Origin: Microcaldota archaeon
Lineage (GTDB): Archaea; Micrarchaeota; Micrarchaeia; Micrarchaeales; Micrarchaeaceae
DNA: 64,000 nt
Direction of reading: 5' to 3'
NCBI GenBank assembly: GCA_021799635.1
Contig: JAJZAB010000001.1
Span: forward strand, 94,505 to 158,504
Shown: in pieces, positions 1 to 64,000 of the stretch
How positions within the stretch are numbered: position 1 is the first letter of the stretch
How the letters are laid out: each line of letters starts with the position of its first letter
Notes under the pieces: generated by a model
What the model saw: the letters and a program-made list of their open reading frames with translations, nothing else
Told to the model about the DNA's origin: nothing
Databases searched by the model: none
Program-made: the position numbers and the translations under genes

Positions 1-2510
1 GTGCCGCTCTCCAGCCATGATGGTATTATGGTTCCGTTGGAGTAGAAGAACTCCACGTTGTCAAGGTTGGCTGCCTCGTAGCTGTTGTACGATATGGAGT
101 TTACAGCTAGCATCTGCTGGAAGGGAGATGGAGTTGGAGTGGTCTGGGAATTCGTCAGGGTGATGTTGACGTAGTATAATATATTGGAAGGCACTGTTAC
201 CCCAGAAGGATCTACCGCGGTGTAGTTTTTGTCCCCGGAAAAATCAAAAACAACGTTCGCGCTGATGTTGCGCGGTACTTTATAGTTGAACCTTAATTTT
301 ATTGCGTTTGCATCCTTTGTGGTATATGGCACAAGGAAGCTGCCGTTGGACAGCTGTATGTAGTAGCTGTAATTCCCGGAGTTGCCGCTTAGAAGCTTGG
401 ATGACATAGTCACGTTAATGTTATACCTTTGGTGTGGCCGCAGCAACGGAACTTTGACTACGGCAGCCTTTGATCCAGTTATTAGTGCCCCGTCCACATT
501 AAGCACAAGCCTTGGCTCCGCCTTTGTCACGTTTAGCTGCTGGGTTTCTTCTGCGCCTGTGTTGGCGTTGATCGCATTTACTGTATAGGAACCGATAGCG
601 CTTACCGGGAATTCATAGGAAGCGGTGCCTGCGCCGCTAGCCTCAAGCACCGAATTGACGAGCACCTCGCAGAGGTCTGTGGATGGAGTGCATGTAGAGG
701 TTATGTTTACACTTTGGCCATATGATATCTGATTTTGGCTTATTGCAAGGGACACGCCGCTGCTGGTGCTGTTGTACACCGCTGTGACTACCACGTTGCC
801 GTATACTGCAATGCTGGTGTTTTGTGACAGAACATTTGCTACGGTTGCGTTGAGTGAATTGCTTACCTGCCACATGATGAAAGTATATCCCGATGGGGCT
901 ATGGCGTTTATTGCTGAGGTGCCTATCGCCATAATCGAATTGCCGGACAGCTGGTATGACCCATCCGTATATATTTCGCCGCTTGATGGGCTGTCATTCA
1001 GTACAACGCTGTACGGTGAAAAGACGTATGCGGCTAGAGCCGTTGACCCCGGACCCGATGATGCGGTGCTTACGCTGTAGGTGCCGGCAGGTTGGTCCTG
1101 GCAGGCGGCAACGTACGCGGATTCAAAGGTGTCTGAGTTGTTTATAAACTGCTGTTTTGCGCAGCCGGAAGGAACGGTAACCCCGGTCAGATTGTAGTAC
1201 CCTGCGGCTGCCATTATTACAACAAACGAACCGTTTTCCAATACATTATAACTGAGTGCCGCGGAGTAAGCGCTGCTTGCGTTGTTTGAATACAACGAAT
1301 AATGCGTCTCGTTAAGCCCTATTCCTGCAACAGCCAGCCCTGGTGCCGCCGCACCAGCAGTTCTAGCTATGCACTTGTTTGTAGACTGGTGACCTATGCT
1401 TGCGTTGACACCCCCTTCCTCGGGTGCACCGGTTGGCGCAGCAGAATCCTGTGTCCAGCTAAACGGGGATGTTGAAGTTGAGAGTGTGTAGTTTGCGCCG
1501 GCTGCGCAGAGATATAGTTTGTAGCCTGCAGGCAGCACGACCTTTTCCGGGCTGGCGTCTCCTGCCGCAGCACCGGTGCTGAAAGAAACAACGTATGTTG
1601 AGAGCGAATTCGAAGCTGCCGAGTAGTAGTACATTCCAGAGCTGTTCCCTATGAGAGAGGTGGGCAGTGGGGTCCACGAGCCCCCGGTGAGCTTGTAGAG
1701 AGTAACCTGGTCCGGGCTTATGTTGTTCTCCATCACCCACGAATCTGGGACAGAGAAATTGTATTCAGCACTTGTCACGTTGGAATCCTGCAGCGTGCTG
1801 TTTATGCTGAACAGCGCATAGGCAGGGCTGCCGAGGCCTGGAACCGAAGGCTGTATTACCAAACTTATTCTTGTAATTATCGAATTTGCGCTCCCCGAAG
1901 CGCGCACAGTTATACCGGAAAGCGTGGAGTTCCTATCTAAAAATATCGGGACTCCTATCTTCCCAGGAATCGAAGGCGCGTATGAAACTGCGCCTGCGCC
2001 GGAAGCTGCCGAGTATATGTCAACGTATGATATGTTTGTGTACTGGGTTATGTTTGCTGCATAGATGCTTGCATCTGATGCGTTAAGCTTAGAGTTTGTG
2101 TATGCTATAGCAACGTTTTCGGCATAGACGCTTTGCTCCCCGCTGAACAGCGCCCCAAATGTACCAGGTAGGGTGGCTACGCTTGCAGTGCTATAGTTTA
2201 CTTCGGTAACCTCTATGGCGTTTCCGTGCCAGAATGATGACTTCTTTGACAGGTCATTGTGCACTTTGGCTCCGAGCGCGTTGTAGAGGTTCGAGGCTGT
2301 GCTGTTAGATCCTTCTGGCTGCGAATACGCGGTTGTGGTGGACTGGTTGCTTGTGGATGCGTTGCTCTGATTGCTGAAGGAAAACACAGCGCCGTACTGA
2401 ACTGCCACTCGAGGCATTGGGCTTGAAGTGGCCAGCAGCAGCATAGCTGCAGCAGCTATCGACAATGCAGCGATAATTTTAGCAATGTAAGCACATTTTC
2501 CCGAAAGCAT
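1..2510 (-). CDS. Large secreted surface protein, partial (C-terminus beyond window start): signal peptide, PGF-pre-PGF-like domain, start of a DUF2341 domain
   Basis: Open frame from ATG at 2510 (MLSGKCAYIAKIIAALSIAAAAMLLLATS...) to the window edge, 836 codons; contains VTLYKLTGGSWTPLPTSLIG and ends ...NILYYVNITLTNSQTTPTPSPFQQML...VEFFYSNGTIIPSWLESG. Confidence 0.85.
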   Translation of the reverse strand, partial: MLSGKCAYIAKIIAALSIAAAAMLLLATSSPMPRVAVQYGAVFSFSNQSNASTSNQSTTTAYSQPEGSNSTASNLYNALGAKVHNDLSKKSSFWHGNAIEVTEVNYSTASVATLPGTFGALFSGEQSVYAENVAIAYTNSKLNASDASIYAANITQYTNISYVDIYSAASGAGAVSYAPSIPGKIGVPIFLDRNSTLSGITVRASGSANSIITRISLVIQPSVPGLGSPAYALFSINSTLQDSNVTSAEYNFSVPDSWVMENNISPDQVTLYKLTGGSWTPLPTSLIGNSSGMYYYSAASNSLSTYVVSFSTGAAAGDASPEKVVLPAGYKLYLCAAGANYTLSTSTSPFSWTQDSAAPTGAPEEGGVNASIGHQSTNKCIARTAGAAAPGLAVAGIGLNETHYSLYSNNASSAYSAALSYNVLENGSFVVIMAAAGYYNLTGVTVPSGCAKQQFINNSDTFESAYVAACQDQPAGTYSVSTASSGPGSTALAAYVFSPYSVVLNDSPSSGEIYTDGSYQLSGNSIMAIGTSAINAIAPSGYTFIMWQVSNSLNATVANVLSQNTSIAVYGNVVVTAVYNSTSSGVSLAISQNQISYGQSVNITSTCTPSTDLCEVLVNSVLEASGAGTASYEFPVSAIGSYTVNAINANTGAEETQQLNVTKAEPRLVLNVDGALITGSKAAVVKVPLLRPHQRYNINVTMSSKLLSGNSGNYSYYIQLSNGSFLVPYTTKDANAIKLRFNYKVPRNISANVVFDFSGDKNYTAVDPSGVTVPSNILYYVNITLTNSQTTPTPSPFQQMLAVNSISYNSYEAANLDNVEFFYSNGTIIPSWLESG

Positions 2511-2662
2511 CCGCTCACTGACTTATCAAGAGAATTAAAGAATAAATAACTATCTAAAAAACTATCTAAAACTTGAGACGGTCGTAAGGCTCCGGTGCCT
2601 AGATTTGATGGTTTTTCTGATGCAACAAAAATTAACCGTACAGACCCAGACGGGCAGCCTGC

Positions 2663-4591
2663 TCATCGGCCTCTTCTCCGTATGATAGGCATGATGACTG
2701 CCAGTACAAGCGCTATAAACAAAATAAGAATCAAGAACAGCATACCATAGACGCTAATTAGTATGGACCCGTAACTAACCTGCGGCACCGTTGTTGTAGC
2801 AGGCTTTATGGGTGTGGGCAGAGTTACGGCAGGCACTGAGTAGTTGAGCTCGGCGCCGTACGTGCTTACGTATATTCCAATGAGCTGGGTTCCGGTGGTA
2901 TGGGATGTCACCCTGAAGCTGGTTGTTATAATCTGGTTTGGGGATGCGTTTACATACTGCGAAGAGACCGGCATCGATATGCCGGGAGGAGGCGCAATGG
3001 ATACAAGAACCGGCTGCGGGGCTGTGCCTGTGTAAAGCACCTCCACTGTAATGTTGCTGGTGGAATTTTCGTATAGGTCAGGTATATTTATATCAAGCAC
3101 CTTCATAATGCTCCTTGGCTGCGGCTGAGATTGCTGTATGAAAATCACCTGCTGCGAAAGGAGCGCCTGCTGGTTGGACAGGTTTTCTATAGAATAGTAC
3201 GCGTACGCTGTAGTGTTCTCGTAGGACGGGCTCTCGTACCATTTTAAAACATAAGAGCCTGCGCTGGCGGTTACATGGTTGGGCAGGCCATACGCGCGTA
3301 TGTAAGAAACATTGCCTGCTACTCCTATAGGTATTAGAGATACAATCGTGTAGTTGCTAGGCTGGATGCCCGGGGCCTTTATTGATATTATACCTGACGC
3401 TGACCTAGAATTGTTGTACAGGTTCACCTGCATTGATATACTGGGCTTTGTTGCGTTTGATTGATACACTACTATGGTAAGATATTCGGTCTGGCTCTCA
3501 GCTACGCCGTCTACTGCGCTTACTGTTATGTTTATTGGTATCACGTACCTGCCAGGCAAGGCGTTCGCCGCGCTCCTGTATAGGACACCGACGTCAAGGC
3601 CCTCGCCCTGATAAAGGTACACGCTCTTTGCGGAAAGGTTGACCATCTCGGAGTACTGCGATGGGACGCTGAGGTTCACATATTCGGGAACGCTTGCCGT
3701 GCTTGTGACGCCAAGCTCATCCAGCGATGACTGGCCTGCCGCCATGGTAGTGTATAGTGGCACGGAGGACAGCACTATTCCAGGTATGCTGACTACGCTC
3801 TGCCTGTGCGCAGGTGCTGAGCTCTGTTGCGATGAGACTTCATAAGTTAGGTTTTTCTCTGATGAGGTTTTATTGGTAGAGTTGACCTCAAATTTGGCGT
3901 ACGCGCTTGCGGTATAGGCGCCGGCCTGGCTTGTGATGTTGCTAAATAGTACTGTCAATGTCTGGTTCTGCCCTGGCGAAAGCGCATTTATCGGATATGA
4001 GAAACTGAACTTTGCTGGACCAGTTATGTTTATGTAGAATATTACATTGCCTGATGCAAGCTGCCCGGTGTTCTTGAGCTGCGATGTGAAGCTTACTGGG
4101 GATCCTACGCTCAGCGTGCTCTGCGACACAGAAAAGCTCTGCAGCGTTATGTTGGCCTGCCTGATTATCTTGAACTGCGATGAGCTTTCGTTCTTGGTAT
4201 TGATGTACGTAAAGTTGATTGAGGCGGTGTACGTGCCGTTGTTAAAACTGTTGGAAGGTATGGTGAACCGGACGCTTGATGGCGTGTTGCCTACAGGGCC
4301 TGAAACAATGCCCTCAGAAAATACTATCCCGCCGCTCTGGTTGGTCACCACAAGCGACCCGTTCATGTCAGATATCGAGCACGCGGCGATGGTCCTTATG
4401 GTGTAGTTGCCGGCTGCGTTGCTGCCGAATAAGTATGCGGCCTGCGTGTTGACGTGGATTGAGAACGGGCACGCTACGCTTGCGTTTGCGATTATGCTGC
4501 CGCTCTGTGACATTGCGCCAGGTACAGCCATGAGCGCCAGCGTTATGATTACTGCTGCAATCGCAAAAATTCTCTTGACGGCGTGCTGCAA
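2663..4591 (-). CDS. Secreted/membrane-anchored surface protein with Ig-like/CARDB-like repeats and C-terminal TM
   Basis: 642 aa, N-terminal signal peptide, many N-x-S/T sequons, C-terminal TM followed by RRRGR. Confidence 0.8.
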   Translation of the reverse strand: MQHAVKRIFAIAAVIITLALMAVPGAMSQSGSIIANASVACPFSIHVNTQAAYLFGSNAAGNYTIRTIAACSISDMNGSLVVTNQSGGIVFSEGIVSGPVGNTPSSVRFTIPSNSFNNGTYTASINFTYINTKNESSSQFKIIRQANITLQSFSVSQSTLSVGSPVSFTSQLKNTGQLASGNVIFYINITGPAKFSFSYPINALSPGQNQTLTVLFSNITSQAGAYTASAYAKFEVNSTNKTSSEKNLTYEVSSQQSSAPAHRQSVVSIPGIVLSSVPLYTTMAAGQSSLDELGVTSTASVPEYVNLSVPSQYSEMVNLSAKSVYLYQGEGLDVGVLYRSAANALPGRYVIPINITVSAVDGVAESQTEYLTIVVYQSNATKPSISMQVNLYNNSRSASGIISIKAPGIQPSNYTIVSLIPIGVAGNVSYIRAYGLPNHVTASAGSYVLKWYESPSYENTTAYAYYSIENLSNQQALLSQQVIFIQQSQPQPRSIMKVLDINIPDLYENSTSNITVEVLYTGTAPQPVLVSIAPPPGISMPVSSQYVNASPNQIITTSFRVTSHTTGTQLIGIYVSTYGAELNYSVPAVTLPTPIKPATTTVPQVSYGSILISVYGMLFLILILFIALVLAVIMPIIRRRGR

Positions 4592-4677
4592 AGGTTCACC
4601 TTATTAATATACATCGCAATTATTTTTAATGTACTTTTTATATTTATATATACATTTCACTGCTATATGGATGAACG

Positions 4678-4752
4678 CGCCCCTGCCGGGATTTGAACCC
4701 GGATCACAGGCTCCGCAAGCCCGTGTTCTATCCAAGTTATACTACAGGGGCA
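4678..4752 (-). tRNA. tRNA-Arg(GCG)
   Basis: Cloverleaf on minus strand: GCCCCTG...CGGGC-TTGCGGA-GCCTG...GGGTTCAAATCCC...CAGGGGC. Confidence 0.85.
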
Positions 4753-4833
4753 GCCAATAGGATTTTTAATATATGATTTTAATAATATGCATCTGTAAAT
4801 AAACATTATCGCAGAGGCCTGCACGGGTGTCTT

Positions 4834-5892
4834 TTGGTGTACCATTTTTATCTAACTCTTATAATACCATCATTGATTGCGTTTTTTGTAACAGTAATAG
4901 CCACCAAGTCTGTAATAAGCTACATGATGGATTCTGGGGTAACTGCTACTGATCACAATAAAAAGAGCAGGAGGACGCTTCCGAGCAGCGGAGGGCTGGC
5001 GGTCGCTTTCGGGTTCGCCATAGGAGTATTTGTTTATGTTTTTGGCGGCAATTTCCCTTCGCCGCTGCATCCGTTCTACGTCCCTGCGGCATCTATGCAG
5101 TACCTGCTCGCTACAGTGCTTTCGGTTTTGCTGATATCGCTTGTCGGCTTCATAGATGACATTAACGTAAAGAAGAAAATGATACGCGCCACTGACATGA
5201 TGGACACAAAGAAGGGGCTTAAGCAGTGGCACAAGCCGGTGCTCACGCTCATAGGCGCGATACCATTGATGGTGGTAAACGCCGGCGTATCTGTCGTCAG
5301 CATACCGTTCATAGGAATGGTCAACTTCGGGGTTTTTTACCCTTTGATAATCCTGCCTCTCGCAGTAATATTTGCAGCTAACTCATTCAACCTGCTCGGA
5401 GGGTTCGATGGCATAGCTACAGGCACAGGGCTCATCGCAAGCCTGGCGCTGCTTGTATACGGGATCTTCTTTGGGGCTTACGCAGGCACCCTTATAGCAG
5501 CAGTCCTGTTTGCTACCCTACTTGCATTTTTCATTTTTAATGTTTATCCGGCAAGGGTGATGCCTGGCGACAGCTTTACCTACGGGGTAGGGGCCGCGCT
5601 TGTGAGCGCCATGGTCCTCGGCAACATGGAGTCCTTTGGTATAATAATATTCATGCCGTGGATAGTGGAGTTCCTGCTCCACCTGAAAAGGAAGTTTATT
5701 GTTACAGATGTGGGCAAGAGAAGATCTGACGGGACGTTCGAGTCTCCTTACGGAAAAAAAATATACAGCTGGACGCACCTGATAATGAATGCAAAAAGGT
5801 GCAGGGAATGGGAGGTGTCCCTGTACATGTGGCTTATAGAGATAGGCTTTGTGCTCCTCGCCTTCGGGCTCAAGGCTCTGGCTCTGCTCTGA
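4834..5892 (+). CDS. MraY/GPT-family glycosyl-1-phosphate transferase (UDP-GlcNAc-dolichyl-P GlcNAc-1-P transferase-like)
   Basis: 352 aa polytopic; DHNKKSRRTLPSSGG, GFIDD, NSFNLLGGFDGIATG, PGDSFTYGVGA. Confidence 0.85.
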   Translation: MVYHFYLTLIIPSLIAFFVTVIATKSVISYMMDSGVTATDHNKKSRRTLPSSGGLAVAFGFAIGVFVYVFGGNFPSPLHPFYVPAASMQYLLATVLSVLLISLVGFIDDINVKKKMIRATDMMDTKKGLKQWHKPVLTLIGAIPLMVVNAGVSVVSIPFIGMVNFGVFYPLIILPLAVIFAANSFNLLGGFDGIATGTGLIASLALLVYGIFFGAYAGTLIAAVLFATLLAFFIFNVYPARVMPGDSFTYGVGAALVSAMVLGNMESFGIIIFMPWIVEFLLHLKRKFIVTDVGKRRSDGTFESPYGKKIYSWTHLIMNAKRCREWEVSLYMWLIEIGFVLLAFGLKALALL

Positions 5893-5903
5893 AGCGCGGT
5901 TTC

Positions 5904-6212
5904 CTATCCTGTAAGATCACTGCTGAGCTGCTTTGCCGGCGCACGCCGGGGCTTCCTCCTTCCAAGCACAGCCCTTCTCCTTACCAGCCTGCTCCTGCCG
6001 TTGCTGCTTGTAAGCCTCACGTCTGATGCGGTGATCAGCTTTTTCCTGCCCGCGTAGTTGGCGTACACCTGCGCCTCGTTTATTATCTCTCCCACCATGT
6101 CCTCAAGCTCCCTCTCAAGGCTGACTATCGCGCCCTCATTTACCCTTTCCGCTCCCGCATCCCTGAGAAATTGCTCTATATCGTAAAGACTGAACCCCCT
6201 TGACTTCGCCAA
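5904..6212 (-). CDS. Archaeal histone-fold protein with Arg-rich C-terminal tail
   Basis: Histone fold ...INEAQVYANYAGRKKLITASDVRL followed by SRLVRRRAVLGRRKPRRAPAKQ. Confidence 0.8.
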   Translation of the reverse strand: MAKSRGFSLYDIEQFLRDAGAERVNEGAIVSLERELEDMVGEIINEAQVYANYAGRKKLITASDVRLTSSNGRSRLVRRRAVLGRRKPRRAPAKQLSSDLTG

Positions 6213-6293
6213 CCTAACACCAATGAAAGATTTATTAATCTATAATGTTTTTAAAACAATCTGCCGCGTGGCGATTAGCGGCATTCCTGAAAT

Positions 6294-7169
6294 ATGAGCC
6301 AAAAGCTGGCAAGGTTGCCGATTATGATGAAGATAGGATTCCACCTTTCCATATCAGGCGGTGTATCGAGCTCGGCTGCGGAGGCGGCCGGGTCAGGCTA
6401 CAGCGCCTTCCAGATCTTCGTGAGCAGCTCGAGGTCGTGGAAGCACTCTGTGCTTGGGCGCGATGACATGGTAAAGTTCAAGCGCAGCGTTGCTGCGAGC
6501 GGCGCGCTGCCTAACGCGCACATACCTTACCTGTGCAACCCATCATCAACCAACAGGCTGGTCTTGGACAGGAGCCTCGGTATGCTTGTCAACAACATGA
6601 ATAGCTGCAGTGAGCTTGGCATCAGGTACCTGGTTGTCCATATGGGCTCGCACCTGGGCGCCGGCCGGGAGGCCGGGGAGGATAACCTCGTAAAGACTAT
6701 AGGCAGCGCCCTGGATATGGAAAAAAGGACTTCGCTACTGCTGGAAAACTCCGCCGGATACAAAAACAGCGTTGGCTCCAAGTTTGCTGAAATAGGCTCG
6801 ATAGTGGATAGGATAGCATCAAGCAGGGTAGGCGTATGCCTGGACACCTGCCACGCCTTTGCCGCAGGCTACGACCTGCACACCGATACCGGAACCCAGA
6901 AGTGCTATGATGAGTTCGACAGCAGCATAGGCATAGGAAAGCTGAAGCTCGTGCATCTCAATGACGCAAGGCATCCCCTGGGGAGCGGCTTGGACAGGCA
7001 CTGGCACATCGGAAAGGGATTCATAGGCATGCAGGGTTTCATAAATTTCTTCAGGAACAGGCATTTTGGGGCTGGGCCCTTCATAATGGAGACCCCTGTT
7101 GATGCACAGGGAAGCAGGATGACTGACATGCATGCGGCGCTGCTGGCGATGAAAAAGGCGCACTCCTAG
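6294..7169 (+). CDS. nfo: Endonuclease IV (AP endonuclease family 2)
   Basis: GFHLSISGG, LLLENSAG, GVCLDTCHAFAAGYD, LVHLNDAR. Confidence 0.88.
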   Translation: MSQKLARLPIMMKIGFHLSISGGVSSSAAEAAGSGYSAFQIFVSSSRSWKHSVLGRDDMVKFKRSVAASGALPNAHIPYLCNPSSTNRLVLDRSLGMLVNNMNSCSELGIRYLVVHMGSHLGAGREAGEDNLVKTIGSALDMEKRTSLLLENSAGYKNSVGSKFAEIGSIVDRIASSRVGVCLDTCHAFAAGYDLHTDTGTQKCYDEFDSSIGIGKLKLVHLNDARHPLGSGLDRHWHIGKGFIGMQGFINFFRNRHFGAGPFIMETPVDAQGSRMTDMHAALLAMKKAHS

Positions 7170-7174
7170 TCATT

Positions 7175-9010
7175 CTATATCAGCGATATTATCCATGCAG
7201 CTATTATGAAACCAGATATGACTATTAAGGTGCCAAGGGTCCTGGCTTCGGATACAACTGAGCCTGTTATGCTTGAAAGGTTCCTGCTAAGCTCCCGTCC
7301 CCATATGTCGAACCTGGCCATTACTACCCTCTTGTGGTACACGTTGACCTCTTCTACGCTATTGATCGCTTTATCCATGGCTTCATCCACTATCTTCTCT
7401 ATCATTTTGTATTTTGTATACCTGCCGAGGACGTTTTCCACGGTGTACTCTATGGAGTTGACAGAATGGGTGTCTGTGGTGTATACTTCGGCGCTAATGT
7501 GGTACTTCCGCCTCACGTGGGATATTATTTCATTCCTTATATAAGGCAGTATGTTGTTGGAGTTGAACTGGAGCATTGCGTACTTGAAGCTGCCGAACGA
7601 GAAGACCGCCGCGTTTAGATTGCCCTTGCCGATGTCCTTCGGCATGTTTAGCCTGTTGTAAATTTCCACGCTGGCAATCCCGGCCCTTACCTTTCTGGAG
7701 CTGTGGGCGTTCTTTATGTTGGCTATCGCGTTTATGTAATCCCTCATGAACCTGGACCCGAACCTTATGCCATCCAGTTCGCCCTTCGGTGCGCTTTCAT
7801 ACCTGGAGTTGTGCGCGTCTATGAGTATGGATTCGCCGTACCTGTTCTGAAGGCTCTTCCTGAACAGCTTGGCAGATTCGACGTCGATGTCATCGGTAAC
7901 CATCGGCGCCCTTGTGAATGTCGCCAGGGAAATGCTGCCAAAAGAGATCTTGTATACATTGCAGCTGCGGTAGCTGCCCTTCCCGAAGTACATCCCATTC
8001 CCGACGCGTGGTGCCCCCTTCATCCCTTCCTCCAGCGCAGCCATTACCCTTCCTACCTGCCTTGAGGATATAGGGTTGTTTTCGGCCGTCACGGCCGTGT
8101 GCATTATGAAGGCCGTTGCCCTGTACTTGGAGTTCACGTGCCTTTCCAGTATGTAGGGTATGTTGCTTCCGCCCATCGTGCCAGCTGGCCCGTAGTGCAC
8201 CTCTGGTATGAAGAAGATGCCCTTTATCCTTCCGTCCAGTGCCCTGAATATGATTGTGTTGGTCTCCACGTCGGCCTTGGTGCCCAGCTTGGAGCTGAAC
8301 GGAGATGAAGTATTTATGTCGAAGAGCCAGTTCTGCAGCATGCTTGAGAATATATCTATTCCACCAACTCCTACGCTCTTTTTCATAGGCCTGTCAAATA
8401 CGTAGAGCAGCACGTAGCTGACCAGCAAGAATATCAGTATGCCGGTATACAGCTTCAGTATCAGCAGGTTGAACGGTGTATCTATTCTGAAAAGGAACCT
8501 GCCGGCCGGTATGTAGAGCATTATGTTCAGCGTTGGCTGTATGAAGGCGAATAGGATGGCCTTTTTCTTGAACCCCAGGACCACCTTGTTTATGAAGAAC
8601 CACCAGCCGAATATGCTTGCATCGCCGACCAGTATGGTTATTGTGGCTGCGGTTATTCCAAACACTATGTACAGTATGCTGCCGAGGAGTATGAAAAAGG
8701 AGTAAGAAGCCGTAGTTATTATGGCTATGAATAGAGTATGCTTTACGCTTATTCTATGCCTTGACATCTTTATGAATATGACGGTAAGCACTGACGGCAG
8801 CAGCACGGCAATTATCCCAGCAAGGGACCCGTCCGCAACTAGGTACAGCAGGCCTCTGGGCAGCACGCGGTAGTGTATTATAGTAACAGACGCTATGCCG
8901 ACCACAGCGCTGAATAGCAAGAGCATGAAAAACAGTATTATGGTACCTGGGAGCCTTGTGGAGAATATTTCTGAATATCTAAACAGGCTGTTATCTTTCT
9001 TGGCCATCAA
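7175..9010 (-). CDS. DUF2070 family membrane protein
   Basis: 611 aa, N-terminal TM bundle, soluble domain with PEVHYGPAGTMGGSNIPY and IDAHNSR, C-terminal TM. Confidence 0.75.
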   Translation of the reverse strand: MMAKKDNSLFRYSEIFSTRLPGTIILFFMLLLFSAVVGIASVTIIHYRVLPRGLLYLVADGSLAGIIAVLLPSVLTVIFIKMSRHRISVKHTLFIAIITTASYSFFILLGSILYIVFGITAATITILVGDASIFGWWFFINKVVLGFKKKAILFAFIQPTLNIMLYIPAGRFLFRIDTPFNLLILKLYTGILIFLLVSYVLLYVFDRPMKKSVGVGGIDIFSSMLQNWLFDINTSSPFSSKLGTKADVETNTIIFRALDGRIKGIFFIPEVHYGPAGTMGGSNIPYILERHVNSKYRATAFIMHTAVTAENNPISSRQVGRVMAALEEGMKGAPRVGNGMYFGKGSYRSCNVYKISFGSISLATFTRAPMVTDDIDVESAKLFRKSLQNRYGESILIDAHNSRYESAPKGELDGIRFGSRFMRDYINAIANIKNAHSSRKVRAGIASVEIYNRLNMPKDIGKGNLNAAVFSFGSFKYAMLQFNSNNILPYIRNEIISHVRRKYHISAEVYTTDTHSVNSIEYTVENVLGRYTKYKMIEKIVDEAMDKAINSVEEVNVYHKRVVMARFDIWGRELSRNLSSITGSVVSEARTLGTLIVISGFIIAAWIISLI

Positions 9011-9029
9011 AACACTGGGAATGCCGCTT

Positions 9030-9749
9030 TTACCTGCCGAACCTTCTCTGCCTGCGTTTATACGTGCTTATGGCCCTCTTCAGATCCTGCTCCCCAAAAT
9101 CAGGCCAGTACTTCTTGGCAAAATACAGCTCCGAATAGTTTGATTGCCACGGAAGCAGGCCGGAAAGCCTCATCTCGCCAGATGTCCTTATTATGAGGTC
9201 GATATCTGGGATGCTAGCCGTCCTTAGCCTTGACCTTATGGTATCGTAGTCTATCTTGCCTGGTCTGCGCCCCCCTGCGTACAGGTTCTCTACGGCATAC
9301 TTTATGTCATCCCTGCCGCCGTACCCTACCAGTAGATTTATAGTAATCTCCTTGTACATCCTGGTCTGCCTCTCCAGGCCCCGAAAAGCTTCATTGAGCT
9401 TGCTTGGCAGCAGCGACATGTTGCCTATGACCTTTATCCTTGCCTGGTTGTCCTTCAGTATTTTGAGGATGTGCTTGTCCTTGCAAGCCTTTATGTAAAG
9501 GTTGTATAGTATACGCAGTTCCTGCTTGCTCCTGTTCTGCGCGTTCTCCGTTGATAGCGCCCATACTGACATTGTCTTGACCCCGCGCTTCTTGGCCCAT
9601 ATGCAGATATCCACTATTTTCTTTATTCCGGTGCTGTACCCGTTTATAAGGTTTAGCCTGTGGGTTCTTGACCATCTTCTGTTCCCGTCTGGTATAATTG
9701 CTACGTGCATCGGTCCTTGCTGGAGTTTGGCTTTGGGGGTTTTTCGCAT
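9030..9749 (-). CDS. uppS: cis-prenyltransferase (polyprenyl diphosphate synthase, UppS family)
   Basis: HVAIIPDGNRRWS, LSTEN, RTSGEMRLSGLLPWQSNYSELYFAKKYWPDF. Confidence 0.9.
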   Translation of the reverse strand: MRKTPKAKLQQGPMHVAIIPDGNRRWSRTHRLNLINGYSTGIKKIVDICIWAKKRGVKTMSVWALSTENAQNRSKQELRILYNLYIKACKDKHILKILKDNQARIKVIGNMSLLPSKLNEAFRGLERQTRMYKEITINLLVGYGGRDDIKYAVENLYAGGRRPGKIDYDTIRSRLRTASIPDIDLIIRTSGEMRLSGLLPWQSNYSELYFAKKYWPDFGEQDLKRAISTYKRRQRRFGR

Positions 9750-9864
9750 GAAGATACCACAAGTAATAATATAATTATAACTAAATATGTTTATAAAGAT
9801 GTTTGGTTGCAGGTCACCTGCCTAAAAAAGATATAATACATAAAAATATAAACTTAGTGCTATT

Positions 9865-11106
9865 ATGCAGCTTTTTGACAATTCGTATGTCGAATCCATG
9901 AATGAGATAGTGGGGAACAGCGGCGCGCTGCTTTTCATCAAAAAATTCGCTGACGACATAGAGGCGGGAATTGCAAGAAAGCCGCTCATGATTCACGGGG
10001 CTACGGGCACAGGAAAGACCCTTGCGGCGCACACGCTCGCCAGGGAGAGAAGTTGGAATGTAATAGAGATGAACGCTGGGGATTATAGGGACAGGCAGTC
10101 GATAGAGAGGCTGCTCCGCTCCGCATCTAATAGCAGGAGCGTATTCGGCCAAAGGAATCTTATAATATTCGACGAGATAGACGAACTGGCCGGCAAGAAT
10201 GACTCCGGCGCCAGCGGCGCCATACTTGACCTTTTATCAAACTCGAAAAGCCCGATAATATTCATAGCAAACAACATGTGGGAGCAGAGCATATCTTTCC
10301 TGAGGGGAAGGACGGACAATGTAGAATTCAGGAGGCTTGGCATGGCGGATATAAGGGCGGTGCTGCGCAACGTACTCGCAAAGCTCGGCGAGAATGTGAG
10401 CGAAAACACTATAGAGACCATAGCCAAGGTGTCGTACGGCGATGCCAGGAGCGCGCTGAACGACCTGCTTGTAATGATAGGCTCTGATGAAAGCACAATA
10501 GAATCCATAGGCCTCAGGGACAGGAAGACCGACATATTCAACGCCCTGGACAAGGTGTTCCTATCCTACACCGTGGCAGGCCCGCTCAGGGCTCTGGCCA
10601 GCACAGATACAGACAACGACATGATGATAAACTGGATAGATGAGAACATACCTTTAAGATACAGGAAGCTTGAGGACATACACGGCGCATACCAGGCTCT
10701 GGCCATGGCGACCGTCTTCCATTCTAGGGCATCAAGGGCGAACTACTATGTATACTGGAGGTACATGAGCGCGCTGATGTCGGCCGGGGTTGCGCTGGCG
10801 AAGAGCCAGACACCGGATACGGCCAGGAGGTACTCCTTCCCGAAGCGCATATCCTATCTAAGCAGTTCAAAGCAGGTGAGGAAGGGCGAAATTGAGATTG
10901 CTAGGAAACTGCAGAAAAGGATACACCTTAGCGTGCGGGAGATAAGGTTCAGCGCAATGCAGCTGCTTTCGAACATGGCTAGGAGGGCGCTCGATGGAGA
11001 TGCGGAGAATGAGGAGGTGTACGACTTCTTCATGAATAAATTCGAGCTTACAAGGGCTGAGGTGAAGTACCTGGCTGGGCGTCAGGTAGCTTATCAAGCT
11101 CTTTGA
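9865..11106 (+). CDS. rfcL: Replication factor C large subunit
   Basis: AAA+ protein: Walker A HGATGTGKT, Walker B IIFDEIDE, RFC-L-like C-terminus. Confidence 0.88.
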   Translation: MQLFDNSYVESMNEIVGNSGALLFIKKFADDIEAGIARKPLMIHGATGTGKTLAAHTLARERSWNVIEMNAGDYRDRQSIERLLRSASNSRSVFGQRNLIIFDEIDELAGKNDSGASGAILDLLSNSKSPIIFIANNMWEQSISFLRGRTDNVEFRRLGMADIRAVLRNVLAKLGENVSENTIETIAKVSYGDARSALNDLLVMIGSDESTIESIGLRDRKTDIFNALDKVFLSYTVAGPLRALASTDTDNDMMINWIDENIPLRYRKLEDIHGAYQALAMATVFHSRASRANYYVYWRYMSALMSAGVALAKSQTPDTARRYSFPKRISYLSSSKQVRKGEIEIARKLQKRIHLSVREIRFSAMQLLSNMARRALDGDAENEEVYDFFMNKFELTRAEVKYLAGRQVAYQAL

Positions 11107-12496
11107 GGAGCAGGTTCAGTACGTTTTTTATGCACCCTTCCTTCACCTTGATGCTCGCAGCCTCGTTGTGGCCACCCCCGGACTGGACATAATCCTCGTA
11201 GTTGATCAGCCTGTTTATTATCTTCAGCAGGCCTACGCTGCTGGATATCTGCTTGGCAAGCCTTATCGTTATATAGCTGCCGTAGTAGACTATTGTTATC
11301 GTATTTTGGCCGTTGACTGACTCCATGCGCTCCTGGAGCCTCGATGTGTACCTGCCCGGAAGGGGAAAGCCGCTCTCGCCCCTAGGCATCGCCTCGAAAT
11401 CAAGCACGAATGCTGTTATACCGCCCGCGCACCTGTGCTTCTTCACAGACCTGGTGCCGAGCTCCAGCAGCTCGCTCAGCGTGTTTGAGGCGTTGGAGAA
11501 AACGGACTCTGACATCTCCCTGCTTGCCAGCACGGAATCTATGTAGCCGGGTGTCAGCCTCTCTATGGATGAGCCCCGCCTGCCGGCTACGCTGGTCAGG
11601 TAGTCCAGTATTATGGCGTCCCTCTGGCCTGTCTTCAGTAGCCTGTTTGCGTATGTGCTGTAGTCACTTATCAGGGATGCGTTCTTCATGTCATCGGTGT
11701 AGACGTCGGCTAAGCACTCGGCAAATATGCAGGTGAGCAGGCCAGCGGTGAAGTTCGAATCAAGGCCGAAATCCCAGGAATTGATGTAGCTTCCCGCCGC
11801 CTCCCTGGGAAAGCCCTCGTATATTGGGTGGTGGTCCAGCCATATCAGCTTGTACTTCGATGCCGCCTTGTGGATCGAGCTTTCGCTCCCCTGGGCCGTG
11901 CCAAAATCAGTTATGAAAACCAGCGGTTTCTCTATGCTTTTAAAGGAGCTGAAAACCATCTCATCTAAGCGCAGCGACTCCTGGTCGTATTCTACGCCCC
12001 TGTGCATGCACCACGCCACGCTCCTCTCTCCAGAGAAGCACATGCCCATTATCTTTGCAAGAGCCCGGTGGAGAGCCACGGCGCCGCTGGCGCCGTCGCC
12101 GTCGTTGTGGAACCGCACCACCACCGGAGCGCCGCCAAGGAACGACCTGAGGAAGCTTATCCCAGCGTCCCTTATGCTCGGCATCATCATGTTTAAAGAA
12201 TCGTAGTACGGCTTGCCGATCGATTTTTGCATAGTCCTGCTTATGTTCTCCTCCAGCCCCAGGGCGGCTATCAGGGTGCTGATGCGGCTATCGTAATCCT
12301 TTGCAGTTGACCTGCCGAGCAGCTTGGGTCTGATCGCAATTCCATCCACAACATTGTTTACTTCCACGACATCGTTGATGTCGAGCACCGTGTCGCTCAT
12401 AAGCACGGTTGGCCTGTCCGAGATTATGGTGTAGGTGTTCTTCCTCTGGTCTGGTGCGACCTTCACCGAAGACACTACGCCTTTGAGCTTTGCCAT
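11048..12496 (-). CDS. DHH-family phosphoesterase (archaeal RecJ-like nuclease)
   Basis: RFHNDGDGASGAVAL, DFGTAQG, WLDHHPI, QSGGGHNEAASIKV (DHHA1). Confidence 0.8.
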   Translation of the reverse strand: MAKLKGVVSSVKVAPDQRKNTYTIISDRPTVLMSDTVLDINDVVEVNNVVDGIAIRPKLLGRSTAKDYDSRISTLIAALGLEENISRTMQKSIGKPYYDSLNMMMPSIRDAGISFLRSFLGGAPVVVRFHNDGDGASGAVALHRALAKIMGMCFSGERSVAWCMHRGVEYDQESLRLDEMVFSSFKSIEKPLVFITDFGTAQGSESSIHKAASKYKLIWLDHHPIYEGFPREAAGSYINSWDFGLDSNFTAGLLTCIFAECLADVYTDDMKNASLISDYSTYANRLLKTGQRDAIILDYLTSVAGRRGSSIERLTPGYIDSVLASREMSESVFSNASNTLSELLELGTRSVKKHRCAGGITAFVLDFEAMPRGESGFPLPGRYTSRLQERMESVNGQNTITIVYYGSYITIRLAKQISSSVGLLKIINRLINYEDYVQSGGGHNEAASIKVKEGCIKNVLNLLLKELDKLPDAQPGTSPQPL

Positions 12497-12610
12497 TTAT
12501 ATCACACGGAAAATTGACGCTTGCGCGCTGCGGTACCCATCCTCTTTGTTGACATTTCTTTCTTATGCCGCTCTGCTTTAAGTAGGTTGTGGTCTGGTTA
12601 TAGGCTGGGC

Positions 12611-13690
12611 TCATCCGGTGGCGTTGTTTGATACATCGTAATTGCATGCGCCGCGCGCCGTTGAGTTTGATATGAAGGCGCAGTATTCATTGTCGTGGTA
12701 CTTTATCGCTATTGCAGCTATGCAGTTGTACTGGTATGATAGGTTGCTTATCTGTTCGCAGTCTGTATAATTCCTGTTTTTGATTGCAGCGTAGGAAAGA
12801 AATGAGTATCTGCATATGTTCTGCGCGTACGAAGGCACCTTCGAGCAGATGTAGCTCTCGTTCGTCAGGTTGAGACTGGTGTTCACGATTACCTTGTTGA
12901 AATTGTAATTGCACAGCAGCGATATTTCTCCGGCAGTGCTGCTGCACAGGGATTGGTTGTAGTTGAGAGTGGCCATGCTGTAGTAGCAGAAGCTCCTTGG
13001 AGTTGTGTTCAGATAATGAAGCAATATCGTGTAGTTGGCGGAGAGGCCGAGGATACCTGAAGCCGCACCTATCATGTAAGAGAGCGTGCTGGAGTTTGGT
13101 GCGCTTGGCTCGTACGAGCAGTAAGCGACATCTCTGTGGCTTATTGCCACATTGTAGTAATACCTATCCGCGCAGCCAGAGCTTTTGCTGGCATTTGGTA
13201 TATCGCCGCATATGGAAAGGCTGCTAAATCCTGTCAGGTTTGCCACGCCGTATGTGCAGTTTGAATCGTCCTGCGCCGGTAGGGTGCTGCAGTATGTTGC
13301 GTTCTTGAGCTCCAGGCTGACCGCGGTTACGCAACTTGGGTAATATGCGCTTGTTGAATTTATAAGGCTGCACGCCGCCGCGTTGCTTGTCTCAGTCGCT
13401 ATATCTGACACGCACTGGTTTTTGTACGAGCCGCCGAGATAACTGCAGATGGATATGTTTTTTGTAGAGTTTGCCATGCCGAGCAGGCAGGCGTACCTGT
13501 CGTTTAACAGAACGATGGACTTGCACCCGTCCAAGGTCGTGCCGTGAAAGGATGAAGCGATTACCGATATGGCTGCTATTATTACAAGTACTGCTGCAAA
13601 TGCAGCGAGGAGTAGCAGCCTTTCATTCTCTTTTATGCGCGGCCTCGCCCTCTCCTGTTTTTTTGCAGAGCTTTCGGTGCTATCTCGCAT
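12611..13690 (-). CDS. Membrane-anchored Cys-rich repeat protein, unknown function
   Basis: N-terminal TM then many spaced Cys and N-glycosylation sequons. Confidence 0.7.
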   Translation of the reverse strand: MRDSTESSAKKQERARPRIKENERLLLLAAFAAVLVIIAAISVIASSFHGTTLDGCKSIVLLNDRYACLLGMANSTKNISICSYLGGSYKNQCVSDIATETSNAAACSLINSTSAYYPSCVTAVSLELKNATYCSTLPAQDDSNCTYGVANLTGFSSLSICGDIPNASKSSGCADRYYYNVAISHRDVAYCSYEPSAPNSSTLSYMIGAASGILGLSANYTILLHYLNTTPRSFCYYSMATLNYNQSLCSSTAGEISLLCNYNFNKVIVNTSLNLTNESYICSKVPSYAQNICRYSFLSYAAIKNRNYTDCEQISNLSYQYNCIAAIAIKYHDNEYCAFISNSTARGACNYDVSNNATG

Positions 13691-13699
13691 TTGAACATC

Positions 13700-14443
13700 T
13701 TACAGCTCGCTTACGGAGAACACCCTGAATCCCCTTGTGGTTATCTCGTACGGCGAAAGCGAAAGGCTGTGGTTCGATCCCCTCATCTTTATCACCTCTA
13801 TGTTCAGGGTCCTCTTATTCTCCTCCCAGCTTTGGTACATCACTATCGTGCCATCGAAAATGAAGAATTCGGGGCTGAATGTCATGGCGGTCCTTTCGGT
13901 GGAGGGCAGCTCTATTGTCAGGAAGCCGGTTACGTTCAGCCTCCTCAGGTTGGCCGAAAGCGCGACCATGGACTTCCTGTAGAGGAGGAGGTTTCCTAGC
14001 ATCAGTTTCATCAGAGAAATCGAGTCTATAACTACGCACTTGGAATTGTTCGATTTTACTATGCTCTCTATGTCCGACACCACGTTGCCGAAAGAGTATG
14101 CCTCAGAGTCGCTGCCGGCGTCCACTTTGGTTGTGATGTCCTCGCCGCCAACCACTATCGTTTCCTTTTCTATAAGCTCATCTATATCTGTAAAGCTGGT
14201 GAAAGTCTTTTTGACATTTTTTATTATTGAATTTGGCCTCTCCTCCAGGGCTATAAATGCGCCTGGAATGCCTTTTTTGGCGTTGTTGTACAGTATCTGG
14301 AATGACAACAGGGTTTTTCCAGATCCAGGGCCGCCTGCCACTATGGTCTGGTTGTTTATAGGGACGCCGCCGTAGAGCAGGGTGTCTAGTCCGTCTATGC
14401 CGGTAGAAATCCGGTCAGTGTTGGTCTGCTCAGCTTCATCCAT
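13700..14443 (-). CDS. KaiC-like RecA-superfamily ATPase (start trimmed to MDEAEQTNTDRISTGIDGLD)
   Basis: Walker A AGGPGSGKTLL, Walker B KCVVIDSIS; upstream part of the ORF is non-protein-like. Confidence 0.85.
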   Translation of the reverse strand: MDEAEQTNTDRISTGIDGLDTLLYGGVPINNQTIVAGGPGSGKTLLSFQILYNNAKKGIPGAFIALEERPNSIIKNVKKTFTSFTDIDELIEKETIVVGGEDITTKVDAGSDSEAYSFGNVVSDIESIVKSNNSKCVVIDSISLMKLMLGNLLLYRKSMVALSANLRRLNVTGFLTIELPSTERTAMTFSPEFFIFDGTIVMYQSWEENKRTLNIEVIKMRGSNHSLSLSPYEITTRGFRVFSVSEL

Positions 14444-14595
14444 AAAATCACAAGTCGCTTTTCCTAATATGTAAATGTTGTTATTTAATACTTTTCTAAC
14501 ATTATATATAAAACGACTACCTAGTGAATATAGGTGCTGCAGGGCGGCGCCGTTATGTTTCTGCGTTCGCCTGCTTTTGGATAAAATGTGTTTTG

Positions 14596-15342
14596 ATGAA
14601 AAAGAAGTTTGTTTATATAGGAATTGTATTGCTGATTGCGGCCTTTGCCAGTGCAATAATTGGGGGGAGCGCTCTTAACCCGAACAAGCTGATTTCGGAA
14701 AAAAACCTTTCGGTAAGCGCCATGGGTTTCTCCTTCCTGTCTTTCTCCATACCTAACGGGTCCGCCATTTTCCTTATAGGAAACCTTACCAAGCCCGCCG
14801 ATTTCTACGTATTCAATTCGACAGGATTCACGGACTGGTCCCATGGGGTAGGCATCAATAGCTCAATAGACGGATATAACTACGCGCTGTCGCTCAAGGG
14901 CTTGGGGGTGTTCTACATATTCAGGAACGTCACCACCATAGTATTGCCTTCCATAACAAGCCTTTACAATTCAACGCCCGCGTATTCCTACAACTCACTT
15001 GGATACGTTCCTGGTGGCACCTACTACGCAGTCGTCGACAATACCAACGGCAGCAAGTCTGCCGGGTCTGCCCTTGGCGCGAAGATTGGATACATACCCG
15101 GATCTGCGCTTGCATCTGGGAAGTTCAAGAACTTTGTATATGAAGAGGCCTTTGTCGGCGTACTGTTTTTTGTGCTCCTCATATCAGCTATAATAATTAT
15201 AGTATACGGCCTCCTGAAAAGCGATGCGAGTGTGACGGGCGCCGGTGTGATTACAAAAGGCAAGGGCAAGAAGGGGGATGAGCTATCGAATGAAGAGATA
15301 GATGCGTTGTACAAAAACATAAAAAAGAAAAAGAACCAATAG
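14596..15342 (+). CDS. Two-TM membrane protein of unknown function (start trimmed)
   Basis: MKKKFVYIGIVLLIAAFASAIIGG...; second TM then Lys-rich cytosolic tail. Confidence 0.65.
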   Translation: MKKKFVYIGIVLLIAAFASAIIGGSALNPNKLISEKNLSVSAMGFSFLSFSIPNGSAIFLIGNLTKPADFYVFNSTGFTDWSHGVGINSSIDGYNYALSLKGLGVFYIFRNVTTIVLPSITSLYNSTPAYSYNSLGYVPGGTYYAVVDNTNGSKSAGSALGAKIGYIPGSALASGKFKNFVYEEAFVGVLFFVLLISAIIIIVYGLLKSDASVTGAGVITKGKGKKGDELSNEEIDALYKNIKKKKNQ

Positions 15343-15363
15343 AATGCGAACGGGGTTATATAG

Positions 15364-16053
15364 ATGGATGAACTCAGAGAAAAAATAGCTGGCGAGATAG
15401 CGCTGTCGGAGAGCCCTGGAAGCGCGATGAAGAAATGGAGGGAGCTTTTTGGCATAACTCAGGTTGAGCTGGCAAAGCAGATAAAGATATCGACCTCTAC
15501 AATAAGCGACTACGAGAGCAACAGGAGGCTCAGCCCAGGCACCGGGGTAATAAAAAGATTCGTTGAGGCGCTCTTCACTATAGATGAAACTAAGGGGAAC
15601 ACCGTAGTGCAGGGCCTGGAGAAGCTATCACCTCTCAGGGCTGATGAGAAGTTCTACACTGTGCACGACTTCATAGCACCGATAAGCGGGATAGATTTCA
15701 ACAGGATAATAGAGGGCAAGATTATAGCAAATCCGAGCTACCTGGATTCGATAAAGCTGTTTGGGTATACCACAGTTGACAGCCTTAGGGTGATACTTGA
15801 GATGTCGCCATCTGAATACCCAAAGCTCTTCGGCTCCACCCTTGACAGGGCTTTCCTGTTTGACAGGGTTTCGACAGGCAGGTCTCCGATGGTGGTGATA
15901 AGGGTTGCACCTATAAAGCCGAAGCTCGTGGTTATGCACGGCATCACTTCGATAGACAAGCTAGCCATAAAGATAGCGCAGATAGAGAAGATACCGCTGC
16001 TGTCTACAAAGCTGGATATGAAGGACATATATGAAAGGCTGAACAAGATATGA
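15364..16053 (+). CDS. XRE-type HTH transcriptional regulator, archaeal
   Basis: WRELFGITQVELAKQIKISTSTISDYESNRR. Confidence 0.82.
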   Translation: MDELREKIAGEIALSESPGSAMKKWRELFGITQVELAKQIKISTSTISDYESNRRLSPGTGVIKRFVEALFTIDETKGNTVVQGLEKLSPLRADEKFYTVHDFIAPISGIDFNRIIEGKIIANPSYLDSIKLFGYTTVDSLRVILEMSPSEYPKLFGSTLDRAFLFDRVSTGRSPMVVIRVAPIKPKLVVMHGITSIDKLAIKIAQIEKIPLLSTKLDMKDIYERLNKI

Positions 16054-16079
16054 GGAAGTAGTCCTTGGCGCAGCGCTTC

Positions 16080-16829
16080 TCAGCCCCACACGTCAGCGCT
16101 TACCCTCTGCTGCTGCACGCCAATGGCGGCCAGAGAGTCCTTCACCGCCTTCACGAACGGAAGCGGGCCGCATATGTAGCACATTCTCTCCGCAAAGTCC
16201 GGGCAGTGCTTCTGAATCATTGCAGAGTCTATGTGCCCGGTCTGGCCGGTCCAGCCATCCCCTTCTGTAGGCCTGGTCACGGTGACAACAAGCTTGAGCT
16301 TGAGTGAATTGCTGAAAGATTCCAGCTCGTCCTTCCTTATTACCTCGGTTGGAAACTTTACGCTGTAGAGCATGATCGCGTCGGTCTGCGCCTTTGTCAC
16401 GTTCATGTGCCTCAGCATCGACATGAATGGAGCCAGCCCTGTGCCGCCGGCTATGAAAAGCACCTTGCTGTCCTTGCTCGGGTCGAATCTGAACTGTCCG
16501 TTCGGGCCCTTGAGCATAAACTGGTCCCCTATCTTGACATCTACGAAGTGCGACGTGCCTATGTGCTCGCCATGCGTTGGCTGCTTTATCACGAAGAACT
16601 CCATGTTTGGCGATGAGGGGTCTGAAGCTATCGAATAAGCGCGTGCAACGCACCTGGCGCCAGTGGTCTTGTCCAGGCCCGATATCATCATAAACATGCC
16701 AGGGTCAAAGGCTGACTTTTTCCCATCCTCCGGCTTAAATCCTATTATAAGGACCTCGGGGGTTTCATCTATCATCTCTGAAATGAAATATTTCCTATCA
16801 ACAACTGGTATCGCATCCGTGATAATCAC
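16080..16829 (-). CDS. FAD/NAD(P)-binding oxidoreductase (ferredoxin reductase-like)
   Basis: ARAYSIAS, VLFIAGGTGLAPFMSML, CYICGPLPFVKAV. Confidence 0.85.
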   Translation of the reverse strand: MIITDAIPVVDRKYFISEMIDETPEVLIIGFKPEDGKKSAFDPGMFMMISGLDKTTGARCVARAYSIASDPSSPNMEFFVIKQPTHGEHIGTSHFVDVKIGDQFMLKGPNGQFRFDPSKDSKVLFIAGGTGLAPFMSMLRHMNVTKAQTDAIMLYSVKFPTEVIRKDELESFSNSLKLKLVVTVTRPTEGDGWTGQTGHIDSAMIQKHCPDFAERMCYICGPLPFVKAVKDSLAAIGVQQQRVSADVWG

Positions 16830-16844
16830 CTAAACCTCAGGCGC

Positions 16845-18263
16845 TCAGAGCAGCGTCTTGTCCGCGAGTGCGGAGTGCAGCATCTTGGCGTATCTTTCTG
16901 GCATGCTGTTCACGTATATGGCAGCGCCAGCCCTTTTTATATAAGAGGGAAAATTTATATTGTTTTGCAGCACTGCTGCCCTTAGAAATTCCTTTTGTGT
17001 CCTGTATCTCGGCCGTTCTATGGAGAATATCCTTTCCCCTTCCACGTACAACAGATAGGATTTCATGTGGGCGGATATGAATGAATCCGCGGCTTCTGGC
17101 ATAAAGGCGCTAGGTCCCTTCGCTTTGGTCGACCTGTTCTCCGCCTTCTCCATGAAAAAGCTGATTATCGCCTTGCCGCCCTGGATGTTCTGGACTGACA
17201 GTATGGGTAGGAAGCCGTTGCGCTCTAGCGCCCATTCAAGCGTTTTTCTTAGTTTCTTGAGCTGCTGCCACAGTATGTCTTCTGCCACCTCCTTGACTCC
17301 TAGGCATACGACATATATGTCAACACCCAGCTCTTTCCTGAGCCTTGATATGGAGCCCCTTGCGTTGATGTCCGAATGCCCTGGGCCAAAGAACACTTTT
17401 TTGCTCGGATCCCTGAGGAAGGCCCTGCACGATATGGAAAACTTTGCCAAGGATTCACCGGAGACGTTTGCTGCGACGTTCCTGTTGCGGTCCGTAGGGT
17501 CTACGACTACCATTTCTGAACCGAACCTCTTCGCGAGCTCCTCAATTTCTGGCTGCCCCTTCGCGCCTCCGAGCGGATCGATGGCAAGAGGCACTTTTAT
17601 TTCTGAAAAATTCTTTATGACTCCGATGAAGGAGCCGTAGTGATACACGAGCAGTTCGCACAGATAACCGGAGAACCCTTCAACCCTGGCGCTGGCGCCG
17701 TACACTCCATGGTAATTTAGGAAACCTTTCAGGAGGCGCACGTCGTCCCTCTGCTTCTTGGACAGCTTGGAGTTTACAAATAGGTTGTGGAGCTGCGTCC
17801 TGTCAACTGCGCTGCCCATCTCCTCTGCGCTGCTTATCTTGAACGCAGGGACTATGTCTGCTGTCATGTTTATGTCGTCCAGCAGCAGCTTGACGTATGG
17901 GTGCTCGGCGTACTTTATTACGTAGGACTCGTTCCTGTGGTTCTTGACTATGCTCTTCCCTATCTCCAGCCCCTTGTTCTCCATTTCCTCTTCGCTCATC
18001 TCCTTAGGAAAGAGTAGGAATATGTCTATGTCGTGGCTGCCCCTAACCTGCGTCCCCCTGGCAACAGACCCTGCAAGGATTATCTCAACGTATTCTGGCG
18101 ACGCCTTTTTCAGCCTCCCCATAAGCTGGTTGGCGTAGACTGTAGCTTCCTTTATCTCCCTGGCCGTAGGCTTCAGCTCCTTGAGCACCTCCCTCAGCGT
18201 GCTCCGGGCCTCCCTTAGCTTTTTTGCCTGGAGCGCACTCTGTTTTTTTGCCATGCAACACAT
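16845..18263 (-). CDS. cca: Archaeal CCA-adding tRNA nucleotidyltransferase
   Basis: AGSVARGTQVRGSHDIDIFLLFP, archaeal class I architecture. Confidence 0.9.
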   Translation of the reverse strand: MCCMAKKQSALQAKKLREARSTLREVLKELKPTAREIKEATVYANQLMGRLKKASPEYVEIILAGSVARGTQVRGSHDIDIFLLFPKEMSEEEMENKGLEIGKSIVKNHRNESYVIKYAEHPYVKLLLDDINMTADIVPAFKISSAEEMGSAVDRTQLHNLFVNSKLSKKQRDDVRLLKGFLNYHGVYGASARVEGFSGYLCELLVYHYGSFIGVIKNFSEIKVPLAIDPLGGAKGQPEIEELAKRFGSEMVVVDPTDRNRNVAANVSGESLAKFSISCRAFLRDPSKKVFFGPGHSDINARGSISRLRKELGVDIYVVCLGVKEVAEDILWQQLKKLRKTLEWALERNGFLPILSVQNIQGGKAIISFFMEKAENRSTKAKGPSAFMPEAADSFISAHMKSYLLYVEGERIFSIERPRYRTQKEFLRAAVLQNNINFPSYIKRAGAAIYVNSMPERYAKMLHSALADKTLL

Positions 18264-18380
18264 ACCTAGCGCAACTGAGCGCTGTATAAATACAATATAG
18301 ATAAAATAGATAAAAATAAGAAACCTTTATCCCTGCGTAATTTGGGCCCAGGCTGCTGCATATGGGATTTTTGCACCAAG

Positions 18381-19328
18381 CTACTTCTCCTTCCCTTTGT
18401 TATCAGACTTCTTGTCTTCGCCCTTTTGCATCGACATGTATTCCTTAAGACCTGATATCCCAAACGGCAGTGGCACGCTGAAGCCCTTGTTCTCCGTTGG
18501 TATGAAGACCATGACGTTCTTGCCTGCCAGACTTATCTCGTACATCATGTTCAGCGCGCGGAGCTGCATTGCATAAGGATCCATCTCGTATTTGTGCGCT
18601 GCCTCAAGCATTTTGTCCGCTGCGAGAGATTCACTCTCAGCCAGTATAACCCTTGCCTGCTTCTCCCTGTCCGATGTGGCTACCCTGGCCATTGCATTCT
18701 GAAGGTCGTTTGGTATTGTTACATCCCTTATCTCTACAGATATTGCGGCTATGCCCCACTCGGTCACCCTTTCCGATATAAGTTTCTGTATGTCCTTACC
18801 TATTATGTCCCTGCCAGCGAGCATGACGGACAGCTCGCTCTTTCCTATTATGTCGCGCATGGCCGTTTGTGATGCAAGGAGCACTGAATCATAGTAAGAC
18901 TGCACGTTGAGCACTGCGCTTTCGGGGTTTTTCACCTGCCAGAATAGTATTGCATCAACATCCACTGGGACGTTGTCCTTTGTCAGCGTTTTTTCGGCCT
19001 TGAACGCTGTGCTTATAACCCTAAGGTCCAGCTTTATCGGAGTCCTATCTATCGTAGGTATGATCATGTACAGGCCTGGCCCTATCACTCCAGCATACTT
19101 CCCGAGCCTGAGCACAGCCATCCTGTTCCACTGGTTCAGTATCCTTACAGATAGGCTCAGCACTATTATTAATATAAAAATGAAGGCTATTATAGTAGCA
19201 ACAGCGCTCAGGGTCGCAGCGTATGCCAGGCCTGTTATAACAGCAATGATCAATATGTCAGCTACTACGGCCTTGCTAAATGCGTAGGGTCTCGCGCCTT
19301 TATCCTTGGCTTCGTTGTTGTCATCCAT
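18381..19328 (-). CDS. SPFH/stomatin-like membrane protein
   Basis: GPGLYMIIPTIDR, DLRVISTAFKAEKTLTKDNVPVDVDAILFWQV, SDREKQARVILAE. Confidence 0.9.
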   Translation of the reverse strand: MDDNNEAKDKGARPYAFSKAVVADILIIAVITGLAYAATLSAVATIIAFIFILIIVLSLSVRILNQWNRMAVLRLGKYAGVIGPGLYMIIPTIDRTPIKLDLRVISTAFKAEKTLTKDNVPVDVDAILFWQVKNPESAVLNVQSYYDSVLLASQTAMRDIIGKSELSVMLAGRDIIGKDIQKLISERVTEWGIAAISVEIRDVTIPNDLQNAMARVATSDREKQARVILAESESLAADKMLEAAHKYEMDPYAMQLRALNMMYEISLAGKNVMVFIPTENKGFSVPLPFGISGLKEYMSMQKGEDKKSDNKGKEK

Positions 19329-19384
19329 AGCAATAAAGCTTCTGCCCTTAGAATATATTTAAACCTTCGCTCCTCATCAGAATA

Positions 19385-19456
19385 GGGCTCTTAGCTCAGG
19401 AGTAGAGCGTTCCGTTCGCAACGGAAAGGCCGCGGGTGCGATTCCCGCAGAGTCCA
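19385..19456 (+). tRNA. tRNA-Ala(CGC)
   Basis: GGGCTCTTAGCTCAGG...TTCCG-TTCGCAA-CGGAA...GCGGGTGCGATTCCCGC-AGAGTCC-A. Confidence 0.88.
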
Positions 19457-19480
19457 AATTGATTTTTACGATGACAAATA

Positions 19481-20557
19481 TTGATATTTATGAAAGAGAT
19501 TAAAATTCTTGGTGCTGGGATATCAGGACTCGCAGCAGCAATAACATTAGCCGATGCTGGATACTCTGTAAACGTTTTTGAGAGGTTTGATACCTGCGGT
19601 AAAAGATTTGGAGGAGATCTGCAAGGAATCGAAAATTGGTCTTCAAATACTGATGCAATCGAAGAGCTGAAAAGTATTGGTATTGATACAGACTTCCACT
19701 ACAAGCGATTTGATAAAATCAGTTTGACAAATGGTGATAGGATAGTAAAAGCTGGTCTAAGCAAACCATTATTTTACGTAGTAAAAAGAGGTCCAATGAA
19801 AGGGAGCTTGGATTATTCGTTGATGCAGCAGGCATTAAAGAAAGGGGTAAAGATAATATTTAATTCGAAGGCAACTGAAAAGGACGTGAATATTGTAGCT
19901 ACTGGACCATCCCACAAAGGAAATATCCCTGGGATAGTAAAGGGAATAGTATTCGATACAAAAATGAAAAATACTGCTGTGGCTTTGCTCAATACCAAGG
20001 CCGCATATTTGGGTTACGCCTATCTTCTCGTAGTAGACGGATATGGATGTATTTGTACTGTCGCTACAACTAGTAAATCAGAGTCCATAAATAACGCGTG
20101 GGATAATACTTTCAGTACGTTCAAAAAAATGTTTAATTTGGATATAGCAAACCCGAGAAACGTTAGTGGTATAGGCTGTTTTAACATCGAAACAAGATTT
20201 CGCGGAGATGGTGTTTTAAACGTTGGCGAGGCAGCAGGAATACAAGATTTTCTATGGGGATTTGGGATAAGAAGTGCTATCATATCTGGTTATTGTGCTG
20301 CAAAAAGCATTTCAACTGGAGAAAATTATGAAAAACTAGTAAAACAAAGGCTAGGTAAATATATGTATTCTTCAATAGTAAATCGTTTTGTTTGGGAGAA
20401 GTTAGGCTTAGAAAATGTGTATCGAATTCTTGAGAGATTAGCTAAAGCAGGGTATGCCTATGGTCTAATCAAAAGATTATATAACTATCCTCTTTACCAG
20501 AGAGCATTGTTTCCAGTAGCTAAAATAATGTTAAATAAAGATTACCCAAAACTTTGA
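19481..20557 (+). CDS. FAD-dependent oxidoreductase (geranylgeranyl reductase-like)
   Basis: KILGAGISGLAAAITLADAGYSVNVFER, VLNVGEAAGIQDFLWGFGIRSAIISG. Confidence 0.75.
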   Translation: MIFMKEIKILGAGISGLAAAITLADAGYSVNVFERFDTCGKRFGGDLQGIENWSSNTDAIEELKSIGIDTDFHYKRFDKISLTNGDRIVKAGLSKPLFYVVKRGPMKGSLDYSLMQQALKKGVKIIFNSKATEKDVNIVATGPSHKGNIPGIVKGIVFDTKMKNTAVALLNTKAAYLGYAYLLVVDGYGCICTVATTSKSESINNAWDNTFSTFKKMFNLDIANPRNVSGIGCFNIETRFRGDGVLNVGEAAGIQDFLWGFGIRSAIISGYCAAKSISTGENYEKLVKQRLGKYMYSSIVNRFVWEKLGLENVYRILERLAKAGYAYGLIKRLYNYPLYQRALFPVAKIMLNKDYPKL

Positions 20558-20720
20558 TTAATGTGTCAATAACTATTGATATATCTTCATGCATATAAAC
20601 ATACACGAAGTCCACACCACTTGACGTGGGCTTGACGCAGAGTCCAATAATATTTCCATCGTGGTAGGGTGCAATGGACCCCCTGAAAGTTATTAAACAT
20701 TGAATTGTGTTATTGCAACA

Positions 20721-21131
20721 TGAAGAAATAAATAACGCAAGAAGACTCTTTCGGATGTGGTATAGTTTGCGTAGCTTGGATAACCAATAAGAGCTACAAA
20801 GGAGCTAAAAAGAAATATTTCAAAGATAAATATAGTGCACATATTTTTGGTTATTTATGTAAGGATTTAGTCGCCGCATTAGCCAAATCAAAAAAAGCAG
20901 TATAGTTACAAATATGTAAAAGGAGAAATAAGGTTCCATAGTGACTCTATCGTATTCATAAAAAGATCTAAGCGATATCCAGCAGGTCATTATCTTGTTA
21001 AGACAAGAAAAGGCTGGATGGATCCTTGGATAAACTTCAATTATAGAAATGTAAACCTTAAGATGGCGAATTCTGGTTTTCGTAAAAGATTACCAGGCAA
21101 ACCAATCTACGTAATACTACCGCGTGTATAA
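20721..21131 (+). pseudogene. Frameshifted C39-like (papain-fold) cysteine peptidase remnant
   Basis: ATG AAG AAA TAA, then EDSFGCGIVCVAWITNKSYKGAKKKYF..., frame change at an A7 run (~20889-20896), then YKYVKGEIRFHSDSIVFIKRSKRYPAGHYLVKTRKGWMDPWINFNY; Cys and His/Asp motif order fits C39-like. Confidence 0.5.
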
Positions 21132-21171
21132 AATAGATATATTTATATATCTAATTAGCATATAAATAACT

Positions 21172-21441
21172 ATGAAACAAATGCAAACACAAATAATGCA
21201 CTCGCCAACATTGGATACTGTACTAATGGTAGAACATACACTGCAGGATGCAAAGGAAGTTATCAAGATAGCCGAGCTTAAGCGCAGATTGCCCCGCAAG
21301 GTAATGCACCAGACATTGATGAGGATACTTGATTATCTTCAGGAGAGCGGCAAGATACTGATTACAACAAAGGGAGTTGTCTGGACTTACACGCCTAGGG
21401 ATATGATGGAGAGACTGAAGAGAAGAGGATTGGAGCTATGA
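21172..21441 (+). CDS. Putative antitoxin, winged-helix-like
   Basis: 89 aa; stop overlaps start of the RelE-like ORF (21438); HTH-like KIAELKRRLPRKVMHQTLMRILDYLQESGKI. Confidence 0.6.
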   Translation: MKQMQTQIMHSPTLDTVLMVEHTLQDAKEVIKIAELKRRLPRKVMHQTLMRILDYLQESGKILITTKGVVWTYTPRDMMERLKRRGLEL

Positions 21442-21803
21442 AACCATCAAAGACAATAAGGGTAATTCTTCGGGATCAGGCTAGAGAAGAGTATGAAACC
21501 TTATCCAGAGTTGTTGAAGAACAGAAGAAGAAACGCAAGACAAACTCGGAAGAGATGCAACTTCTCAAATCCATAGACAAGAAAGTTGCATTGTTGAAAT
21601 ATAACCCCGCATATGGACAGAACATATCCAAAGACCTCATTCCAAAAACATTGGATGTAGATAACCTTTTCAGAGTTGAGCTAACGCATTATTGGAGAAT
21701 GCTTTACACAATTCGAACAAATGAAGTGGAAATAGTAAGCTTTGTGCTTTACATTATAGACCATCCTGCTTACGACAAACTCTTTGGATATAAAGGCAGA
21801 TAG
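21438..21803 (+). CDS. RelE/ParE-like toxin
   Basis: 121 aa; VDNLFRVELTHYWRMLYTIRTNEVEIVSFVLYIIDHPAYDKLFG is RelE-fold-like. Confidence 0.6.
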   Translation: MKPSKTIRVILRDQAREEYETLSRVVEEQKKKRKTNSEEMQLLKSIDKKVALLKYNPAYGQNISKDLIPKTLDVDNLFRVELTHYWRMLYTIRTNEVEIVSFVLYIIDHPAYDKLFGYKGR

Positions 21804-21880
21804 GCTAGCAAACGTAAGCACTTGCATAATAATGTTATCGAGTGGGACTGCATGAAAAGCTGCAGTGACGCCGAGTCCAA

Positions 21881-21903
21881 TAAACTTCTTGAGAAGAAGT
21901 TTA
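21881..21903. repeat. Perfect 10-bp inverted repeat with 3-nt loop (TAAACTTCTT-GAG-AAGAAGTTTA)
   Basis: Direct reading. Confidence 0.9.
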
Positions 21904-22070
21904 ATTAAGAAGATAGTGGAGAAGCTTAAGAGCTCAGGCCAAGAAGTTGATATGGAGAAGCTGACTGACCGAAGTCACGCTCGGTGCTACTCACTTGGAG
22001 ACGTTACGCACATACATATAAGTAGATAATATATATTTTGCATGTAAATTCTTCTTAATATGGTGTGTAG

Positions 22071-23081
22071 ATGACAGATGCTAATACAGATATAAGGCCA
22101 AAACTTGAAGTATATCTACCTGACTTTACACTCCAAGGTCAAAAGATACCATTTTACATCATCTGGCCAAACTCTCTTAAATTACAAATAAAGATAAAAA
22201 TACCCAAGTCCTTTAAAATATTGGAACTCTATAATCTAAGCGAAAGTAACTTTAGTACAGTTGATTCTGAAATAGTCATCAAAAATGTTGACGTGAACGG
22301 CTACCTCGGTGGCACATTTCAGACTAGCTTAGATCCCGTACCAGACCGCATTGAGCATATAGAATTTTTAATTAATGATGGTTCTTCAGAACAAAAATAT
22401 TTCAAAGATGTAGAATTATTTAGACAAGATGTAAAACTTACCGAGTCTAGAAATAACAAAATTGTAGAGTATGAAGATAATAAAATAAAGCTAAGTAGCA
22501 CGAATAAGATAGAAAACTTAGGTAAAGGCACTGCGATAGTCGGTTTTGAAATATTAAAAGAAAGTGAAGTAAAGGAATCGTTACCAGAAGGTTTTGAAGA
22601 GTTTAGAAACAATTTAGTTAAAGATTTATCAGTTGAATTAAAAGCTTTACAAGAGAAATTCCCTCAGTACGAAGAAGGCATCTCGGGTTTTTCCAGTGCA
22701 TTGAATATACCTCTACCTCCCCGTGAAGAGGATATTAAAAAATTCAATGAAGATATTGGATTGATAGACAGTTACATACGTTCAGATGTACAGTTTTTAG
22801 CATCTTTCTCAGAGGCTATAAAGATGGCTTATATTAAAAATTTCTCCTTACTTGTAGGAGTAGAAGAGCTAGTCTCTTATCTTAAATCATTAAAGTCAGC
22901 TAGAATAATACTTTATGATCCACTTAAGACCATACAGGTAGAAAAAGGATCACACAAGTTAAAATTGAATATGGTTATCGGCGATTTGGCTAACAATGCA
23001 TATCAGCCCATACCTTTATCTGATATAACAATAGAATCTGATAAGAATTGCAGGATACCATTTTATAAGTTGTTGGATTAA
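22071..23081 (+). CDS. Hypothetical protein, first gene of a two-gene module
   Basis: 336 aa, soluble; beta-rich N-terminus and helical middle; no family recognised. Confidence 0.7.
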   Translation: MTDANTDIRPKLEVYLPDFTLQGQKIPFYIIWPNSLKLQIKIKIPKSFKILELYNLSESNFSTVDSEIVIKNVDVNGYLGGTFQTSLDPVPDRIEHIEFLINDGSSEQKYFKDVELFRQDVKLTESRNNKIVEYEDNKIKLSSTNKIENLGKGTAIVGFEILKESEVKESLPEGFEEFRNNLVKDLSVELKALQEKFPQYEEGISGFSSALNIPLPPREEDIKKFNEDIGLIDSYIRSDVQFLASFSEAIKMAYIKNFSLLVGVEELVSYLKSLKSARIILYDPLKTIQVEKGSHKLKLNMVIGDLANNAYQPIPLSDITIESDKNCRIPFYKLLD

Positions 23082-23082
23082 G

Positions 23083-24099
23083 ATGAGTGATAATATGTTG
23101 ACAGGGTTAGAAGGTGAAGCAGCTAAAATTGGTTCTGGTATAGTATTTAGCGGTGGTAAAGATGTGGTTAAAAAAGCAATGGAAGGAGTCATGGACAAAG
23201 CTGGCCATGTTGAATCTAAACTATCTGAACACTTTGATATTGTAGGACAGGAAATAATTATAAAATGTCCAGAAAGGATACAAGAATATTCTTTGGCTCT
23301 AACACCAAAGGAGTCATCCTTTCTTCATCTTAATAGTGTGGTAAATTTCGATTATGGGAGAGTAAACAAGGCAACAGTAACACAGCTTCGTGGTTATGTG
23401 CCAATGTCACAAGCAGTAGTGATAAAGGATTCAGGTTTTGCCATAGATTTTAAGCAGCTAAGAAAAGGCGAAACATATTTAGTAGATGTCGAATATGGAA
23501 TAGAGTATGATAACTTCACAGAGGCTCTGGTCACTTTAGAAAGTGCAGAAGAAACACCCAATGAAGACAACCAGCAATATTGGATGCTCGCCCAACTAAA
23601 ACAATTAGATGCATTAAAGGGCAAGTATGGTAGGATAGATTTAAGAGATCTTGATTTTAGTGTAAATGTCGGCATTGCACAGGACATAAAGACAGCCCTC
23701 CCATCACAATTTCGTAACGGGTTGGAATTACTCAACAGTGCAGTCAAAAAATCAGGTAGAGGCGAAACATGGAATGTAGCAAGAGATTTCACTTCTCTGC
23801 AACAAGAAAAATACGGCCCTGAAACACTTAAACTTATAAGAGAACTAGTGAAAGTCTTTGAACCAGAAACTTTCAAAGACTATGTACGTCTTGGCAACAA
23901 TGAGTTTAGATATTGGGGCTGTAGAAAAGGAGCCTCTATCTATGATATACCTTTTGTATCGTGGCCTAGGACTATGGTAGTAACTTCTAGAACAAGTCTA
24001 GGATTCGACAAGCCTACCGCCAAAGGCACTCTAATATACGAGAAGAAGGGCTTTACTAAGAGAATAAGTTCTATTTTTGATAGCAAAAGTCAGAGTTAG
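23083..24099 (+). CDS. Hypothetical protein, second gene of the module
   Basis: 338 aa, one base after the upstream stop; no family recognised. Confidence 0.7.
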   Translation: MSDNMLTGLEGEAAKIGSGIVFSGGKDVVKKAMEGVMDKAGHVESKLSEHFDIVGQEIIIKCPERIQEYSLALTPKESSFLHLNSVVNFDYGRVNKATVTQLRGYVPMSQAVVIKDSGFAIDFKQLRKGETYLVDVEYGIEYDNFTEALVTLESAEETPNEDNQQYWMLAQLKQLDALKGKYGRIDLRDLDFSVNVGIAQDIKTALPSQFRNGLELLNSAVKKSGRGETWNVARDFTSLQQEKYGPETLKLIRELVKVFEPETFKDYVRLGNNEFRYWGCRKGASIYDIPFVSWPRTMVVTSRTSLGFDKPTAKGTLIYEKKGFTKRISSIFDSKSQS

Positions 24100-24112
24100 C
24101 ATTTTTCCTTGG

Positions 24113-24660
24113 GGTCGACCTGAAACTTTTCAAGTTTCACAGGCGAAGCCTGCAAGGGTCTCCCACGCTCCAACGAGCTTAAGCTTAGCTACTAAGCAAA
24201 TCAAGGAACCTTAGCGACCGATTTGGGTGGGGGCAAATCGGTCTATTAGAGTAAGCTTTCTATCGGGGGTTGAAAGCATAGCCCGCAGCCACCGCAGGTG
24301 GCGGTAGACCACGAACAGCTTTAGCTGTTCGGGGCGTAGCGGGCGTTACTCTACACACTTTTTGAAAAAGTATGCAAAATCAGGTAGTTTCCAACTAATG
24401 GGGAGTTTTCCCTCATAAAACGACTAAAAACGACGTAAAATGAGGTCATTTTACTCCCCACGTATGAGCAAAATACTCCCTACGTCTTATATTTGCTCCA
24501 AATTTATGATTTTGTGAGGGGTTCGGATTTTATACAAAATCGCACCAGATGTGTATATTAATTCGGGGTTGCTAATAATAGTAAATAATCGGGGTTCATT
24601 TGCAAGCAAATGTGTTTAATCGGGGTTGCTATGTCTAACTCAAATTTACGAGGTAAATTT
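24113..24660. other. Hairpin-dense non-coding tract, candidate structured RNA or origin-like region
   Basis: Perfect inverted repeats listed in findings; no substantial ORF on the supplied track. Confidence 0.6.
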
Positions 24661-24706
24661 TCGGCTTCGGACCCGAGGATTGCGGGTTCAAATCCCGCAG
24701 AGTCTA
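24661..24706 (+). pseudogene. tRNA 3'-half relic (anticodon loop through discriminator), attachment-site-like
   Basis: CTTCGGA loop, GGATT variable region, GCGGG-TTCAAAT-CCCGC T-arm, AGAGTCT-A acceptor strand; no matching 5' half upstream. Confidence 0.6.
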
Positions 24707-24909
24707 CAAGCCAGCTGGGCGCTGCGGTTGCACTGGATTTGAACTAGGGGATTAACAGCTCAGACTGAATGCGCCTGGGCGCAATGGATGCTACGCCGCG
24801 GCTGATAGAAAAATTCCTGACACCCTCAGCTTGTGGCGTTGGTTCGCCAGGGCTGCGCTGATTTGTTGAACGAAATCCATATAAAGCGTTACGTCATAAA
24901 TAGGCTATT

Positions 24910-25650
24910 ATGATAAGGACACAGATTATAATAGCGTACGTAATAGCCCTGGTTGCCGTAGTCATTTTCGGCATAGTGGGAACGCTTTTAATAAGCGGTT
25001 CGGGAGGCTTCAACGTCCATGTGGACAACGTACCGACCGCCTTGTATTTCACCGTGGCGACCATATCCACAGTCGGCTATGGTGATATATACCCGGTATC
25101 TACCGAGGCGATGATGTTTGTGGTGGTCCTTATACTCACGGGGCTGGGCACCTTCTTCAGCGCCATAACGCTGATAACTGGCGAATTCATAAACACCAGG
25201 ATAGCGGAAAGGCTTTCGGCAAGGCTGTCCTTCAATGAAAGGAGGCTGCTGAACAAGCACATACTGCTGATAGGTTATGGCCCTACCAACGCACTCCTTG
25301 CTGATATGCTGGAGCGCAAAAAGCAGCTTTTTATAATACTGGATAAAGATGTAGACTTGGTTGAAAAGCTTAGGAACCGGGGCCGCAAAGCCTACGTAGC
25401 AGATGCAACCCAGGAATCAGACATAAAGCAGATAAACATAGCTAAGGCAAAGATGGCAGTGGTGGACCTTTCAGACCCATCTGTGACAATGCACGCAGTC
25501 ATAGTTATGAAGGCACTGTCAAAAAATACGAACATAATAATAGTTACATCATCCCCGGAGACGGAGCGCTATATGTTGGACATGGGTGTAAAGCACATAG
25601 TTGACCCTGCAAGGATGGCTGCCGTGAAAATAGGCAGCATGATAGAGTAG
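24910..25650 (+). CDS. Ion channel (selectivity filter) with TrkA-N/RCK domain
   Basis: TISTVGYGDIYPVS, LLIGYGPTNALLADML, AYVADATQESD. Confidence 0.9.
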   Translation: MIRTQIIIAYVIALVAVVIFGIVGTLLISGSGGFNVHVDNVPTALYFTVATISTVGYGDIYPVSTEAMMFVVVLILTGLGTFFSAITLITGEFINTRIAERLSARLSFNERRLLNKHILLIGYGPTNALLADMLERKKQLFIILDKDVDLVEKLRNRGRKAYVADATQESDIKQINIAKAKMAVVDLSDPSVTMHAVIVMKALSKNTNIIIVTSSPETERYMLDMGVKHIVDPARMAAVKIGSMIE

Positions 25651-25662
25651 CTGCATTTCAAT

Positions 25663-26907
25663 TCAGCACTTGCTGAACACAGAGAGGGAAACGACCGTTA
25701 GCGCCGCTGCTAACAGGAATGTATATGGATAGCTGAAGCCTGCAGATATCACTCCGGAAACAAATGCACCTATGACTGAGGAAAGCCCTATTATTGCGGC
25801 CCACATGCCGAGGTAGTAGCCCTTGTGGCCGCCCCTTACGTTGTTGTAGACCATTACGCTTGATGATATATTCCAGTATGCGTAGGCTATGCCAGCCATG
25901 AAGTAGAGTATTATGTTAAGTTGCAGGAATACCCCGGTTAATACAAATATTGGCACTATGGCGATCAGGTAGGATGCGCTCCTGAGTGCAGTTGCGGTTT
26001 TGTAGTAGTTGCCTATGTCTATCCTCTTCGCAATGACCAGCACTACAGCGTATATTAAAAGCTGCGCCAGGCCGTTCAGCAGGTTTATTAGGAAGACATT
26101 GCCGTAGGCGATGCCAAAACTCCTTAGGTATGGTATATATGATGTATTGAACACAGCGCTGCCAAGGTTGAATAGGGATATTGCTATGAACAGCGTGTAT
26201 ATCCTCTTTACCCTTTTGATCCTTGCGGAGCGCTGTATCCTCTCTACAAGAGGCGTGCCTGTCATGAGGTGCGGGAGGAAGCTCAGGGAGTTTAACAGGG
26301 CAAACATCCTGCTTGCCATGCTAAGCCGCTCCTTTGATACTGCCTTTTTGGGTATGCTTTTCACAAAAATATATGAAAGCACCAAGGCCACGATGTTCAG
26401 GGCGAGCAGGAAATCCAGGTAGTAGTGAATGTAGTCATAAGATACAAAAATCCCTGCAGCAAATGCTATTATAGTACCAATAATTGAGATGATGCTGTAC
26501 CGGCTGAAATATTTCGGCAGGTTTGGGTTTTTCCTTGTGCCCATAACAAGTATGTTTAGTGATGGGGAGGCTGCAGTTGCGACTAGGGCATAAAGACCGT
26601 AGTCAAATTCGAGCAGCACTATGTGCGCCATCAGATATATTATTAGTATTACAGGGAGGGTGCCAAAGAGGGACAGGAGTATGAACATCCTCGCCCTGCC
26701 AATTTTATCGGTTAGCCTTCCCCAGATTATGGATGAAGGCACGCTGACAAGGTAGTATATGGAAAGGGCAATTCCTACATCGAATACTGTGCCTTTCAGC
26801 GATAGTATGTACAGTGGTATTATTACGGAAAGGCCGCTGCCTATGGCAGCGTATGGCATCACTGTATACATCCATTTTTGGTGAAGTCCTTTTCCCATCA
26901 GCTCCAC
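25663..26907 (-). CDS. MFS transporter
   Basis: 414 aa, 12-TM-like; SSIIWGRLTDKIGRARMFI. Confidence 0.85.
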   Translation of the reverse strand: MELMGKGLHQKWMYTVMPYAAIGSGLSVIIPLYILSLKGTVFDVGIALSIYYLVSVPSSIIWGRLTDKIGRARMFILLSLFGTLPVILIIYLMAHIVLLEFDYGLYALVATAASPSLNILVMGTRKNPNLPKYFSRYSIISIIGTIIAFAAGIFVSYDYIHYYLDFLLALNIVALVLSYIFVKSIPKKAVSKERLSMASRMFALLNSLSFLPHLMTGTPLVERIQRSARIKRVKRIYTLFIAISLFNLGSAVFNTSYIPYLRSFGIAYGNVFLINLLNGLAQLLIYAVVLVIAKRIDIGNYYKTATALRSASYLIAIVPIFVLTGVFLQLNIILYFMAGIAYAYWNISSSVMVYNNVRGGHKGYYLGMWAAIIGLSSVIGAFVSGVISAGFSYPYTFLLAAALTVVSLSVFSKC

Positions 26908-26912
26908 CTGTC

Positions 26913-27641
26913 CTATTCTGATAATTTCTTCATTATTTTGCCTTTCTCCTTAAGGCTGCTGACTACTATTTCTGCACCAGCTTTCTCAAGCTCCTCTTTT
27001 TTGTATTTTCCTGTCGCTACGCCTATGCCATTGAACCCGAGCTCTTTTGCAGCTGATAGTATGCCTGGATAGCTGGCAATTACATATACAGTCCTAGGGT
27101 CACTGATGCCATATTCGCGTACAGCCCTTTCAAAAGCCATTTTCAGTATCTCCTTTACGCTGGTTCCTGTGTTGCCATAGCTGCCGAACTTGAAATAATC
27201 TAGCATACCGGCCCTCTCCAGCCTGTTCTTTACAAGCTCTTCGACCTCTCCTGTCGCTATGCCGATCAGAAACCCTCTTTTCGACATTTCATCAAGAAGC
27301 TGCTTTGAGCCGTCCATTATTGATATTGCCTCCCTGCCGGCTACGTTGTAGTACGAGTACCCAAGTTCCTCAGCGCAGCCGTCTAATCTCTTTGCTATTT
27401 CCTCATCGTCAAGGCCTACCTTTTTCAGGATGTCTATAATCATCTCCTTTGAAGTCATTCCTTCATAATCCTCGAGCCTCACCTCTGGCTGCATGCCGTA
27501 CCTGCTCCTTATCGCTTCGGATACGTACTCAGATACATCCCGCTGGTCTGTAACCAAAACCTTGTTGACTTCAATCAAAACCAACTTTTCCTTCATTCGT
27601 TTCACCTCATTGATCCATTGATAAAACTGCACAATAATCAT
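26913..27641 (-). CDS. HAD-superfamily hydrolase
   Basis: HAD-like organisation (IGIATGE, PRTVYVIASYPGILSAAKELGFNGIGVATG); divergent motif I. Confidence 0.65.
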   Translation of the reverse strand: MIIVQFYQWINEVKRMKEKLVLIEVNKVLVTDQRDVSEYVSEAIRSRYGMQPEVRLEDYEGMTSKEMIIDILKKVGLDDEEIAKRLDGCAEELGYSYYNVAGREAISIMDGSKQLLDEMSKRGFLIGIATGEVEELVKNRLERAGMLDYFKFGSYGNTGTSVKEILKMAFERAVREYGISDPRTVYVIASYPGILSAAKELGFNGIGVATGKYKKEELEKAGAEIVVSSLKEKGKIMKKLSE

Positions 27642-27727
27642 ATTCCTTATATATGCATGTCTTTTTTGGGGTGACCATCTTCTTTACACCATCAATGTTT
27701 ATACGCACTGCTATCACGCGATTCGCT

Positions 27728-27769
27728 TTCATCCCGCCCAGAAGTGAGTGGTTTTTTCCGCTCACCTTG
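27728..27769. repeat. Solo IS200/IS605-like end (scar)
   Basis: TTCATCCCGCCCAGAAGTGAGTGGTTTTTTCCGCTCACCTTG resembles 45508-45551. Confidence 0.45.
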
Positions 27770-27893
27770 TCAAAATGGACTCCAGAGCGGCCTTATTTAT
27801 TATAACTATCCATAGTTAAATATATCGCGTTGGTTTGCTCGCGCCGCGGCGTTGAAGAGTGCGATGGCTTTCGCTCCCGGATTATAGCTGCAT

Positions 27894-28496
27894 TTGGTTG
27901 GTAAAATGGAGTCACTGTACCTTGAAAATGAGGAGAGATTCGGGCGAATTTCTTCCTTCTTGTATTCAATTGTGGTTAGGATAAGGCCGATACAGGAATT
28001 GTACGATTTTATAGTCGAAGACCTTGAAGGCAGGGGATACAATTCGGTCCTGGACGTCGGCACCGGGACCGGCGCGGTTCCTATAATGCTGTCAAATGTT
28101 AGCAGCGCCCCAATATGCGCAATAGACCCTTCTGTTTATATGATAAACATAGCTAAGAGGAAGGCAGGCAAAGGAACCAAAATAAGATTCAGGATAGGCT
28201 CGAGCAGGCACGTCCCATTCAAAGAGAAGTTTGATGTTATAATATCGTCGTTTTCATTCCACCATTGGGCTGAGAAGGAGAAGTCGCTGATCTACCTGAA
28301 GGGTTTCCTTGCAAAGGGAGGGGAGATAAGGATATACGAGAACGAAGCCTCTGGAAGGCGGGGCCTCTTCAATCCTATAAGCAGCCACAGCATTGATGTT
28401 TCTGAGGTATACAGAATAGCCAAAAATTGCGGGCTTAGGGTGGCAGGGGTGAAGAGGCATGGAAGGTACGTAAGGATAAGCATCAAGCCAAAATAA
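27894..28496 (+). CDS. Class I SAM-dependent methyltransferase
   Basis: VLDVGTGTGAVPIML, FDVIISSFSFHHW. Confidence 0.88.
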   Translation: MVGKMESLYLENEERFGRISSFLYSIVVRIRPIQELYDFIVEDLEGRGYNSVLDVGTGTGAVPIMLSNVSSAPICAIDPSVYMINIAKRKAGKGTKIRFRIGSSRHVPFKEKFDVIISSFSFHHWAEKEKSLIYLKGFLAKGGEIRIYENEASGRRGLFNPISSHSIDVSEVYRIAKNCGLRVAGVKRHGRYVRISIKPK

Positions 28497-28579
28497 AGAA
28501 GGTTTTCACATATCAGTTTATAGTGTTTATTGTATTCATCTATTTAGCAGCATTTTAATACGCTGTTCTGTGTGATGGT

Positions 28580-28930
28580 ATGATACCAAATGTTGACCCT
28601 AGGACAATGAAGGCAATGATGACAAAGATGGGCATAAAGTCGAGCGAGATTGACGCAAAGAGGGTTATTATAGAATGCAACGGCGCCGATATTGTGATAG
28701 ACAACCCACAGGTTACCAAGATAGAGATGCAGGGCATAACAACATTTCAGGTGGCTGGGGATGTGTCTGAGACATTGAAAAGTGAAGACATAAAGATAAG
28801 CGATGAGGATATAGAGCTTGTAAAGGAAAAGACCGGGATAAATGACGCTGATCTTGTAAGGAAGGCGCTGGAGGACGCCAACGGGGACATCGCACAGGCA
28901 ATAGTTGAGCTTGAGAATGACGATGAATGA
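28580..28930 (+). CDS. nac: Nascent polypeptide-associated complex protein
   Basis: NAC domain with C-terminal UBA: DADLVRKALEDANGDIAQAIVEL. Confidence 0.9.
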   Translation: MIPNVDPRTMKAMMTKMGIKSSEIDAKRVIIECNGADIVIDNPQVTKIEMQGITTFQVAGDVSETLKSEDIKISDEDIELVKEKTGINDADLVRKALEDANGDIAQAIVELENDDE

Positions 28931-28956
28931 AGGTCTGAGCATGGCTGGACTAAACC

Positions 28957-29265
28957 CTAGTATATCTTGTAAGCATGCGCGTATGGCACGCCGTTGACTG
29001 TCTTTACGCGGCTTCCATCTATTACCTTGCTGCCTATGGCTGCGTCCACAGATTCCCGGCCTATTACATTGGCAGATACTATTTCGTTAGCTGAGACTAT
29101 GACGCTGAGTTCCTTGGATGGTATCAGGTCGCCCTTGTAAAAGTCCGAATAGTTCTTTATGTCTATTACTATCTCCTTATCCTCAAGGACCTTGTCTATC
29201 AGCGACTCATCACACAGGGCAACCATCTTCCCGTTGTCCGTCTTGTGTATTTTTATGTAAATCAA
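28957..29265 (-). CDS. DUF424 family protein
   Basis: 102 aa, archaeal DUF424-like. Confidence 0.7.
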   Translation of the reverse strand: MIYIKIHKTDNGKMVALCDESLIDKVLEDKEIVIDIKNYSDFYKGDLIPSKELSVIVSANEIVSANVIGRESVDAAIGSKVIDGSRVKTVNGVPYAHAYKIY

Positions 29266-29269
29266 TCAA

Positions 29270-30832
29270 TTACCCATACTTGTAGAGCAGTATGGTAGCA
29301 AAAAAATAGAGTACGCCATATGTGGTCAGCCATATCCATCCAGCTATGTTGCTGTTCATGAGGGCCACGTATCCCAGGACAAATAGGGTTGCTGCGAGCG
29401 TTATCTCTGTTTTTGTGTTCCTTACTGCAAATATGAGGTTGTTTTTGTTCTTGTCCGTGCTCCTTATCCAGTGTATGGAAGGATCCTTCATAAAGATAGC
29501 TGCGATTGCTGCCTTGGTCCTGACCACCGCCAGGGCAAAGTTTAGCACAAATATCATAAATCCCTTCTTTACGGACTTGAAGTATATCTTCGTCAGTATG
29601 ACAGGCGCAAGGAATGAGAGCACGAAGGCTATGCCGCCAAATATCTCAAGGTCTGCGCTCAGATAGCTCGCCTGGAAGAATTCCTTTATGGTCATGTGAG
29701 CAAACGGTATGGTTGAGAAGGATATGAATACAGAAAGTATGGTGAACATTATCAGTATGACAGAGAGGTAGTTTAGGCCCAAGCCGTGGGTCCAGTAGTC
29801 CATCATGGACATCGATGATATCTTGCCTGTGTTCATAGACCTTTTAAAGAAGTACTTTATGAACTGCGTATCTCCGTAATTGTACCTCCACTGCTGCTTT
29901 ACAAGTGCGGTGTAGGTGCTTATCGGGGCACCCAGTGCATACACCTCTGGAACGTAAAGGCCCTTGAAGTTGTGGAGGTCTGACTCCAGGCTGAAGAAGG
30001 TATCCTCTATTACATATTCTGGGAAACCGCCTATCTTAACTAGCGCAGATTTTCTTATTATGCCGCACGAGCCTGCGAAAAGCGCTGTGTTGTTCAGCGC
30101 CCTGTGAGGCTGTATAAACTTGAAGAAGAACGCATCAAAAAGGTCGACTGCATCGGAAAAGAACGTTCCCTTGGCATACCTTTTCTCCGTCTGGAGATAC
30201 GACAGCGCGGGGTCTTCGAAATATGGCAGCAGCTCCTTTAGGAACCTCTTGTTGGTAAGATATTCATCAGAGTCGAAGATTGCTATGAATTCCTCCTTTG
30301 ATTTATTAAGCATGTTGTTAAGGGCTCCGGCCTTGTATCCAGCCCGGTCATCTCTATGTATATATGCTATGCCATTTTTCCTGCTGAACAGGCTGAGTTC
30401 CTTACTTATATTTTCCTTTGTGGAGTCGTCAAGGAGGTACAGCTTCATCTTATCCTTTGGATAATCCATTTCCATTAGCCTTTCCATATTCTTTTTTACA
30501 TTGGATGGATCCTCGTTGTATGTGGGCACCACCACGGCCACGGTTGGATACTTCCTGAGCGGTTTTAGGCTTTTCTTTATTCTTTCCAGGTAGCTGGTGT
30601 AGTAGTATGACCTGAAGTATGATACGGAGGCGTAAACGTTGAAGAACCCTGCAAAGAGCGACAATGAAAGGAATATTGACGCAAGTACAAACGTGTAGGT
30701 AGAGTTAGCTTCGATGAACATGTATGCCGAGAATACGAACCCTGCAATGGATAGGATAACAAATATGATTACTGTAATGAATCTTATAACAAGCCCGTCA
30801 GATATTGAAACAGTGCGCATCGTAACCATCAA
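29270..30832 (-). CDS. Membrane GT2 glycosyltransferase, cellulose synthase-like
   Basis: VAVVVPTYNED, IAIFDSDE, QQWRYNYGD (QxxRW-like), multi-TM. Confidence 0.88.
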   Translation of the reverse strand: MMVTMRTVSISDGLVIRFITVIIFVILSIAGFVFSAYMFIEANSTYTFVLASIFLSLSLFAGFFNVYASVSYFRSYYYTSYLERIKKSLKPLRKYPTVAVVVPTYNEDPSNVKKNMERLMEMDYPKDKMKLYLLDDSTKENISKELSLFSRKNGIAYIHRDDRAGYKAGALNNMLNKSKEEFIAIFDSDEYLTNKRFLKELLPYFEDPALSYLQTEKRYAKGTFFSDAVDLFDAFFFKFIQPHRALNNTALFAGSCGIIRKSALVKIGGFPEYVIEDTFFSLESDLHNFKGLYVPEVYALGAPISTYTALVKQQWRYNYGDTQFIKYFFKRSMNTGKISSMSMMDYWTHGLGLNYLSVILIMFTILSVFISFSTIPFAHMTIKEFFQASYLSADLEIFGGIAFVLSFLAPVILTKIYFKSVKKGFMIFVLNFALAVVRTKAAIAAIFMKDPSIHWIRSTDKNKNNLIFAVRNTKTEITLAATLFVLGYVALMNSNIAGWIWLTTYGVLYFFATILLYKYG

Positions 30833-30939
30833 ATATGCTGTCTAACTACTATATATTAACAACATATTAAATTATAGCAATTCTTAAATAGGTATTGCTA
30901 GTATTCAGCCTTTGGTGGTAAAAAGGCTTGATTGTTTAT

Positions 30940-31038
30940 GCCGGGATGGCGGAACTAGGCAACGCGCCAGAACCTTTGTGGCGAAACTCGAGATCTGGTT
31001 TCCCTCGGGAAGTTTGGGTTCGAATCCCAATCCCGGCG
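30940..31038 (+). tRNA. tRNA-Ser(CGA), class II, with probable 15-nt intron (30972-30986)
   Basis: GCCGGGA/TCCCGGC acceptor, G73, anticodon stem CCAGA/TCTGG, loop CTCGAGA after removing ACCTTTGTGGCGAAA, variable arm TTCCC-TC-GGGAA, T-arm TTGGG-TTCGAAT-CCCAA. Confidence 0.85.
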
Positions 31039-31056
31039 CACCCTTACGAACGGAGC

Positions 31057-32307
31057 CTAGCCCTGGTTTTTCATGAACTCGTTGATAAATATTGTGGCGT
31101 ATGCCCCGGATTGCAGAGAGAACGAGAACAGCGCATCGGCCCCGGCTGCCTCGTATTTTAGGTCAACGTATGGAGAGAACATGACGCGGTACGATCCGCC
31201 GCTGCTCAGCTCTGGCAGCCCCTTTATCCTAAAGGACTCGTTGCTTATGCCCAGGCGCTCCATTATCCGCGCAGCCGCCTCGCCAGCTTGCCCGGATCTG
31301 TACCCTGGTAGGCTGCAGACCGGGAAGCAAGGCCACGCCTGGTCTGAGGGGTCGTATTTCTGCATCTTGGACATATCCGGAAAGCCCATGCCATCAACGC
31401 CGCAGAAAAGCTCGCCCTTCTCAGGCAGGACTGCGCGCGCTTCCACCCTATCTTCCAGCTCTGTGTTGAATATAAGGCTCTCCACCGAGTGCACGAACAT
31501 TAGGGAAAGCTGCCTTGGTAGCCTCCTGATAGCATTCGCGTAGTTTTCAGGGAACTTTGAAAGGTATTCAAGCATCGATCTCTCGTACTTCAGATATGTT
31601 GGGAAGTACGAATACGCCTTGTCAAAATCTCCCTCTTCTGCCAGTCTCTTCCTTGCAGCTATGGCTTGCTCGTTGGTCTCGTTCTCAGTGTTTGTCAGGA
31701 ACTCCGCTGCCGCAGCCTCGAAGTCGCCCCTGAGTATGGCCAGCCCTATCTTTACGTTGTTGCTCCTGAAGCCGAAGCGCTGGCTGCCGAAATAGTTTGG
31801 AAATACGCCGCCAAGCTCATTTATTGTGTCTTCGATTACGTTTCTGGCTGCGACCGCTTCCCTTACGTGCACCGTGAACCTGTTACCGCGCAGGTCACCA
31901 AGATGCACACCCTCTTTGCTTTTCCATGCCCCGTTTATTGATGTGTCCTTTATCGCGGCTCCCAAAACCTGCTGCGGGGCGGCGCCGAATATGCTGCACA
32001 GCTGCGTTGACACCGCGTTCCTGTCCTTGGTGCCTGCGAACCCGACAGACCTTATTCCACGGCCGCACTTCCTAGCTATCTCCTTCAGCGCCTGTATGGT
32101 GTTCCAGCCCTTCTTCTGCAATACAAAAAGCGTGAATTCCCCTTCTGTGCAGGTAGTGAAGCTAAGGTCTGGCCCGCCGTACCTTTTACCAGCTGAAACT
32201 ACCTTTCCAGCGGTGGTTATTTCCTCCACCACAAAGTCTTCAGGCCGGCTCTTTATGGCGCCTCCAATGCCTATAGACGAGGAAAGGGTCTTCATTTTAG
32301 CATCCAC
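31057..32307 (-). CDS. truD: tRNA pseudouridine synthase TruD
   Basis: KSRPEDFVVEEI, GFAGTKDRNAVSTQ, FPNYFGSQRFG. Confidence 0.93.
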   Translation of the reverse strand: MDAKMKTLSSSIGIGGAIKSRPEDFVVEEITTAGKVVSAGKRYGGPDLSFTTCTEGEFTLFVLQKKGWNTIQALKEIARKCGRGIRSVGFAGTKDRNAVSTQLCSIFGAAPQQVLGAAIKDTSINGAWKSKEGVHLGDLRGNRFTVHVREAVAARNVIEDTINELGGVFPNYFGSQRFGFRSNNVKIGLAILRGDFEAAAAEFLTNTENETNEQAIAARKRLAEEGDFDKAYSYFPTYLKYERSMLEYLSKFPENYANAIRRLPRQLSLMFVHSVESLIFNTELEDRVEARAVLPEKGELFCGVDGMGFPDMSKMQKYDPSDQAWPCFPVCSLPGYRSGQAGEAAARIMERLGISNESFRIKGLPELSSGGSYRVMFSPYVDLKYEAAGADALFSFSLQSGAYATIFINEFMKNQG

Positions 32308-32358
32308 AGCGGCTCGTGCGCATAGCCAAAGCGCATTAAACTAAAACTATTTAAATAA

Positions 32359-32799
32359 GTGTTATTATATATTATCGGTGTTTGTATGACTGCATTTACA
32401 AGCGATATTTCAACAAGCGACTTTTGGCTTCTGCAGGACGCCGGATATGTGCCGGTTGCGCTGGTAGTTGGTAACTCTGTGTTCAGCATGGGCGTGATAG
32501 GCGGCGTTGCCACAGGACTGAAGGGGCTGGCCAAGGGCGAACTTACGCAGATAACAGAGCTTATGTACAACGCAAGGGAGATGGCTTTGGGAAGGATGCA
32601 GTCGGAGGCTGACAAGCTTGGGGCGGACGGCGTGATAGGGGTAAAGCTGAACGTTACATACATGCACAACAATGAGTGGATGGAAATAACAGCAATAGGC
32701 ACTGCGGTAAAGTATACTGGAGCGAGGGGCAAGGGCAAAAGCGGAGGGCCCACTGTGGTTATACCAGTAAGGAGCGATGAAGTGACTACAAACGTCTGA
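32359..32799 (+). CDS. YbjQ/UPF0145-like protein
   Basis: LMYNAREMALGRMQSEADKLGADGVIGVKL. Confidence 0.8.
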   Translation: MLLYIIGVCMTAFTSDISTSDFWLLQDAGYVPVALVVGNSVFSMGVIGGVATGLKGLAKGELTQITELMYNAREMALGRMQSEADKLGADGVIGVKLNVTYMHNNEWMEITAIGTAVKYTGARGKGKSGGPTVVIPVRSDEVTTNV

Positions 32800-33073
32800 G
32801 GTCGCTGGACTGCGGCGCGTTTGGCGGCTTGGTGCAGAAGATTTGGTAACGCTCGTGCATGCTGTTTTCATGCATGTTAAGAAAAGCAAAAAATCAAAAG
32901 CTATTTATATCTTATTTTGCGTAAATATTGCTTGGTGCTATTATGACGGCAGAGCTCTTATAGGCTCATTTTGTATTTGAAAGCTTTTCCTGCTTGATGA
33001 AAATACTGTGATAGAGGCTGTAATCTGTGCCGTTTTAAGTATCATGATATCGTGTGTTTCACGATTGATTTGA

Positions 33074-33089
33074 GGAGAAGAAGTTTGCA
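33074..33089 (+). promoter_or_regulatory. 5' strand of pre-23S processing stem
   Basis: GGAGAAGAAGTTTGCA is the exact reverse complement of 35925-35940. Confidence 0.85.
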
Positions 33090-35924
33090 ATTTTAAACCA
33101 CCTAGGGGATGGCTTGGCTGTAGCAGCGACGACGGACGTGGCAAGCTGCGATAAGCCCAGGGTAGCCGCAAGTCGGGCTTTGAACCTGGGATTTCCCAAT
33201 TGCACGCCAGCAATGGCGTGCGCGCACCCGGGGAACTGAAATATCTTAGTACCCGGAGGAGAAGAAAGCATAAGCGATGTGGTAAGTAAAGCGATTGAAA
33301 GCCACACAGGGCGAGCCGAATCCTTGCAGGCAACTGCGGGGAGATGTGGTGCAGCGTTTCATCCGATGCGCGAGCCGAACGTTCTGGAAAGAACGGCTAT
33401 AGAGAGTGACAGCCTCGTAGGCGAAAACGCACCGGAGATTGCTGTAAGAGAGTAACTCTGCCTGAATACGCAGAGTGAATATGGGGGCATTAAACTCCAA
33501 CCCTAAATATTGACTACAGACCGATAGCGCACAAGTAGCGTGAGCGAAAGCTGAAAAGAACCCACACCTGTGGGATTGAAAAGATCTGAAACTAGGTGGT
33601 GACATGAAGGTAAGGCGTGGAAGGAATGAAGTGCGCCGAAGAGAAGATGCGAAAGCATCAATCGAGGTGCATGAACCAATGTCTTATCATTCTTCTTGAA
33701 GCAAGAGCCAGGGAGTGTATAGGAGTGGCGAGCCGAAAGGCACAGCGAAAGCGAGAGCGCGCAGATCCGAGGCGCATGGTATGAAAATGCCAAAGTCACT
33801 TTTATACGACCCGAAGCCACTGCGATCTACTCGTGGTCAGGACGAAGCTAGGCTAACGCCTGGTGGAGGTCCGCATCCTGTCATGGCATGTCCTGTTGGG
33901 TGAACTACGAGTAGCGGCGATATACCACTCGAGCGTGGCAATAGCGGGTCCCCTCTGAAGTATCTTTAGGATAGCTCCGGCTGAGCTTGCGTATGCGGTA
34001 GAGCTACCGAATAGTGGGTAAGGATCCGAAAGGGTCCACCTACTTATCAAACTCCGAATGCATATGCTGCGTAGACGCCGGGAGTCGGCCGTGTTGGGTA
34101 AGCTAGCGCGGCGAGACTGCAAAGATAGTGACTAAGGTTAAGGTCCCCAAATCCTAGTTAAGTGTAGCAAAGGCTGGAAGTTTCTTAGACAGCTGGGAGG
34201 TAGGCTCAGAAGCAGCCATCCTTTAAAAAACGCGTTATAGCGTACCAGTTGAGGAGCATCTGGCCGAAAATATACGGGGCTAAACTAGGTACCGATACCT
34301 TAGAGACGAGAGTCTGGTAAGAGGGCGTGCTGGACGGCAGGAAGTATGCTCCAAAGAGCGTATGGACCGTCCCGCAGTGAAAATCCTGGTATTAGTAACA
34401 TCAATTATGGGTGAGAATCCCATACACCGAAAGCACACGGTTTTCTTCGCGACGCTCGTCAGCGGAGAGTTAGGCGATCCTAAGGTTCAGGCCAACCACC
34501 ATGAACCAAAAGGGAAGCTGGTTAATATTCCAGCCCCTGACGTGTAGGCGCGGCAACGCAAGGTAGATTTCTGACGCTTGGGGATAGTTCCGAAAGACAG
34601 TGCAAATGGCTGCGGAGTCTCGTTATGAGGAGAAGCAGCTAAATGAACTAATGGAATGAGTTCCTGAGCCCGTGAAAAGGGAATCTGCAACGATCACGTC
34701 AGTCCGTACCTAGAACTAGTACAAGTGTTGCTGGCTGAAAAGGCCAAGGTGTGACGGAATAACCAAAGTTAGGGAAATCGGCAAGCTAGTGGCGTAAGTT
34801 ATCGATAAGCCATGTCTGCGTATTGTATGCGCAGATAGCATTTACAAGGGGACAGCGACTGTTTATCAAAAACACAACTCACCGCAAAGCCGAAAGGCTT
34901 AGTACAGTGGGTGACGCCTGCTCACCGCCAGTACGTGAATACCCGTTTCAACGGGGGTAAGCGCTGGCAAAGAGCGGGAGTAACTCTGACTCTCTTGAGG
35001 TAGCGTAATACCTCGTCACTTAATAGGTGACTTGCATGAATGGCGTAACGACTGTCCCACTGTCCCAACTTTGGATCCGGCGAACTTACTGCGCGGTGAA
35101 TATGCCGCGATCTCTCAGTGGGAAATGAAGTCTCCATGAAGCTTGACTATAGCCTGCAGTTGTTGTGCGATGGGTTATGCATAGAGTAAGTGGGAGCATC
35201 GAAGCAGGGGCTGCGGCCCCTGTGGAGCGACAATGTAACACCACTCTTAACCTGTCTCGCAGCTAACCCGGAAGGGAACAGCTACAGGTGGATAGTTAGA
35301 CTGGACGGTCAATTTCGATAAGGAAACGAAACTGACCTACGCTCTGCTTAGTCGGGTTGGAAACCCGATGGTAAGCATAAAGGCAAATGCAGGGCTGACT
35401 GTATTCTGAAAAGCGTGGAATGCAGACACGAAAGTGGGGCTTAACGAACGTTGATGGCCCTTTTAATGGGGCCTCAAGCTGTCAAACAAGTTACTCTGGA
35501 GGTAACCGATTCGTCGCGGGTGAGAGTTCACATCGACCTCGCGGATTGATACATCGATATGGGCCTTCGTTATCCTGGCGGTGCACAAGCCGCCAAGGGT
35601 TGGACTGCTCGTCCATTAAAAACGAACACGAGCTGAGTTCAGTACGTCGCGAGACAGTACGGTAATATCTACTGGGAGTGTCAGTGCCAGAGGATAAGAT
35701 CCCCTCAATACGAGAGGAACAGGGGATCGGCGCCTCTAGTGTACCGGTTGTGATTGCACTGCCGGGTAGCCACGCGCCAAAAGGATAAGTCCTGAAAGCA
35801 TCTAAGGACGAAGCTATACCCGAAACGAGGCACTAGGCCGGTCCAATTATAGGACTTTGATAGGACGGGTGCGTAAACAGGGAGCTCACGCGACCTGTGA
35901 ACATACCGTTACTAAAGGCTAACC
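33090..35924 (+). rRNA. 23S ribosomal RNA (ends approximate)
   Basis: Conserved LSU segments including ACTCTCTTGAGGTAGCGTAATACCTCGTC, ATCGACCTCGCGGATTGATACATCGATATGGGCC and AGTACGAGAGGAAC-like CTCAATACGAGAGGAACAGGG. Confidence 0.96.
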
Positions 35925-35940
35925 TGCAAACTTCTTCTCC
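35925..35940 (+). promoter_or_regulatory. 3' strand of pre-23S processing stem
   Basis: TGCAAACTTCTTCTCC, perfect complement to 33074-33089. Confidence 0.85.
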
Positions 35941-35957
35941 GTCTTTTTTGTTTTTAA
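35941..35957 (+). terminator. T-rich terminator after 23S
   Basis: GTCTTTTTTGTTTTTAA directly after the processing stem. Confidence 0.5.
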
Positions 35958-36016
35958 CAAAGCCCAGCGTGAGCCATGCATATTTATTTGTTTTTTGTGT
36001 AATACGCTTGGTATAA

Positions 36017-36292
36017 ATGACTGCTGTAAAGATCATGCACAGCAAGGGGAGGTTCTACGCCAGGACAGCGCACGGCGAAGCCGAGCTCCTTTATAGGAAG
36101 GTTGGTGAGGGCAAAATAAGCATATTCCACACCTACGTTCCTGAGGAAGAGAGGGGCAGGAGGATAGCTGAGGCGTTGGCGCGGAAGGCCTTTGATTTTG
36201 CGAATAGGAGCGGCCTTGCAGTTATACCTGACTGCGATTACATAAAGCACTTCGTCCTAAAGCACACCGAGTTGGTGAAGCATACTGCGTGA
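36017..36292 (+). CDS. Small GNAT-like acetyltransferase (YidJ/NATD1 type)
   Basis: ISIFHTYVPEEERGRRIAEALARKAFDFANRSGLAVIPDCDYI. Confidence 0.8.
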   Translation: MTAVKIMHSKGRFYARTAHGEAELLYRKVGEGKISIFHTYVPEEERGRRIAEALARKAFDFANRSGLAVIPDCDYIKHFVLKHTELVKHTA

Positions 36293-36296
36293 TTGT

Positions 36297-36794
36297 GTGG
36301 GCGCATATCCCTTTGATTTGGACACATCAAAATTATTTATAAGAAGCGTTTCATCTCGGCTGGAGCTGGATGCGTTCCTTGCGAGGTTGGACGCTATAAA
36401 CAGCTGCGCGGGCTGCACTGTGCAGGTTTTCCACCCTGGCAGCATAGTTAGCAGGCTGCACGTCGAAGGCGCGTACGTCAACGCGGTTGCTGCGTTCAGG
36501 ACCAAAACCAATATATCCAAAAAAATACATGTGGAGATGCTGCTCTTCGCCGCTATGACGAGGCAGATATCCAAGGCGGTTGGAGCTGTTGGGGTCCGGT
36601 CGACCGGCAGCATGGTTCTTTTTGCAAACGGCGGAGCAGCTTACTCCAAAGCAAAAGTACTGCTTGCGCGGGATTCAGACCTGATCATATCCAGAAGCGA
36701 ATCGATAGCGAAGTCGAGGAGGCTTGGGATAGGTGCTGGGCAGGATGCCGATGCGCTTCTGCTCCAGAGAATGGTGGTATCGCGGCTTGACTAG
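36297..36794 (+). CDS. KEOPS complex subunit Cgi121-like
   Basis: KTNISKKIHVEMLLFAAMTRQISKAVGAVGVR. Confidence 0.7.
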   Translation: MGAYPFDLDTSKLFIRSVSSRLELDAFLARLDAINSCAGCTVQVFHPGSIVSRLHVEGAYVNAVAAFRTKTNISKKIHVEMLLFAAMTRQISKAVGAVGVRSTGSMVLFANGGAAYSKAKVLLARDSDLIISRSESIAKSRRLGIGAGQDADALLLQRMVVSRLD

Positions 36795-37432
36795 GTTGCC
36801 CCGTACTCCATGTTTACTGTTTTGTGTATCATCTCTGCTTTCTTCCTGCCTATCTTCTCCACGCACATCAGCTCATCTACGCTTGCGTTGGCTATTCCCC
36901 TAACGCTCTTGAAATGCACCAGCAACGACCTCGCAAGCTTTGGGCCTATGCCTGGCAGGTTGCCTATAATGTATTCCTGGGATTGCCTGCCGGTGTACGC
37001 CCTCGCCGATCCCTTCATTGACGGCTCCCTGCGCACGGGGGATTGCTCCCTCTTGGCTAAAGAGGCTATTATCTCTGCGGTGTCGCTCTGCCCGTCTGAC
37101 GCGAGCACCTGCAGCCCATAGTCTATGTAGACGGCCGCTATGGCCCCCCTTATTACGGCGCTGGGAAGCCTGAAGTCGCCGTTGTCTTCTATTATAAGTA
37201 TTGGCGACTTGTACGCCTCCTTCATCCTGGCCATCTGGCTGAACAGCCTTCCGCTGATTATCGAGCTTTCAAAATCGCTGGAGGTCTTCCTCTCTATGCA
37301 GACCCTATCTGAGACTATGTAGTCGCCCACAGGCAGCGGCTTTACCGAGACTACCATGCCGATGGACTCTAGGGAGTCTATTAGCCCGGATTGCCTCTCC
37401 CTGTAATCTGCAATCACCTTTATCCCTTTCAT
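36791..37432 (-). CDS. ERCC4/XPF-family nuclease with HhH
   Basis: VIADYRERQSGL, VGDYIVSDRVCIERKTSSDFESSI, LPGIGPKLARSLLVHF. Confidence 0.88.
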   Translation of the reverse strand: MKGIKVIADYRERQSGLIDSLESIGMVVSVKPLPVGDYIVSDRVCIERKTSSDFESSIISGRLFSQMARMKEAYKSPILIIEDNGDFRLPSAVIRGAIAAVYIDYGLQVLASDGQSDTAEIIASLAKREQSPVRREPSMKGSARAYTGRQSQEYIIGNLPGIGPKLARSLLVHFKSVRGIANASVDELMCVEKIGRKKAEMIHKTVNMEYGAT

Positions 37433-39810
37433 TGCCTTTCACTAATTGTTATATTTGATATGCCTACCCCGCTCTTACCGTTGCTTATGAAGAACATCGT
37501 GTTGCCCTGCGGACCGGATACCATGCTCACGTTGAGGCTGTACATCCTTGTGCTGCTCGTCAGGTTTATCTCCGCGAGGTACTGGACCGTTGTCGGTGAG
37601 GTTGGAGTTTCTATGTACAGCGTAGCAGGGCCGCCCAGCGACATGGCACCAAAACTTATCGTAGTGTTTATCCTGCTAGCCGACCCTGAATATATCTTGC
37701 TGTATATGTTTGTGGTGTTCTGGTATGGGGCAAATGTGGTTATCTCTCCGGTGCCCAAAGGCTCCCACATATCTGCTATCTTTCCATTTACGAAGCCAGA
37801 TATCGGATACCACTCGTTTGCCAGCGGATAGGAGACATAGGACCTGAATATGGAGGAATTGATGGCGTTTGAGGTTGAGAAAGCTACGGTCGTGTTTCCG
37901 ACATACACCGGATTGCCGAATATACCTATCATGTACAGCGCCAGCTGATCAAGCTCGCTGGTGTTGTACGCCTGCTTGTTTATCGTTATGAAAGCGGTCT
38001 TGTAGTTGTATAGGGTAAGCAGCGTTTCGTTGGCGTAGTTCTCTACTACAGGTGAGGCGTAGCTGAAGTTCCCGCCTTCCAGGTTTGTAGATGCCGCGGC
38101 AAGCGGCAGGTAAGAGAGCGATAGCTCCTGGGTGAGGTTTTCCCTGCCTACGTATCCTCCGACTATGGGTTTGTGCGATACGCTGGTGTAGTACGTCGCC
38201 TGGCCTATCGCCAATGCGGGGAAGCTGACGTTGCTGCTCTGCAGCGATGGAAGCTGCATGACTGAAAAGTTTTGCGTCAGGTTGCTTATCAGATAGTAGA
38301 ACCTGGGAACGTAGATCGGAGTTGTTGCCACCTGCGCCAGCTGGCTGGTCATGAAGCCGGTGCTTTCGATCAGGAATATTATAGAAAAAACTGAGAGGAG
38401 GCCAATGCACATGTACCTGTAATTCCGGCCTTGTCCTGCCGCTGTCCTTTCTTTTACAAGCTCAAGGAGGCTTTTGAAACCTATGGCAGCCAGTATTGCT
38501 GTGGCTACACTGAAGACTAGATAGAACCTATCAGGCTCCCTGACTACGTTGAGGCCAGGTATCGAATGGTACAGGTAGTATAACCCAGGTATTCCTCCGG
38601 TACTGCTTGGGTTGAATGCGCCGAGCTGGACATATGGGCCTAGCGTCATCCATCCAAACAGCAGCCCGATCACCAGCCAGAGCCTCGTCTCCTTGAAGTT
38701 TTTGTAAATGCCGATAGCCATCAGCAGAATTACAGAGTAGCCTATGTATGCAACTCTTTCTGGTGGGTCACCGGCAAATATGTTGTAGTAGCCCAGCGAT
38801 GCGTCGTGGAATATCCCGTTGAAATAGCTGGGCAGGAAGAACGACAGTATCGGATCGCTCCACAGCTCGTTTTCCTGTATAGTATTCAGGTAATTTGCGT
38901 TTGAAAGGCCGCCTGGCGAGGTTATTGTCCTTATTATGGGTATGAAGCCGAACGACCCGATTACGAAAGCGAGCACTATGAAAATAGCGGCGGCGTACCA
39001 GAACCTCCTGTCAAGCAGCAGGCGCCTGGTGTTTTTGTAAACAGCGTACATTACGAAAACAACAGCGAGCAGCAGCACGAGCATTACTCCCTGCTCTATG
39101 TCACCCATGAAGGTTGCAAGCACGAACGACGCCGCGAGCCCTATTCCATAGATGTATTTGTTCTTGTCCTTCACCATCCTTATGAAGAAGTATAGCGCAA
39201 GAGGCACCCACTCTATGTTCATCCAGTCTATGTGCCCTAGCGCCTGGGCAACGTGGAATGAACTGAACGCGAAGACCAGTCCTGCGAAAAATGATGCGTA
39301 CGGGTTTCCTGTTATGTAATCCGCTAGTATGAACATTGCGATGCCGGAAAGCACAAAGCCGGTAAAGAACAATACGTTGTACGCAAACGGGACGCTGATT
39401 GCCTGGAATGGGGATGTAAGTATTGCGCCGATTGGCGCCATCGTCTGGTAAGCCAGGTTTGTGCCTACAGGCCAGAACAGCAGGTTTGTAAACCAGATGC
39501 TCGTGTGCAGCTTGAAAGTTGCATACGGCACCCACCAGAGGCCCCAGAGGTTCTGGTAGGTGTCGCCGCCTGTGCCAGGCGCAAGTGAGGACATGTGCGC
39601 CGTGATCGGCGCAAAAACAATTAGGGCAAGAAGCAGGTAAACCACGATTGAGATGCAGTGCTTTGGCCTTATCTTGCTGGCTAAGAGCCTTGCTGCTGCA
39701 CTGACATTTCTCTCGGAGCCATGGCTCGCTTCCGCGCTGTGCTGCCCGTGCTGCGCACCATCTTCGTTGGCATGCGCACCACCTTTTGCCATGCTTGTTT
39801 CCGCGCTCAT
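37429..39810 (-). CDS. Polytopic membrane glycosyltransferase-like protein
   Basis: 793 aa, multi-TM N-terminal part, GGDTYQNLWGLWW, extracytoplasmic C-terminal domain. Confidence 0.65.
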   Translation of the reverse strand: MSAETSMAKGGAHANEDGAQHGQHSAEASHGSERNVSAAARLLASKIRPKHCISIVVYLLLALIVFAPITAHMSSLAPGTGGDTYQNLWGLWWVPYATFKLHTSIWFTNLLFWPVGTNLAYQTMAPIGAILTSPFQAISVPFAYNVLFFTGFVLSGIAMFILADYITGNPYASFFAGLVFAFSSFHVAQALGHIDWMNIEWVPLALYFFIRMVKDKNKYIYGIGLAASFVLATFMGDIEQGVMLVLLLAVVFVMYAVYKNTRRLLLDRRFWYAAAIFIVLAFVIGSFGFIPIIRTITSPGGLSNANYLNTIQENELWSDPILSFFLPSYFNGIFHDASLGYYNIFAGDPPERVAYIGYSVILLMAIGIYKNFKETRLWLVIGLLFGWMTLGPYVQLGAFNPSSTGGIPGLYYLYHSIPGLNVVREPDRFYLVFSVATAILAAIGFKSLLELVKERTAAGQGRNYRYMCIGLLSVFSIIFLIESTGFMTSQLAQVATTPIYVPRFYYLISNLTQNFSVMQLPSLQSSNVSFPALAIGQATYYTSVSHKPIVGGYVGRENLTQELSLSYLPLAAASTNLEGGNFSYASPVVENYANETLLTLYNYKTAFITINKQAYNTSELDQLALYMIGIFGNPVYVGNTTVAFSTSNAINSSIFRSYVSYPLANEWYPISGFVNGKIADMWEPLGTGEITTFAPYQNTTNIYSKIYSGSASRINTTISFGAMSLGGPATLYIETPTSPTTVQYLAEINLTSSTRMYSLNVSMVSGPQGNTMFFISNGKSGVGISNITISERQ

Positions 39811-39910
39811 TCATAACCCGTTTTGTTTTTATTTCATGCAGCTGTAGACTAACTGACATCCTCCCACGAATAAAATTCGTGGGGTTCCTTTTGGTTCGGT
39901 GTCTCTGCGT

Positions 39911-40930
39911 TCATAGAGTTGCCCCTTGGGGCGTATCAGTGCTGCCCTTGCACACATCCCTGTCTGTATGCAATTGACTTCTGCCTTCTCCTATTGGAGG
40001 ACGCTGCGATATATTGAACGATGCATTTGCGTCAGCATGGTCTACGTGTCCACACGACTGGCACACGAATTTCTTTGAATCTCTAATTCCTTCATTTCCG
40101 CACCTTGAACAGTCCTTTGACGTGTTTTTAGGCTCCACGTAGGTTAGAGGTATTCCACATAATTTTGCCTTATATTCTATGAATGTCTGCAATTGGTAGA
40201 AAGACCAGCTATGCAGACTATAATTGAAGTTCCTTGAATGTTTCCTGTTCTTTCCTATTCCTTCCAATTTTTCAAGTTTGATTCCTACATTGTTTTCCTT
40301 TGCAGTTTCTACTATTGCCTTTGAGATGTTATGGTTGATGTTCTTGATTATCCTTGACTCCCTGTTCCTTATCCTCTTGACTACCCCATACTTCCCCTGT
40401 TTCTGCATCTTCTTTCTTATATTTCTGTATTTTGTGTGGATGTGCAGAGCCTCCTTTCCGAGTTTCAGAATCTTTCCTGTGTCTGGATTTCCGACTACTG
40501 CAATATGTCCTGTCGTGTTTCTGTCCACTCCTATCCATGTCTGTGGAACTATCTGTGGTTCTTCCTTTATATTGACCGACACATAAGCGTATTCGTTGTC
40601 CAGTTCTATCTGGTTTATTTTCTCATAGTCGTTCCTGAAGTTGTATGGAACTTTGAAACTGAGGCATGGGATTTCTATCGTTCTGTTTTCCTTGTCTGGA
40701 TTGATTGACTGGGAAGGAACTGTGAGTTTTATCCTAGTGACGTTCTTAATTGTCTCATTGTTTCCATACTTCCTGAGTATCTGATTTGCGATTGCAGATT
40801 TTAGACCGAATTGTTTCACATCCTTTGAAGACCTTGTTTTGTGGGTTAGAGCAAACTCAGCAATCTGCTTTGCCTTTCCTAACTCTGAGGAGAAGTCCCT
40901 GTTATGTCTTATCTTGAAGGTTAGAATCAT
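39911..40930 (-). CDS. tnpB: TnpB RNA-guided nuclease, full-length type (start trimmed to MILTFKIRH)
   Basis: WIGVDRNTTG, VGIKLEKLEGIG, CSRCGN...CQSCGHVDHADANASFNI. Confidence 0.88.
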   Translation of the reverse strand: MILTFKIRHNRDFSSELGKAKQIAEFALTHKTRSSKDVKQFGLKSAIANQILRKYGNNETIKNVTRIKLTVPSQSINPDKENRTIEIPCLSFKVPYNFRNDYEKINQIELDNEYAYVSVNIKEEPQIVPQTWIGVDRNTTGHIAVVGNPDTGKILKLGKEALHIHTKYRNIRKKMQKQGKYGVVKRIRNRESRIIKNINHNISKAIVETAKENNVGIKLEKLEGIGKNRKHSRNFNYSLHSWSFYQLQTFIEYKAKLCGIPLTYVEPKNTSKDCSRCGNEGIRDSKKFVCQSCGHVDHADANASFNISQRPPIGEGRSQLHTDRDVCKGSTDTPQGATL

Positions 40931-41157
40931 GCTGATTTCCTCTTTCTCTTTAGAATGAAATATGCACAGAGAATTGCAATTATTATGACTATGATAAATA
41001 TAACAATCCACCAAAAATTAGAAATCCCAAAATAACTCGGACTTGCTATCCAAGATGAAAGACTTTGAGCACATGGTTGTCCATTAGTTCCTATACAGGA
41101 ACCTCCTGGCTGGAAAGTCGAGGTATTGATAGGTGTTGCATTGGTTGATACGTTCAT
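40927..41157 (-). CDS. Small single-TM protein encoded between tnpA and tnpB
   Basis: 76 aa with one strong TM segment (FWWIVIFIIVIIIAILCAYFILKRKRK); ATGA overlaps on both sides. Confidence 0.65.
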   Translation of the reverse strand: MNVSTNATPINTSTFQPGGSCIGTNGQPCAQSLSSWIASPSYFGISNFWWIVIFIIVIIIAILCAYFILKRKRKSA

Positions 41158-41546
41158 ATCTTATCCCATTGTTGTTCTATATATTTCTTTATCGTTGAAG
41201 CACTTACGTTTCCTGCTGTTGAAAGGAAGTATGAACGTGTCCAGAGAGTAGGCATCTTGAGGAGTTCTGGAAATTCATTTCTTAAATATCTTGAACTTCT
41301 GCCTTTGAATCTCTTGACTACTATTTCTGGTCTTGACCTTACGTCAGCAGAAATGAAGAGATGAACATGGTCTGGCATTACTTCTCTTGAGATAATTTCC
41401 CATCCATTTTCAAGTGCTACATCAAACATGATTTCTTCAAGTCTTTTCTTTATGCCTCCTACCAATAACTTTCTCCTATATTTTGGACAGAATACAATGT
41501 GGTAGTTTACCATTGTTATACTTGTTTTGTTATGTTTGTATTCCAT
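41154..41546 (-). CDS. tnpA: Y1 transposase TnpA (IS200/IS605)
   Basis: YHIVFCPKYRRKLL, MPDHVHLFI. Confidence 0.93.
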   Translation of the reverse strand: MEYKHNKTSITMVNYHIVFCPKYRRKLLVGGIKKRLEEIMFDVALENGWEIISREVMPDHVHLFISADVRSRPEIVVKRFKGRSSRYLRNEFPELLKMPTLWTRSYFLSTAGNVSASTIKKYIEQQWDKI

Positions 41547-41762
41547 TTAATCATTAGATACTATATATCCCTTCTAATTTATATACATATGCTTCTATCA
41601 AATTACAATACATTCGCGTTCATCCCACGATTGGAAATCGTGGGCTTTCTGCTATGGGCTTTGGTAAAATCAATATTATATTTTGTACTTATATACCTTA
41701 CTGCGGCTGCCTTTACATCAGTGCGCAGGCGCAGCGCAGGCTAAGGCCCATGCATTTACATC

Positions 41763-42950
41763 CTAATTTCCGCCTCCTCTTGCTCTGTCGGCTGTGTGTT
41801 CAATGGTAGCAACTCTCTTCAGTATCAGATATATCGCAGCGCAGGTTGGCAGCTCCGCCTTTTCACCGTTGAAAGGGCCGTATTCCTGCCCGCACATATT
41901 GAATTTTGGCACCCTTGAGGTCAAAACTACAATGTGCCCGTCATTGAATACGACCGAATCCTTCATGGGATCAAACCTGCTGAGCTCGTTCATCGAGCCG
42001 ATGGTCTTGCCTATAAGTCCGGTGTCTCCATGTATGGTGTTTGGCATCCTGATGAGGTGATGGATATCATTAGTGACATTCCTGTCTATTGAATCCCCCT
42101 GGGCTATCGCCATGCTCCTGAGGGCATTGCTCCAAAACTCCGCCTTCTTTGGTATGTTCACCTTATCCCAATTCCCGGTAGTTATGCCAAAAATCACATC
42201 GGCCCTGCTGTCTGAAAGCTTTTTTGCTGTCTTTTTGTCTATACCGAGCTTTACCAGCTCGGCCTCGCCGGAGTTGAGCGCGTGTATTATGCCCTTGGCC
42301 AGCTTGCCCCCCCAGCCGTAGTCTGAAGGCTTGGGCCCTATCAGCCGCTTGGCCCTCTGGCCCATGGTCGGAAAGAACGATGCTATGTCCATGTTCATAC
42401 CAGATATGTATTCTGTTATGCTCCTTCTTTCCGCCGGCCCTAGGCTGAACACGGTATTGTTGCTTACCCTTACATGATATCCCCTGTTGCCGCTGAAGTT
42501 TATTTTTATTTCGCTGCTTGAAAAGCCGAAGTCAGGTATCAGGAAGTCTTCCACAAGCTTCACTGTCTCTTCTTTGACCATGCTTAGGCAGTTTTCGCAG
42601 ACCCACGCCCTCCCGTGCACAGCCTGGCAGTCTAGGTGCAGGTCGCTGGCGTCAAGGTCGAATATAAGGTCTGAGCCTATCCAAACCTTCTTTTCCATTG
42701 GCCTTGCAGCCGGGTTCTTGTAGATTGAGCTTGAGAATGATATGAAAGCCGGCACGTGATCCAGTATATACCTCTTGAAGGAAGCAGCATCGCTGAATGC
42801 GTAGTGCCTGAAGGCTATCTTCTTATCGAAGTCGCCAAAACCAAACTCCCTCCGTGATAGATCCTGGAACTCCGGCTGATATCCCTCATAATACTTTTTG
42901 AACAGCTGCCTCGCCGCACTTGAATCTTTGGCATCAAGCATCAGAATCAC
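41763..42950 (-). CDS. priS: DNA primase small subunit
   Basis: SDLIFDLDASDLHLDCQ, SGNRGYHVRV, DRNVTNDIHHLIRMPNTIHGDTG. Confidence 0.92.
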   Translation of the reverse strand: MILMLDAKDSSAARQLFKKYYEGYQPEFQDLSRREFGFGDFDKKIAFRHYAFSDAASFKRYILDHVPAFISFSSSIYKNPAARPMEKKVWIGSDLIFDLDASDLHLDCQAVHGRAWVCENCLSMVKEETVKLVEDFLIPDFGFSSSEIKINFSGNRGYHVRVSNNTVFSLGPAERRSITEYISGMNMDIASFFPTMGQRAKRLIGPKPSDYGWGGKLAKGIIHALNSGEAELVKLGIDKKTAKKLSDSRADVIFGITTGNWDKVNIPKKAEFWSNALRSMAIAQGDSIDRNVTNDIHHLIRMPNTIHGDTGLIGKTIGSMNELSRFDPMKDSVVFNDGHIVVLTSRVPKFNMCGQEYGPFNGEKAELPTCAAIYLILKRVATIEHTADRARGGGN

Positions 42951-43050
42951 GACCAGTTTATTTTATTACCATAAAAGTATAAATATGGAAATACGGCTTC
43001 GCGGGGATGTTAGACAATTGCTGTATCATTTGCTGTGTATTTAAGCCTTC

Positions 43051-43728
43051 TTGTTGATGCATCTATCGCTGCATGCGTCAGATGACGCATTGCTGTTAGA
43101 TGTATGTCAAATGGCCAACAAGACGCACGACAATAGGAAAACAGCAGGGCCCACGATTGTTGTTGACAATGACGGGGTGCTGCGTGACGATATTAATCCA
43201 GCTGTAGACAGGCGCTTCCCGAGAATAAAATCCATGCTCAGGGATGGTTATGTTGAGGCGGTGTTCGTACTAATGCACATGGCGCCAAATACATCCTCGT
43301 GCAGACTGATAGACCAGGAGGAGATGGAACCTGGCCCACTATCGTATATGAAGAGCATGCAGGACTCTGGAGCATGCGTAAAGGTATGCACGTCCAATCA
43401 GGCTGTGAACAAGGAGATTACTGAAAAATTGCTGCGCGCCAACGGTGTTGATGCTGTGGTCATTAAGATTGGCGGTTACGACAAGTCAAAGGCTTTCGGG
43501 TCGGATGGCGTTTCGGGTGTACGCCAAAAATATATACTTGTTGAGGACGATCCGGCAGTAGCGCTCGGGGTTGCAAATAAGGGAATAGATGTCATACTGC
43601 TTAGGACGCAGTACAATCGTTTCTCTTCCATGTTGTTAGACAAGATAAATGGAAGGATACACCTCGCAGACGACTGGGGTGCAGTTGAATCTATAACGCA
43701 CCGGCTGATAGGACTGCAGCAACGGTGA
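43051..43728 (+). CDS. HAD-like protein (start uncertain)
   Basis: IVVDNDGVLRDD, KVCTSNQAVNKE, YILVEDDPAVALGVANKGIDVILLR. Confidence 0.65.
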   Translation: MLMHLSLHASDDALLLDVCQMANKTHDNRKTAGPTIVVDNDGVLRDDINPAVDRRFPRIKSMLRDGYVEAVFVLMHMAPNTSSCRLIDQEEMEPGPLSYMKSMQDSGACVKVCTSNQAVNKEITEKLLRANGVDAVVIKIGGYDKSKAFGSDGVSGVRQKYILVEDDPAVALGVANKGIDVILLRTQYNRFSSMLLDKINGRIHLADDWGAVESITHRLIGLQQR

Positions 43729-43773
43729 GGGCTTTCAGATACGTATAAAAACATAATTTCCTTAATTTTATTT

Positions 43774-44145
43774 ATGGATGACTCCGCAGAGGATGGGATA
43801 AAGCAGGCAATAATAATAAGAACCGACCTTGAGATGGGCAGGGGAAAGATGGTAGCACAGGGTTCCCACGCCTCTTTGATGAGCTTCTTCGAGGCGGAGA
43901 AGGCTGACAAGTCCCTGGTTTCAGCGTGGATAATGGGCGGGGAGAAGAAGATAGTGCTCAAGGTTGCAGACGAAGAGGCGCTGCTCAAGCTTTACAAAGC
44001 CTTCCAGTACAAAGGGATTCCGTGCGCGCTTGTCAGCGACGCTGGCCTCACTGAGCTGCAGCCTGGCACCAAGACTGCTCTTGGAGTGGGGCCGTGGCAT
44101 GCTGCCGAAATAAACCAGTTCACCGGAAAGCTTAAGCTCCTATAG
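43774..44145 (+). CDS. pth2: Peptidyl-tRNA hydrolase Pth2
   Basis: IIIRTDLEMGRGKMVAQGSHASL, VSDAGLTELQPGTKTALGVGPW. Confidence 0.95.
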   Translation: MDDSAEDGIKQAIIIRTDLEMGRGKMVAQGSHASLMSFFEAEKADKSLVSAWIMGGEKKIVLKVADEEALLKLYKAFQYKGIPCALVSDAGLTELQPGTKTALGVGPWHAAEINQFTGKLKLL

Positions 44146-45093
44146 CAGCTTGACTACAGTCAGCCACGAGGAGAATACACTGTCATCGCCGTGGACAACC
44201 TTGTAGAACCTTTCTGAGATTAGCTTGGTTACTGGGCCAGTGCTCCCGCTGCCGACTTTTATGCCATCTACGTTCACTATAGGAGTTATCTCAGCCGCGG
44301 TGCCGGTGAAAAATGCCTCGTCTGCGGTGTACACCTCCTCCTTGTGCACCTGCCTCTGCTCCACTATAAGCCCTATTTCCTCGGCAATCTTTATAACCGA
44401 ATCCCTAGTTATCCCGAGCAGTATGTCGGAACCGGTATCCGGGGTTATAAGCCTCGAATCCTTTACAAGGAAGATGTTCTCACCAGGGCCTTCGGCAATG
44501 TATCCATTGTACGATATCATTATTGCCTCGTCAAAACCAGACATCTTTGCTTCTGTGCTGGCTATTATGGAATTTATGTAGTTGCCGCTGGCCTTTGCCT
44601 CTACAGGAAGTATTCCGGAGTTTATCCTCCTCCACGAAGATATCTTGCACTTGATGCCCTTCTCCTTGTTATCCCCGAAGTAGCTGCCGAAGGGCACCGC
44701 GGCTATGAATAGGCTGGACGGTTTGCCGAAGGTGCTTAACCCTATCTTATCTGAATTTATGAACGCGAACGGCCTTATGTAGCACGAGCTAAGCCCGTTC
44801 CTCCTAACAACATCAATTATTGCGTTCCTTATCTCCTTTTCGGTGTAGCCCAGATCCATTGAATATATGTGTGCGCTGCGAATGAACCTCTGCACGTGGT
44901 CGTCCAGCCTGAATATGGCGGTGCCCTTTCCCTTCTGATAAGCACGGATCCCTTCGAATACACCGCTGCCATACTGGACCGGATGGAGCAGTATCGGAAC
45001 CTTTGCATCCTTGTAGCTCATTATCTTTCCATTAAGCCATACCTTCATAGATTCTCTATACTCAGATTTTACTGTCATGTTCTCTACCGGCAT
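44140..45093 (-). CDS. ilvE: Branched-chain amino acid aminotransferase
   Basis: YGSGVFEGIRAY, EGPGENIFLV, EAFFTGTAAEITPI. Confidence 0.93.
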   Translation of the reverse strand: MPVENMTVKSEYRESMKVWLNGKIMSYKDAKVPILLHPVQYGSGVFEGIRAYQKGKGTAIFRLDDHVQRFIRSAHIYSMDLGYTEKEIRNAIIDVVRRNGLSSCYIRPFAFINSDKIGLSTFGKPSSLFIAAVPFGSYFGDNKEKGIKCKISSWRRINSGILPVEAKASGNYINSIIASTEAKMSGFDEAIMISYNGYIAEGPGENIFLVKDSRLITPDTGSDILLGITRDSVIKIAEEIGLIVEQRQVHKEEVYTADEAFFTGTAAEITPIVNVDGIKVGSGSTGPVTKLISERFYKVVHGDDSVFSSWLTVVKLL

Positions 45094-45140
45094 TTATATC
45101 ACTGGAAAGTATTTTAATATTTGATGTAAAGAAGACATGG

Positions 45141-45443
45141 ATGGACAGGGCATACGTTATGAGGAGGTTGCGGAAGTACAGGCTCACCGAATTCCAGGAG
45201 AGGGTGCTTATGGCAACCTATTCCATACCCAGGGGCCAGACAAGAACCTATGCGCAGGTGGCGCGCCTGGCTGGATACCCAAATGCCTACAGGGCAGTAG
45301 GAACTGCGCTTAGGAAAAATCCAATGGCACCCATAATACCGTGCCACAGGGTGATAAAAAGCGATGGTACCCTTGGAAACTATTCATCGGGAGGCACAAA
45401 AAGAAAGGAGGTTATGCTTAGAAGGGAGCGTGCGCTAGCTTAG
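45141..45443 (+). CDS. O6-alkylguanine-DNA alkyltransferase-like, short form
   Basis: IPRGQTRTYAQVARLAGYP, IIPCHRVIKSDGTLGNYSSG. Confidence 0.9.
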   Translation: MDRAYVMRRLRKYRLTEFQERVLMATYSIPRGQTRTYAQVARLAGYPNAYRAVGTALRKNPMAPIIPCHRVIKSDGTLGNYSSGGTKRKEVMLRRERALA

Positions 45444-45507
45444 ATTATTAGTCCTGGCTGGATAGGCTCCAGCCGCGCCGCTTTATATCCAACCCACCCG
45501 CGTGCAA

Positions 45508-45551
45508 TTCATCCCACTCCCTGACTGGAGTGCGTTTTCCCGCTCACGTTG
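45508..45551. repeat. Solo IS200/IS605-like end (scar) at the 3' end of the adjacent wHTH gene
   Basis: TTCATCCCACTCCCTGACTGGAGTGCGTTTTCCCGCTCACGTTG shares TTTCCCGCTCACG with the complement of the end near 48406. Confidence 0.5.
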
Positions 45552-45886
45552 ATAACGTATGCGCTTGTGAAGTGTTCTATCAGCTTGTTCCTCCCTGAGC
45601 TTATTGAACGCATCTGCGCCTTCCCAAGGCTGGTCAGTTCCAGAGCCTTCCCTGGATCGTCCTTTGTGGCAAAATCCAGGGCTCCCTTATCCTTTAGCCT
45701 TTTCAGTATGTACCAGACCGAGCTCCTGGAGAACATGTAAGATTCGCTCATGTATTCTACGAAACTTGAGGCTGTGTCTATCTTGTCCAGGCCAATTTCA
45801 ACAAGCACAAGCTCCTCCCTGCTTGTAAGCCTTAACCCAGAGGCATATCTACCAGTATTATATTCCATTTGGACCACACAAAACAC
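45509..45886 (-). CDS. Winged-helix regulator-like protein
   Basis: SREELVLVEIGLDKIDTASSFVEYMSESYMFSRSSVWYILKRLKDKGAL. Confidence 0.65.
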   Translation of the reverse strand: MFCVVQMEYNTGRYASGLRLTSREELVLVEIGLDKIDTASSFVEYMSESYMFSRSSVWYILKRLKDKGALDFATKDDPGKALELTSLGKAQMRSISSGRNKLIEHFTSAYVINVSGKTHSSQGVG

Positions 45887-46428
45887 CTAAAAAATTTGAA
45901 GAGTTTTATGCACCCAAATGGATATATGGGGTATTAAACTTCATGCAGATGCCTATAATGCTTGCGCTGCCTATAACTATAGAATCAGACCTCCACTGCG
46001 GCACAAGCGTCTGCACTTATATCACATCAATTCTTTGCAACTATAGGTATTGCGGCGCAATAGTTATTTAAAGGTTATGTGCAGCACCAGCGAAGACTTT
46101 ATTACACCATACATGCCAGGTAGTGAGTACTATAACCCAATATGGCGGCGTGCTGTTGTTTGTGCTGCCAGTGCCGGTGCCAGCCTCGCCGTTGGCTCCG
46201 GTGTTCTGCCATCAAAGGCCTAGGATTTGGTATGGCGACCAATGCAAAAATAAATATAGTTGTTTCCGGTAAGGTGAAGACGCTCCCGTTTTAGACTTGT
46301 GAGGTCTTAGAAACTCTCTGCTGTTGGCGGACATTCCCACCATTGGGATGTCGTACAGATCCCATAAGCTTCTATCAACAGGATGAACGTTGCTGACATG
46401 CTTGGAGTGGCTACGGATGCAACGATAT

Positions 46429-47352
46429 CTACTGCTGGGCGTCATCGACCTTATTTCCAAACAGGCCGCCGGACGCTGCTTTTTTCCTTATGCTGCCGTC
46501 CACAAGATTCTTGTCAATGCCAGGAGGCAGCGCTCCGCCGTTGGAGTATTCGTACAGGATAAGTTTGTAGATGTTGACGAGTACGAAATTGATGATTATG
46601 CCAGCCACAAGTAGGACGAAGCCCGCAACCAGGACTACAACTCCAGCAACTATGCTAAAAGCAGAGAGGAAACCGCCAAGTGCCATGGCAGCTATGCCGC
46701 CCAGGATAAAGCCGAGTGCGTAGAGGTCACTGTACACTATGCCGCCAAAGGTCTTGCCGAACTTGGCGATTATGAACTTTGTACTCTCCTTGACAGCGCC
46801 GACCGGCCCCAGCCTTTTGTCAAGTATTATCTGGATGGCGAAGAAGGTGGCGAGCGCGACTACCATGGAGGCTATAGTCCCTATCAACACCCTGCCGATG
46901 CCCCTGAACCGCGACTCAAGTATCTGGATCAACATTATCACAAACGTGTAGAAGAGCGCCCACTGGACTATAAGCTTTGTGTACTGCGCGGTCTGGGACA
47001 TAGCCTCCCCAATGCTTATCCTATTGCCTTTCAAGTAGCCCTTGAATGCTATCATCATCGCCATGAGGAAATAAGTTGAGGTAAAGATGACTATGAAATA
47101 GTATATTACTAGCGCCACGATGAATGCAGCGGTGTTCGCAGAGCCGTTAGCCGCCGCTCCTACGGAAAATGTGGATAGCACAAGGCTTCCGAATATCGCG
47201 AGGAACTCGATGAAACTTATTATGGCCGCGAGCACAGGGTAGATGAAGAGGCCCCTGTCCCCGAACACCAGCTTGCGCGTAGCCCTGGCGAGCGCCCATC
47301 CTTTCTTCATATTCTCGAACATCTGCGCACCGCATCTATTATATGCAGGCAA
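46429..47352 (-). CDS. DUF6159-like multi-TM membrane protein
   Basis: MFENMKKGWALARATRKLVFGDRGLFIYPVLAA..., multi-TM. Confidence 0.7.
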   Translation of the reverse strand: MPAYNRCGAQMFENMKKGWALARATRKLVFGDRGLFIYPVLAAIISFIEFLAIFGSLVLSTFSVGAAANGSANTAAFIVALVIYYFIVIFTSTYFLMAMMIAFKGYLKGNRISIGEAMSQTAQYTKLIVQWALFYTFVIMLIQILESRFRGIGRVLIGTIASMVVALATFFAIQIILDKRLGPVGAVKESTKFIIAKFGKTFGGIVYSDLYALGFILGGIAAMALGGFLSAFSIVAGVVVLVAGFVLLVAGIIINFVLVNIYKLILYEYSNGGALPPGIDKNLVDGSIRKKAASGGLFGNKVDDAQQ

Positions 47353-48373
47353 TATCCTTAAAAGAATTTAGTTGCTTGCCAGCTTCGTCGTTTGCGTTGA
47401 ATATCTCTATCTTGACCTTTAGCCGCTCTGCTTCGTTGAGCACTTTTTTTATGCTTTCGTCGCCAAGCACGCTGTCGTTTACCATCACGGTTGAAGCCGA
47501 GTACCCCTCTATGGCCCTGCTCACGCCGTCTGCGCCAAAGCTTGACCTGCCGGTACCCAGGCCTTCCAGGAATTCGGCCATTAGTCTGAACTCCTGCCTT
47601 ATCCTTTCCCCTTCCAGTATGTCTGACACCCTGTCGCTTCTTATCAGTTCATATACTCCGGAGCGCTCTACGTTGCTTATGTTGAAAAATAGGAAATGTT
47701 TCTTTGTTTTCTGCAGCATTCCCTTGCTTTCCCAATATTTCTTCATATCATCCCTTGTGAACCCTGGACCAGCAACGACTATAGTATCCACATCCATCTG
47801 CTCCGCGATGCCTAGTATGCTATCGAAGTACTTGGCCTGCTGCTCGGCAAATTCCTTCTGGCTCATCCTCTTGCTCAGGTGGCTATAGATTTCGCTCTTG
47901 AACTCCACCCCGTATCCTAGGAGCAGCGCCGGTAGGGTTTTTTCATCGTCGACTGCTAGCACCCCAAGCCTTGGCTTCTTGGAATCGTTGACTGCGTTCT
48001 TTATCACGCTCCTCAAGTAATCGTGCCATTCAGCCTTGGTTATCTCCATGGTGTCCCCCGGAGCTATGTTGAGCGTGTGGTAACTGTTCAATTTTATATA
48101 CTCAAGCGGGCTGCCCTCCACTATCTTGCCCATTATCCTGAGCCTGGCCGCATTCCTGTCCAGCTCCGTCTTCTCGACCCTGAGCCTTATTACCACGTCC
48201 TTGAGCTCTCCTACGTCCCTTTCGCTGCCCCTGAACCTCCTGACGCTTTCGGATTTGACCAGGTCCCCGGCAAAAAGAATCCTTTGCACTGCCCACAAAT
48301 CATCCAGGCTGTCCACCCTAAGCTTGAGGGACCCTGAACTTTCGTAAAACTTTAAGACCTTCATCTTCAACAC
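47339..48373 (-). CDS. pelA: Pelota (mRNA surveillance/ribosome rescue)
   Basis: Pelota N-terminal domain, TIVVAGPGFTRDD, VEIFNANDEAGKQL. Confidence 0.93.
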   Translation of the reverse strand: MLKMKVLKFYESSGSLKLRVDSLDDLWAVQRILFAGDLVKSESVRRFRGSERDVGELKDVVIRLRVEKTELDRNAARLRIMGKIVEGSPLEYIKLNSYHTLNIAPGDTMEITKAEWHDYLRSVIKNAVNDSKKPRLGVLAVDDEKTLPALLLGYGVEFKSEIYSHLSKRMSQKEFAEQQAKYFDSILGIAEQMDVDTIVVAGPGFTRDDMKKYWESKGMLQKTKKHFLFFNISNVERSGVYELIRSDRVSDILEGERIRQEFRLMAEFLEGLGTGRSSFGADGVSRAIEGYSASTVMVNDSVLGDESIKKVLNEAERLKVKIEIFNANDEAGKQLNSFKDIACI

Positions 48374-48405
48374 TTAGAAATATTGAGGGCTGGCAAGATA
48401 TTTAA

Positions 48406-49331
48406 CACCGTGAGCGGGAAATCCCACACGCTTTAGCGGTGTGAGAGCGAGCCGCAGAACAAGAAGGTATAAAAATTTAGGAATACGTAGACAAACAAAA
48501 GGGAATCTAATGGAACTGACAAGAGCCTACAAATTCAGGATCTATCCTGATGCCAAAAGGCAGGAAGAGATAGACGAAAGGCTAATCCTTGCACAACAGT
48601 TCTACAACAAGATCCTTGAGAAGTCAATCGCATCCTATCGGAACGGAAAGACAAAAGCCTCAATGGCGCAATTCAATAAATTTGTCAGAGAAATAATCCA
48701 AGAGGACAAGAAATACCTAAAACTGTACTCGCAGACAAGATGCGAGATAGAATTCAGGCTTCTGAGGGCGTACCAGAACTTCTTCAGGAGAATCAGGGAA
48801 GGAAACAGAAGGGAAGGATTTCCAAGATTTCGCTCAAGGGACAGATACAAGTCAATAACGTATCCGCAGGACAATGGTTCTTTCTCAATAAGGAAGGACA
48901 GGCTGCGGGTCTCTAGGATAGGCACTGTGAGAATCAAACTTCACAGGAAGATAGAAGGCGCAATAAAGACGCTTTCATGCAAGGCTGAAAGTGCTGGTAT
49001 GAAAGTGACGAAAGTGGATGCAAGGAACACCTCAAGGGAATGTAGCAACTGTGGCAACATTCAGGATATACCGCTATCCATCAGAGAACACAACTGCAGC
49101 AGATGCGGCATGCAGATGGACAGGGACATCAACGCATCAATAAACATATTGCATAGGACAACTGCCCTCGGACAGAGGGGAAGTCACGCTCAGGGAGAGA
49201 GTGTAAGACCTCAAGAGAAGGCAGTTCTCGAGGAACTGAGAACCGATAAAACACGTCCTTTGCTGGATGCAGTGATTGAATGACGCAAAGAAAGCCCACA
49301 CCGTTTACGGGTAGGAGGATGTCACTTAGTT
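48406..49331 (+). mobile_element. IS605-like remnant carrying only a truncated tnpB
   Basis: LE-like hairpin near 48406-48445; 3' end GGAGGATGTCACTTAGT resembles GGAGGATGTCAGTTAGT of the intact element. Confidence 0.7.
48510..49283 (+). CDS. TnpB with in-frame internal deletion (start trimmed to MELTRAYKF)
   Basis: N-terminal TnpB domain joined as IEGAIKTL|SCKAESAGMKVTKVDARNTSRECSNCG; RuvC-I (DxG) and RuvC-II (E) regions absent; DRDINASINIL retained. Confidence 0.8.
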   Translation: MELTRAYKFRIYPDAKRQEEIDERLILAQQFYNKILEKSIASYRNGKTKASMAQFNKFVREIIQEDKKYLKLYSQTRCEIEFRLLRAYQNFFRRIREGNRREGFPRFRSRDRYKSITYPQDNGSFSIRKDRLRVSRIGTVRIKLHRKIEGAIKTLSCKAESAGMKVTKVDARNTSRECSNCGNIQDIPLSIREHNCSRCGMQMDRDINASINILHRTTALGQRGSHAQGESVRPQEKAVLEELRTDKTRPLLDAVIE

Positions 49332-49361
49332 TTAGGACAACAATGTCTTATTGGTGTTGCT

Positions 49362-49991
49362 TTGGCTGGAATTAACCCTTTGATGCTGTCAATCTTCGGC
49401 TCGTCGTACTCTGCAATATCGGCGCTTGTGAAATCTTACGGGTATGCTGCCATATTCGGGCTAATGCTTCTTGAGGGGTCATCGCTCCCTGTCCCGAGCG
49501 AGGTGGTGATGCCGCTCGCCGGGCTATTTTCGCACCAGGGGCTTCTGAGCTTTTACGCTGCGCTTGGGGCTGGGCTGCTTGGAAGCGTAGGCGGCTTGGC
49601 GATAGATTACTATATAGGATACTTTTTTGGCAAGGATGTAATTTACAAACACCTCAGGACGTTCCACGTTAAAAAGGAGTCGCTGGATTCATTTGATACA
49701 TGGTTCGCAAGGAACGGCGACGTCGCGGTATTTGTATCAAGGCTAGTCCCGGTGATAAGGACCTTCATGAGCTTCCCGGCTGGTTTCGCCAGGATGGACC
49801 AGAGGAGGTTCTTCGCATATTCTATAGCAGGAACCTTCATATGGGACGCGGTGCTTATGGCGTTTGGCTTCTACGCACTCTCTTCGAGGAGCGCCGTGTT
49901 GATACTAATATCAGTAGCGGCCTTTGCTATAGTAATATATGTAGTATACTACCTTTCAATGAAGAGCATGGGAAAGCACCGGAATGGCTAG
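49362..49991 (+). CDS. DedA-family membrane protein
   Basis: LEGSSLPVPSEVVMPLAG, VSRLVPVIRTFMSFPAGFARM. Confidence 0.92.
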   Translation: MAGINPLMLSIFGSSYSAISALVKSYGYAAIFGLMLLEGSSLPVPSEVVMPLAGLFSHQGLLSFYAALGAGLLGSVGGLAIDYYIGYFFGKDVIYKHLRTFHVKKESLDSFDTWFARNGDVAVFVSRLVPVIRTFMSFPAGFARMDQRRFFAYSIAGTFIWDAVLMAFGFYALSSRSAVLILISVAAFAIVIYVVYYLSMKSMGKHRNG

Positions 49992-50154
49992 CGTTGTTGG
50001 GATTTTGCACAATTAGAAACATCGGCATGGCGCCACTACGGATTCCTTCCATGCGCACTGAAGGGTTATTAAGCTTCATCGGTATAGATTAACTGTGATG
50101 AACGAGGTAATCGCTGAGCAAACGCTATGACGATAGGTAGGCGGGCTGATTTGA

Positions 50155-51021
50155 TTGAACGTCCTCGAAAAATTGAATAAGGGAAGCATACGCGCTTCAG
50201 ACATAGCCGCGCAGTATTGGTGTGAGAGGCAGATGGAGCTGAACTACATCCACGGCGCCAAGATAACAGCTGAAATCAGGAAGGGCAAGGAGATGCACGG
50301 CAACCTTGAGGCTGAGACGAATGTACCCATAGTCTTGATGCCGAGGAGCTATGCTGACGCAATGTACAAGGGCCTTTACACCAGCTACAGCGGCTTGAGT
50401 ACCATTGGCAAAAATAAGAAGACAAGGGAGGTGCAGGTGTACGGTTCCCTGAATGGCTTCAAATTTGTCGGAAAGGTCGACCAGATGGAAGTAATGGATG
50501 GAGGTGTTGTAATAGTGGAGGATAAAACTCGGTCGAGCGATAGGATGCCGTCAGAGTCGCAGCTCACCACCCACAAGGTACAGGTGATGCTGTACAAGAA
50601 GGCCATGGACGACATACAGATGGGCAGGTACACCGCAGGCACCTTCGAGCAGTCATACCATGCATCAAAGCTAAGGATAACCTGGGAATTTGACAGGCAG
50701 TTGGAGGCGCTGGGAGTTGAGAGTCAGATCCGCAGCGTAAGCGCGATCGCCGAAAGGCTTTTCTCCTCTATAAAGTCGGTAGGAAGGATAAGCGATACGC
50801 TTTACATAAGGTATATAAACCAGGCAACAGGAAATATTATAGAGACGCACAAGATAAGGTACGACGAAAACGAGATGTCATCGATCTTGGACTTTTCACT
50901 CAAATACTGGAAGGGTGAGAGGGAGTCGCTCCCCGTGCCGGAAAAGGAGAAATGGAAGTGCAACTTCTGCGCCTTCTTCGGCAAGGAGTGCAAGGTGTGG
51001 TGGCCGCAGAAGGTGCTGTGA
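50155..51021 (+). CDS. Cas4-like/RecB-family PD-(D/E)XK exonuclease with candidate Fe-S cysteines
   Basis: QYWCERQMEL, GKVDQMEVMDGGVVIVEDKTR, KVQVMLYKKAM, KWKCNFCAFFGKEC. Confidence 0.8.
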   Translation: MNVLEKLNKGSIRASDIAAQYWCERQMELNYIHGAKITAEIRKGKEMHGNLEAETNVPIVLMPRSYADAMYKGLYTSYSGLSTIGKNKKTREVQVYGSLNGFKFVGKVDQMEVMDGGVVIVEDKTRSSDRMPSESQLTTHKVQVMLYKKAMDDIQMGRYTAGTFEQSYHASKLRITWEFDRQLEALGVESQIRSVSAIAERLFSSIKSVGRISDTLYIRYINQATGNIIETHKIRYDENEMSSILDFSLKYWKGERESLPVPEKEKWKCNFCAFFGKECKVWWPQKVL

Positions 51022-53687
51022 TGCTGAGCAAGAGCGAGCTTATAAAGGGTTTCTCTAAGGATTACAAAAAGTACTACTCCACTGCGCTTTTTGAGTCCGA
51101 GGGTTTTGAGAGGAAGAAGTGCAGGGAGTGCGGAATGTTTTTCTGGACAACAGATTCCGATAGGGAGCTCTGTGGGGACTCTGCCCATGAGCCGTATTCA
51201 TTCATAAGGGAGAATCCGTCAAGCGTAGGATATGAGGAGTTTTGGAACAGGTTCTCCGATTTCTTCAAGAAGAACGGGCACGCCGTTATAGGTAGATATC
51301 CTGTTGTGAGCAGGTGGAGGCCTGACCTTTATTTTACAATAGCCGGCATACAGGACTTCCAGAGGATTGAGAACGGTAAGATGAGCTTTGAGTACCCTGC
51401 CAATCCGCTGCTCGTGCCGCAGATGTGCATGCGGTTCAGCGACATAGCAAACGTTGGCGTCACGGGTAGGCACCTCACCTCGTTCATGATGGCAAACCAG
51501 ACTTCGTTCAACTATCCGAAAGAGGGCTACTGGAGGGACAGGACGATAAAGATCAATTACGAATACCTGACTAAAGTGCTAGGTGCGGATAAGGACGCCA
51601 TAACGTACATAGAGGATGTATGGGCGATGGGCGACTTCTCCGAGTTCGGACCCTCTTTGGAGTTTTATTCCAAAGGCCTGGAGCTCGGCAACAATGTGTT
51701 CACAGAATTCGAGTACGATGGAGTGAAGACAAACGAGCTTGAAGGGAAGGTTGTTGACGTTGGATGGGGATTTGAGAGGCTCATATGGTACTACACTGGG
51801 GAGCCTACGCTCTACGATGCGGTTTTCAGGAACCAGCTCAGGTATATCTACGACAACGCCCATTTCAGCCCGGACAAGGGCATGTACTACAGGGTGGCGC
51901 CTGTCCTTGGCGGAATGGACCTCACAGACAGCAAGGTCCAGAAATCGGAATCTGACATAGCCAAAATGGCGGGGATACACAAGGATGATTACACCAAGAT
52001 TATAAAACCCATGCAGGCGGCGTATGCGATTGCAGACCATACAAGGACGCTGCTATTCGCAATAAGCGACGGCGCGCTTCCGAGCAATGTCGGCGGCGGA
52101 TACAACCTTAGGGTGATACTCAGGAGGGTTTTTGACTTTATTGACCGGTACAAGATAGACATAGATGTAATAAAGCTCATGGAGATGCACGCTGACGAAG
52201 TGATGAACCTGTACAAAGGCCTCCGCAGCAATATGGATGAGATAAACGAGATAGTTTCCATTGAGAGGGAGAGGTATACGAACACAAAGGCTTCCGCGCG
52301 CAAGATAGTAAGCACTATAATAGAAAAAAAGGAGGAGCTGACGGCAGGTAGGTTGAGGCTGCTCTACGAAAGCAACGGCATAACTCCGGAGTTTATATCT
52401 GCTGTGGCGCTTGAGAGGGGCGTACGCATCGACATGCCAGACGAAGCGTACTTTGACATAATAAATGGGGATTTCGCTAAAAAGGAAAAGAAGCGTGACC
52501 CTATAGTCATTGATACAAAGGGACTTGAAAAGACCGAGCAGCTTTTCTACAGTTTCGTTAGTGCTGTCGAAGCAAAGGTCGTGCGGATAGAAGGCAATAT
52601 AGTGGTGCTTGACAGGAGCCCGTTCTATCCTGAAGGAGGAGGCCAGGAGGCAGATAATGGTACAGTAGGGGGAATTCGGGTGGCCGACGTCGCAAGCCTT
52701 GACGGAGTGATACTGCATCTTCTTGCGGAAAAGCCGAATTTCAGCGAGGGAGAGCAGGTTAAATGTGCAGTTGACATAGATAGAAGGATAAGACTAATGG
52801 CGCACCACACGGCAACCCATCTGATAAACGCATCGGCTAGGAGCGTCCTAGGGGAGCATGCCTGGCAGGAGGGAGCCAGGAAGGGGCCTACAAAGGCACA
52901 CATAGATCTGTCGCACTATGAGAAGCTTAGCGACGAACAGACTAGGAGGATAGAGGACATTGCAAACGGCCACATACTCCGCGGCATAAAAGTAAAGATG
53001 CAGGAGATGGACAGAAAGGCGGCCGAGTCTAAATACGGCTTCGGCATATATCAGGGGCACGGGGTGCCTGCCAGCAGGCTCAGGATAGTCACGATACATG
53101 ACCTGAAGGGCAACTTGATAGATGCACAGGCATGCGGCGGACTGCACATCATGGACAGGGAGACGATGATAGGACTCATTAAGATAGTTTCCTCGTCGAG
53201 ACCGCACGACGGGATAGTCAGGCTTGATTTCGTGGCAGGACCTGCTGCGCTGCACTACATAAATTCCATGGAGGATACCCTGAATGGAATTGCCAAAGCA
53301 TCTGGTATAGACCTTGACAAGCTTGGCAAGGGAATTGAACAGCAGGTCATGGAGCTCCAGCGCTACAGGAAAGAATATAGGAATATGGCTGACGAGCTGG
53401 CTGGCTACATCGCAGAGAAGATGGTCAAGGAATCACGATCCGATGTTATACGGGCTGAACTAGGCTACGACAGGCTTATGCTTAGATCGATAGCCACCAA
53501 AATCGTTGAAAGTGATGAGAAGCTGGCCGTCGTGCTCTGGAACAGGACTGGAGAGTATGTATGCATAGCAGGAAGCAGGTCTGGCAAGAGCGCCGACGAG
53601 GTGCTCAGGGCTGAAGCCTCTAAAGCCAGGGTGACGCTGGTAGGAGGCGGATCCAAGAGGATAGCCGAGGGTAGGGTAGGAGGTTAG
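51021..53687 (+). CDS. alaS: Alanyl-tRNA synthetase, archaeal type (start trimmed to MLSKSELI)
   Basis: QMCMRFSDIANVGVTGRHLTSF, SPFYPEGGGQEADNG, HHTATHLINAS, QACGGLH. Confidence 0.96.
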   Translation: MLSKSELIKGFSKDYKKYYSTALFESEGFERKKCRECGMFFWTTDSDRELCGDSAHEPYSFIRENPSSVGYEEFWNRFSDFFKKNGHAVIGRYPVVSRWRPDLYFTIAGIQDFQRIENGKMSFEYPANPLLVPQMCMRFSDIANVGVTGRHLTSFMMANQTSFNYPKEGYWRDRTIKINYEYLTKVLGADKDAITYIEDVWAMGDFSEFGPSLEFYSKGLELGNNVFTEFEYDGVKTNELEGKVVDVGWGFERLIWYYTGEPTLYDAVFRNQLRYIYDNAHFSPDKGMYYRVAPVLGGMDLTDSKVQKSESDIAKMAGIHKDDYTKIIKPMQAAYAIADHTRTLLFAISDGALPSNVGGGYNLRVILRRVFDFIDRYKIDIDVIKLMEMHADEVMNLYKGLRSNMDEINEIVSIERERYTNTKASARKIVSTIIEKKEELTAGRLRLLYESNGITPEFISAVALERGVRIDMPDEAYFDIINGDFAKKEKKRDPIVIDTKGLEKTEQLFYSFVSAVEAKVVRIEGNIVVLDRSPFYPEGGGQEADNGTVGGIRVADVASLDGVILHLLAEKPNFSEGEQVKCAVDIDRRIRLMAHHTATHLINASARSVLGEHAWQEGARKGPTKAHIDLSHYEKLSDEQTRRIEDIANGHILRGIKVKMQEMDRKAAESKYGFGIYQGHGVPASRLRIVTIHDLKGNLIDAQACGGLHIMDRETMIGLIKIVSSSRPHDGIVRLDFVAGPAALHYINSMEDTLNGIAKASGIDLDKLGKGIEQQVMELQRYRKEYRNMADELAGYIAEKMVKESRSDVIRAELGYDRLMLRSIATKIVESDEKLAVVLWNRTGEYVCIAGSRSGKSADEVLRAEASKARVTLVGGGSKRIAEGRVGG

Positions 53688-53695
53688 GTGGGTTT

Positions 53696-54202
53696 TTGTC
53701 GGCCTTTTATCTCTTTTATCTGATCATAATATACCCGATTATATACATCTTTCCAGCCTACGCTGCAAACGGTGCCCCGGTGATATTCGGCGGCGGCAGG
53801 CCCCTGGATCTAGGCAGAAAATTCATGGGCCGCAGGATATTTGGACAGAACAAGACGATAAGAGGCACGGCATCGAGCGTCATAGCCGGTGTTGCGGTAG
53901 GCCTTATAGAGTACCCGTTCCTGCACTACATGCTGCCAATTTCAATAGCCATGGCGTTCGGAGCCGTGGCAGGAGACCTGATCGGTAGCTTCGCAAAGAG
54001 GCAGATGTCTCTGAAACCTGGGGATAGTGTGCCGCTACTGGACCAGTACGGCTTCTTCCTGCTGGCGCTGGCTTTCGCATACCCTTTGAGCCACCAACCC
54101 GGATTATATGGAATTATATTCCTAGTCATCCTTACCGGTGTGCTGCACGTGCTGACCAATAGAGGGGCGCACAGGCTGAAGCTCAAGAAGGTACCGTGGT
54201 AG
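53696..54202 (+). CDS. carS: CDP-archaeol synthase
   Basis: GGGRPLDLGRKFMGRRIFGQNKTIRG, GDLIGSFAKRQMSLKPGDSVPLLDQYGF; start codon uncertain. Confidence 0.9.
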   Translation: MSAFYLFYLIIIYPIIYIFPAYAANGAPVIFGGGRPLDLGRKFMGRRIFGQNKTIRGTASSVIAGVAVGLIEYPFLHYMLPISIAMAFGAVAGDLIGSFAKRQMSLKPGDSVPLLDQYGFFLLALAFAYPLSHQPGLYGIIFLVILTGVLHVLTNRGAHRLKLKKVPW

Positions 54203-54283
54203 GCTGCAACCTACCTGGTGGTTGCGCTTTTATTAAAAATATGCATGATTTTATAAAAGGAATAAACAATCCATTATGATGCA

Positions 54284-55072
54284 ATGCAGCTCTGGATAAT
54301 ATTGCCGGCTTACAATGAAGGCAAGAGAATTTATGCTACTCTTGAAGATTATTCAAAGGCTTCTTGGCCCAGCGGAATCTCTTCACGCATAGTGGTAGTT
54401 TCCGATAGTACGGATGAAACAAACAGCATAGTGACCAAGTTCGCAAAGAGGGCAGGCAGCATAACGCTGATAAAAAATAAGGTAAGGAAAGGTAAGGGAT
54501 ACGCCATTCTTAAGGGCTTCAGATACGCTATAAAAAATGCTGATCATAGAAGTCTTATAGGCTTTGTTGATGCTGACGACGCAGTGCCATCAAAGGAATA
54601 CAGTAGGATGATAAAAATCATGATTAATAAAAATGCCGATGGGATTGTTGCTTCCAGGTACGCGAGGAACAGCGTGAATGTTGTTAAGCTCAAGACGCAG
54701 AGGGTTCTGGCTTCCAGATGCTACAACCTGTTGGTCAGGGCCATTTTTGGGATCAACCTTAGCGACACACAGTGTGGGGCCAAGATATTCAGGTACGATG
54801 CACTGAGAAAGGTAATCGGCCGCATCGTGCTTCTTGACGTGAGCTTTGATCTAAACATACTCTACGAGATGAAAAGAGCTGGATTTAATATTATAGAAGC
54901 AGGGATTGTATACTTGGATAAAAAGGGGAGCAGCATGAACATAAAGCTGCCGCTGAGGAGCGCCCAGATGTTCATAGTAGCTATAGGTTTCAGGATATAC
55001 CACTCCAGATTTAATTTTATCCTTGGCAGTTCCGTTGCGTCATTTATACATAGTCACATAAAAGATTGGTAG
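54284..55072 (+). CDS. GT2 glycosyltransferase (DPM1/Alg5-like)
   Basis: WIILPAYNEGKRI, GFVDADDAVP, LSDTQCGAKIFRYDAL. Confidence 0.9.
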   Translation: MQLWIILPAYNEGKRIYATLEDYSKASWPSGISSRIVVVSDSTDETNSIVTKFAKRAGSITLIKNKVRKGKGYAILKGFRYAIKNADHRSLIGFVDADDAVPSKEYSRMIKIMINKNADGIVASRYARNSVNVVKLKTQRVLASRCYNLLVRAIFGINLSDTQCGAKIFRYDALRKVIGRIVLLDVSFDLNILYEMKRAGFNIIEAGIVYLDKKGSSMNIKLPLRSAQMFIVAIGFRIYHSRFNFILGSSVASFIHSHIKDW

Positions 55073-56778
55073 TTGAGTTAGTGGAAGCAGACTACAAAAA
55101 GAGCCATTACGGCATTGGTGGTAAGAGGAGGATTGTAGTCATCGCAATGATTGCGATGCTCATAATTGCAGTCAGGCTGTCCTACTACACCGGTCCGATA
55201 TTCGCAAACACCCAAGACGAAGGTATATACTATAGCCAGATAGCGAGCAATGTTATATTCAAGAACCCGATATCCTTTTCCCAATACAGAAATGCAAATT
55301 TCAGCAATGTTACCAGCGGCCTCTTCAACCCTGCAGAGGCGTTCCAGTTCTACGTTGGGCTTTTGTATCCTATCATATTCATGGCAAGGCTTTTCGGATT
55401 TTCAGCTTCCCTTCCAATAGCATATGTGATGCTAACCTCGGTTGTTGAGGGTGTATTCATATTCTTTATAATAGAGAAAATCTCGGGCGCTAGGGCGGCC
55501 GTTATCGGCGGAGTACTGTTTGCCTTCCTTCCAGTAGACGTGCTCTTCTCTGACCAGCTTCAGCCTTTGGTGCCGGCCGCAATGGCGTTGGCAATATCGG
55601 TATATGTTTTCATAAGCGCCGGGGAGGTTTTTGCTAAGAAAAAGCAGAAGGCTTCTACTTGGCTATGCCTTTATGCGGTTGCTGGCTTCTTCATAGGCGT
55701 ATCATACATAACAAATCCCATAGGGATATCTATGCTTATTTTCCTTGCGCTTGTTGTAATCGCAGGGATGATAATTGAGAGAGAGGCAAAGCACCATCTT
55801 GGGATGCTGTTAATGATGGTCATTGGATTTGCCATAGCCTATTCCATGATTGGTATACTGTTTTTTGCGCAGTCTGGTAACTACCTTCTCTTCCCGATGG
55901 TTGATAGTGCAATATACAAATACCAGCTTGCAACGCAACCGGTGCTAAACCAGACCATAGCAAAAACAATAACGCTCCAGTATACCGTTGGGCCTGTTGC
56001 GTCATATGTGCCTGTCATATTTGACTTCCCAATGTCCTTCTACCTGCCCTACCTGAGGTACTTCGGGGTTTTTGGGTACGCCCTGATATCCATGGCAATA
56101 ATTGCGCTGAATCCAGGGTCCAGGAACAGGTATGCATTCTTCTTTGTATCGATGTTTGCATTCCTGTTCCTTGAAATCAGCGCGGCCCCAACGCTGATAT
56201 CATTCAAAAATGGGATGCTTTACCTTAACCTGGTGCCCCACCTACCATACGTAATGGTCATACTCGGCTTACCTATGATAGTGGTTATCGCGCTAGGATT
56301 GGAGACTATCATATCAGGCGGCAGTAGATACTCCAAGTACGCAGTAGTGGTGATAATGGCCGTAATCCTTATCAGCGCAAACCTTGATCTTCTGCGCGAT
56401 ACTTCATACTACAATGCATCAACATTCACTTTGCACAGGTTTGTTGATTTTGTGCAGCAGCAGCCTGGCTCTGTATTCTACGCAGAGTGGCTTTTCGCCG
56501 GCAACGCAAACCTACTTACGGGATATAGGTACAATGTAGAGCCGCTTTCCAACTGCAGCTATGCATACCTGGCAGCTTTAAACACCACGTACATAGCGCT
56601 AGGTGGCACGATAAGCCTTGACATATCCCCTTACACCATAACCTCGTTTGACAGTTGCGCGGAGCCAAACATAACCACAGATTACAGGCTAGTTTACTAT
56701 TCCGGCAACCCGCTTTCTTACTACAATGACTACGGTCCAACCCCACAGCTGGAGATATACCAAAAAATAGCTAGATGA
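55066..56778 (+). CDS. GT-C membrane glycosyltransferase-like (PMT/ArnT-like)
   Basis: 570 aa polytopic; QDEGIYYSQIA after first TM. Confidence 0.75.
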   Translation: MVVELVEADYKKSHYGIGGKRRIVVIAMIAMLIIAVRLSYYTGPIFANTQDEGIYYSQIASNVIFKNPISFSQYRNANFSNVTSGLFNPAEAFQFYVGLLYPIIFMARLFGFSASLPIAYVMLTSVVEGVFIFFIIEKISGARAAVIGGVLFAFLPVDVLFSDQLQPLVPAAMALAISVYVFISAGEVFAKKKQKASTWLCLYAVAGFFIGVSYITNPIGISMLIFLALVVIAGMIIEREAKHHLGMLLMMVIGFAIAYSMIGILFFAQSGNYLLFPMVDSAIYKYQLATQPVLNQTIAKTITLQYTVGPVASYVPVIFDFPMSFYLPYLRYFGVFGYALISMAIIALNPGSRNRYAFFFVSMFAFLFLEISAAPTLISFKNGMLYLNLVPHLPYVMVILGLPMIVVIALGLETIISGGSRYSKYAVVVIMAVILISANLDLLRDTSYYNASTFTLHRFVDFVQQQPGSVFYAEWLFAGNANLLTGYRYNVEPLSNCSYAYLAALNTTYIALGGTISLDISPYTITSFDSCAEPNITTDYRLVYYSGNPLSYYNDYGPTPQLEIYQKIAR

Positions 56779-56817
56779 AACAAGCAGTATTTAAATATAG
56801 TGCTGCAAATCTAATTT

Positions 56818-57330
56818 ATGCAACGGCTGTTTCCGGCGAGCGCCAAGTTCGGGCAGCTCAAGGGGACCATAAAGATAATCAGAGAGCATCGAGGCACCAT
56901 AAGCATATCCTCACTTGCTAAAAAAGCACACCAGAACATCGACCAGCTTCTGCCAGTTGTAGATGCGTGCGTTGCACTTGACATCGCAAAGACCAGCAAC
57001 GGCTCTATAAGCCTTACTCCTTATGGAAAGAAGCTGAACATATCAAACACCAAGAAGCTTGTAACTGACAAGATTGTATTGGTGGAGCCGTTCAAGAGTA
57101 CAGTGCAGATACTTAAGACTCAAGGAGACTTACGTACAGATAAGCTGTCAAGGCTGCTGTTTGACAGGGGCATAGCCATGTACAGGGACAATGATATCAA
57201 CACCGGGGTGCTTAGGGAGCTGCTTCTAAGATGGGGGGTTAGATGCGGGCTGCTGCGGCACAACGCCAGGCTGGATGAATGGAGCCTTGGAACGGTGGCC
57301 AGGTCGACTGGGACCAAAGAGTATGCATGA
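56818..57330 (+). CDS. AAA-associated C-terminal domain protein, stand-alone
   Basis: FGQLKGTIKIIREHRGTISISSLAKKAHQNIDQLLPVVDACVAL; resembles the C-terminal extension of nitrate/sulfonate-type ABC ATPases. Confidence 0.65.
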   Translation: MQRLFPASAKFGQLKGTIKIIREHRGTISISSLAKKAHQNIDQLLPVVDACVALDIAKTSNGSISLTPYGKKLNISNTKKLVTDKIVLVEPFKSTVQILKTQGDLRTDKLSRLLFDRGIAMYRDNDINTGVLRELLLRWGVRCGLLRHNARLDEWSLGTVARSTGTKEYA

Positions 57331-57334
57331 ATGG

Positions 57335-58078
57335 CTAGCCCGTCAGGATAGCATAAACCTTATCTACAGTGTGCAGGAAATTCTTGCTCTCTCTATTCCT
57401 CGGCCTCTTTATGTCTACCTGTATCCTGTCCTTTACGTGTGAGGGCTTGTTTGACAGCACCACTATTGAATCGGAAAGCTCGACTGCCTCCTCTACATTG
57501 TGGGTAACCATGACTACCGAGTTTATTGGTATGCTCTTGTCCTTAAGCATGTAGATAACTTCATCTCTAAGGGCATTTGCGGTGAGCTCATCAAGGGAGC
57601 TGAAAGGCTCATCCATAAGCAATACGTTTGGGTTTGATGCTACCGCCCTTGCTATCCCAACCCTCTGCTTCATCCCGCCGCTTAGGATGTTTGGATAGGA
57701 ATCTTCAAATCCCTCAAGGCCGAATTTGTGCAGCAGGGCCTTTGCTGCTTTGTCCTTTGCCTCTTCGCTAATCTCCATGCGCTCCATTCCTAGCTTCACA
57801 TTCTCGATATTTGTGAGCCATGGCATAAGCCCGAAGTCCTGGAATACAAATGATATTCCATTTACCGGTTCTGTTACTTTCCTTCCATGGAAAAGGGTCT
57901 CTCCGTGCGACGGTGGTATCAACCCGGCCATTATCCTTAGCAGGGTGCTCTTACCGCACCCAGATGGGCCTATTATTGATAGGAATTCCAGTTTATCTGC
58001 GTGAAGTGAGACGCCGTCAATTATCTTAAACCCGTCACCGTATGTGAAGTTTATATCCCTTGCCTCTATCTCATGCAT
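57335..58078 (-). CDS. ABC transporter ATPase, nitrate/sulfonate/taurine type
   Basis: [47 protein letters not shown]. Confidence 0.93.
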
Positions 58079-58090
58079 TGGATCATCAAG

Positions 58091-59746
58091 TCATGCATTT
58101 ACCGCAGCTACTTTCCTGTACATCCTTTTCCATAAAAATGTGTTGATTATTATTATCATTACTGTAAGATTTATTAATGATGTTACCATCAGCACTATGT
58201 TGCCGTTAGACAGTGATACATCAAGCAGTTTCCCTATGCCTATGCCTACCGAACTTACAACGTTTGTACCGCTTATCCCAGAAGTTGTGAAATACTCCGC
58301 CACTATGCTGGCGTTCCATTCTGCGGCTATTGCTGTTATCCCTCCAGTTATTATGCCTGGCTCCAGCGCGCTTATGTAGACCTTTTTCCACGCCCTTGCG
58401 CCCTTCAACCCGAATATGTTCTTTACTTCAATTATCTCCTTGCTCAGCGTCTTTGAATTTGATACGGCGCTGAACAGTATATACCATATTCCGCTGAGAA
58501 AGAACACAATAAATGCGACAAGTTCACCGTGCGCTGGGAATTGCTTTAGGCTTATGACTATTACTGGGAGTAGTACTGTTGCTGGTATCGATGCGATTAC
58601 CTGGAAAATGAGCAGGTATGCGGAGCTTCTTTTTGTCATAAAAACAAGGTAGACTGACACTGGGACTGCCACTGCAAGCGCGATGATAAAGGCGATCCAC
58701 ACCCTTACAAAAGAGAAAGCCAGCGCTAGCAGCACCGTTGCCTCGTATCCTCTGAGATATGCTTCGGTTGCAAATAGGTATATGATTATAAGAAGGGCAA
58801 CGGCAAAAAAACCCGCATAATATGCGCTTTTGTGCCTAGGCGTGCCAATCCCACCTATGTTATTTACGGTCTTTTGGCGGTTTAATCCTTTCTTCCTTCT
58901 AACAATGCTCGGCATGTGTATGTATGATATAGTAGGAAAGACCTTTCTGTGAGAAACAATGTGGCTTGGCGCTCTTTTTTGCTGCTGCTCCGAGTTAAAC
59001 CTTGTAACCCTCCTTTCCAGTGGCATGAAGAAGAGAAACCTTGTCAGCACTACAAAGATTATGAATATAATTATACCAATAATATAGTATACAAAATTGT
59101 CAGAAAATGCCAGTTTTGTTAGTGCGACTCCGATCCCGTATTTTACTGCATAGTTGGCGTTGCCTGTTGAAAAAACCTCGCTTGTAACCAGATAAAAAAG
59201 CCCTATCGACCACGATAGGATCGACTGCTCAACAACTCGCGGCATGCAAGCCGGTATGTATATCTTCTTGAGCCTCGCAGCCAATCGCATCTTGTAGAGC
59301 TCTGCAACCTCAACTATCTCTTTCGGTAGGGCAACTATGGATTCGTAGACCCCAAATGATATGTTCCATACCATGCTCGTTATTATTAAGAATATAACCG
59401 AGGCGTTTATGCCTATGTATCCCGGCAGCGTAGCGACAACTAGGTATATAACAAGAGGAAAGAAAGCCAGTATCGGCAGGGTCTGCAGTATATCTAGCAC
59501 AGGTATTATCACCAGACCGGCGCGTTTTGACCTGGCGGCGTATATTCCTACGAATATGCTGATAAGTATTGAGAAGAAAAGTGCTATGAACATCCTTATC
59601 CATGAGAAAGAGGTATCTAGGAGAAGCAGCAGTATTACACTCAGAAGGCTTTGCATAATAAAAGATAAATACAATATTTTATATTTGTGTGGTATTATAC
59701 TACTAATTCCCACTCTAGGTGGTATTTTATGCCTAAACGCTCGCAA
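58091..59746 (-). CDS. Fused double BPD-type ABC permease
   Basis: 551 aa with two permease repeats, each with an EAA-like loop. Confidence 0.88.
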   Translation of the reverse strand: MRAFRHKIPPRVGISSIIPHKYKILYLSFIMQSLLSVILLLLLDTSFSWIRMFIALFFSILISIFVGIYAARSKRAGLVIIPVLDILQTLPILAFFPLVIYLVVATLPGYIGINASVIFLIITSMVWNISFGVYESIVALPKEIVEVAELYKMRLAARLKKIYIPACMPRVVEQSILSWSIGLFYLVTSEVFSTGNANYAVKYGIGVALTKLAFSDNFVYYIIGIIIFIIFVVLTRFLFFMPLERRVTRFNSEQQQKRAPSHIVSHRKVFPTISYIHMPSIVRRKKGLNRQKTVNNIGGIGTPRHKSAYYAGFFAVALLIIIYLFATEAYLRGYEATVLLALAFSFVRVWIAFIIALAVAVPVSVYLVFMTKRSSAYLLIFQVIASIPATVLLPVIVISLKQFPAHGELVAFIVFFLSGIWYILFSAVSNSKTLSKEIIEVKNIFGLKGARAWKKVYISALEPGIITGGITAIAAEWNASIVAEYFTTSGISGTNVVSSVGIGIGKLLDVSLSNGNIVLMVTSLINLTVMIIIINTFLWKRMYRKVAAVNA

Positions 59747-62700
59747 AGTGCCATAGAATACCTTATAACCTACGGGTGGGCTGTGCTGATGCTTGGAATC
59801 CTTATTGGTGGGCTTGTAGCCCTAGGAACTTTCAATTCATCCCAGTACGTAACTGTAGGAAGCTGTACCATAAGCGGGTTCTACTGCAACGCTATACTTT
59901 CTGCAAATGGCATACTTTTTATAAACATCAGGCAGCTAACCACCTCTTCCATAAATATAACATCAGTTGCGTGTGGAACGGCTGCCTCAAATGCAAGATT
60001 CACTCCGGTAAGGCCTGAGGCGAGCCTCGCACCTGCAGAGAATGCAACTTTAGATGTGGCGTGCTACTCTGGCACAAGCCAGTTTTCTGGAAGCATCGGC
60101 GACGTTTACCATGGTTACATAATAATAAATTACACAAACACGCAGGAGGATGTAAAACTGATCGCAAAAGGCAGCATACTTGTAAAGGTACAGGTTGCTG
60201 CTCCTGTAACAACCTCAACACCCACTACAACCTCAACTACAACCTCTGTCCTGCAGACCATTTCATCCTCAACTACATCTACGTCCACGTCCACCTCTTC
60301 GACAACATCGGTATCTTTCACGCCAGTGCAGCTAATGGCGGGGCAGCCTTCGCCGCAATCGCAGATTATCTATCAGGGTGGCACTGCAATTATATCAGAC
60401 TCGAATGCGTCTGGGGGCAAGCCTCCGTATTCGTACCAATGGCTGGCAACAGGTGCGAACGGAGACATTCTCAACGCAACTATGGCGGACCGCCTGTGCG
60501 GTTCATCTGCAGAAACGCTGCACTGCAATTTTGTATCTACCAACTCCACACCCGTAGGATTATACAGGTTTCAGGTGGCTGTTCAAGACTCCAGGGGCGG
60601 GATTGCCTACTCTGGTGTGGTTGATGTTAATGTACTTGCACGGTACCCAATACCTTATGGCATAATTTACTACAAGCCGATAAACCTTGTAAACAAGCAA
60701 ACCGTTGCGACTCCTTCGCCATTTCAGCAGAATATAAATCTGACTGAAGGGTCGTTCCTTGGGTATATTTCATACAATGACAGCAGTGCAAACTTCGAGT
60801 ATTTCTACGCAAATGGAACGATAATCCCTGCTTGGATAGAGAGTAACAGCTCAGGCACGCTGATAACCTGGGTAAAGCTTGCTGGAGGGATACCTGCGTC
60901 TTCGAATATTACAATATATGTGGGATTTGCATCTAAAACGGCAAACCTGCTGAACAAAAGCGGGACGGTTGGGATAGGCGAGGCGCCGCAGCTCAGCCCT
61001 ACCTACGGAGAATACGACAACGGGGCGAGCGTTTTCAATTTTTATGACAATTTTGCAGGGACTACGATAAATTCTGAATGGACCCAAGTAATCCCTTCAA
61101 ATGCATTAATAACACAAAACAACAGGATTACCATAAGCACAAATCAATCCTCTTCTTATGGTGGACTAATCTTAACAAATGGATATACTGGAATTCAAAT
61201 CTTTGAAGGATATATTACTGCAGTTAGTGGCATTGCGGCCGGACTTGCTTTGCAAACAGGAAAATCAGCAACGAGTGGAGGATATGACTTCGATTATTGG
61301 TCTGGTAGTGTTGCATATGGAAGTATGGAAGGTGGAATGATTGGTAATAAAAACCCGAATCTACAAGTATCGATAGGAATTGATGGTGGCGCTTGGCTTT
61401 CATCTTCATCACAAGTATGGTATAAAAACTATGTTGCAACCACAGGTTCTCAAACATCATATTCTTTGCCATCAACAGTATATCCATCGATAGGCATTTA
61501 TCAACATTCTTCATCAACTTCGATAACCTACCAGTGGGTTCGCACCCGTGCCTACCCGCCCAACGGCGTGATGCCTACGGCCTCATTCGGTTCAACAGTA
61601 AATGGAGCTCCGAACCTGACGATAAACTATTATTACGTTCACAATGTAACAATAAATGCCACTGGCAACCCGAACACGGATGAGATAGAGATTTTAATGA
61701 ATGGGACTCTGCTGACAGGGCCGTCTACTGGTAAACTTACTTACGTTTCAAACAATTTTAGTGTAGGGAAATACAACATAACGGCGCGCGACATTACAAC
61801 AGGTTCTCAGATTAGTAAGATACTGACAGTCTATCCTCCTGTGCCTGGAATAGAGTATTACATCCCTATACGGATTTTAAACAACGAAACTAAAGCCACT
61901 CCTGCACCATTTCAACAAATGATAAACATAACAGAAAGCACATACTCAAGCTACCTTGCTTATAACAACAGCCTCGCAAACTTTGAGTACTTCTATTCTA
62001 ACGGCACAATAATACCAGCGTGGATAGAGGGCAACTCCTCTGGTAAATTAATAACATGGGTTAAGATTGTAGGTGGCATACCCGCGAACTCCCAGATTAC
62101 CATTTATCTCGGCTTCGCTCCAAAGACCACTAACCTGCTTTCAAGCTCTGGCACAGGTGGAATGGGCGAGGCTCCGCAGCTGAGCCCTACCTACGGAGAA
62201 TACGATGATGGAGCTAATGTGTTTATCCAATACGGAGGTAAATCTTGGTCTTCATTTACTTTTGTTGGAGGTAATTGGATAACTACTAATGGTTATTTGC
62301 AACAAACAGCAACAACTGGTAGCTATAGCGGAGGCCCAGCAGCATTGATAGAAAGTACAAGTTATCCAGCAACAGGAAATTATATTTTAGGTATGGCTTT
62401 CAACTATACGACAGTCGCAGATGCAAGAGTAGGAATAATAGCAGTAGCAACACCAACAACTACTCCTGACGTTTTTGGATATAGATTTATAGGGCAACAA
62501 GCTGATAATGGAGCGGGATTTATTTCGTTTCTTAATGACCTAATTACCTGGGTAGTAAGTAATACATATCAAGGAGCAGTTTCAACTGCTTATACAATGA
62601 CAATTACCGATGCAGGCGGAACTTGGAGTGGAAATCTTTATTCTGGTTATACTGAAAGCGGAACGCCTTTGACTTCTTTGGCAGCCAAAACATATACAGC

Positions 62701-64000
62701 AGATAATAAAGAAGGAAATAATATTGGCTACGTTGGTATATCCGCTGCTCGCTTTGATACTGCAAATCCTATAAATGTTATGTGGTTTTACATGCGTGCC
62801 TACCCGCCCAACGGGGTGATACCAAGCGTCAGCTTCGGAGCTGTGCAGACAGTTTCGAGCTTAACAGCAGGCGCACCAACCCCCTCTGCTCCAACAATAG
62901 ACAGTGGTCAGAGCATAACACTCACAGCTAACCCTTCAAGCGGCACAAAACCTTACTCCTACCAGTGGTATACTGCCTCATCTTCAGGAACATGCTCTAC
63001 TTCAGACACAGCAATCTCAGGTGCAACATCCTCAACATATGCAGCAAGCCCAACCTCAAGCGCTTATTACTGCTATATAGTGACTGATTCAGAAAGCCCA
63101 GCAAAGACCGCAGACAGCCCAACAGGCTTAGTTACAGTGAATCCAGCACTCGGAACACCATCAATATCTCCCTCTTCCGCCACTTATGATTCAGGGCAAA
63201 CAATAACGCTTACAGCCTCTGCATCAGGAGGAACAGCACCATACTCCTACCAATGGTACAACGACACAACAGGGACCCCAACAGCAATAAGTGGGGCCAC
63301 CTCTGCCACATTTACAGAGACTGCAGGCGCAACAGCCCAGACAGTAAAGTATTACGTCAAAGTCACAGATTCTGCAACAACTCCAGAAAGCACCGCCTCT
63401 GCGACAGAATCATATATAATTACTCATAACTCCATACCATCTGGCATTAACTATTACGTTCCTATAAACCTTACCAACAGCCAAACTACAGCCACGCCAG
63501 CCCCCTTCCAACAAATGATAAACCTCTCGGAAAGCAACGCAATCTACGGCTCTTACATCGCATATTCAGGCTCTTTAGCGAACTTTGAATACTTTTACTC
63601 CAATGGCACCATAATCCCTGCTTGGATAGAGAGTAACAGCTCAGGCAAATTAATAACTTGGGCAAATACAATAAGTATACCAGCTTCCTCAAAGATAACA
63701 ATATACCTTGGCTTCGCTCCAAAGACCACTAACCTTCTCTCAAGCTCAGGCACATCAGGCATAGGCGAGGCCCCGCAGCTCAGCTCAACCTATGCACAAT
63801 ACGACGATGGTGCGAGTGTGTTCAACAACTATTGGAACTTTGCTGGAACGAGCTTGCCGTCTTCGTTCTCAACAGATATTTCTGGCGGAACGATAACAGT
63901 AAATAACGGACTTACTTTTTCACAATCCGCAAGAACAGATTACACTCTATTGCAGACAGTTTCAACTATATCAGAACCACAAGTAATGGATGCATATATA
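59729..64000 (+). CDS. Giant surface protein, partial (runs off window end): pilin-like N-terminus, Thr/Ser stalk, DUF2341 and Ig-like modules
   Basis: Open frame from ATG 59729 (MPKRSQSAIEYLITYGWAVLMLGILIGGLVALG) for 1424 codons to the window edge, absent from the ORF track because no stop is reached; three DUF2341-type segments (NFEYFY(S/A)NGTIIPAWIE). Confidence 0.9.
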   Translation, partial: MPKRSQSAIEYLITYGWAVLMLGILIGGLVALGTFNSSQYVTVGSCTISGFYCNAILSANGILFINIRQLTTSSINITSVACGTAASNARFTPVRPEASLAPAENATLDVACYSGTSQFSGSIGDVYHGYIIINYTNTQEDVKLIAKGSILVKVQVAAPVTTSTPTTTSTTTSVLQTISSSTTSTSTSTSSTTSVSFTPVQLMAGQPSPQSQIIYQGGTAIISDSNASGGKPPYSYQWLATGANGDILNATMADRLCGSSAETLHCNFVSTNSTPVGLYRFQVAVQDSRGGIAYSGVVDVNVLARYPIPYGIIYYKPINLVNKQTVATPSPFQQNINLTEGSFLGYISYNDSSANFEYFYANGTIIPAWIESNSSGTLITWVKLAGGIPASSNITIYVGFASKTANLLNKSGTVGIGEAPQLSPTYGEYDNGASVFNFYDNFAGTTINSEWTQVIPSNALITQNNRITISTNQSSSYGGLILTNGYTGIQIFEGYITAVSGIAAGLALQTGKSATSGGYDFDYWSGSVAYGSMEGGMIGNKNPNLQVSIGIDGGAWLSSSSQVWYKNYVATTGSQTSYSLPSTVYPSIGIYQHSSSTSITYQWVRTRAYPPNGVMPTASFGSTVNGAPNLTINYYYVHNVTINATGNPNTDEIEILMNGTLLTGPSTGKLTYVSNNFSVGKYNITARDITTGSQISKILTVYPPVPGIEYYIPIRILNNETKATPAPFQQMINITESTYSSYLAYNNSLANFEYFYSNGTIIPAWIEGNSSGKLITWVKIVGGIPANSQITIYLGFAPKTTNLLSSSGTGGMGEAPQLSPTYGEYDDGANVFIQYGGKSWSSFTFVGGNWITTNGYLQQTATTGSYSGGPAALIESTSYPATGNYILGMAFNYTTVADARVGIIAVATPTTTPDVFGYRFIGQQADNGAGFISFLNDLITWVVSNTYQGAVSTAYTMTITDAGGTWSGNLYSGYTESGTPLTSLAAKTYTADNKEGNNIGYVGISAARFDTANPINVMWFYMRAYPPNGVIPSVSFGAVQTVSSLTAGAPTPSAPTIDSGQSITLTANPSSGTKPYSYQWYTASSSGTCSTSDTAISGATSSTYAASPTSSAYYCYIVTDSESPAKTADSPTGLVTVNPALGTPSISPSSATYDSGQTITLTASASGGTAPYSYQWYNDTTGTPTAISGATSATFTETAGATAQTVKYYVKVTDSATTPESTASATESYIITHNSIPSGINYYVPINLTNSQTTATPAPFQQMINLSESNAIYGSYIAYSGSLANFEYFYSNGTIIPAWIESNSSGKLITWANTISIPASSKITIYLGFAPKTTNLLSSSGTSGIGEAPQLSSTYAQYDDGASVFNNYWNFAGTSLPSSFSTDISGGTITVNNGLTFSQSARTDYTLLQTVSTISEPQVMDAYI

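Follow-up and report, generated by a model that had tools for sequence, protein, structure and literature searches.

The nested fold at 24216-24353 of the window (the whole 64,000-nucleotide stretch of Micrarchaeota DNA analysed here) is real and sits within a conserved, hitherto unlabelled palindrome-and-repeat block that belongs to small mobile elements inserting into tRNA genes of Micrarchaeota. The fold forms one part of this larger module, which spans about 0.4 kb (window approximately 24107-24490) and starts upstream at CCTTGGGG (24107). The module is conserved and its helices covary, its repeats keep a recurrent geometry, and the elements that carry it share an anatomy in which the integrase gene is split. 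We infer that the module acts as DNA, with a role as an origin or in maintenance, and our leading reading is that of a cis-acting DNA locus for origin, maintenance or transfer functions, on which our judgement is evenly balanced.

Presence, energy and conservation of the fold

The preliminary description had proposed a set of nested stems in the non-coding tract of the island, all of which were recovered, and the nested arrangement was the RNAfold minimum-energy structure of 24210-24360 on both strands. The energy was -67.2 kcal/mol on the plus strand, against -46.8 ± 3.6 kcal/mol for dinucleotide shuffles (z -5.6), and -64.6 kcal/mol on the minus strand, against -37.5 ± 3.7 kcal/mol (z -7.4); the real fold was better in each case, with 0 of 200 shuffles matching it on either strand. 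The further claim that the fold lies outside known RNA families also held, in that no family was returned for it by Rfam at gathering scores or when 23900-24900 was scanned permissively. A tmRNA-like Rfam match at 24660-24699 was rejected, as it corresponds to a tRNA 3' fragment.

Homologues with compensatory changes, proposed earlier as a check on the fold, were found. DNA comparison within the taxonomic family exposed two conserved stretches, 24097-24456 and 24519-24697. A degenerate pattern built from the first of these matched 12 contigs among 85,462 GTDB species, ten of which belong to these archaea (nine titled Micrarchaeota and one Marsarchaeota); the Marsarchaeota-titled contig had a model score equal to that of a copy in G234, a genome placed in the window's order. 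Both bacterial matches (L045 and L048) had no trace of the rest of the module and were dismissed as chance. A reading of 24520-24708 as a second unknown module was rejected, because the region holds the int promoter, int(N) and attR. Using a home-made covariance model of 140 positions, for which E-values are rough, we screened 303 draft genomes of the Micrarchaeota phylum, and 56 of them contained the module. These 56 belong to a single order, within which they represent two families; individual genomes have as many as five copies, and the window's own genome gave three matches. Divergent copies were missed by the model: of 20 integrase loci selected for having no hit in that screen, about eight contain the D2 hairpin, D4 repeats or a weak match to the model.

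In an alignment of 84 copies fitted to the structure, 96% of cells pair and 24 of the 25 pairs had changed on both sides, which are the compensatory base-pair changes looked for in a functional ncRNA, and the covariation score was 0.400, as compared with 0.121 ± 0.006 after shuffling. A structure-free MAFFT alignment of nine sequences gave a score of 0.184 versus 0.101 ± 0.013.

Anatomy of the module

We divided the module into four parts, D1 to D4 (Table 1). In the homologue alignment, D1 of the family starts with CCTTRR and ends in AAGGAACC, and its end helix (helix 1) covaries, with a change from CCTTG/CAAGG to CCTTA/TAAGG visible among homologues. The D2 stem varies in sequence between copies, with double changes in all nine pairs of helix 2, and its loop is conserved. 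D3 has the family consensus AGCCCGCC..GTCGCC-GAA-GGCGAC..GGCGGGC and contributed helices 3 and 4 to the covariation analysis.

Table 1. Features of the module and of the element around it, in window coordinates.
Feature	Position	Strand	Description
D1	24107-24210	+	End helix CCTTG(GGG) 24107-24114 / CAAGG(AACC) 24202-24210; from homologue alignment
D1 interior			Variable hairpins; hairpin GCTC-CAAC-GAGC 24167-24178; stem-loop CTTAGCTACTAAG 24184-24196, family consensus loop GCNACC
D2	24216-24243		10-bp perfect palindrome, G-rich loop GGTGGGGG
D3	24247-24353		Multibranch; outer stem TAGAGTAA/TTACTCTA, then GCTTTC/GAAAGC, GCCCGC/GCGGGC, GCCACC/GGTGGC and CGAACAGC/GCTGTTCG
D4 repeat block	24346-24490		ACTCTAC within 24346-24354; inverted GGGGAGT 24400-24406; ACTCCCCACG at 24453; ACTCCCTACG at 24475
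int promoter	24520-24561	+	Inverted repeat GGTTCGGATTTTATACAAAATCGCACC 24520-24546; TATA-like TATATTAA 24554-24561; conserved beside tRNA fragments in related loci
TCGGGGTT repeats	24563, 24589, 24620		Follow the int promoter
int(N)	24631-24707	+	ATG 24631; split integrase start (MSNSNLRGKFSASDPRIAGSNPAES...), runs into tRNA fragment
attR	24666-24708	+	tRNA 3'-half-like fragment, anticodon loop to 3' end; GCGGGTTCAAATCCCGCAGAGTC versus GCGGGTGCGATTCCCGCAGAGTC of the tRNA at 19385
tRNA-Ala(CGC), intact	19385-19456	+	Likely attL side of the island
Winged-helix antitoxin-like gene	21172-21441	+	Homologues of this pair adjoin the module in other genomes
RelE/ParE-like gene	21438-21803	+	Second gene of the pair above
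Two cargo genes	22071-23081, 23083-24099	+	Immediately 5' of the module; no credible Pfam match

D4 consists of direct and convergent short repeats, of which ACTCCCCACG and ACTCCCTACG are 22 bp apart in the window. In other copies the repeat word is specific to a type (CTCTACATG, ACTAAAGACC, ACTTGGAAC or ACTTCATCTG) and its position is kept, and 30 of 50 convergent repeat pairs have a centre spacing of 22 bp. Moreover, repeat type is independent of integrase type, such that the integrases of L112 and L116, which are 94% identical, accompany the words CTCTACATG and ACTAAAGACC, respectively. Tandem D4 blocks (L093 and L157), tandem D1 domains (L108 and L113) and mosaic D1/D2 combinations (L134 and L136) were also observed, and such mosaicism is as expected of exchangeable cis sites.

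Elements that carry the module

A tyrosine integrase gene was present near the module in 49 of 79 loci, mostly downstream and convergent, and in many of them the integrase start directly adjoins a tRNA gene. Toxin-antitoxin genes of several kinds were sometimes located between module and integrase; among the neighbours, PIN, HicA and DUF4258 were confirmed by Pfam, and winged-helix, RelE-like and RHH proteins were assigned by sequence resemblance. These neighbours are of several kinds, occur in both orientations or are absent, and a leader RNA for one kind of toxin-antitoxin system was rejected on these grounds.

In 18 loci the 3' end of the tRNA recurs on the far side, with the intact tRNA at the other end, giving apparent element sizes of 1.4-6.3 kb. 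Repeats of the tRNA 3' end at most 900 bp from the module were convincing in only two loci, and a search of the whole flanks located them 0.2-4.6 kb away. Most of the tRNA 3' copies lay beside a conserved promoter that contains inverted repeats, together with an ATG from which the reading frame continues into the tRNA; L137 has no int(N) beside its copy. This int(N) start was in frame with int(C) at the intact tRNA in 12 of 16 testable elements, placing attP inside int. The link of the module to 'suicidal' integrative elements, in which int is split at the attachment site, is well supported. The integrase domain is that of tyrosine recombinases (PF00589, E 1e-12 by Pfam in one representative), and at E ≤ 0.01 Pfam reported PF00589 alone for that representative and not Phage_integr_3 (PF16795). 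A split 'suicidal' tyrosine integrase with PF00589, not Phage_integr_3, was noted in L089, L028, L108, L117 and others.

Suicidal-integrase anatomy is described for SSV viruses and for the pTN3 and pT26-2 plasmids, and the known suicidal families carry Phage_integr_3, according to a 2021 review (PMC8371274). The present elements resemble those systems in that attP inside int overlaps a tRNA, integration leaves int in two pieces, int(N) and int(C), and an intact tRNA at one end is matched by a 3' fragment at the other. Unlike them, they reside in Micrarchaeota, have apparent sizes of 1.4-6.3 kb, encode a PF00589 integrase instead of a PF16795 one, and possess a palindrome/repeat module, of which the searched passages of that review describe no counterpart. 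They would add a self-splitting integrase lineage to those covered there. Searches of phage and plasmid collections found no relatives of the integrase, and literature searches on integrative elements of Micrarchaeota gave no paper with a listing that describes them.

Across the delimited elements the integrase and the module are conserved, whereas other cargo varies and often includes a toxin-antitoxin pair. Their gene tables held no gene family common to all except the integrase, nor was a replication initiator recognised in them, with part of the cargo proteins run against Pfam. The cargo of L108, L136, L113 and L091 resembles mercuric reductase, ArsR, thioredoxin, ArsC-type phosphatase, cation efflux proteins and ParA (the last checked by Pfam for L091).

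A linked tyrosine integrase, cargo lying 5' of the module in many elements, and the tandem and mosaic D1, D2 and D4 arrangements described above could together be read as signs of an attC-like recombination site, with D1 folding as single-stranded DNA and exchanging modules or cargo beside the integrase. Archaeal integrons (PMC9668308) likewise link long imperfect palindromes to a tyrosine recombinase and toxin-antitoxin cargo. However, the D1 ends, CCTTRR and AAGGAACC, have no R box (GTTRRRY/RYYYAAC) by inspection, no array of cassettes built from repeated D1 units was observed, and the integrase, which inserts in tRNA genes, already has an attP of its own inside int, in tRNA sequence. The mosaics, moreover, can come from homologous recombination, and we regard an attC-like site as quite unlikely.

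Action as RNA or as DNA

A new, large structured ncRNA of these elements, transcribed from the plus strand and serving in maintenance or counter-defence, would account for the elaborate nested fold with its compensatory changes, for covariation that persists in the unfitted alignment, for folding energies that are significant in most copies and for the conserved unpaired motifs (the GCNACC loop and AAGGAACC). Large RNAs are known from phages or mobile elements, GOLLD and ROOL being examples. The module shares large multibranch folds with GOLLD, ROOL and OLE RNAs (PMC12286853), but the window has no Rfam match, and both the substitution pattern and the loop flips are unlike RNA constraint.

Specifically, G-U pairs should outnumber A-C in the stems if RNA were selected. 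In the alignment fitted to the model, where the fit should favour G-U, the stem exceptions comprised 29 G-T and 34 A-C, and an alignment-free count over 146 distinct hairpins gave 6 G-T and 8 A-C against 1309 Watson-Crick pairs, all of these wobble counts being small. By comparison, the tRNA stems of the same loci, used as a control, had 13 G-T versus 4 A-C. G-U was thus not tolerated over A-C on the strand that would be transcribed, and the stems are nearly perfect Watson-Crick palindromes. Both strands fold about equally well, with a mean z across copies of -3.3 on the plus and -3.8 on the minus strand, the latter slightly better relative to shuffles. Furthermore, of 63 copies of the D2 loop, 52 have the G-rich form and 11 the reverse complement of it, and a TATA-like signal at -40 to -18 upstream of the module was not enriched (6 of 73, versus 9 of 73 in a control window).

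The substitution pattern therefore looks more like that of working DNA than of functional RNA, and we consider the ncRNA reading unlikely. Of the earlier proposal of a folded ncRNA, a real, conserved and covarying multi-helix fold in the non-coding tract of the island stands, whereas the assignment as functional RNA found no support in the wobble counts, the flipped loop or the promoter search. Template switching during replication can flip loops and generate paired changes, in RNA genes as well (PMC8794818), so that neither the loop flips nor the covariation by itself proves selection on RNA or on DNA. What covaries like an 'RNA fold' may instead be DNA that folds, which matters for any covariation-based search for ncRNAs.

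A candidate cis-acting DNA locus

In the delimited elements only the integrase and the module are conserved, their gene tables held no recognisable initiator, and repeat types do not follow integrase types, for which reasons we favour a cis-acting DNA site that is served in trans. Under this proposal, the D1-D3 palindrome cluster and the D4 repeats would together constitute an approximately 0.4-kb cis-acting module of the split-integrase elements. The hairpins would act as cruciform or single-stranded DNA and, together with type-specific repeats spaced at two helical turns, could form a binding and initiation site that serves the replication, maintenance or transfer of the excised circle, while the initiator would come in trans from the host or from a helper element.

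Iteron-type plasmid origins are built from short repeats, both direct and convergent, that are set at helical spacing and combine type-specific sequence with constant geometry, and have toxin-antitoxin genes nearby. D4 matches them in the helical spacing of its repeats (22 bp), its type-specific words, its constant geometry and its nearby toxin-antitoxin genes; it differs in that no initiator gene was recognised in the gene tables of the delimited elements and a large palindrome cluster lies beside the repeats. A Rep-less origin is unusual, and D3 is longer and more elaborate than a simple binding site needs, both of which count against this reading, as does the lack of a recognised initiator gene. 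No helper locus bearing the same repeats was recognised among the matches to the CTCTACATG pair that were examined; most matches to this pair coincide with these elements.

The frequent position of the module between the integrase and toxin-antitoxin or cargo genes, and the operator-like arrangement of its repeats, would also suit a regulatory spacer, in which operators for antitoxins or host regulators are combined with hairpins that insulate convergent toxin-antitoxin and int transcription. We find this improbable, since a given repeat type is found beside different toxin-antitoxin genes or none, the module in the window's layout is not between convergent genes, and it is too elaborate and conserved for a terminator.

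Returning to a cis-acting site served in trans, the module could, more specifically, represent a new class of replication or transfer locus, whose palindromes and interchangeable repeat modules let integrase-only archaeal mini-elements be replicated or moved in trans, a suggestion we put forward tentatively and with more doubt than belief. Were it correct, these would be satellite-like, protein-poor mobile elements of DPANN archaea that use host or helper machinery. For tiny and mostly uncultured archaea, the module offers a testable way into the question of how small mobile elements persist and spread.

The element of the window

The window's arrangement of module, int promoter, int(N) and tRNA fragment is common to L132, L026, L097, L106 and L130. 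Only int(N)/attR is intact in this element, its int(C) being missing or decayed beside the tRNA-Ala(CGC) at 19385: the sequence up to 19480 reads VQIDFYDDKY* in one frame and resembles a decayed int(C) start. We pair this tRNA with attR as the probable ends of the element, and do so provisionally, because attR and the tRNA at 19385 do not match exactly. The RelE/ParE-like pair of the island had only a sub-threshold ParE_like hit in Pfam.

Elsewhere, a tRNA-Ala-like gene on the minus strand of L002 (approximately 1501-1600) has an apparent TGC anticodon and what seems to be an intron next to it. Within the window, TGACGCnGAGTCCAATAA occurs twice, at 20633-20650 and 21866-21883, and the first copy shares GCAGAGTCC with the 3' end of tRNA-Ala; these copies may be scars of older insertions.
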